From Methylococcales bacterium (GTDB lineage: Bacteria > Pseudomonadota > Gammaproteobacteria > Methylococcales > Methylomonadaceae), in contig QVQF01000056.1 in the NCBI GenBank assembly GCA_003584895.1, positions 1 to 32,478 of the forward strand: a stretch of DNA of 32,478 nt. The letters are read 5' to 3'. A program made the translations under genes and the position numbers. Within the stretch, counting starts at the first letter, position 1. The number at the start of each line of letters is the position of its first letter. A model generated the notes under the pieces. That model was not told the origin of the DNA. It saw only the letters and a program-made list of their open reading frames with translations, and made no database searches. Positions 1 through 32,478 of this stretch are shown here, one piece after another.

Positions 1-71
1 AGGGGCGCGGCATGGATGCCGCGCGTCGGTAGGAGGGCAGGAAGCCCTCTCTACCGACCCCCGACAAAACC
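1..71. repeat. Nested palindromic repeat, copy 1 (left part cut by window edge)
   Basis: Two adjacent hairpins are seen. The first has a 9-bp stem at 5-13 and 16-24 with a GG loop. The second runs 25-58: an 8-bp and a 6-bp stem segment separated by a one-base bulge, with loop AGGAA. A right arm reading roughly CCCGACAAAACC follows at 60-71. The second copy at 31384-31476 is in the same orientation and has the matching left arm, which for this copy would lie before position 1. The first-hairpin stems of the two copies differ by a C-G to T-A pair exchange that keeps pairing. This is a dispersed non-coding repeat of REP or MITE type; an ORF across it on either strand is not credible. Confidence 0.85.
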
Positions 72-244
72 GAGGAGCGCAGGAAGCAGCGGCAATCGAG
101 CCGCCTTTTCTTTGGATACTTTCTTTTGGCGGAGCAAAAGAAAGTATCTCGCCTTCGGGTGCGAATACCCGATTAAAACAACCGTCGCGATAGCGACCTC
201 ATTATTTGTTTTTTTATAAACCGCTAAATGGCTGCGTAACATCA
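72..244. repeat. Composite dispersed repeat with hairpins
   Basis: A perfect 13-bp inverted repeat, GATACTTTCTTTT at 115-127 and AAAAGAAAGTATC at 136-148, has an 8-nt loop. It is followed by small hairpins at 156-171 (CGGGT/ACCCG) and 184-197 (GTCGC/GCGAC). The last 27 bases (218-244) recur at 30083-30109 with one mismatch. The hairpin at 184-197, read on the minus strand and followed by GGTTGTTTT, could also act as a weak terminator for the gene ending at 253. Assignment as a mobile or REP-like element is inference from repetition and structure. Confidence 0.7.
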
Positions 245-252
245 GTTAAAAA

Positions 253-858
253 TTAAGGCGTACAGTTAACAACGACTTCATCACTATAATGACCAATCTC
301 TTTGTCTTTCAAGATATAAGTGGCACAGTAGTGTCGCAACTCAGGCTTGCCTATTTCCAATAAAGGCCGCATATCTATAAAAGGTGAAACGCTGGCTCGA
401 ATGAGTAATACCCAATCCGCATCATTCTCACGTTTGCTATAAATATTGACGCCATCACTATTGTATTTGCTGAAATTTAAGATAACCACACCATCGGTCT
501 GATCAATGCCACTCAATTCAGGATGAGAGGTGCTTAAGTCATGACTATCTTTTACTCCGACAATACCTAATTGAGCACCTAAACCGTCACTATAAGTGGC
601 GCGTGCTTTAATGCGGCGCGCTTCTGCCCTGATTAAATTAACGATATGATTGCGGCTATCATTTTTATCGGCTGTCGCCTGTTTAGCTTGTGCTGCGGCA
701 TCATTAAGATGATCAATCTTAGCGTGGAAGTCCGATTTAGCTGCTGTCAACGCTGCCAGATCAACGGCAGCTATTTCGTTATCAGTACTGATTTGAGTTA
801 TAAAATGATCAACCCAAACCAATAAATCGTTATCGGCCGTTGGTACAAAATCAGACAT
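253..858 (-). CDS. Uncharacterised 201-residue protein, helical N-terminus plus beta-rich C-terminus
   Basis: The start ATG is preceded by AAGGAA at good spacing, so the start is well supported. There is no signal peptide or membrane segment. Residues about 1-95 are rich in Ala, Asp, Lys and Glu and look helical. Residues about 120-200 look beta-rich (VNIYSKRENDADWVLLIRAS, then a segment ending in YSDEVVVNC) and resemble a fibronectin-type-III-like fold. Proteins of this size and layout occur as hypothetical proteins in several environmental bacteria, as far as I recall, but I know no function. It stands alone between repeats, with its stop codon 8 nt from the end of a dispersed repeat. No activity can be inferred. 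Confidence 0.75.
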   Translation of the reverse strand: MSDFVPTADNDLLVWVDHFITQISTDNEIAAVDLAALTAAKSDFHAKIDHLNDAAAQAKQATADKNDSRNHIVNLIRAEARRIKARATYSDGLGAQLGIVGVKDSHDLSTSHPELSGIDQTDGVVILNFSKYNSDGVNIYSKRENDADWVLLIRASVSPFIDMRPLLEIGKPELRHYCATYILKDKEIGHYSDEVVVNCTP

Positions 859-1652
859 AGTAAATTCCTTAATTGAGTAAATAATCGGGTATAAAAAAAA
901 CTGCAGGAGATTACGCTGTGCTTTTCAGCTTTAGCTAGACCGCCTATTAGGATGTAGCATTCCTTAATGGGTATTTACAACTCGTCGTTTACGCTTTTGG
1001 AACCGTTCAAGTCGGCTAATGGAGCTTCTACGACCCCTAATGGAAGTCTCATGCTTGTCCACAACTAGTGCATGACCGTTCAGCGAACTATCAAGCCTGT
1101 ATAAAAAACGTCCATGGCCGTGAAATACATTAAAAACCTAGCTCGTAGCCCTTCCATTAGCAGTCCTAGAAGCTCCATTAGCCGGCATGAACGTTCAAAA
1201 AGTCGGCGTGAGTCTTCTAGAAAATGACTTTGGGTTTGCTTTGCAAATAACGGAGTGATCTTTAAGACTAGCGGGTGATCCGCTAAATCAAAAAACCTAG
1301 CCTCTCGCCAACTTAAACCCATCTATTCAATATAACAATACTGAACTAAAAAGCTATTTCGCTAACTAATAGACTTCGGCGCAGAGTTTATTATCTATGC
1401 ACTAAGTCAGTCAATCCGTAGAACTACTGACTAAGGGCATTAACAGCAAAACAAAAACAATTACTGCCCCATAAATAGTATGGCAGTCGTTTTTTAAACT
1501 CATCGGGATAGGTAGTTCTACGCATTTAAATTCACTAATGTTTATGGCAATATTTAAACGTATTCAGATACTAAGCGCATTCAAGGCCTGACATGACAAT
1601 ACCACTTTGAAAATATCTGAGCCATTCAACTACGCAATACGGCTAACAACTC
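859..1652. other. 794-bp region without a convincing gene
   Basis: The stretch is AT-rich and holds the large inverted repeat at 994-1202. It also has a 7-bp hairpin (AGTCAGT 1405-1411 with ACTGACT 1426-1432) and an 11-bp inverted pair, CGTAGAACTAC at 1417-1427 with GTAGTTCTACG at 1512-1522. One 80-codon minus-strand ORF (1080-1322) lacks a ribosome binding site and is built largely from the inverted repeat, so I do not call it. The promoter of the 253-858 gene should lie at the left end. I saw no tRNA-like or known riboswitch signature. Confidence 0.5.
994..1202. repeat. Long imperfect inverted repeat (arms about 52 bp)
   Basis: The left arm is 994-1046 and the right arm 1151-1202. Over the inner 36 bases, 32 match in reverse complement; the outer part (CTTTTGGAACCGTTCA against CTTTTTGAACGTTCA) matches with one substitution and a one-base gap. 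Each arm contains two copies of CTAATGGA about 20 bases apart. The spacer is about 104 bp. RNA or DNA from this region could fold into one long hairpin. No transposase lies inside. It may be a dispersed repeat of the host genome or a small non-autonomous element. Confidence 0.75.
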
Positions 1653-1910
1653 ATGACCTTACGAACTATTATTTCTTGCGACCGATGTAACTTACGACGA
1701 TTAAAATCGATAGAATTTCGTCGTGGTATCCGAGAGGGTTCACGCACTGGACGAAGGCTATCTGATGGTCGCTCATGGATAGAAGCAGACGATGATTACG
1801 CCATTAGAAATGGCTGGCTTTTTAGCTCAGATGGGCAACATATCTGTCCTAGCTGCCAAGCTGAAAATGCAGATCTCGTAAAAACTTACGATACGATGAT
1901 TTATAAATAG
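1653..1910 (+). CDS. Small CxxC...CxxC putative zinc-binding protein
   Basis: The 85-residue product has an N-terminal CDRC pair (residues 9-12) and a C-terminal CPSC pair in HICPSC near residue 68. This is the spacing expected of a small zinc ribbon split by an insert. The middle is charged and Arg-rich, and the segment GWLFSSDGQHICP resembles short phage or plasmid-associated hypothetical proteins. No strong Shine-Dalgarno sequence precedes the ATG, and no neighbour suggests a partner. Zinc binding is inferred from the cysteines; the function is unknown. It could be a decayed or orphan gene. Confidence 0.5.
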   Translation: MTLRTIISCDRCNLRRLKSIEFRRGIREGSRTGRRLSDGRSWIEADDDYAIRNGWLFSSDGQHICPSCQAENADLVKTYDTMIYK

Positions 1911-1959
1911 CCTTATGAATCTTAAGCAATAAGTTACTCGCCTTATTTTCTGTAGCCGA

Positions 1960-2643
1960 CTAAGCTAATAAAGCCGCAATAAGACCGGTTAAAAAGATAC
2001 CGTCGAACGTCCCCGCACCACCGATGACAGCGACAGATGTACCGAGCTTAGCAATATTTTTAATACGCAGTAGATCTGCACCTATTAAGACACCCAACAC
2101 GCCACTCATATAAGCTAATTGCGCAGCGTGCTCAGGATCAATCAATAAAGCCAATAAAGCAGCGCTTAAAGGTGCCAAAAAGATCGGCATACCTACACCA
2201 AAGCCAGGAATTAATTGACTCGACTTATAACTCAACAGCGTAATCGCAAACACGCCTATGATAATTTTGATAGGGTCTATGAGCTGTAGCGATATGAAAT
2301 AAAGACTTAAACCTAGTGGAATTAAACAACCACCGACATTAACCGCAATGATGACTTTATCACTGAGTATTTTCGGAGCTGAACCCAAAATTACTTTTTG
2401 AAGCACCCATTTAACAGGAAAACCCTGCTCTGGATTACGTAATTGCAACAAAGGTAAATTAATACCGCTACCCACTAATGACCCTATCAGTAACAGTAAG
2501 GACTCTTGAGGCGTTAAGCCCAGTTTGGCAAAGGCGATCTGAAAGAGATCTACTTGCAATACTGCGATAAAAAAAATGGCTACTATAGAAAACAGTAAGG
2601 CGTATTTTATTGGCATCGGTGATCTTTTATGAAGTATATTCAA
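1960..2643 (-). CDS. DUF1614 family integral membrane protein
   Basis: The protein is strongly hydrophobic, with about seven predicted membrane segments from residue 12 onward. Its C-terminal segment GGAGTFDGIFLTG and preceding GADLLRI motif are typical of the DUF1614 family of conserved bacterial membrane proteins of unknown function. A longer ORF reaches 2721 but would overlap the upstream Tim44-like gene. I prefer the TTG at 2643, which has AAGG 7 nt upstream and gives a short basic leader; the ATG at 2616 is the alternative. It lies 41 bp behind the Tim44-like gene on the same strand, so the two are probably co-transcribed. Confidence 0.75.
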   Translation of the reverse strand: MNILHKRSPMPIKYALLFSIVAIFFIAVLQVDLFQIAFAKLGLTPQESLLLLIGSLVGSGINLPLLQLRNPEQGFPVKWVLQKVILGSAPKILSDKVIIAVNVGGCLIPLGLSLYFISLQLIDPIKIIIGVFAITLLSYKSSQLIPGFGVGMPIFLAPLSAALLALLIDPEHAAQLAYMSGVLGVLIGADLLRIKNIAKLGTSVAVIGGAGTFDGIFLTGLIAALLA

Positions 2644-2684
2644 TACCCTACCTTTGCCAAACAGCAAAGGTAATTCTTTGAAGC

Positions 2685-3590
2685 TTAATCTTCCAACTGC
2701 TGTATTCCATCTAGCAACCATTTAGGTTGTAGACTGGCTTTTGGTTTAACAAAATGCCAGATTTCTTTAATCTGTTCGGTAGAACCATTAAGGTCTTCAC
2801 GCATAATGGCGTCAAATAACACCGTGGCTTGCAGTTCAGATCCTATTTCCCGTACTTCTAATAATTCAGCCTCTAACTTTAATAAATCCGTGACATTATC
2901 AGTCGTCGATGCTTTGAGTTGAGATTGAATTTCAGCAAACACCTTATCCGTGCTTAAGCCTCTAATTTCAGCTAAATCTTTAGCATCCCAAGCTTTTTGT
3001 AAAGTGCTATAAGCTATTTTTGCGCCTGCCAAGAAAGCGTTACTATCAAAACCTACTGGAATAGTACTTTGTTGAACATTTTGAGTGACAGATGTGTCAG
3101 CCTGTTTTTTAAATAAAATATCCGTATTAAATCCAGTCGGCTTAGATGACATCCCCGGTGATTGAGCATCATAAGCACTACGTTGGTAAGATTGCTGTTG
3201 AGCTGCACCCGCTTTAGCCGCAAATAATTTATACAGCAGAAAAGCGATGCCGGCTAAAACTAGAATATCCATAAAATTAATATTCTCAAAAGCACCACCA
3301 AAGAATAAAGCGCCTAATAAGCCGCCCAAGGCTAAACCACCTAGCATACCCATCATGCCGCCTCGTTGAGACATGCCTTGTCTTGCCATCTGATTTTGAT
3401 TTGTTGCCTGTTGTTGACTGGCGGAACGACTAGGCGGTAAAGCCGATCGTTGAAAAGGTGCATTGTAAGAGGGCCTGCTACCGAAAGAACTGCCGCCACC
3501 AAAACGCTTAGCTTCAGCATCAGTCATGCCCGATAACACCAAGCAAACGCCGATCACCAAGAAAGCAACCATAGAGCTATATTTATTCAT
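2685..3590 (-). CDS. Tim44-like domain protein, exported or membrane anchored
   Basis: The 301-residue protein starts with a signal peptide (residues 1-28, ending AEA). Next are a Gly/Ser/Gln/Met-rich low-complexity stretch and two Gly-rich hydrophobic segments (about 80-100 and 107-123). The C-terminal domain (about 180-300) ends in IWHFVKPKASLQPKWLLDGI, the hallmark of bacterial Tim44-like proteins. AGGTGA precedes the ATG. In mitochondria the related domain binds membranes and the import motor; in bacteria the role is unknown. The neighbouring DUF1614 membrane protein is a likely partner by operon context only. Confidence 0.85.
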   Translation of the reverse strand: MNKYSSMVAFLVIGVCLVLSGMTDAEAKRFGGGSSFGSRPSYNAPFQRSALPPSRSASQQQATNQNQMARQGMSQRGGMMGMLGGLALGGLLGALFFGGAFENINFMDILVLAGIAFLLYKLFAAKAGAAQQQSYQRSAYDAQSPGMSSKPTGFNTDILFKKQADTSVTQNVQQSTIPVGFDSNAFLAGAKIAYSTLQKAWDAKDLAEIRGLSTDKVFAEIQSQLKASTTDNVTDLLKLEAELLEVREIGSELQATVLFDAIMREDLNGSTEQIKEIWHFVKPKASLQPKWLLDGIQQLED

Positions 3591-3749
3591 GAAATCACCT
3601 GAGTTTAGTAAGTTGTCATCGTTTTAGTCTACAATCAACTATCATTCAGCTACTAAGCACTTAAAACTAAGTCAATGCGCTGCTTTTAAAGTATGATTGC
3701 TATAAGTTAGCTGGATTTTTACTACTGTCACTAATATAACATAGGCCGC

Positions 3750-4154
3750 ATGTTTCCAACACTACGCAAATTTTTGATCATTTTCCTAACGATACTACAA
3801 TTGTTTGCTCCGTTAGTTCATGCTCATGCGAGTGATTCCCATACCAATCAGGGCTTTCATGTGCCAGGCCTAGAACACTATAGCAGCCGCCATGAATCGT
3901 CTGCTTATATTAAAGCTCGCTCCTCCCTTAATGCTTGCGTCGATGGCGTATTGGTTGGCGTCGGTTTAGGCCTTAAACAAAAACTAAACGCCACACAACT
4001 TAATACTGATAACAGCTATTCTCTGCCTATGCAGGTATCGCTATTATCTAGCGTGGCTTTGCCATTAAAAATCTATGATTCAGGACAAAGACAACCTTTA
4101 CTTGCTAGGTTATTGGCGTCACCACCTCCATCTAGAGCCCCACCTAGTTTATAA
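3750..4154 (+). CDS. Small secreted protein at head of metal-efflux operon
   Basis: The 134-residue product has a clear signal peptide ending near HAHA (residues 1-27). A His-containing mature N-terminus follows (several His between residues 24 and 48, including GFHVPGLEHYSSRHE). A Gly/Val segment (VLVGVGLGL) and a Pro-rich C-terminus complete it. It lies about 100 bp upstream of the RND efflux genes on the same strand. Its His content and position suggest a periplasmic accessory for metal handling, but that is inference. I do not recognise a named domain. The start has only a weak AGG upstream. Confidence 0.65.
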   Translation: MFPTLRKFLIIFLTILQLFAPLVHAHASDSHTNQGFHVPGLEHYSSRHESSAYIKARSSLNACVDGVLVGVGLGLKQKLNATQLNTDNSYSLPMQVSLLSSVALPLKIYDSGQRQPLLARLLASPPPSRAPPSL

Positions 4155-4220
4155 ATCCATCTCGTTTTCTCAAGATGCTTTATGTATCTTTATAAATAAA
4201 CGCTAGTACGCGTTTTATCC

Positions 4221-4240
4221 TATCACGCGGTGATAACCGC
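4221..4240. promoter_or_regulatory. Candidate operator or hairpin just upstream of the efflux channel gene
   Basis: TATCAC and GTGATA form 6-bp inverted arms around GCG (4221-4235). Overlapping this, GCGGT and ACCGC can pair around GATA (4227-4240). The site ends 12 nt before the ATG at 4253, where a repressor or an mRNA hairpin could limit translation. No metal regulator gene is adjacent, so this is only a candidate. Confidence 0.3.
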
Positions 4241-4252
4241 ATTGAGCTTACT

Positions 4253-5563
4253 ATGTTTTTCTTAGATGTGTTCAGAAAACCTGCGCCCTATCTCCCGCTA
4301 GTCTCAGTTTCTTTTCTATCTGCGCTATTACTGGCGTTACCTTTTCCGACTTATGCCCTAGCCTCAGATTGGCAAAATACAGAAACAGCTCATGCCGTCG
4401 ATCATCACGATCCTATTGATATTGATGCAACGTTAAACTTGGTTAAGCTCATTGATTTAACCATGGAAAAATATCCCGATACCACTTGGCTGAATGCCCT
4501 AGAAGAAGAGGCTGCAGCGATAAATGACCGCAGTAAAAGCTGGACGGCTGGAGCAGCGCAAGCCTCTCTGGGTTATCAGTCTATCAGCTCTTTTAAGCTT
4601 AACTACGGCACCGTAGGCCTACAAGTACCGCTATGGAATTTAGGACAACGCGATGCTGAGCATCAACTGGCCAATCAAGCAGAAACCAGTGCGGTAGCTC
4701 AAGCGTCTGCCATTAAATTACGAGTGGCTGGCTTAGTTAGAGGCGCTTTATGGGACATGGATCTTGCCAAAATACGCTATGAACAAGCCCAAGCGGAACT
4801 TGGCATTTATGAACGTTTATTAAGCAGCATACAGCGCCGAGTTGAATTGGGAGATTTACCCCGTGCGGATGAATTATTAGCAAAATCTGAATTATTACAA
4901 AAACGCTCAACGTTTACGATTGCTGAAGCGGAGCTTATGCATAGCCGTAAACGCTACACCTCGATCACGCAAATAAATAAAGTACCGCTACACTATGAAG
5001 AAGAGTTAGTCGCTTTAAAGGAGTTTGGACAAAATCACCCTATCTTAACGGCTATTAATCATCAGATTGAGCACAAACAAGCCGAATTAAATGCCCTTAA
5101 AGCCATAGGCTCTGGCCAAAGTCATGCTATTGCCGGCTTATTAAGCGATGAAGGTAATGATGCCCGCAGCAATAAAGCCGAGTTTTTTAATGTCGGCGTC
5201 AGCGTGCCTTTTGGCGGCAGTGCTCATGCTCAACCCCATATTGCAGCGATTAATGTCGAACTCAATAAGCTCATCGCTGAACGCGCCCAAATGAACCGCA
5301 GCTTAGAGCAAGCACATCACGAAGCTGAACATAATCTAGAAGTTAATCGTGTTGAACTCGATACCGCTAATGAACAAAAAGCCGTTTCCGAAGAGCTATT
5401 AACCATGACTCAATTGGCCTTTTCGGTAGGTGAACTTCATTTACTGGATTTATTAAAAATTGAGTCCAGAACCCAACAAGCCATACTTTATGCTAAAGAA
5501 CGTGCTGTTATGCTACAACGAGATAAAGCGCTGTATAACCAAGCCGTAGGGATGATGCCATGA
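4253..5563 (+). CDS. TolC-family outer membrane channel of RND metal efflux (CusC/CzcC type)
   Basis: The 436-residue protein begins with a signal peptide (residues 1-37, ending YALA). Two long alpha-helical outer-membrane-efflux repeats follow, rich in Ala, Glu, Gln and Leu (about 120-250 and 320-430), with beta segments such as LQVPLWNLGQ and VGVSVPFGG where the barrel strands lie. It would form the trimeric outer-membrane duct of the efflux complex. A His/Asp stretch (AHAVDHHDPIDID) sits early in the mature protein. Its stop overlaps the start of the adaptor gene by 4 bp (ATGA), so the proteins are translationally coupled. Confidence 0.9.
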   Translation: MFFLDVFRKPAPYLPLVSVSFLSALLLALPFPTYALASDWQNTETAHAVDHHDPIDIDATLNLVKLIDLTMEKYPDTTWLNALEEEAAAINDRSKSWTAGAAQASLGYQSISSFKLNYGTVGLQVPLWNLGQRDAEHQLANQAETSAVAQASAIKLRVAGLVRGALWDMDLAKIRYEQAQAELGIYERLLSSIQRRVELGDLPRADELLAKSELLQKRSTFTIAEAELMHSRKRYTSITQINKVPLHYEEELVALKEFGQNHPILTAINHQIEHKQAELNALKAIGSGQSHAIAGLLSDEGNDARSNKAEFFNVGVSVPFGGSAHAQPHIAAINVELNKLIAERAQMNRSLEQAHHEAEHNLEVNRVELDTANEQKAVSEELLTMTQLAFSVGELHLLDLLKIESRTQQAILYAKERAVMLQRDKALYNQAVGMMP

Positions 5564-6714
5564 AATTAGCTAAGTGTAAGTCACAAATCTCAATCGTCAA
5601 AACATCTGCTGCGTTATGTCTGCTCTTAACCAGCGTAGCTTACCTCCCCTATCTAGGGGCCGCTGAGAACGCTATCGTTATTAGCCAAGATTATGTAAAT
5701 AATTTAGGCATTATTCTAGGCAAGCTCACACCGGCTAAACAAATACCCTTGTTAACAGCCCCAGCCAAAGTGGTTATTCCACCCGCACATGAATACATTG
5801 TCAGCGCTTCACAAGCCGGACTGATTACTAAACTCAATGCCGCTTTAGGCGATACCGTTAAAAAAGGTCAAATATTAGCTCTGCTGAACAGCCCAGACCT
5901 GCTATCGATGCAACGTCTTTATCTTAAAGCTGTCAGCGAAATGCAATTAAGTGAATTTAGTTATCAACGCGATCAAAAACTAGCCGCAGAAGGAGTCATT
6001 GCCGAACGACGCTGGCAGGAAACCAGCAGTCTTTATAATACCTTTGTCTCTGAAGTCAATGAGCATAAGCAATTATTAGAAATTGCGGGCATGACTAGCG
6101 AGGAAATTAATAAACTGACTAAGACGCGCCAACTAAGTAGCCAACTGAGTGTACATGCGCCTATTTCAGGGGTGGTTATGGATCGCATGGCGGTAGCAGG
6201 TGAGCGTATGGGTATCTTGGCACCGCTATACCGTATCGCTAATCTGGACGAGCTTTGGTTAGAAATCAATATTCCTCATGAACATATAGGCCAAATTAAA
6301 ATAGGTGACCAAGTTCACATTGAAAATAGTCCTATTGATGCACAAATAACCTTATTAGGACAAAGCGTTAATCCAGAAAATCAAACCCTGCTGGCACGGG
6401 CGACGATTAAGGATTCTAAAGATCTTATTAAGCAGCACGCCTCAGTGCGTGCCGGACAATCCATTAATACCCAAATTATTCAAGCCAGCGATAATGCTGT
6501 TTTTAAAGTGCCCAATACCGCGATTGCCCAAAATGATGGCCTCGCTTATATTTTTATCCGTACTCAAGACGGATTTACCGTCAGCGCCATTACTGTCATA
6601 GGTAAACAGGGTGATGAATCCATCATTAGCGGCAACCTAAGCGGAGATGAAAGTATTGCAATTAGAGGCGCCGTAGCACTCAAAGCCAATTGGCTGGGCT
6701 TAGGAGCTGAATAA
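5560..6714 (+). CDS. HlyD/CusB-type periplasmic adaptor of RND metal efflux
   Basis: The 384-residue protein has an N-terminal signal peptide. The lipoyl-like half-motif GDTVKKGQILALLNSPDLL lies at about 97-115, followed by a helical hairpin (about 115-190) and the second lipoyl half with APISGVV near residue 200. Beta-barrel and membrane-proximal domains follow. This order is that of membrane fusion proteins linking the inner-membrane pump to the TolC-type channel. I see no CusF-like C-terminal extension, and the Met clusters of classical CusB are absent, so the metal is not predicted from this gene. It overlaps the channel gene by 4 bp upstream and the pump gene by 1 bp downstream (TAATG). 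Confidence 0.9.
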   Translation: MKLAKCKSQISIVKTSAALCLLLTSVAYLPYLGAAENAIVISQDYVNNLGIILGKLTPAKQIPLLTAPAKVVIPPAHEYIVSASQAGLITKLNAALGDTVKKGQILALLNSPDLLSMQRLYLKAVSEMQLSEFSYQRDQKLAAEGVIAERRWQETSSLYNTFVSEVNEHKQLLEIAGMTSEEINKLTKTRQLSSQLSVHAPISGVVMDRMAVAGERMGILAPLYRIANLDELWLEINIPHEHIGQIKIGDQVHIENSPIDAQITLLGQSVNPENQTLLARATIKDSKDLIKQHASVRAGQSINTQIIQASDNAVFKVPNTAIAQNDGLAYIFIRTQDGFTVSAITVIGKQGDESIISGNLSGDESIAIRGAVALKANWLGLGAE

Positions 6715-9700
6715 TGGGAGGCCTAATTCGTTTTGCGCTCAGTCAGCGTTTACTAATGATGATTGCAGTACTGCTGCTGTCAGGTGCGGGTTATTACGCT
6801 TTTAAAAATATCCCTATCGATGCCTTTCCTGAAGTATCTCCGACGCAGGTAAAAATCATCGTTAAAGCGCCCGGCATGACGCCTGAAGAAGTGGAAGCAC
6901 GTATTACTGCCCCCATTGAAATTGAGCTGTTGGGTATTCCTCATCAGACCATGCTCCGTTCTATTGCCAAATATGCGTTAACCGATATTACCGTTGATTT
7001 TGCTGAAGGTACGGATATTTACTGGGCGCGTCAGCAAATTGCCGAACGCCTCAATACTCTATGGACGAACTTGCCTGCCGGTGTACAAGGCGGCATAGCT
7101 CCGATGACCACGCCCTTGGGTGAAATGTTCATGTTTACTATAGAGGGTGGTGACTTAAGTCTCATGGAACGAAGAGACTTACTGGATTGGGTCATACGTC
7201 CGGCACTGCGCACAGTTTCTGGTGTCGCTGATGTCAATTCCCTAGGTGGTTTGGTGAGAAGTTTTGAGGTCACACCTGATAATACTAGGCTGACGGCTAG
7301 AGGTATCAGCATAGAAAAACTCATGGCTACCTTGCAAAACAATAACCGTAATGACGGCGCAGGTCGGATGAGTGATGGTGAAGAAGCGCTCATCGTGCGT
7401 GCAGAAGGTCGCATCAAAACCTTGACTGATGTCAGCACTCTAGTCGTCGATAATAAAAATGGCATTCCAATTACGGTTGCCGATGTTGCCGATGTGAATA
7501 TCGGTGCCTTAACACGCTATGGTGCCGTCAGTAAAAATGGTGAAGGAGAAGCGGTAACTGGATTGGTACTCAGTTTACGCGGCGCTAATGCCAGAAAAAC
7601 CATCACGGGTATAGAACAGAAATTGGCACAAATCAGCCCTAGCTTTCCTATAGGCGTCACTGCCCAAGTCTTTTATAATCGAGGCGACTTGGTCGATAAA
7701 GCAGTAAGCACGGTGTTACATGCCTTATTAGAAGCGGTTGCCTTGGTGATCATTTTATTGATTTTATTTCTAGGAAATTTACGTGCCGCATTAGTGGTAG
7801 CTCTAGCGCTACCCCTAGCAGCTCTATTTACCTTTATATTAATGAAAACCATGGACATGTCGGCAAACTTGATGAGCTTGGGCGGACTGGCCATTGCTAT
7901 CGGTATGCTGGTAGATGCCGCTGTCGTGGTCGTTGAAAATGTCATTACCCATTTAGCAAACGTCGAAAAAGCCCAACGCTTGCCCCGATTGCATGTTATT
8001 TATAGAGCCACTTGTGAAGTCGCAGGCCCCGTGACTTCTGGAATTTTAATTATTATTATCGTTTTCTTACCCTTACTGACACTGCAAGGTTTAGAAGGCA
8101 AATTATTTACACCCGTCGCTTTAACCATTGTTTTTGCACTCAGTGGTTCGCTGATTTTGTCATTGTCAGTCATTCCCGTATTAGCGTCTTATTTGCTCAA
8201 AGAAGTCTCTCACGAAGAGCCTTGGCTGCCTAGGCAGTTACAAAAAGCTTACCAACCCGCCTTGTTATGGTGCTTAGCACATAGTCAACGCGTATTTACA
8301 GCTGCGGGAATATTATTGGCTGTTACTATATTGGTCTTTACCCAAATAGGCAGCACTTTTATGCCGACTATGGATGAAGGCGATATTATTTTACAGCTAG
8401 AAAAACTACCCTCAATTACCTTGGCACAATCCGTCGCCTTAGATGGGCAAGTGCAAAAAAACCTGCTTAAACATATCCCAGAAATAGCGACGATAGTTTC
8501 GAGAGTCGGCGCAGATGAACTGGGCCTTGATCCTATGGGTTTAAATGAAACCGATACTTTCTTGGTGCTTAAACCTAAAGATCAGTGGCGAATGGCGAGT
8601 AAAGAGGTTTTAATCGAAGAAATACGCAAGGTTATGGCCCAAACGCCTGGCATCGCTTTTGGTTTTACTCAACCTATAGAAATGCGGGTATCAGAAATGC
8701 TTACTGGTACACGAGGTGATGTCGCCGTTAAATTGTTCGGTACGGACCTAGGCGTTTTAAATGAAAAAGCTAATGCCATTGCCGAAACCCTAAGGCATAT
8801 CAAAGGTTCTAGTGATGTCTTTGCCAAACAAAATGACGGCATGCAATTTTTATCCGTCAATATCGATAAGTTGGCGGCTGGTCGTCTAGGCTTAGATAGC
8901 GATAGTATTGAAACATTATTACGCGCCCAAATTGAAGGTTTAAACTTAGGCATCGTTCAAGAAGGCATTAAACGTACACCGTTGATTTTACGTGGCAACA
9001 GCAACACGGCTAATTTTGACGATCTGCAGATTAGCTTAGCTAATGGCAGCCATGTGCCCGTATCAACCATAGCCACTATAAAAAAAGTAGAGGGCGTGGT
9101 TTCTGTTAGTCGCGAGCGTGGTCAGCGCTTTGTCGTGATACGCAGTAATGTTCAAGATCGTGATTTAGTCGGCTTTGTCGAAGAAGCTCGTAAAGCTGTT
9201 GCTGAAAATGTAGCCTTGCCCACCGGCTATACTCTAGAATTTGGCGGCCAATTTGAAAACCAACAACGAGCCGCGGCCACTCTTTCCTTAGTAGTGCCTA
9301 TATCCTTAGTACTGATTTTTTTGTTGTTGTTTTCAACTTTTGGCTCAGTACGTCAAGCCGTACTGGTACTATCCAACATTCCATTGGCTATGGTCGGTGG
9401 CGTATTTGCCCTATGGCTTTCAGGTGAATATTTATCTGTGCCAGCCTCAGTGGGCTTTATCGCTTTATTGGGCATAGCCGTACTCAATGGCGTGGTCATG
9501 GTCAGTTATTTCAATCAACTCAAAGCAACCGGCATGGATTTACTGAATGTGGTCACCTTAGGATCATCACGTCGGTTAAGACCTGTCATGATGACTGCCA
9601 GTATCGCTGCCTTCGGCTTAATTCCTCTGTTATTTGCCAGTGGACCCGGCTCAGAAATTCAAAGACCTTTAGCCATTGTGGTCATCGGTGGCCTAGTATC

Positions 9701-9776
9701 ATCCACATTTTTAACCTTATTCTTATTGCCGATATTGTATAAATTATTCGGCTTACCTAAGGAGATAACATTATGA
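6714..9776 (+). CDS. CusA/CzcA-family heavy-metal RND efflux pump
   Basis: At 1020 residues this is the usual length for a heavy-metal RND inner-membrane pump. The family segment DFAEGTDIYWARQQIAERL is at about 95-113. Membrane helix 4 reads GGLAIAIGMLVDAAVVVVEN (390-409) with the proton-relay Asp401 and Glu408. That helix is like CusA (AIAIG...VDAA) and lacks the DFG of CzcA. The periplasmic segments near 550-570 (PTMDEGDIILQLEKLPSIT) and 652-665 (TQPIEMRVSEMLTG) look closer to CzcA-like pumps. It exchanges protons for metal ions and works with the adaptor and channel genes upstream. Its stop overlaps the DUF3240 gene by 4 bp. Substrate (Cu/Ag or Zn/Co/Ni) cannot be settled by eye. Confidence 0.93.
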   Translation: MGGLIRFALSQRLLMMIAVLLLSGAGYYAFKNIPIDAFPEVSPTQVKIIVKAPGMTPEEVEARITAPIEIELLGIPHQTMLRSIAKYALTDITVDFAEGTDIYWARQQIAERLNTLWTNLPAGVQGGIAPMTTPLGEMFMFTIEGGDLSLMERRDLLDWVIRPALRTVSGVADVNSLGGLVRSFEVTPDNTRLTARGISIEKLMATLQNNNRNDGAGRMSDGEEALIVRAEGRIKTLTDVSTLVVDNKNGIPITVADVADVNIGALTRYGAVSKNGEGEAVTGLVLSLRGANARKTITGIEQKLAQISPSFPIGVTAQVFYNRGDLVDKAVSTVLHALLEAVALVIILLILFLGNLRAALVVALALPLAALFTFILMKTMDMSANLMSLGGLAIAIGMLVDAAVVVVENVITHLANVEKAQRLPRLHVIYRATCEVAGPVTSGILIIIIVFLPLLTLQGLEGKLFTPVALTIVFALSGSLILSLSVIPVLASYLLKEVSHEEPWLPRQLQKAYQPALLWCLAHSQRVFTAAGILLAVTILVFTQIGSTFMPTMDEGDIILQLEKLPSITLAQSVALDGQVQKNLLKHIPEIATIVSRVGADELGLDPMGLNETDTFLVLKPKDQWRMASKEVLIEEIRKVMAQTPGIAFGFTQPIEMRVSEMLTGTRGDVAVKLFGTDLGVLNEKANAIAETLRHIKGSSDVFAKQNDGMQFLSVNIDKLAAGRLGLDSDSIETLLRAQIEGLNLGIVQEGIKRTPLILRGNSNTANFDDLQISLANGSHVPVSTIATIKKVEGVVSVSRERGQRFVVIRSNVQDRDLVGFVEEARKAVAENVALPTGYTLEFGGQFENQQRAAATLSLVVPISLVLIFLLLFSTFGSVRQAVLVLSNIPLAMVGGVFALWLSGEYLSVPASVGFIALLGIAVLNGVVMVSYFNQLKATGMDLLNVVTLGSSRRLRPVMMTASIAAFGLIPLLFASGPGSEIQRPLAIVVIGGLVSSTFLTLFLLPILYKLFGLPKEITL

Positions 9777-10078
9777 ATACTAGCGAATATTTAGTGACAC
9801 TCAATATTCCACCCAGTCTTGAAGAAATGTTGGTAGACCAATTACTACTGATGGAAACAGAGCATGGCTTTAGTAGTTTTCAGGTTTATGCTCATCACCA
9901 TGAGAATAAAGGCCTATCACTGGCCGAACAAGTCACGGGGCGTCAAAAACGCACCCGTTTTCAAATGTATGTACCAGAACAAGAATTACCTCGCTTATTA
10001 GCTCAATTGCATCACGACTTTAAAGGTTCCGGCATTCAATACTGGGTAATGCCTGTCATTGATAGCGGAATTATTTAA
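9773..10078 (+). CDS. DUF3240 family protein (RND-operon accessory)
   Basis: The 101-residue soluble protein has a predicted alternating beta-alpha pattern like small PII-type folds. It carries the stretch GLSLAEQVTGRQKRTRF (47-63) typical of DUF3240, and three consecutive His (41-43). DUF3240 genes commonly sit directly behind czcA-like pumps, as here, where its ATG overlaps the pump stop (ATGA). A role as metal sensor or pump regulator is plausible from context and fold but unproven. Its stop codon overlaps the stop of the convergent aas gene. Confidence 0.85.
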   Translation: MNTSEYLVTLNIPPSLEEMLVDQLLLMETEHGFSSFQVYAHHHENKGLSLAEQVTGRQKRTRFQMYVPEQELPRLLAQLHHDFKGSGIQYWVMPVIDSGII

Positions 10079-12216
10079 TGACGGCTTGCGACTAAATCAG
10101 CCACTTCTGGATAATTCACTTTTCCGGTGGCCATCACCGGAATAGCGTCTACGACCACAATTTTTTTAGGCAAACTGATCAGTGCAACGCCTGGCGAAGC
10201 ACTGGCTAATTCATTAACTGAGGCTTGTTTTTGTGTGGTCACTAATATCACCTGCTCGCCTTTTTTAGCATCAGGCACACTAATCGCAGCGTGTTGTGCA
10301 TGCGGCCAAGCATTAATCGCTAACTGCTCAACTGCAGTTAATGAAACCATTTCGCCACCCACTTTGGCAAAACGTTTACTGCGTCCTCGTATGCTAATAA
10401 AACCTTGCTCATCGACATGAACGATATCACCTGTGTCGTACCAACCTTTGCCATAGATAGATTCTGGTGGCACTAAAACACCGGGATTATCTGCTAGTAA
10501 ATAACCCAGCATAATATTTGGGCCTTTAACATGCAGTAAGCCTGCATCAGTAATGCCAGGCACAGGTTCTAATTGATGTTCCATACAAGGCATAAAACGA
10601 CCTACAGTACCGGCTTTATAATGTAGCGGCGTATTAACTGAAGTAATTGGTGACGTTTCAGTTGCACCATAGCCTTCTAAAATACGAATACCAAATTTAT
10701 CTGCCCAAAGTTGTCGGGTATTTTCTTGTAATTTTTCAGCACCCGCCACCACATAACGTAGATTATAAAAATCATAGGGATGTGCTGTTTTCGCATAAGC
10801 TGATAAAAAGGTATTAGTGCCAAACATAATAGTGGCATGAGTTTCATAAGCTATTTCTGGGATCACACTGTAATGCAGCGGCGTTGGATAAAAGAAGGTT
10901 TTTATGCCGTTCATTAACGGTAACAGCGTGCCTACCGTAAAACCAAAAGAATGAAACATAGGTAAAAAATTAAGCACTCGATCTTGAGCATTAAAATTAA
11001 TACAAGCCTCTAGCTGCTTAAGATTACCTAAAATATTGGCATGCGACAGTACCACACCTTTAGGCGTGCCCTCAGAACCTGAAGTAAAAAGCACTACCGC
11101 AGGGCTATCTGGATTGACAGCACTCGATGAATACCAATAATCCGTTGTTTTAGACTTAATAAGAGCTAGAATCTTATCCTTGGTAGAAATATTTTTTGCT
11201 AAATCTTCCAAATACACTAGGTTACATTGCTGACTTAACTGCTCAGCCACAGCACCAAAATCAGCCAACTCTATAAAACGTCGAGATGTTAATACCGTTT
11301 TTACTTGGGCGACTTGACAGGCTAGCAGCATAGCTGCAGAACCCGTAGAAAAATTCAACATGGCAGGCACACGTCCCTGCAACTGCAAACCTAAGATGGT
11401 CATTAAGGTTTTAGTGGAGTTAGGTAAAAAAACTCCCACATATTCACTTTTACTCGTAATATTAGTTAAGACCTGTCCAACTGCAATACTGCGCGTTATT
11501 AAGGTGTTATAAGACCAGGGAATACGTTCTAAGTCTTCAACTACATTATGCGCACCACCATGGACTTTGCGAGCATCCAGCAAGCTGGTAAAAATACTTT
11601 GTCGATAAGGACTAGTTACAAACATCATTTTAGTCATGATATCTGCTAATTGCTGCCCACAATAAGCACGACGAGGCTTACCCTTTAGAGTATCAGGAGC
11701 ATTGATAATCTCGGGCGGTAAAATATGAATGCTGATTTTAGGGAATAACCGTAGACGTGAGATTCTATGCAGTTTTGAAAAATAGGTATATTGACTGCCT
11801 GAAATACGCACTGGCAAAATAGCTGCTTTAGATTTATCAGCAACCATACCGGTACCGTCATAAATTTTCATTAATGAACCGGTCACCGAAATACGGCCTT
11901 CTGGAAAAATAACCGTATGCGTATCATTTTCCAGATGATGGATTAAATCCTTTAAGGAAATAGGATGAGTAGGGTCCATAGGAAATACTCGCGACAATCT
12001 TAAAAATGGCTTTAACCACCAACGTTGAGACATTTGAGTATTGATAGCAAAAGTGATGTTATCAGGTAAAAATACACCCAGTAGCAAAGGGTCTAAAAAG
12101 GAAGTGTGATTAGCGATAATCAATACCCTTTTACCAGCATTTTTATAATGATCTAGCCCAGTCACCTCGACTTTGTATAATAAAATCAGTAACGCGCGTA
12201 ATATTTTTTTTAGCAT
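10075..12216 (-). CDS. aas: Bifunctional acyl-ACP synthetase / lysophospholipid acyltransferase (Aas)
   Basis: The protein re-acylates lysophosphatidylethanolamine at the inner membrane. An N-terminal PlsC acyltransferase domain has NHTSFLD (H37, D42) and FPEGR (104-108). The C-terminal adenylating domain has LFTSGSEGTPKG (376-387), YGATE (516-520), GWYDTGD (591-597) and the catalytic Lys of ATGKVNYP (K699). The 713 residues match E. coli Aas (719). An ORF start ten codons upstream exists at 12246, but the ATG at 12216 has GGCGGAG at proper spacing and yields the standard N-terminus. The gene is convergent with the efflux operon: both stops share the TTAA at 10075-10078. No LplT transporter gene is adjacent. 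Confidence 0.93.
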   Translation of the reverse strand: MLKKILRALLILLYKVEVTGLDHYKNAGKRVLIIANHTSFLDPLLLGVFLPDNITFAINTQMSQRWWLKPFLRLSRVFPMDPTHPISLKDLIHHLENDTHTVIFPEGRISVTGSLMKIYDGTGMVADKSKAAILPVRISGSQYTYFSKLHRISRLRLFPKISIHILPPEIINAPDTLKGKPRRAYCGQQLADIMTKMMFVTSPYRQSIFTSLLDARKVHGGAHNVVEDLERIPWSYNTLITRSIAVGQVLTNITSKSEYVGVFLPNSTKTLMTILGLQLQGRVPAMLNFSTGSAAMLLACQVAQVKTVLTSRRFIELADFGAVAEQLSQQCNLVYLEDLAKNISTKDKILALIKSKTTDYWYSSSAVNPDSPAVVLFTSGSEGTPKGVVLSHANILGNLKQLEACINFNAQDRVLNFLPMFHSFGFTVGTLLPLMNGIKTFFYPTPLHYSVIPEIAYETHATIMFGTNTFLSAYAKTAHPYDFYNLRYVVAGAEKLQENTRQLWADKFGIRILEGYGATETSPITSVNTPLHYKAGTVGRFMPCMEHQLEPVPGITDAGLLHVKGPNIMLGYLLADNPGVLVPPESIYGKGWYDTGDIVHVDEQGFISIRGRSKRFAKVGGEMVSLTAVEQLAINAWPHAQHAAISVPDAKKGEQVILVTTQKQASVNELASASPGVALISLPKKIVVVDAIPVMATGKVNYPEVADLVASRH

Positions 12217-12369
12217 GGATGACTCCGCCTGTAGTTTGATGGGCATTGTATAGACTTATCGTTATTTACGATTAATTTTAAACTAACTAGGTGACGTTTT
12301 TTATTACACAATCGATAACTAAGCTATTTATGTTAATATTAAACGCTTACTTTCTATCGCTGTTTAACT

Positions 12370-13377
12370 ATGACACCTGCTGCTACCCCTAAGGTATTAA
12401 TTGATCGTTTTGGCAGAACGGTTGATTATTTACGAATTTCTATCACTGATCGCTGTGATTTTCGCTGTGTCTATTGCATGGCTGAAGACATGACTTTCTT
12501 GCCGCGCGAGCAAGTGTTAACGCTGGAAGAAATTCATATACTAGCTAAAGCCTTCGCTGAATTAGGCGTAAAAAAGATAAGAATCACTGGCGGTGAACCT
12601 TTAGTTAGGAAAGGTGCGCTGGAGTTATTAGAAAATATAGGCCGAATTGAAGGTTTGCAGGAACTAGTCATCACCACTAACGGTTCGCAATTGGAAGCGA
12701 TGGCGATGGACTTAAAAGCGGCCGGTATCAAACGCATTAATATCAGCCTAGATACCTTAGATGCAGATAAATTTAAAGCTATTACCCGAACTGGTAATTT
12801 GCAACAAGTGCTTAGAGGCATACAAGCAGCCAAATTAGCTGGTTTTGAACGCATAAAAATCAATACCGTCGTACTTAAAAACCAAAATCATCTAGAAGTT
12901 TGTAATCTAGTGCAGTATGCCGTCGATAATGGCTTAGATATCAGCTTTATCGAAGAAATGCCGCTAGGCATCGTGGATCAGCATGATCGTTCCAGTGCTT
13001 ATTATTCTAGTGACTTAATCAAGCAAGATTTAGCCCAGCAGTTTTCTTTAGTCGCCAGCCTTGAAAAAACAGGCGGGCCTTCTAACTACTTTAAAGTTAA
13101 CGGCACATCATCTCGGGTAGGCTTTATTTCACCCCATAGCGAAAATTTTTGTAGCACCTGTAATCGAGTACGCTTAACAGTAGAAGGCCGCTTATTATTA
13201 TGTTTGGGTAACGAACATTCAGTTGATTTAAAAGCCGTGCTTAGAGCCCATCCTGGTGATATGGCCATACTTAAACAAACTATTGTTGACGCCATGTTGA
13301 TCAAGCCGGAGAAACACGAATTTAACGTCCATGAACAACCGGTTATTCTGCGTTATATGAATATGACGGGGGGTTAA
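12370..13377 (+). CDS. moaA: GTP 3',8-cyclase MoaA (molybdenum cofactor synthesis)
   Basis: A radical-SAM enzyme that starts molybdopterin synthesis by rearranging GTP. It has the N-terminal 4Fe-4S motif CX3CX2C (C29, C33, C36), ITGGEPL (72-78), the substrate-side second cluster motif CX2CX13C (C261, C264, C278), and the C-terminal Gly-Gly tail (334-335) needed for activity. Its length (335) is normal. The ATG has no strong Shine-Dalgarno sequence. It stands alone here without moaC or mogA and is divergent from aas. Nothing in the sequence is damaged. Confidence 0.97.
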   Translation: MTPAATPKVLIDRFGRTVDYLRISITDRCDFRCVYCMAEDMTFLPREQVLTLEEIHILAKAFAELGVKKIRITGGEPLVRKGALELLENIGRIEGLQELVITTNGSQLEAMAMDLKAAGIKRINISLDTLDADKFKAITRTGNLQQVLRGIQAAKLAGFERIKINTVVLKNQNHLEVCNLVQYAVDNGLDISFIEEMPLGIVDQHDRSSAYYSSDLIKQDLAQQFSLVASLEKTGGPSNYFKVNGTSSRVGFISPHSENFCSTCNRVRLTVEGRLLLCLGNEHSVDLKAVLRAHPGDMAILKQTIVDAMLIKPEKHEFNVHEQPVILRYMNMTGG

Positions 13378-13448
13378 AATTTTAGACCTTTTAGGCGTCA
13401 CTACTCCCTAAACATTTGCAGACTAAACTGGTGGGTAAAATACTTAGC

Positions 13449-13508
13449 GATTTTAAAATCAGCTAAAACAACACGACCCAAGTTTACAGCTTTAAAGCTG
13501 CCAACTTA
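13449..13508. terminator. Palindromes between convergent moaA and phoU (possible bidirectional terminator)
   Basis: The perfect palindrome GATTTTAAAATC (13449-13460) is flanked by TTAGC and GCTAA. On the minus strand it is followed by GTATTTTA. A second palindrome, CAGCTTTAAAGCTG (13487-13500), has outer arms AAGTT and AACTT (13480-13508). Lying between two converging stops they could end both transcripts, although the stems are AT-rich and the U-tracts short. Confidence 0.35.
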
Positions 13509-13538
13509 GATCGTTGTCTACGCAGAATGATAGGGTAC

Positions 13539-14255
13539 TTAGCGAGGAGTATTAATCTTGTCGACTAATTCTTCTTGAGTCAAATGACGGACATTTTCGC
13601 CTTTAATCATAAATACCAAATGTTCGCAGATATACCTAGCATGATCACCTACTCTTTCTAAAGCACGTACTGTAGTCAGTACATCTAAGAAACGAGTTAT
13701 GTTTCTTGGATCTTCCATCATGTGAGTAATCAACAACCTGACTATATTCTCATATTCACGATCGACTTTTTGATCACGCTCAGTAATAGCAGGAATTTCT
13801 TCTATCGACATTCTAGCAAAAGCATCCAAGGCATTATCTAACATGGCTTTGACTAACTCAACCATGCGATCCATATCATGCTTAGGCATACTATTGGTAT
13901 GACTTGACAACTTAACAGCCATTTCAGCAATACGCTTGGCTTTGTTACCGATTCTTTCTAGCTCATGGACGATTTTAATAACTGCAAGCAATAATCTTAA
14001 ATCGAAAGCGGTGGGCTGCCTGAGCGCCAAAATCTGAGTACATTCCAATTCAATCGCTACTTCAAGTATATCAATTTGGCTATCTTGACCAATGACAAGC
14101 TCTGCCTGTTCAACATTACCTGTAATAAGAGCTTCTATTGCTAATTCTAACTGTTGCTCAACCAAGCCACCCATGGCTAAGACTTTGTTGCGTACATCTT
14201 CCAGTTCTTTATTGAATTGTTCAGATATATGATGGCCTATTTTACTGTTATCCAT
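13539..14255 (-). CDS. phoU: Phosphate signalling regulator PhoU
   Basis: The 238-residue all-helical protein has two tandem PhoU repeats. The expected metal-binding helices include LERIGNKAKRIAEMAV near residues 95-110 and LERVGDHARYICEHLVFM near 198-215 (E/DxxxD-type motifs). PhoU links the Pst transporter to the PhoR/PhoB sensor system and limits phosphate uptake. AGGAG precedes the ATG, 13 nt after the pstB stop. It is the last gene of the pst operon, as in E. coli. Confidence 0.96.
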   Translation of the reverse strand: MDNSKIGHHISEQFNKELEDVRNKVLAMGGLVEQQLELAIEALITGNVEQAELVIGQDSQIDILEVAIELECTQILALRQPTAFDLRLLLAVIKIVHELERIGNKAKRIAEMAVKLSSHTNSMPKHDMDRMVELVKAMLDNALDAFARMSIEEIPAITERDQKVDREYENIVRLLITHMMEDPRNITRFLDVLTTVRALERVGDHARYICEHLVFMIKGENVRHLTQEELVDKINTPR

Positions 14256-14268
14256 TTTTTGCTCCTAA

Positions 14269-15099
14269 TTAGCCATACCGACCGGTAATGTAATCTTCTG
14301 TTTGTTTTTTACTAGGATTAGTAAACAACTCACTGGTTGTACCTATCTCTATCAATTCGCCCATATACATAAATGCCGTGTAATCAGATACACGCGCAGC
14401 TTGTTGCATATTGTGCGTAACGATAACGATGGTATATTTTTCTTTAAGCTCATTGATGAGCTCTTCAATTTTTAATGTTGAAATAGGATCCAGTGCAGAA
14501 GCTGGCTCATCTAACAATAATACTTCAGGCTCAATCGCAATGGCTCTAGCAATAACCAAACGTTGTTGCTGCCCACCTGACATACCCAAGGCATTATCAT
14601 TTAAGCGGTCTTTCATTTCATCCCATAACGCAGCACCGCGTAGCGCATTTTCAACCGTTTCTTCTAAGATATGTTTATCATTAACACCTTGAATTCTAAG
14701 GCCATAAGCAACATTCTCAAAGATAGACTTAGGAAAAGGGTTTGGCTTTTGAAATACCATACCGACTCGTCTACGCAATGCCGCGACATTGACAGACTTA
14801 TCATAGATATTTTCGCCATCTAGGAGAATTTTACCTTCAATCTTTGCGCTATCGACCAAATCATTCATGCGATTAATACAACGCAACAATGTTGATTTAC
14901 CACAACCACTAGGCCCAATATAAGCGGTTACTTTTTTCTTTTGCATTTCCATGTTAATGCCATGTAATGCTTGCTTCTCGCCATAAAATAAATTTAGATT
15001 TTCTACCTTAATACAAGTTTCACTAGGCGCTTGCGCTGCATCCTTGCCTCGTAATACAGAGCTCATATCAATTGAGTGTGATCTTATTTGTTGTGTCAT
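14269..15099 (-). CDS. pstB: Phosphate ABC transporter ATP-binding protein PstB
   Basis: The 276-residue ATPase energises high-affinity phosphate import. Walker A is GPSGCGKST (62-70), the signature is MSGGQQQR (173-180), Walker B is LLLDEP (194-199) and the switch His is in VTHN (H229). A longer ORF begins at 15153 inside pstA. The ATG at 15099 has GGAAGG upstream, overlapping the end of pstA, and gives the usual length, so I take it. Only 4 bp separate it from the pstA stop. Confidence 0.96.
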
Positions 15100-15103
15100 T
15101 TGT

Positions 15104-16759
15104 TTAACCTTCCAGTGCCCGATATTTTTCCCGCAAATTATTCCTGATGACAATTGCAGCCAAATTTAGGCCTATAATTACCAACACCAGCAATAATGCA
15201 GTCGCATAAACCAATGGTCTCGCCGCCTCAACATTGGGGCTTTGAAAACCGACATCATATATATGAAATCCAAGATGCATAAATTTTCTATCTAAATGCA
15301 AAAACGGAAAGTTGCCATCTAAGGGTAAAGTGGGCGCTAACTTAACGACACCCACCAACATTAATGGCGCGACCTCACCAGCCGCCCTAGCCACCGCTAA
15401 TATTAACCCCGTCATCATCGCAGGACTCGCCATAGGCAAAACCGTCAACCATAAGGTTTCAAGTTTAGTTGCACCTAAGGCCAAACTACCTTCTCGGATG
15501 GAACTTGGAATACGCGCCAAGCCTTCTTCTGTAGAGACAATAACAACAGGCAAGGTTAACAAAGCTAAAGTAATAGAGGCCCACAATAAACCAGGTGTAC
15601 CAAAAACAGGGGCAGGCGAAGACTCAGGGAAAAACAATTGGTCGATATTGCCGCCTAAAATATAAACAAAGAAGCCTAAGCCAAATACCCCATAAACCAC
15701 CGAAGGCACACCGGCAAGATTATTCACCGCTATTCTAATTAAACGCGTGATAAAGCCTTGTTTAGCATATTCCCGTAAATACACGGCAGCAATTACACCA
15801 AAAGGCGTCACTATCACCGACATCATCATAACCATCATGACAGTACCAAAGATAGCAGGGAAAATGCCACCTTCTGTATTAGCTTCGCGTGGATCATCGG
15901 TTAAAAACTCAACGACCTTATTTGCATAATGCAATATTTTATCCAGCAAACTCATGGTATTCGGTTGAAAAACTCTAACAACCTTCGACAACGGAATAAC
16001 CAGTTCACTACCGCTTTCGGTTTTAGCAACCAAACTATCACTACGTAACTTCTGATAGAGCTCTGTCAACTTAACTTGATATTGCTTATATTCAGCATCG
16101 AAGGCTGCTTTTTCAGTAGCAATGTCTTGTTTTGCTAAATCATCAAAGGCATTTTTCAACTCTAGTTTTCTTTGTTTAAGCCTTAGACGCTCTAAGCCAT
16201 AATTGATGGCTCCAACTTCCTTTTTTTCTATTTGCGTTATTTCTTTAAATATCGCTAAGGTCTCATCAATTTTCGTTTGCAATACCGGCCATGCTTGTTC
16301 ACCGCTAGCAATAGTGGCGCCGTTTTCTTTAACTTCGACTAACTGTCCGTAAAAGTTACCCCACTCCCGACGTTCTATAACGATCAAATCTTCAGGTTCA
16401 CTGTGAGCCTTTATATTGCGCTCCTGTATCCAGCGAAAATCTGTGCCCGTCACATCGCGATTACCGGTTTTAATTAAATACTGGACCAACGTATCTTCAT
16501 TATCCGCCATGATATGGCCAGTCGTTTTTGCCATAGCAGCCGGTGTAATACTGGTATCAACTTTTTCACCAATAATAATTTGAGGCTGTTTATTAAGTTC
16601 TTGATAACTAAATTGACTAACTTGATGCGGCCAGAAATGACCCACACCACGCCCGATTACCAAACCCAATACACCAACAACCATGATAAGACTTAAGCTG
16701 ACAGCTGCTGCATTCAGCCATATCCAAGGGGCGCCGCTTTTAAACCATAATCTAATCAT
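15104..16759 (-). CDS. pstA: Phosphate ABC transporter permease PstA, long form
   Basis: Membrane permease of the phosphate importer, 551 residues against about 300 in E. coli. One N-terminal membrane helix (about 14-36) is followed by a periplasmic, partly coiled-coil region (about 45-290) of the DUF3333 type. The usual permease core comes next, with an EAA loop near [20 protein letters not shown] (about 415-435). The extra region is known from other gammaproteobacterial pst operons. The start overlaps the pstC stop by 4 bp (ATGA), indicating coupled translation. Confidence 0.93.
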
Positions 16760-19035
16760 AATGAGCTATATTTTTCGCGTAAGCGCTGACGAATAATCTC
16801 AGCTAACGTGTTAAAAACAAACGTAAATACAAACAACACCAAGGCTGCTAAAAACAAGACTCGGTAATGAGTACTATCTACTTCGGATTCAGGCATTTCT
16901 ACGGCAATATTAGCAGCTAAGGTACGTAAACCTTGAAAGACGCTTAAATCCATTACTGGAGTATTACCCGTTGCCATTAAAACAATCATCGTTTCGCCAA
17001 CGGCACGCCCTAAACCTATCATGACCGCTGAAAAAATACCCGGACTGGCAGTTAACAACACGACTTTAATCATGGTTTGCCAAGGTGTTGCACCTAATGC
17101 CAAAGAACCCACTGTTAAATGCTTGGGTACACTAAAAATTGCATCTTCCGCAATAGAGAAAATAGTTGGAATAACCGCAAAGCCCATCGCTATACCCACG
17201 ACCAATGCATTACGTTGATCATAGCCTATGCCCCATTCACTTTTAAACCATTCACGTAAACTACCATTAAATAATAAAGCCTCTAAAGGTACGCTTACGC
17301 TTAAAGCAAACCAAGCACTTAATATGATAACGGGTATTAATAAAGCCGCTTCCCAACCATCAGGAATGCTTTCCTGTAGATCTTTAGGCAAATACTGCCA
17401 CGCATAGGCAAACAACATAACGCTTAAAGGGATAATCATAAACAAGGCAAACAGACCTGCCAAATGCTGCTCAATAAAAGGCGCTAGCCATAATCCAGCC
17501 AAAAATCCCAAAATAACGGTAGGCAAAGCCCCCATGAGTTCAATGGATGGCTTAACATATTGGCGCATTTTGGGTGTCATAAAGTAGGCGGTATAAATAG
17601 CGCCCATCAACGCCAAAGGCATAGCCATCAACATCGCATAAAAAGCTGCCTTTAGCGTACCGAATACCAAGGGTGTTAAGCTATATTTCGGCTCAAAATC
17701 ACTATTAGCTGAAGAAGACTGCCAAATATAATCTGGCTTAGGATAGCTTTCGTACCAAACTTCTTGCCATAACGAACGTAATGAAACTTCAGGATGTTGA
17801 TTTTCAACTTTCCAATAACTAATAAGATTGTCGCTAGATTGCACTAACAGTGCATTGGCTCTTGGCGAAATGGCTGCGTTAAGGGGACGTGAACTTCCGA
17901 TCCGATCTTTTATCATTTCCCTTTCGGAAGTTGAATGATAAATACCCATCATGCCGTCGGCATCTAAGGTTACAAAGCCTTTGCGACGCTGTTCTGGATT
18001 AATTGCGATTACGGCTTTATCTGAGACTTTAAAGGCTCTAACTTTTTGCATAGAAAAGTTATTTTGCTTGTCTCGCACCTTGCTCCATTGCGACACTAGT
18101 CCGCTGGAATCACCGATCATCAAGGAAAGATCGCCGTTCAAAAATACAGCGCTGGTCACTTTTAGTCCAGACTGAAGTATATCTTGCTCATTAACTAACT
18201 TAGGCGTGCTTTTGTCGACAATATCAAATAGAGCTAACTGACCTGCATTACCTAATAAATAAAGATTACGTTCTTCTTTATCAATTAAAATATCGACCAC
18301 TTCAGCTGCAGAATAATCTAGCACCGAATCAGTTCGAGTAATGGTCGCCTCATCTGCAAACAAGGACTTTTCTTTTTCAAAATGCACCAAACGAATTTTT
18401 TCTGCACTACTTACCACGATAGTACTGGTATCTTCACCGATTTTAACGGCAATTTTTTCCAACGCAGCACCTGAGACATCAACTAGCAATGGCTCTTCGC
18501 CCATCGGATAACTTAAAACTGGGGTGATTTTCCTAATGTTATTGGGATAAGTGACCTTATATTGATGCTTAACGATGATGGCCTTACCATCAGATAAGCC
18601 ATATATAACAGCCCCTTCGTTATTAGGACTACCCTGCGCAAAGCTCACAATATGTGCGCCTTCGGGTATTTTTATGGCTTGAGTTAAAATGTTTTTCCCG
18701 GTTGCCACTTCGAAGAAAACAACCTGCCCGGCATCAGTAAATCTGACGGCGACTTCGTTTTGCTCTTCAACGCCTAACAATACGGTTTTACCTAAACTAG
18801 CTTCAGGCACTTCATATTGATTAACCGATTCAGCAGTTGCTGAAATGAATAAGGGATAAACCACATACAACAAATAGAAGAAAATCAAGGCAATAGCAAC
18901 AATAACACCTAGACCACCGATAACAACACCATAGCGAGCTATGACATCTTTTATCAGTCGCCAACGTTCATGGGCGCTACCCGATGTTTTTGTTATAGCT
19001 GAGGAATATTTAGTTTGACTGTTTATTTCAGACAT
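16756..19035 (-). CDS. pstC: Phosphate ABC transporter permease PstC, long form
   Basis: At 759 residues it is more than twice E. coli PstC. After one membrane helix (about 37-62) comes a large periplasmic insert (about 65-440) with repeating beta-type segments such as VVFFEVATGKNIL, NLYLLGNAGQLALFDI and KGFVTLDADGMMGIYH, suggestive of a beta-propeller. The permease core follows, with the EAA-type loop [20 protein letters not shown] and RAVGETM near the C-terminus. This enlarged PstC pairs with the enlarged PstA as in other marine and environmental gammaproteobacteria. The propeller reading is inference from pattern only. Confidence 0.92.
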   Translation of the reverse strand: MSEINSQTKYSSAITKTSGSAHERWRLIKDVIARYGVVIGGLGVIVAIALIFFYLLYVVYPLFISATAESVNQYEVPEASLGKTVLLGVEEQNEVAVRFTDAGQVVFFEVATGKNILTQAIKIPEGAHIVSFAQGSPNNEGAVIYGLSDGKAIIVKHQYKVTYPNNIRKITPVLSYPMGEEPLLVDVSGAALEKIAVKIGEDTSTIVVSSAEKIRLVHFEKEKSLFADEATITRTDSVLDYSAAEVVDILIDKEERNLYLLGNAGQLALFDIVDKSTPKLVNEQDILQSGLKVTSAVFLNGDLSLMIGDSSGLVSQWSKVRDKQNNFSMQKVRAFKVSDKAVIAINPEQRRKGFVTLDADGMMGIYHSTSEREMIKDRIGSSRPLNAAISPRANALLVQSSDNLISYWKVENQHPEVSLRSLWQEVWYESYPKPDYIWQSSSANSDFEPKYSLTPLVFGTLKAAFYAMLMAMPLALMGAIYTAYFMTPKMRQYVKPSIELMGALPTVILGFLAGLWLAPFIEQHLAGLFALFMIIPLSVMLFAYAWQYLPKDLQESIPDGWEAALLIPVIILSAWFALSVSVPLEALLFNGSLREWFKSEWGIGYDQRNALVVGIAMGFAVIPTIFSIAEDAIFSVPKHLTVGSLALGATPWQTMIKVVLLTASPGIFSAVMIGLGRAVGETMIVLMATGNTPVMDLSVFQGLRTLAANIAVEMPESEVDSTHYRVLFLAALVLFVFTFVFNTLAEIIRQRLREKYSSL

Positions 19036-19075
19036 GAGCAGCTTATAGAAATTAAATGTGACAATGATAACCCAA

Positions 19076-19112
19076 GTTTCAAAAAAAACGGCTGAGAATC
19101 ATGATTTGAAAC
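19076..19112 (-). other. Stem-loop in the pstS-pstC intergenic region
   Basis: The 202-bp gap between pstS and pstC holds an 8-bp inverted repeat, GTTTCAAA (19076-19083) and TTTGAAAC (19105-19112). A T8 run on the minus strand lies inside the loop, and a further 6-bp hairpin is at 19143-19156 (ACGATA/TATCGT). Such structures could stabilise the pstS transcript or attenuate read-through, giving more binding protein than permease. This is inference. Confidence 0.4.
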
Positions 19113-19237
19113 CCAACCGTAATTACTTGACTGCCTAGATTAACGATAACTATCGTCGAGGGGATACATCATTAATCAGACTAACATCCTTGTTAATAAC
19201 GCTTCCATTATTGTTAAAACGACTTACATAAAGCGAT

Positions 19238-20221
19238 TTACTTAAGAGTAGTCAATACTTTATCAACAACTTTAGCTGGTAATGGAATATATCCATCTTT
19301 TATTACAACTTGCTGACCAATTTTAGATAAAACCATTTTCATGAATTCATTTTCTAAAGGTGCTAAAGGTTGGTTAGGTTTTTTGTTGATATAAATGTAC
19401 AAATAACGTGTTAAAGGATAACTGCCATTAATAGCATTTTCTGGTGTAGCTTCAACAAACGCTTGACCTTCTTTTTTAGCTAAAGGAACCATTCTTACAC
19501 CTGATGTGGTGTAGCCCATACCTGAATAACCGATACCGTTAGCTGAAGAAGTAACTGATTGAACAACAGAAGCAGAACCTGGTTGTTCGTTTACGTTACT
19601 TTTAAAGTCACCTTTACATAAAGCGTGTTCTTTAAAATAGCCGTAAGTACCTGATACTGAATTACGTCCGTATAACTGGATGCTTTTAGAAGCCCATGCT
19701 GCTACACCTGCATCACCCCAGTTATCAATGTCTGCAGCATGACCACATTTACGAGTAGACGAAAAAATAGCGTCAACTTGTGGAAGACTCAAACCTTTAA
19801 CGGGGTTATCTTTATTAACCATAACAGCCAAGGCATCAATCGCAACTGGAACAGCGGTTGGTTTGTAACCATATTTATCTTCGAAAGCGACTAATTCGTC
19901 ATCTTTCATTTCACGGCTCATAGGACCTATGTTTGAAGTACCTTCTGTTAAGGCTGGTGGCGCAGTTGAAGAACCTGCTGCTTGAATTTGAATATTAACG
20001 TTAGGGTATTCACGGTTAAACTCTTCAGCCCATAACGTCATTAAATTTGCTAATGTATCAGAACCAACACTCGACAAATTACCAGAAATTCCATTTACTT
20101 TTTGATACGCAGGTACACCAGCATCAACGGTTTGTACTGCTGTTGCCGTAACACTGAACATTGCTGATGTAGCAAAACCCATTGCTGCAATCAACGATTT
20201 AGTTTTAAAAGATATTTTCAT
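19238..20221 (-). CDS. pstS: Periplasmic phosphate-binding protein PstS
   Basis: The 327-residue protein has a signal peptide cleaved near ATA-VQ (residue 28). The mature part has the PstS phosphate-loop features: [31 protein letters not shown], and [17 protein letters not shown] with the Ser/Gly phosphate contacts. It delivers phosphate to PstCAB. It is the first gene of the operon and has its own Pho-box promoter. The gap to pstC with hairpins suits higher expression of this component. Confidence 0.96.
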
Positions 20222-20274
20222 TATGAAATCTCATGTTGGTTGTTGTGAAGCTATTATGCAATCCTAAGATTACA

Positions 20275-20308
20275 AGAATATGGATGTTATATGACAAAAC
20301 CATGACAT
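20275..20308 (-). promoter_or_regulatory. Pho box and -10 of the pstS promoter
   Basis: On the minus strand ATGTCAT-GGTT-TTGTCAT (20308 to 20291) is two direct 7-bp repeats with an 11-bp period. It matches the PhoB consensus CTGTCAT-N4-CTGTCAT at 12 of 14 positions. Exactly 10 bp downstream is TATTCT (20280-20275), where a PhoB-dependent -10 is expected. The start would be near 20267, about 45 nt before the pstS ATG. Confidence 0.85.
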
Positions 20309-20352
20309 TACTATTTTATTTTAATAGCTAGACTCTGATGACACAGTCAAAA

Positions 20353-20871
20353 TCAAATTTCTTCATCTAATAAAGATTTTGCGTAAGTTATAGATAACAA
20401 TTGCGCGCAGCCAGGCTCTAAGGTTGACCAATCCTCAGGCATCTTCAAACGCACTAGCGATGAAGTTGGCAATAATTTATTGGTTTCTGGCAAACGTGAA
20501 GCGCCCACCAAATAAATCAATAAATCTTCCAAATCAGGATTGTGCCCCACCAGCAAAACTCTAGCAGCGTTAATTGGACACTCTGCTAATACTGATTTTA
20601 TAGCCTCAAGTCCGGATTGATACATGCGCTTATCTTGCATAATATCTAAACCTTCTACCGCCAAAGCTTTATGGGCAATATTTGCAGTAGAAATTGCTCT
20701 TTTTGCGGGGGAACTTACTAGATAATCAGGCAATATATGCTGTTGTTGCATCCACTCGCCCATGCGTTGCACTGCAGTTTTGCCGCGTTTTTTTAATGGC
20801 CGGTCAAAATCATCAACTGCAAGATCGCGGTCAGATTTTCCATGCCTTAGTAAGCATAATTCTTTACTCAT
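20353..20871 (-). CDS. SixA-like phosphohistidine phosphatase
   Basis: The 172-residue histidine-phosphatase-superfamily protein has the RHG catalytic motif (LLRHGKSDRD, residues 9-11) and the second catalytic His in VGHNPDLEDLL (about H110). Its small size matches SixA, which removes phosphate from histidine phosphotransfer domains. A GTG start three codons upstream is possible; the ATG at 20871 has GGTG at proper spacing. It sits immediately upstream of pstS and divergently from the CHAD gene. SixA-like and CHAD proteins are often neighbours, so polyphosphate or phosphate signalling is a reasonable context. Confidence 0.88.
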   Translation of the reverse strand: MSKELCLLRHGKSDRDLAVDDFDRPLKKRGKTAVQRMGEWMQQQHILPDYLVSSPAKRAISTANIAHKALAVEGLDIMQDKRMYQSGLEAIKSVLAECPINAARVLLVGHNPDLEDLLIYLVGASRLPETNKLLPTSSLVRLKMPEDWSTLEPGCAQLLSITYAKSLLDEEI

Positions 20872-21026
20872 ATTAAACACCGATATATTTAAAAAGCTGC
20901 CAAGATTAAAACTAGTCTACGATAGTCTTTGATTGTTACACTGTCATTAAATATTAATACGAGCTTGTTATTATTACAAAATGAATCGTTTATCCAATTC
21001 CTATCACACCATCAAGCGTCTTTAAT

Positions 21027-22544
21027 ATGTCACTACCATTTAACTTTATAACCAGTTTAAGCGCCAATAAATTTATTGCTAAGCTAAGCGACAAAGCGAC
21101 TGTGCAATTGGTTTCTAAGCAATATTCGTTAAAAACATATTACGACAGCTTTGATTGGCGACTTTACGCAAAAGGTATTAGTTGTGAATTTAATCGATCA
21201 AAATCAAGCTCAAGCCTTATATTAAGAACCCTAAGCGATGATTCAATGATTGCTAGCGTTGATCTTAATGAAGTACCTAGTTTCAGCCATCAACTACCAT
21301 CAGAAGAAATCCGACAACTTATTGAGCCCTTATTAGAGTGTCGTGCCTTACTCGCCGTATGCAATCTGGATTATGAAACTTATAATCTCAACATTCTCAA
21401 TAACGATGAAAAAATAATCCTCCGACTCATCATAGAGGAGCACGATCTTTTTGATAACCGCGTTATCCTACTGCCCATTAAAGGTTACGATAAAGCAACT
21501 GAACATACCATAGAACTACTCACTAAAGATTTTGGCTTAATTCCTACGCATAAACCGCTACTATTAACCGCGTTACACATGCAAGGTCGAAAACCCAATG
21601 ACTATAGCTCAAAATTAAATGTCAACCTAGACCCTGATATGCGCGCAGATATAGCTACTAAATATATCTACAGCCATTTACTTAAAGCTATTAAAGATAA
21701 TGAACAGGGCACCATTGCTAATACTGATAGTGAATTTCTACATGATTTTAGAGTGGCTGTACGCAGAACGCGTGCAGGACTAAATCAACTTAAAAATCTA
21801 TTACCTGAAAACACCAGCCAATACTACACTGATTTCTTTTCCTGGTTAGGGCAAGTCACTGGCCCGACTCGAGATTTAGATGTTTATCTGCTCAATTTCA
21901 CAGATTATAAAAACAGTCTTCCAGAATCAATGCGTGATGATCTGCATCCACTTTATGACTTTTTATTGTCTAAACAAAACAACGCTCAAAAAGAGCTGGC
22001 TACAAAGTTACGTTCAAATAGATATTTAACCACTATCTCTGAATGGGAGCAGTATCTTAAAGCCCAAGCACCACTGACCCCAGTTGAGCCCAATGCCAAG
22101 CTGAGCATTAAGCAACTGGCTGATCGACGAATTTGGAAAAATTACAAAAGGGTATTACAAGAAGGTGATGCTATCAACGAGCAATCACCTGCTGAAGCTT
22201 TACATGACCTAAGAAAATCATGTAAAAAGTTACGTTATTTAATGGAATTCTTCCAAAACCTTTATCCTGAGCAGCAAATAAAAGTCTTCATTAAAAATCT
22301 CAAAGGCTTACAAGAAGTCCTTGGCGACTTTCAAGACTATGCCATTCAGGAACTGACACTAAAGCAGTTCGGAGAAGAAATGTTAGCTAATCAGGTCCCA
22401 GCCAATACGCTACTGGCCATGGGTGTGCTCATTCAAAATCTAGATACCCTTAGAACTAAGTCGCGTGATGACTTTTCTGCTAAATTTATACATTTCAAAC
22501 ACGAAGATAATCAAGACGCACTTCAATCTTTATTAAAAGACTAA
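21027..22544 (+). CDS. CYTH-like plus CHAD domain protein (polyphosphate-associated)
   Basis: The N-terminal part (about 25-185) resembles a degenerate CYTH/triphosphate-tunnel domain (YYDSFDWRLYAKGISCEF, LILRTL, spaced Glu/Arg). The C-terminal part (about 205-490) is a CHAD domain with its basic helices: HDFRVAVRRTRA (239-250), GPTRDLDVYL (279-288), HDLRKSCKKLRYLMEF (393-408) and LKGLQEVLGDFQD (425-437). CHAD domains bind polyphosphate through such conserved His/Arg/Lys. The CYTH part lacks a clear ExExK motif, so catalysis is doubtful. It lies divergent to sixA beside the pst operon. It is probably a cytosolic polyphosphate-binding protein. Confidence 0.88.
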   Translation: MSLPFNFITSLSANKFIAKLSDKATVQLVSKQYSLKTYYDSFDWRLYAKGISCEFNRSKSSSSLILRTLSDDSMIASVDLNEVPSFSHQLPSEEIRQLIEPLLECRALLAVCNLDYETYNLNILNNDEKIILRLIIEEHDLFDNRVILLPIKGYDKATEHTIELLTKDFGLIPTHKPLLLTALHMQGRKPNDYSSKLNVNLDPDMRADIATKYIYSHLLKAIKDNEQGTIANTDSEFLHDFRVAVRRTRAGLNQLKNLLPENTSQYYTDFFSWLGQVTGPTRDLDVYLLNFTDYKNSLPESMRDDLHPLYDFLLSKQNNAQKELATKLRSNRYLTTISEWEQYLKAQAPLTPVEPNAKLSIKQLADRRIWKNYKRVLQEGDAINEQSPAEALHDLRKSCKKLRYLMEFFQNLYPEQQIKVFIKNLKGLQEVLGDFQDYAIQELTLKQFGEEMLANQVPANTLLAMGVLIQNLDTLRTKSRDDFSAKFIHFKHEDNQDALQSLLKD

Positions 22545-22605
22545 CCTCATAGTGCTGACTGGTTTACTCATTCAGCTATTGTCATCTCAATTTTCGATAT
22601 GGGCA

Positions 22606-22624
22606 GCCATTATCTAATAATGGC
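22606..22624. other. Perfect 7-bp hairpin between CHAD and M14 genes
   Basis: GCCATTA and TAATGGC pair around TCTAA, within the 130-bp gap. There is no T-run after it on the plus strand, so it is not a standard terminator. It may stabilise an RNA end or only be chance. Confidence 0.35.
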
Positions 22625-22674
22625 ACTGTAGAGCGCGTATCAGAATTAGACTACCGTTAAAATGACTTGTTTTT

Positions 22675-23691
22675 ATGGCTATAATTAATTTTCCTGAACT
22701 AGAGCAACTGCAGCGTGTCATTGAGAAATTAGGTGACCGTGCCCATATCGAAATCATTGAACGAATTGCTTTTAAAGGCCACGAATTTCCTATTCATTGC
22801 ATCACCTTGGGGTCTAATCGACCTGACGTGCCAGTCTTAGCCTTTTTTGGCGGCGTACATGGCTTAGAAAAAATAGGCTCTCAAGTTATCTTGTCCTATT
22901 TAGAAACAATCAGCCATTTACTAGACTGGGATCAGGAATTCTTAGCACGACTGGAAAAATCTCGACTTATTTTTATACCGATCGTTAATCCAGTGGGCGT
23001 ATACATGGGAACCCGTTGCAATGGTAATGGTGTTGATCTCATGCGTAATGCGCCTATAGAAGGCGAAGGCGTTACTCGCATCTTTAGTGGCCAGTGTATT
23101 TCGCCTCATCTACCTTGGTATCGAGGCAATCCACTTAATATGGAAAAAGAAGCCCTAGCAGTATGTCGCGTAGTTGAGCAACAGCTTTTTAATGCGCCCT
23201 TGTCCATTGCTTTTGACTTACATTCAGGTTTTGGACTTAATGATCGCTTATGGTTTCCTTACGCATCTTCTAAAACCCCCTTCGCCTTTCTTGCGGAAAT
23301 TTATGCTTTAAAAGTTCAACTTGATCGTTGCTATCAACATCATATTTATAAAATCGAACCCACTTCTCAAGAATATATGATCAATGGTGATTTGTGGGAT
23401 TATTTATTTGATGAATTTAAATTACAAAACAATGAAGAACGTGTATTTTTACCGCTAACCCTAGAAATGGGTTCATGGCTGTGGCTACGTAAAAGTCCTC
23501 TACATTTATTTTCAAGACACGGCTTGTTTCACCCGCTATTACCACATCGGCAGCAACGAATATTTAGGCGCCACTTCGCGTTATTTGATTTCTTACATCG
23601 CAGCCTTTTATATCCTGAAAAATGGACACCGCTTACGCCAGAAAAAAAACAGACTTTTTATCAAAAAGCGCTGGAACTTTGGTATGAATAA
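22675..23691 (+). CDS. M14 family zinc carboxypeptidase, cytosolic
   Basis: The 338-residue protein carries the M14 metal site HxxE (H62 and E65 in GGVHGLEKIG) and the third ligand His183 in FDLHSGFG. Substrate-binding Arg124-Asn125 are in NGNGVDLMRN, and the catalytic Glu is E264 in LTLEMGSW. All residues needed for activity are present. There is no signal peptide, so it acts in the cytoplasm, unlike secreted digestive M14 enzymes; it could trim peptides or peptidoglycan fragments. Its end overlaps the start of an alpha/beta hydrolase gene by 8 bp, so the pair is co-translated. Substrate unknown. Confidence 0.85.
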   Translation: MAIINFPELEQLQRVIEKLGDRAHIEIIERIAFKGHEFPIHCITLGSNRPDVPVLAFFGGVHGLEKIGSQVILSYLETISHLLDWDQEFLARLEKSRLIFIPIVNPVGVYMGTRCNGNGVDLMRNAPIEGEGVTRIFSGQCISPHLPWYRGNPLNMEKEALAVCRVVEQQLFNAPLSIAFDLHSGFGLNDRLWFPYASSKTPFAFLAEIYALKVQLDRCYQHHIYKIEPTSQEYMINGDLWDYLFDEFKLQNNEERVFLPLTLEMGSWLWLRKSPLHLFSRHGLFHPLLPHRQQRIFRRHFALFDFLHRSLLYPEKWTPLTPEKKQTFYQKALELWYE

Positions 23692-24448
23692 CGCAACAGA
23701 AAAACACTGGATACTGCTCAGAGGTCTTGCTAGAGAATCTAAGCACTGGGGTGCTTTTATTCCAAAGCTGCAGGCAATGTTTCCTGATGCGAAAATCACT
23801 TTATTAGATTTACCAGGTACCGGCTGCCTTTATCAAGAAACCAGCCCAAATACCATTGCACAAATTACACATCAGGTTCGTGCTCAGGCTCTTGCTAAAG
23901 GTTGCTTACAACAACCCGTTAATTTACTAGCACTATCACTAGGCGCCATGGTGGCTTGGGAATGGATGCAAAACTACCCAGAAGATATAGCTACGGCTAC
24001 ACTCATAAACACCAGCTTTGCCAGTTTAAGTCCTTTTTATCAGCGACTGCGCTGGCAAAGTTATCATCGCTTTATTAATCTGGTGCTTACAAGCAATGTA
24101 AGACAACGAGAAGAGAAAATATTACAGTTAACCAGTAATAATTCCGATGCCAATAGCTCCGTTATATTGGATTGGGAAAAAATTCAGTCTGAACAGCCGA
24201 TTAGCTTTAAAAATAGTCTTCAGCAAATTCTCGCCGCAGCCAGCTACAAACCTAGCGATAAAAAAACGTCCCACCCTGTTTTATTACTTAATAGCCTACA
24301 AGATCGACTGGTATCGCCGCGTTGTTCAATGGCAATACAGCAACAGTGGCAACTAGAACTCCGCAGCCATGCTAGTGCAGGGCATGATTTAACCCTTGAT
24401 GCTGGCGATTGGGTGGCTATACAGCTGATGGATTGGCTAAGTAAATGA
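23684..24448 (+). CDS. Alpha/beta hydrolase
   Basis: The 254-residue protein has the fold pattern WILLRGLARESKHWGAF at the start, the nucleophile elbow ALSLG (S85), an acid in NSLQDRLV (D207) and the His of AGHDL (H234), so the catalytic triad is complete. The first elbow residue is Ala rather than Gly. The longer upstream ORF start (23585) runs through the M14 gene; the ATG at 23684, overlapping the M14 stop by 8 bp, fits coupled translation. It is an esterase or a related enzyme; the substrate cannot be read from the sequence. Confidence 0.85.
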   Translation: MNNATEKHWILLRGLARESKHWGAFIPKLQAMFPDAKITLLDLPGTGCLYQETSPNTIAQITHQVRAQALAKGCLQQPVNLLALSLGAMVAWEWMQNYPEDIATATLINTSFASLSPFYQRLRWQSYHRFINLVLTSNVRQREEKILQLTSNNSDANSSVILDWEKIQSEQPISFKNSLQQILAAASYKPSDKKTSHPVLLLNSLQDRLVSPRCSMAIQQQWQLELRSHASAGHDLTLDAGDWVAIQLMDWLSK

Positions 24449-24492
24449 GGACAAAGATAATCGCTCTCAATAGTAAATAATAACTACCGTGC

Positions 24493-25596
24493 TTAGGAAG
24501 ACTCTATTGATGATAATGGCTTACTAATTAGCTCTACCCAATCCCTCCAAATAGAAATAAGCACTGCCATCAGTGCTGGGCCCAAAAATAAGCCTAGTAA
24601 ACCCAAACACTCCATGCCACCAAAGATACCTAGCAAAGTCCAAATAAACGGTAATTGCACCGCTTTACCAATTAAAACCGGTCGTACGTAATTATCAGCA
24701 ATGAGCGTAAGTATCATACCGTAAACAAATAAACCACTACCTAACAAGGCTTCACCGTTAACTAATAACACCAACGCACAACTAGTAAAAATTAATTTTG
24801 CTGCGTAAGGAATCATGGCAAAAATCCCTGTTATTGCTCCTAGCATGGCAGGATGACTTAAACCTACCAATGCATAAGCCCCCCCCAACAATAAGCCCTT
24901 AGCTAAGCCTATAAGTAATAAGCCATTCACTGTAGATCGCAAAGTCGCTGTAGCATGCTGGATATAGCGTAAGCTTTGCGCTCCGAATATATGTTGATGA
25001 CTACTTATAGTCTTTTGAGCTAAGTAGTTGCCATACTGATAAACACTAAACAAAGCTACCAGTAGAATAAAAAAACCGAAAAAATAATGCAGTAGATGGC
25101 CAGCAATATGTTGGCTATAAGTACCGGCATTACTGGTGCTTAACCATTGTAAAATGTCATGATGGACTGTAGAACTACTTAGTAAAGTAATCCAGCTTTG
25201 TTGTAGCCATAAGCCGATAACAGGCAGTGAAGTCAACCAAACTGGGGGTGGAATGTTGATGCTTTTCACATCAGTGAGTAATTGAGACAGTGTTTGTGCC
25301 TCCTGAGCTAAGCGCAATAAACCATAACTCAGTGGTGCTAAAATCATCATGGCTATTAACAAAGTTAATAGCCATGCCGCCCAGTTTAATTTTCCTTGTT
25401 CAGCATTACCTTTTAATAGTCGTTGATAAAGAGGCCAAGTACAAATACCTATTACCACCGACCAAGCTAAATAGCTTAAGTAACTATGCAAAACCCAAGC
25501 ACCTAAACTTAATAAAATAAAAGCACCGATGAATCTAGCGCGAGTTTGCAAGGTAGGGAACATAGTATTTAAATTAAAATTTTGTGAGACAAGCAT
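24493..25596 (-). CDS. AI-2E/PerM family membrane transporter
   Basis: The 367-residue protein has about seven to eight membrane segments. The C-terminal pattern of the AI-2E transporter (PerM/TqsA) family is seen: PYAAKLIFTSCALVLLV, then DNYVRPVLIG and GGMECLGLLGLFLGPALMA. Members export or leak small molecules, ions or autoinducer-2; the substrate here is unknown. The start lies 13 nt after the phoH stop on the same strand, so both are probably one transcript. An internal ATG at 25563 is a less likely start. Confidence 0.85.
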   Translation of the reverse strand: MLVSQNFNLNTMFPTLQTRARFIGAFILLSLGAWVLHSYLSYLAWSVVIGICTWPLYQRLLKGNAEQGKLNWAAWLLTLLIAMMILAPLSYGLLRLAQEAQTLSQLLTDVKSINIPPPVWLTSLPVIGLWLQQSWITLLSSSTVHHDILQWLSTSNAGTYSQHIAGHLLHYFFGFFILLVALFSVYQYGNYLAQKTISSHQHIFGAQSLRYIQHATATLRSTVNGLLLIGLAKGLLLGGAYALVGLSHPAMLGAITGIFAMIPYAAKLIFTSCALVLLVNGEALLGSGLFVYGMILTLIADNYVRPVLIGKAVQLPFIWTLLGIFGGMECLGLLGLFLGPALMAVLISIWRDWVELISKPLSSIESS

Positions 25597-25609
25597 TGAC
25601 TAAGTAAGC

Positions 25610-26371
25610 TCATTGATTAGCATAAGCCCTAAGCACTTCTTTAACTATGCCTGAGCGTACGACATCATCAATACCAAACTCTACCACACTGACTTTTTTG
25701 GTATGTTTGAGTCGATTTACTGCATCAGCAAGTCCAGATTGCATGGCAATATCTTTCTGCTCTATATCGCCATCGATAATGACTTTACAGTTTTCACCTA
25801 TGCGCGTTAAAAAAAGCTTCATCTGAGTTGGTGTGGTATTTTGTGCCTCATCTAATATAGCCCAACAGTTTTTAAAGGTTTGGCCACGCATAAAGGCTAA
25901 GGGTGTGGCACAGATACGTTTGTGCTTTATGAGGTAATCAACTTGTGAGCGCCCTAGACGGTCATTAAAAATTTGTCTAAAAGGTTCAATATAAGGGGCG
26001 TATTTGTCTTCGAGTTCACCGGGGATAAAACCAAACTTTTCACCTGCCTCAACACCAGGCCGAGTTAGAAATATACGTTCAATCTTTTTTTCTCTTAATA
26101 GATCTGCGGCAAGGCCAGCGACCACATAACTTTTTCCAGTGCCTGCTGGCCCTATGCCGAAGGTAATGATGTTTTCCATAATAGCGTTCATATAAACGCC
26201 TTGTGCTTTGGTCAACGGAACTATAGGTTCATAGACTCTTCTTTCTGTTCTAAAATCAACAAGGTCAAGTAACTCAAACTCTTCAGACGCGCTGTTATTT
26301 GTAATATTGCGGCGACTTCTACGATTAAACACTTCTTTTTCGTAACTTTTAATGGCATTTTTTCTTGGCAT
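25610..26371 (-). CDS. phoH: PhoH-family ATPase
   Basis: The 253-residue cytosolic P-loop ATPase of the E. coli PhoH type has Walker A GPAGTGKS (74-81), LTRPGVEAGEKFGFIPG (102-118) and Walker B ILDEAQN (172-178). Further motifs are MKLFLTRIGENCKVIIDGD, with the sensor region, and a C-terminal FGIDDVVRS. Length matches single-domain PhoH, without PIN or KH domain. A TTG two codons upstream is possible, but AGGAG is placed correctly for the ATG at 26371. phoH is phosphate-starvation-inducible in E. coli. I see no full Pho box in the 90 bp upstream, only CTGTCTG as a half-site. Confidence 0.92.
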   Translation of the reverse strand: MPRKNAIKSYEKEVFNRRSRRNITNNSASEEFELLDLVDFRTERRVYEPIVPLTKAQGVYMNAIMENIITFGIGPAGTGKSYVVAGLAADLLREKKIERIFLTRPGVEAGEKFGFIPGELEDKYAPYIEPFRQIFNDRLGRSQVDYLIKHKRICATPLAFMRGQTFKNCWAILDEAQNTTPTQMKLFLTRIGENCKVIIDGDIEQKDIAMQSGLADAVNRLKHTKKVSVVEFGIDDVVRSGIVKEVLRAYANQ

Positions 26372-26460
26372 TGACAAGTCTCCTAGTTATTAATTTAAGA
26401 ATCAGACAGAATTTTTTACCTATAATTTACTTTTAAGAGGGATTTTTAAATTTGAGCGGG

Positions 26461-27501
26461 TTAAAGCTTAATATGCTCAACGTTGACAGTATTCCAAATG
26501 GACTCAATAAAATCTGCATCCATTTTAGGCATATCATCTAATATCCATTGCACTAATACTTTGGCAATATTTGGATAACTAATTTGTATAGCCTTATCAT
26601 CCTGTAACCAATGTTTAATAACAGCGGCATCCAGATCATTCATGGTGTGACCATAGCCCAATTGCTTTAAGGCCGCAGCATTAGAAATTTGCTCCATTTG
26701 TGCATGTAATGGTTTAGCGAGAATTTTTTTACCTAGTTGCAAGGCTTCACTAGCCAGCTCAAAACCCGCATTGCTGATAATGCCGGCGCAATCATATAAA
26801 TCTTTTTGAAAGGCATCACGAGAAAGAGGGTTAACCACTATGTGCGCAAAAGTAGATTCGACCACCACAGGCGCATAAACATGAAAACTAAAATCGGTAA
26901 AGGGAGCTAATAACGCTACAACTTCGTTCTGATCTTCAAAAGGCAGATAAACAATGATTTTATTTCTAATGATACTTTTAGGCGTTTCAGGCGTATCAAT
27001 TACAGGCGGCAAAATAGGCTGACCAAAGTGATGCCAATGTAAACCTACGCCAGTATGAGCAGGCGCAAAATATTTCATGACCTGATTAGCAATAGGGTCA
27101 GAACCTGCTCTTGGAATATCATGATTAAACGCATATTGATGACCGATACCTAACACCGCTCTTTTTTGTTTTCTACCAGCCCAGGAAGTAACCGGTTCAA
27201 AATCACTGATGACTAAATCATAGCCACTTAAATCTAATGATTTAATATCACTCAATAAGGTACGCGGCTTCGCTTCTAAGGCAGTTTTTAAGTAATTCAC
27301 CTGACCTTTATGAGTATTAAAGGTTAAGCCTGTACGTACTTGATAATCTTTAAATATCGCCATATCAAAATACTGCTCTGCGGGGCGCCCCGTAAATTGA
27401 AAGTCAACATCAATACCTGCCGCATACAGTTCTTTAGCCATCACTCTAGCACGGGTGATATGACCGTTACCGGTTCCTTGTACGCCATAAAAAATCTTCA
27501 T
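26461..27501 (-). CDS. MJ1255/VC2487-family glycosyltransferase (GT28-like)
   Basis: The 346-residue protein begins YGVQGTGNGHITRARVMA, the glycine-rich acceptor-side loop of MurG/GT28-like GT-B enzymes. It has the donor-site segment ISNAGFELASEAL (242-254) followed by LAKPLHAQMEQ. These match the MJ1255 family of putative glycosyltransferases. GT28 also contains diacylglycerol galactosyl/glucosyltransferases, which fits a lipid acceptor but does not prove it. There is no membrane segment. Its ATG overlaps the stop of the PAP2 gene by 4 bp, so the two act as one unit, downstream of a Pho-box promoter. Confidence 0.85.
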   Translation of the reverse strand: MKIFYGVQGTGNGHITRARVMAKELYAAGIDVDFQFTGRPAEQYFDMAIFKDYQVRTGLTFNTHKGQVNYLKTALEAKPRTLLSDIKSLDLSGYDLVISDFEPVTSWAGRKQKRAVLGIGHQYAFNHDIPRAGSDPIANQVMKYFAPAHTGVGLHWHHFGQPILPPVIDTPETPKSIIRNKIIVYLPFEDQNEVVALLAPFTDFSFHVYAPVVVESTFAHIVVNPLSRDAFQKDLYDCAGIISNAGFELASEALQLGKKILAKPLHAQMEQISNAAALKQLGYGHTMNDLDAAVIKHWLQDDKAIQISYPNIAKVLVQWILDDMPKMDADFIESIWNTVNVEHIKL

Positions 27502-28016
27502 ATTTGTCCTAAACTAAAAATTGCAATGCTGATGCCTAACAAAGAACCGGCCAAAATATCTGTAGGGAAATGCACACCCAATACCACTCGCGAGCAACCC
27601 ACGAAAAATGCCCAAACATAAAGCAGCATCATTAAGGGAGGGAAGTAATAACTGAGTAAGGTTGCCATCATAAAGGCAGCCGAGGTGTGCCCAGATGGAA
27701 AGCTGAATTGATCAGAGGGAATAATAACACTATGGAAGTTTTCTAAGGCAGCCTGAGGACGATTGCGCTTTAAACCTTTTTTAAGTATCAAGTACACTGG
27801 CCGCTCTATTAGAAAAGCCAATAAAATAGCTTGTAAGCAACCACTACTAGGACCTTCATAGGCATACAAAATGGCTGCAATTAAGACATAGAAGAGTCCG
27901 TCACCCGTTTTTGATAGGTAGCGACAAAACTCTATTAGAGCGCTGTGTACACGCCTATTAAATACCCAAGTAAAGATAAAAACATCATATTTATGAATGG
28001 ATGCGAACAGTTTCAC
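27498..28016 (-). CDS. PAP2-family membrane phosphatase
   Basis: The 172-residue integral membrane protein has the three PAP2 phosphatase motifs: KKGLKRNRP (79-87), PSGH (107-110) and SRVVLGVHFPTD (142-153), with Arg86, His110, Arg143 and His149 intact. Such enzymes remove phosphate from phosphatidic acid, phosphatidylglycerophosphate or undecaprenyl diphosphate at the membrane. The start is GTG with AGGAG six nt upstream. A leader of about 92 nt follows the Pho-box promoter. It is coupled by ATGA to the glycosyltransferase gene, suggesting that its dephosphorylated lipid product is the next enzyme's acceptor. Confidence 0.9.
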   Translation of the reverse strand: MKLFASIHKYDVFIFTWVFNRRVHSALIEFCRYLSKTGDGLFYVLIAAILYAYEGPSSGCLQAILLAFLIERPVYLILKKGLKRNRPQAALENFHSVIIPSDQFSFPSGHTSAAFMMATLLSYYFPPLMMLLYVWAFFVGCSRVVLGVHFPTDILAGSLLGISIAIFSLGQI

Positions 28017-28115
28017 AGCTTACTCCTAGACTAATTAGGGCGCTGCAATGACGGCGATTAGCGCTTTATATAACTAGCGTTTCCCACAGTCCTTCTACAG
28101 CTCTTTCATAGTAAA

Positions 28116-28149
28116 GAATAAAACTGTACTGTGACAGTTACATGAACGT
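28116..28149 (-). promoter_or_regulatory. Pho box and -10 upstream of the PAP2-glycosyltransferase operon
   Basis: On the minus strand CGTTCAT-GTAA-CTGTCAC (28149 to 28132) matches the PhoB consensus at 12 of 14 positions, with one perfect half-site. Exactly 10 bp downstream is TATTCT (28121-28116), the same hexamer at the same distance as in the pstS promoter. This shared geometry makes chance less likely than for either motif alone. Confidence 0.65.
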
Positions 28150-28351
28150 TGCTTTAAGGTTAGATGACAGCGCAAGAAAATTCTGGCAACTAGACTGGGT
28201 CATATTTCAGTCTAAACTCTTATTTACTGGCTTACTTTAAGTTGTTTTCAACTTCAATATATTTTTGCTACGCTGATTAACATTTTCTCATCGCCGTAAG
28301 TTTTAAATTTCGGCACTTACTTCTCTTTAGCAAACGAAATTTGTCGCCCGC

Positions 28352-28383
28352 TTGTCATAGTGCTGTGTTATAAAGAATACAAT
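28352..28383 (+). promoter_or_regulatory. Weak Pho-box-like site upstream of the porin gene
   Basis: TTGTCAT-AGTG-CTGTGTT (28352-28369) matches the PhoB consensus at 11 of 14. TACAAT (28378-28383), a near-consensus -10, follows after 8 bp instead of the usual 10. TTGTCA alone could serve as an ordinary -35. An equally scoring site at 3726-3743 is placed where it cannot work, so scores of 11 are not decisive. Confidence 0.35.
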
Positions 28384-28409
28384 TTATCAATCCCCATCCG
28401 CACACGCTT

Positions 28410-29933
28410 ATGAAGTACCCTGCTCCACGCCCACCTTATTGCCATAAAGTATTCCCTGCAAATAAACAGCCCAGTCTATTTAACTGGAACCATTATTTTA
28501 AAATCCTGCTATTGGCTTTCACCAGCCTATCACTTACTGCGCAAGCTGAAAATTATCCTAATTTAAATACTGATGGCGAGTTTTCGTTGATGAGTGCATT
28601 GGCAAACCATGGTTGGCATAACTTGCAAGATGAACGCTGGAATCTCTACTCACAAGGGACTTATATAAGCAGCTATCATCCTGCATTCCCAGCTGCTTAT
28701 ACTAATTTAAATGACACTCCCAACTCATTGTCACCTAATGCAGAATTGGGCTTTACGGGGAGCGTGACTTTTTACGCCGGTGTTAATGCGTGGAAGGGCG
28801 GTGAGTTTTATTATGCCCCAGAGATGATCTCAGAACTGCCCTTTTCAGGACTCAAGGGCATAGGCGGCAGTATTCAAAACTTTGAACTGCAAAAAAATGG
28901 TACTCAAAGTTCTAGCTGGTATACCTCGAGAGCTATTTACCGACAAACCTTCTCCTTGGGTGGCACTGAAAATGCGGTTAATTCTGGCCCTATGCAATTA
29001 GCAGGAACAGTATCTAGTCGCCGTTTTGTTTTTACTGCAGGATCTTTTAGTATTCTTGATATCTTTGACAAAAATACCTATGCAGGGGATTTACGTCGGC
29101 AATTTTCAAATATGGCCTTTTTAACGAATGCTGCCTATGATTTTGGTGCCGATGCCCGTGGCTATACCTCGGGTTTTGCCGGTGAGTTATATTTTGATAA
29201 CTGGGCCTTACGCTTTGCGCGGATTGCTGGCCCCTATGATCCGAATGAGATGTCTAGGAATCTTAATATATGGAATTATTATGGTGATCAAGTAGAAATT
29301 GAACATAAGCATGTACTTTATGGACTAGCAGGTGCGATAAGGATTTTAGGCTACAGAAATCGGGAAAGATCAGGGAGCTATAGTGACGCCATCTCAGTTT
29401 TTCAGACTGATTCAACTAAGAATGCAACGACTTGTACGACTTTTAATTATGAAAACCCCAATGCTAATGCCCCAGATCTTTGTTGGGCAAGAAAAGCCAA
29501 TATTAAGATGGGTATTGGTATCAATATGGAGCAGAGTATTACCGAGGATATAGGTACTTTTTTTAGGGGTATGTATTCTGATGGAAAAACCGAAGTTTAT
29601 TCTTATACTTCAGCGGATCGATCTCTGTCTTTTGGTGGCATTATGAAAGGTACCCGTTGGGGGCGAGCAAAAGATTCTATAGGTCTAGGTTATGCACAAA
29701 GTTGGATTTCCAAAGAGCACGTCGCCTACCTGAATATGGGTGGCATAGATGGTTTTATTGGTGATGGTAAGATAAGTTATAAACCTGAACAGGTTGTTGA
29801 TGTTTATTATCAATGGCATGCCTTGCCATCGACTTGGATAACGCTGGATTATCAACATTTAGCTAATCCGGGCTTTAATGCCGATCGTGGCCCCGTCGAT
29901 ATTTATAATGGCCGCGTGCATTTTGAGTTCTAA
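28410..29933 (+). CDS. OprB-like carbohydrate-selective porin
   Basis: The 507-residue outer-membrane protein has an unusually long n-region (26 residues) before the hydrophobic signal (about 30-43), with cleavage near AQA-ENY. The mature part begins with WNLYSQGTYISSYHPAF, the OprB-type first strand. It continues in alternating aromatic strands such as LGFTGSVTFYAGVNAW and ends in the OprB-style WITLDYQHLANPGFNADRGP and a C-terminal Phe (VHFEF) for outer-membrane insertion. It would form a 16-strand barrel for sugars or other anions. The gene is single and divergent from the PAP2 operon. No Shine-Dalgarno sequence is evident. Confidence 0.85.
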   Translation: MKYPAPRPPYCHKVFPANKQPSLFNWNHYFKILLLAFTSLSLTAQAENYPNLNTDGEFSLMSALANHGWHNLQDERWNLYSQGTYISSYHPAFPAAYTNLNDTPNSLSPNAELGFTGSVTFYAGVNAWKGGEFYYAPEMISELPFSGLKGIGGSIQNFELQKNGTQSSSWYTSRAIYRQTFSLGGTENAVNSGPMQLAGTVSSRRFVFTAGSFSILDIFDKNTYAGDLRRQFSNMAFLTNAAYDFGADARGYTSGFAGELYFDNWALRFARIAGPYDPNEMSRNLNIWNYYGDQVEIEHKHVLYGLAGAIRILGYRNRERSGSYSDAISVFQTDSTKNATTCTTFNYENPNANAPDLCWARKANIKMGIGINMEQSITEDIGTFFRGMYSDGKTEVYSYTSADRSLSFGGIMKGTRWGRAKDSIGLGYAQSWISKEHVAYLNMGGIDGFIGDGKISYKPEQVVDVYYQWHALPSTWITLDYQHLANPGFNADRGPVDIYNGRVHFEF

Positions 29934-29983
29934 CAATCTTAATGTAGATACTCTGTTCAAAGTCAAAGGTATTTACCAGATGC

Positions 29984-30109
29984 CGGTCGTGGTTTGCAAC
30001 CCCGACCGAAACGTTTAGATGCTTCAATAACTTTCGAAACCTTAAACGTTAAGGACGGGGTTATAAATCCCGTCCCGCTAAGAAACCGCTGAATGGCTGC
30101 GTAACATCA
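29984..30109. repeat. Cluster of GC-rich repeat hairpins between porin and dehydrogenase genes
   Basis: Three inverted repeats follow one another. CGGTCGTGG (29984-29992) pairs with CCCCGACCG (30000-30008) with one mismatch. AACGTTTA (30010-30017) pairs with TAAACGTT (30043-30050). GGACGGG (30053-30059) pairs with CCCGTCC (30069-30075). The final 27 bases (30083-30109) repeat 218-244 with one mismatch. The first hairpin could end the porin mRNA but has no U-tract. It probably belongs to a dispersed repeat family of this genome. Confidence 0.7.
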
Positions 30110-30117
30110 AATATTAA

Positions 30118-31224
30118 TTACACCCTTGGCATCAAACTTAATTTTTCAACAACCTTATCGCCAAATTCAGCGGTAGAAATCATTTTTACGCCAGTGCCGG
30201 GTTTAGAAAGATCAGCCGTTGAATAACCATCAGCAAAAACACCTTGCATAGCCGCCCACACATTTTTAGCTTCTTCGGCCATATCAAAACTGTTTTCTAA
30301 CATCATCGCAACAGAACCGATCATAGAATACGGATTGGCGATGTTTTTTCCAGCTATATCAGGTGCAGAGCCATGTGATGGTTCATAATAAGCTTTGTCA
30401 TCACCAATACAAGCAGATGGCATAAGTCCTAAAGAACCTAAAATGCCGCCGCCTTGATCACTCAAGATGTCACCGAACATATTTTCCATGACCATTACAT
30501 CAAATTGAGTGGGTCTGAGACATAAATTCGTTGCTGCGGAATCGACTAATTGATGAATGACTTCAACATCAGGATATTCAACCGCCACTTCATCAAGAAT
30601 TTCATTCCAAAGTACGCTAGATTTTAAGACGTTACTTTTATGAATGTTATGCAGTATTTTCTTACGTTTTTGCGCTAATTTGAACGCTTGATGCAAGATA
30701 CGGCTAATTTGCAACTCATCATATTCCAGCGTTTCTTTAACATAACGTAAACCTTGCTCATTGATGCCAGATTCTTTGTTACCGAAATAAAGACCGCCCA
30801 CCAATTCGCGCACCATAATAATATCGATACCTTCACCAATGATTTCAGCTTTAAGCGGCGAAAAATGGGCAATGGCTTTGGGTAAAAAAACTGGACGAAA
30901 GTTAGCGTAAGTATTGTAACGGCGACGTAGCGGTAATAATGCGCCACGTTCTGGCTGTTTATCTATAGGTATTTTTTTAGATTCTTCATGACTTAAACCA
31001 ATCGTACCTTTAAGAATGGCATCAGCTTGGTCACAAATATCGATAGTCGCTTGTGGAAAAGCATCGCCAAATTCAAAATAAGCGCAAGCACCGAAAGCAG
31101 CAGGCATTAATTCAAAAGTAACGTCATTGCGCTGTTCTATTAATTTAAGGACTTTGATGGCTTCTTTAGTAATTTCTGGGCCAATACCGTCACCGGCTAA
31201 CACTGCAATTTTGTAATTTTTCAT
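30118..31224 (-). CDS. 3-isopropylmalate dehydrogenase-like enzyme (LeuB / isocitrate DH superfamily)
   Basis: The 368-residue NAD-dependent beta-decarboxylating dehydrogenase has GDGIGPE (11-17) and the LeuB-type substrate loop PERGALLPLR (91-100: E92, L96, L97, R100). Also present are Arg110 in NFRP, VRELVGGLYFG (138-148: R139, Y146), Lys196, FGDILSD (250-256) and the NAD loop PSHGSAPDIAGKNIANP (282-298). The ExxxLLxxR loop favours isopropylmalate over isocitrate, making this a leucine-pathway enzyme or a paralogue. There is no leuC, leuD or leuA nearby, and some positions (IHKSNVLKSS) differ from typical LeuB, so I withhold the symbol. It is bracketed by dispersed repeats on both sides. 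Confidence 0.85.
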   Translation of the reverse strand: MKNYKIAVLAGDGIGPEITKEAIKVLKLIEQRNDVTFELMPAAFGACAYFEFGDAFPQATIDICDQADAILKGTIGLSHEESKKIPIDKQPERGALLPLRRRYNTYANFRPVFLPKAIAHFSPLKAEIIGEGIDIIMVRELVGGLYFGNKESGINEQGLRYVKETLEYDELQISRILHQAFKLAQKRKKILHNIHKSNVLKSSVLWNEILDEVAVEYPDVEVIHQLVDSAATNLCLRPTQFDVMVMENMFGDILSDQGGGILGSLGLMPSACIGDDKAYYEPSHGSAPDIAGKNIANPYSMIGSVAMMLENSFDMAEEAKNVWAAMQGVFADGYSTADLSKPGTGVKMISTAEFGDKVVEKLSLMPRV

Positions 31225-31383
31225 GTTTTCTTTGAAGTCTGTAGATGATTCACATAGTGAAACGTTATAAAGCTGGCTATTTTACGTTATAACGACTCAG
31301 CCTAAAATAAAAAGTCATGGTTTTTTTAAGCGACATTACTCAGTAGCAACGTTTTAGTCTCGTTTGCCGCGACTAGCACAGCA

Positions 31384-31476
31384 GGTTTTGTTGGGATTAG
31401 CCCGAAGGGGCGTGGCATGGATGCCACGCGTCGCTAGGAGGGCAGGAAGCCCTCTCTACCGACCCCCAACAAAACC
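31384..31476. repeat. Nested palindromic repeat, copy 2, with terminal inverted repeats
   Basis: The element is bounded by perfect 12-bp inverted arms GGTTTTGTTGGG (31384-31395) and CCCAACAAAACC (31465-31476). Inside are two hairpins: stem 31410-31418 with 31421-31429, and stem 31430-31443 with 31449-31463 (loop AGGAA, a bulged T and one C-C mismatch). It is the same unit as at 1-71, in the same orientation. The 31225-31383 stretch before it holds the dehydrogenase promoter and nothing else I can name. The compact palindromic build suggests a MITE- or REP-type mobile unit. Confidence 0.85.
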
Positions 31477-31536
31477 CCCCTGCGTCAGAATAGTTGTCGC
31501 CTCAAATTTTAAAAAAAATAAAATTTGAGATTAGAA

Positions 31537-32040
31537 ATGAAAACATATAAAAGATATTCGGCAGGCTTCAAAGAACAAGCCTTGGTAAAAGTATATAGTC
31601 GTAGCAATGACCAAACGATTGAGTTGATCGCAAACGAATTAAATATCAACGTAACTACATTGAAAGATTGGATGAGACAAAGTAAAAAGGCCTGCAATAA
31701 TGCTGCATCACCGACATCAACACGCCCTATGGATTGGAGTCCTGAGGAACGACTTGCCGCGTTACAGCAAAGCTATGGATTGCTTGGTGAAGATTTAAAT
31801 GCCTGGTGTCGTGAGCGTGGTGTTTTTGCTCATCAACTGGAGCAATGGAAATCGAATTTTTGTAGTCATGTTGAGGTAGGAGGGCAGCGTGAAGAATTAA
31901 GTGCTTTACGTGCCTTGAAAGTGGAAAATAAAAGTCTTGAACGGGAATTATTACGTAAAGACAAAGCCTTAGCAGAAGCCGCAGCGCTGTTGGTACTGCA
32001 AAAAAAGTTCCGAGCGCTCTTGGGGGGAGAGGTCGAATGA
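31537..32040 (+). CDS. IS3-like transposase OrfA (helix-turn-helix)
   Basis: The 167-residue protein begins with YKRYSAGFKEQALVKVYS and a helix-turn-helix (IELIANELNINVTTLKDWM), the DNA-binding layout of IS3-family OrfA. A second HTH-like part follows in the middle (EERLAALQQSYGLLGEDLNAWCRERG). The C-terminus is a leucine-zipper-like helix (SALRALKVENKSLERELLRK) used for dimerisation. A TTG four codons upstream is possible, but the ATG is simpler. The stop overlaps the next ORF by 4 bp (ATGA). Intact, so the element may be active. Confidence 0.85.
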   Translation: MKTYKRYSAGFKEQALVKVYSRSNDQTIELIANELNINVTTLKDWMRQSKKACNNAASPTSTRPMDWSPEERLAALQQSYGLLGEDLNAWCRERGVFAHQLEQWKSNFCSHVEVGGQREELSALRALKVENKSLERELLRKDKALAEAAALLVLQKKFRALLGGEVE

Positions 32041-32478
32041 CTTGCCACGAAGAGCGCAAACAAGTGATTACCTTACTCAAGGACACGATTAAAGCGGGTG
32101 CACGTCAAGTGAAAGCCTGTGACGTATTAGGTTTAAGCGAACGAACTTTGCAACGCTGGCAGACAGATCAAACTGTTCGCTGCGATCAACGGCCCTTACG
32201 CAACTATCAACCGCCACACAAGCTAACAGAAATCGAGCGTGCGCAAGTATTAACCATTGCTAATTCCGATGAGTTTGGTCACCTTCCACCGAGTCAGATT
32301 GTGCCTCGACTAGCCGACCAAGGCCGTTATATTGCCTCTGAGTCAACGTTCTATCGTATCTTGCGTGCAGAAAAGCAGGTGAGCCATCGCCGTAGCGAAC
32401 GACCCACTCAAGCACGCACTAAACCACGTGCAGTATGTGCCACAGCGCCTAACCAGCTGTACAGTTGGGACATTACTT
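32037..32478 (+). CDS. IS3-like transposase OrfB, 5' part (runs off the window)
   Basis: Translation from the ATG at 32037 stays open to the window end (147 codons). It shows an HTH (VKACDVLGLSERTLQRWQ, about 27-44), then FGHLPPSQIVPRLADQG and ESTFYRILR of the HTH_21-like region. NQLYSWDIT at the end carries the first Asp of the DDE catalytic domain. The rest of the catalytic core lies outside. It is coupled to OrfA by an ATGA overlap rather than by an obvious frameshift slippery run. Confidence 0.85.
   Translation, partial: MTCHEERKQVITLLKDTIKAGARQVKACDVLGLSERTLQRWQTDQTVRCDQRPLRNYQPPHKLTEIERAQVLTIANSDEFGHLPPSQIVPRLADQGRYIASESTFYRILRAEKQVSHRRSERPTQARTKPRAVCATAPNQLYSWDIT

Follow-up and report, generated by a model that had tools for sequence, protein, structure and literature searches.

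A PAP2 phosphatase and an MJ1255-family glycosyltransferase behind a conserved double Pho box: a possible lipid-remodelling operon in a Methylococcales bacterium

Could a gene pair behind a phosphate-type promoter in a Methylococcales bacterium encode a glycolipid route that differs from the PlcP-Agt route? The window, i.e., the whole stretch of 32,478 nucleotides analysed here, corresponds to contig C22 in a draft genome of 2.6 Mb. Among the matches whose source is named, metagenome bins of Methylococcaceae and Crenothrix polyspora are the nearest, with a glycosyltransferase (GT) that is 95-97% identical. The preliminary description of this DNA proposed that a PAP2 phosphatase makes diacylglycerol (DAG) from phosphatidic acid and that an MJ1255-type enzyme glycosylates it. 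The replacement of phospholipids by glycolipids is one bacterial answer to scarce phosphate, and the glycosyltransferases that serve it are not all known. In the excerpts of PMC9239053, a plcP-agt mutant of Methylosinus lost GADG and kept MGDG, from which its authors inferred a further glycosyltransferase. For type I methanotrophs and further Gammaproteobacteria, the PAP2-MJ1255 module offers a specific candidate for such a glycosyltransferase, and no report of the pair was found in the open-licence PMC literature.

The features of the locus are collected in Table 1. The two genes overlap by 4 bp, as the preliminary description had it, and direct reading of the sequence places the shared ATGA at 27498-27501; the ribosome site of the PAP2 gene, AGGAG, lies at 28027-28023. 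The PAP2 protein matched PF01569 with 90.7 bits (cut-off 27.2) and carries all of the catalytic motifs claimed for it, KX6RP (K79...R86 P87), PSGH (107-110) and SRX5HX3D (S142 R143...H149...D153). Except for S142 (at least 90%), the motif residues do not vary among 40 aligned sequences, one of them the window's. These motifs and the multi-helix membrane fold place it among the PAP2/lipid phosphate phosphatases. The best fold matches of its AlphaFold model (mean pLDDT 92) were LpxE (6ebu, TM 0.82) and Bacillus subtilis PgpB/YodM (5jki, TM 0.79), with 28-29% identity in the fold alignments, and sequence comparison likewise placed LpxE nearest among solved structures (E 1e-21). The excerpts of PMC6581854 give lipid A, undecaprenyl pyrophosphate and PGP as substrates of Aquifex LpxE, and phosphatidic acid is therefore one candidate substrate of the window's enzyme among others. 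Its best NCBIfam match was the undecaprenyl-diphosphatase SepP, at 65 bits far below the cut-off of 250; no paper on SepP was found in the open-licence PMC literature. The closeness to LpxE in sequence and fold is the ground for a lipid A reading, in which PAP2 would be an LpxE-like 1-phosphatase and the GT would decorate the freed position or another envelope lipid. We regard this as quite improbable, because the curated NCBIfam LpxE model gave 16.3 bits against a cut-off of 177, because LpxE acts in the periplasm whereas a soluble GT-B enzyme using nucleotide sugars is expected in the cytoplasm, and because PlcP, which stands before the GT in some relatives, could not stand in for such a phosphatase.

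Table 1. Coordinates of the features discussed in the window
Feature	Position	Strand	Details
PAP2-family integral-membrane lipid phosphatase	27498..28016	-	172 aa, GTG start; PF01569, motifs, AlphaFold model
MJ1255/VC2487-family GT-B glycosyltransferase, proposed diacylglycerol glycosyltransferase	26461..27501	-	346 aa; TIGR00661, model
Double Pho box, four 7-bp half-sites, 11-bp period	28131..28170	-	CTGTCAT CCTTAAA CGTTCAT CTGTCAC; array in 65/69 distinct promoters
TATTCT, -10-like element	28115..28120	-	exactly 10 bp past last half-site
pstS promoter Pho box (comparison)	20291..20308	-	TATTCT likewise 10 bp downstream

The GT exceeded the cut-off of the MJ1255/VC2487 model TIGR00661 (231.9 bits against 195.9) and matched PF13528 with 117 bits (cut-off 25), a domain which Pfam names Glyco_trans_1_3, 'Glycosyl transferase family 1'. 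Twenty-six residues are invariant in an alignment of 45 sequences. The model (mean pLDDT 92) has a GT-B fold nearest to GT1-like enzymes; the best 50 PDB fold matches look GT1 by their descriptions, with TM (query) of about 0.46-0.63, and the nearest are small-molecule enzymes, not MGDG synthase or MurG. The Pfam scan gave no PF06925 or PF04101 domain, the marks of a GT28/MGDG_synth protein, up to E 0.1. In profile comparisons, the GT was nearer to a UgtP-like protein, by a weak link (probability 24%, E 8e-4), than to the Agt homologue of its own genome (hhalign probability 0.2%). The earlier assignment to MJ1255-family GT-B enzymes thus stands on the TIGR00661 score and the model, and the label GT28-like is weak in view of the Pfam family and the GT1-like folds, although the profile lies nearer to the UgtP-like protein. 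No assigned function of the MJ1255/VC2487 family was found in the open-licence PMC literature, where a search for the family name returned nothing. A ChIP peak is reported for VC2487 in the literature excerpts. It is solely the plcP context that suggests DAG as the acceptor of this GT.

The promoter was examined against the claim of a 12/14 Pho box with TATTCT exactly 10 bp downstream, as in the pstS promoter. The box CGTTCATGTAACTGTCAC at 28131-28148 matches strict CTGTCAT repeats in 11 of 14 positions, and in 12 of 14, the score of the pstS box too, when each repeat may end in C or T; for either box, the 300 upstream bases were Markov-shuffled 1000 times without once reaching 12/14. The strict consensus alone is indecisive, as the window holds 5 matches with at most 3 mismatches against 1.9 expected. 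The claim was correct, and the signal is stronger than first noticed, because the box is half of a larger element: two extra half-sites in register, CTGTCAT at 28170-28164 and CCTTAAA at 28159-28153, had been overlooked. From 28170 down to 28115 the full element reads CTGTCAT ctaa CCTTAAA gcaa CGTTCAT gtaa CTGTCAC, ten bases, TATTCT, so that the 7-bp repeats spaced by 11 bp and lying about 10 bp before a -10 element, which mark Pho regulon members, are present. When the four half-sites and the -10 element were fitted to 69 distinct upstream regions, the window's included, the same architecture was found in 65 (the exceptions being L074, L076, L090 and L097), and TAnnCT occurred in 65/65 fitted promoters, the -10 element being part of the fitted matrix. 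A matrix made from the 58 fitted promoters outside the close relatives scored 57 at the window's site, -11 at the next place in the window and -3.7 at the best place in 100 Markov windows; these promoters are orthologous, and the score therefore measures conservation and is not an independent test of the motif. The shuffles and the deep conservation rule out a chance Pho box, and the element suggests that the operon would be induced by PhoB at low phosphate. Other genes tried as Pho targets were rejected: the downstream PhoH gene, which lies 3' of the GT in close relatives only, does not share the promoter system (best box 8/14, reached by 899/1000 shuffles), and neither the OprB porin (11/14, 40/1000 shuffles; scores of 9 to 11 in 6 relatives) nor the genome's own agt (10/14, 248/1000 shuffles) is a firm Pho target.

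The conservation of the pair was followed in sampled loci and genomes. PAP2 adjoins the GT in 86 of 98 loci, duplicates between two collections included. Among 370 genomes sampled across the class, the pair is present in 10 of the 11 with a strong GT match (one with PAP2 and one with the GT in two pieces), and the eleventh has PlcP in place of PAP2. The GT was found in 36 of 397 genomes sampled across the phylum, and PAP2 lies upstream in 29/29 loci examined; these come from 29 of the 36 genomes, one being the window itself and three already known from an earlier search. The best box within 250 bases before PAP2 scored 10, 11, 12 and 13 of 14 in 4, 11, 12 and 2 of these loci, respectively. A score of at least 11/14 was thus reached in 25/29 loci against 3% of Markov controls, while 10 or more was reached by 19% of controls. 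Aeromonas caviae NZ_AP026896 (L235) is a named example, with PAP2 before the GT and an array of four half-sites. Sixteen distant stretches were tested singly, and in eight of them (L097, L101, L102, L103, L105, L159, the plcP of L107, and L108 with 51/1000) the best box was reached by more than 5% of shuffles; the PAP2 genes of G039 and G051 (family f4) are included here. Pho boxes before the pair are not universal, and some distant loci are without a convincing box. The genome search which the preliminary description had proposed therefore found the pair conserved and the array in most promoters though not in all distant loci, and in close relatives that keep the pair the array is conserved as well, so that the loss of the box there, which was to count against the proposal, was not observed.

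The GT is also linked to plcP, which was recognised here by similarity and context, with no dedicated PlcP model among the family matches. In 9 distinct loci plcP lies upstream of PAP2-GT, on the same strand and at most 1.8 kb from the GT. PAP2 is missing and plcP precedes the GT in L052/L053 (1 bp gap), in L107 (45 bp; another family of the class) and in L089 (614 bp), whose genome, G015, also has a PAP2-GT copy elsewhere. On the Bacteroidota plasmid pAT3 of Aureibacter tunicatorum (L236), a PlcP-like stretch precedes a GT of 35% identity, again without PAP2, and in L065, L068 and L082 plcP is adjacent and convergent. Several clusters also hold two genes (c6 and c7) whose best NCBIfam matches are OlsB and OlsA, below the curated cut-offs. 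Among 61 relatives the GT is present in 41, and 39 of these have a strong PlcP match, the two without one being 80% and 83% complete. When only relatives with a completeness of 90% or more and a contamination of 5% or less were counted, strong PlcP was present in 32/32 GT-bearing and 2/12 GT-lacking genomes (Fisher 3e-8, ancestry ignored). In the genus g8, 3 genomes have the GT, PlcP and OlsB together and 2 have none of the three. PlcP occurs in 9/11 strong-GT genomes of the class sample against 98/359 others, and outside the window's order in 5/7 against about 98/358 (p = 0.02). The link to plcP is not universal, because among 35 GT genomes queried for PlcP (31 of the phylum sample's 36, with G107, G420, G181 and G360, whose PlcP state is known) strong PlcP was found in 18 and none in 17, including 9/9 of family f173; among these 17, G539 has a fragment of 49 residues. 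In the phylum sample, 15/36 GT genomes are without a strong PlcP match, five already-known genomes counted in; the locus was examined in 11 of these 15 and has PAP2 beside the GT, as have G107 and, in two pieces, G420.

The presence of PAP2 varies as well. The GT loci L069, L081, L082 and L083 are without PAP2, and PlcP lies beside the GT in L082. In five close relatives the GT stands alone directly behind its own Pho array and PlcP is present; these five gave no PAP2 match at E 0.001 genome-wide, and four of them are 98-99% complete. The GT tree, made by a quick method from 123 rows with several long branches, and without L107 because its GT is cut short at a contig end, implies at least 6 changes in PAP2 presence and at least 8 in plcP adjacency. 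The contrast that PAP2 is missing only where PlcP is present is consistent, but carries little weight by itself, given that PlcP occurs in most relatives in any case. It looks as if PAP2 and PlcP can replace each other as partners of a single GT. The relatives that bear the GT without PAP2 could also be read as a sign that the GT makes a glycolipid from DAG while PAP2 has a separate role in salvaging phosphate from lipid phosphates, only the regulation being common; the overlap or near-abutment of the two genes and their very strong adjacency across the sampled Gammaproteobacteria make this hardly probable.

The same neighbourhoods bear on another alternative, in which PAP2 would act as a phosphatase of undecaprenyl pyrophosphate, and undecaprenyl phosphate, or a carrier related to it, would receive a sugar from the GT; the product would be a surface glycan free of phosphate, made under phosphate limitation. 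In many relatives a VTT-domain membrane protein, which we take to be of the DedA/SNARE-associated type, is encoded beside the pair, or beside the GT where this stands alone, and some DedA proteins flip undecaprenyl phosphate. The 17 genomes with the pair and no strong PlcP would also suit such a role, as would the SepP match of PAP2, for all its low score, and the dephosphorylation of undecaprenyl pyrophosphate by LpxE-type PAP2 enzymes described in the excerpts of PMC6581854. However, PAP2 is replaced before the GT by PlcP, an enzyme not expected to yield undecaprenyl phosphate, the linkage goes to plcP and OlsB/OlsA-like genes, and no glycan cluster was noticed in the neighbourhood map, where most neighbours are unannotated. 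We therefore consider the undecaprenyl role unlikely, and the gene linkages of the GT (with plcP, and with OlsB/OlsA-like genes in some relatives) favour a role in lipid remodelling.

The reading of the pair as the cell's route in place of PlcP-Agt was not borne out. The search for plcP and agt elsewhere in the genome found both on other contigs, so that PAP2-GT is not the only route here. A plcP-like metallophosphoesterase gene lies at C88:7371-8129; its product is 50% identical to the PlcP of L107, the best box before it scores 12/14 (1/1000 shuffles), and it is divergent from a gene for an OlsF-like ornithine-lipid synthase cut at the contig end (489 bits, curated cut-off 620). A GT4 Agt homologue is encoded on C34 beside LplT. 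The window genome gave no OlsB match at E 1e-30 and no PF06925 protein at E 0.001. In other Gammaproteobacteria, a PlcP-free two-enzyme route is partly favoured by the 17 of 35 GT-bearing genomes without a strong PlcP match. We suggest only tentatively, at somewhat less than even odds, that a PlcP-independent, PhoB-switched pathway of two enzymes making glycolipids is widespread across Gammaproteobacteria, PlcP-less lineages included, and that, in the supply of DAG to one and the same GT, PlcP has repeatedly been exchanged for PAP2; if true, the MJ1255/VC2487 family would thereby gain a function.

The layout of the operon, the conservation of its Pho array, the catalytic motifs, the modelled folds, the recurrent plcP neighbourhood and the loss of PAP2 in some PlcP-bearing relatives point, with a probability that we put at roughly 0.6, to a branch under Pho control in which a DAG glycosyltransferase draws its DAG from PAP2 acting on phosphatidic acid, from PlcP acting on phospholipid, or from both. 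Upon phosphate depletion, PhoB would bind the double Pho box and switch on the two-gene operon. PAP2 would remove the phosphate of phosphatidic acid in the inner membrane to give DAG, and the MJ1255-type enzyme would transfer a sugar from a nucleotide sugar onto DAG at the cytoplasmic face, yielding a phosphorus-free glycolipid. PlcP, where present as it is here, would supply the same DAG from existing phospholipids, which would make two interchangeable feeds for one glycosyltransferase, and Agt, where present, may make a glucuronate lipid. If PAP2 and PlcP are indeed alternative partners of the GT, DAG, one plausible lipid product of both, is the simplest acceptor. The module predicts a DAG source in cells without PlcP and suggests a function for the MJ1255/VC2487 family. 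According to the excerpts of PMC8528852, Pseudomonas aeruginosa without plcP still makes some GADG, and its authors infer another DAG supply. For low-phosphate Vibrio cholerae, the home of the namesake VC2487, the excerpts of PMC13157583 and PMC12186959 report ornithine lipids and not glycolipids; the word glycolipid occurs once in those of one paper, in a reference title, and is absent from those of the other. As excerpted, one of these studies relied on databases of phospholipids and ornithine lipids, and may therefore not have looked for glycolipids.

Pho-controlled glycolipid remodelling is already known, and this enzyme set for it was not found described in the open-licence PMC literature. 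Among methanotrophs, the excerpts of PMC9239053 describe PlcP throughout types I and II, type Ia members without agt beside plcP, and another putative DAG glycosyltransferase in Crenothrix and Methylobacter tundripaludum. We rejected the identity of the window's GT with that enzyme. In M. tundripaludum SV96 the plcP-lplT-UgtP-like cluster (L200) holds a GT with a PF06925 (MGDG_synth) match of 95 bits, and the PAP2-MJ1255 pair lies elsewhere in the genome (L088), so the MJ1255 GT is probably not the one to which PMC9239053 points. The order plcP, LplT-like gene (split in L202) and UgtP-like gene was seen in L200-L203, in L201-L203 by eye, the family scans for this cluster covering the SV96 GT and the window genome's LplT copy only; the stretch fetched from Methylomonas koyamae SM2 (L204) holds no such cluster. 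The type Ia cluster is like the present locus in tying a putative DAG glycosyltransferase to plcP, and unlike it in the kind of GT. A single gene separates the pair of Crenothrix RSM_CP1 (L098) from agt and a UDP-glucose dehydrogenase gene, both located close upstream.

The PlcP-Agt systems of Agrobacterium, Pelagibacter, Pseudomonas aeruginosa and Methylosinus trichosporium have in common with this locus the Pho-box control, the proposed DAG intermediate and a GT adjoining the DAG-forming enzyme, and plcP is present in the window genome and lies beside the MJ1255 GT in a number of relatives. In contrast to them, the GT of the window is not a GT4 Agt but an MJ1255-type GT-B enzyme without a profile match to its own genome's GT4 Agt, and its neighbour here and usual partner is PAP2, with PlcP beside the GT in some relatives. 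LpxE and B. subtilis PgpB (YodM) have the same modelled fold and KX6RP-PSGH-SRX5HX3D motifs as the window's PAP2, which differs from them in adjoining a GT under a common promoter and in scoring far below the cut-offs of the LpxE and SepP models. The MJ1255/VC2487 family, which the window's GT matches over nearly its full length and above the cut-off, has no function in the literature found, and the gene context of the window proposes one.

Close to the PAP2 phosphatase and glycosyltransferase (GT) pair, the window carries phoU, the pst genes and genes for two further proteins, a histidine phosphatase and one with a CHAD domain: a phosphate island (see table). The weak Pho-like box in front of the divergent OprB-type porin gene was equalled or exceeded in 40 of 1000 Markov shuffles, and the porin boxes of six relatives scored 9 to 11 of 14.

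Features near the PAP2-GT pair in the window
Feature	Positions	Strand	Pho box score
phoU, pst genes, histidine phosphatase, CHAD-domain protein	13539-22544		
M14 zinc-peptidase gene and alpha/beta hydrolase gene	22675-24448	+	
Weak Pho-like box before porin gene	28352-28369	+	11/14
OprB-type porin gene, divergent	28410-29933	+	

The M14 zinc-peptidase and alpha/beta hydrolase genes possibly belong to the same lipid island as the PAP2-GT pair; paired homologues (clusters c4 and c3) were found in 11 of the mapped neighbourhoods, where several of these pairs adjoin plcP or OlsB/OlsA-like genes. A VTT-domain membrane protein (cluster c11; PF09335, 57.6 bits) was detected by tblastn in 26 of the compared loci. 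Its gene adjoins the PAP2-GT pair or a lone GT on the opposite strand, as in L015, L021, L024, L026, L030, L047, L049, L058, L074, L092 and others, and it is conceivable that the protein acts as a lipid flippase partner.

Two copies were split over two frames, the GT in G107:C12 (L108) and PAP2 in G420:C20 (L105), which may reflect either sequencing error or decay.

A PlcP-like stretch, absent from the distributed gene table and seemingly spanning the record start, immediately precedes an MJ1255-type GT in plasmid pAT3 of Aureibacter tunicatorum (Bacteroidota; L236).
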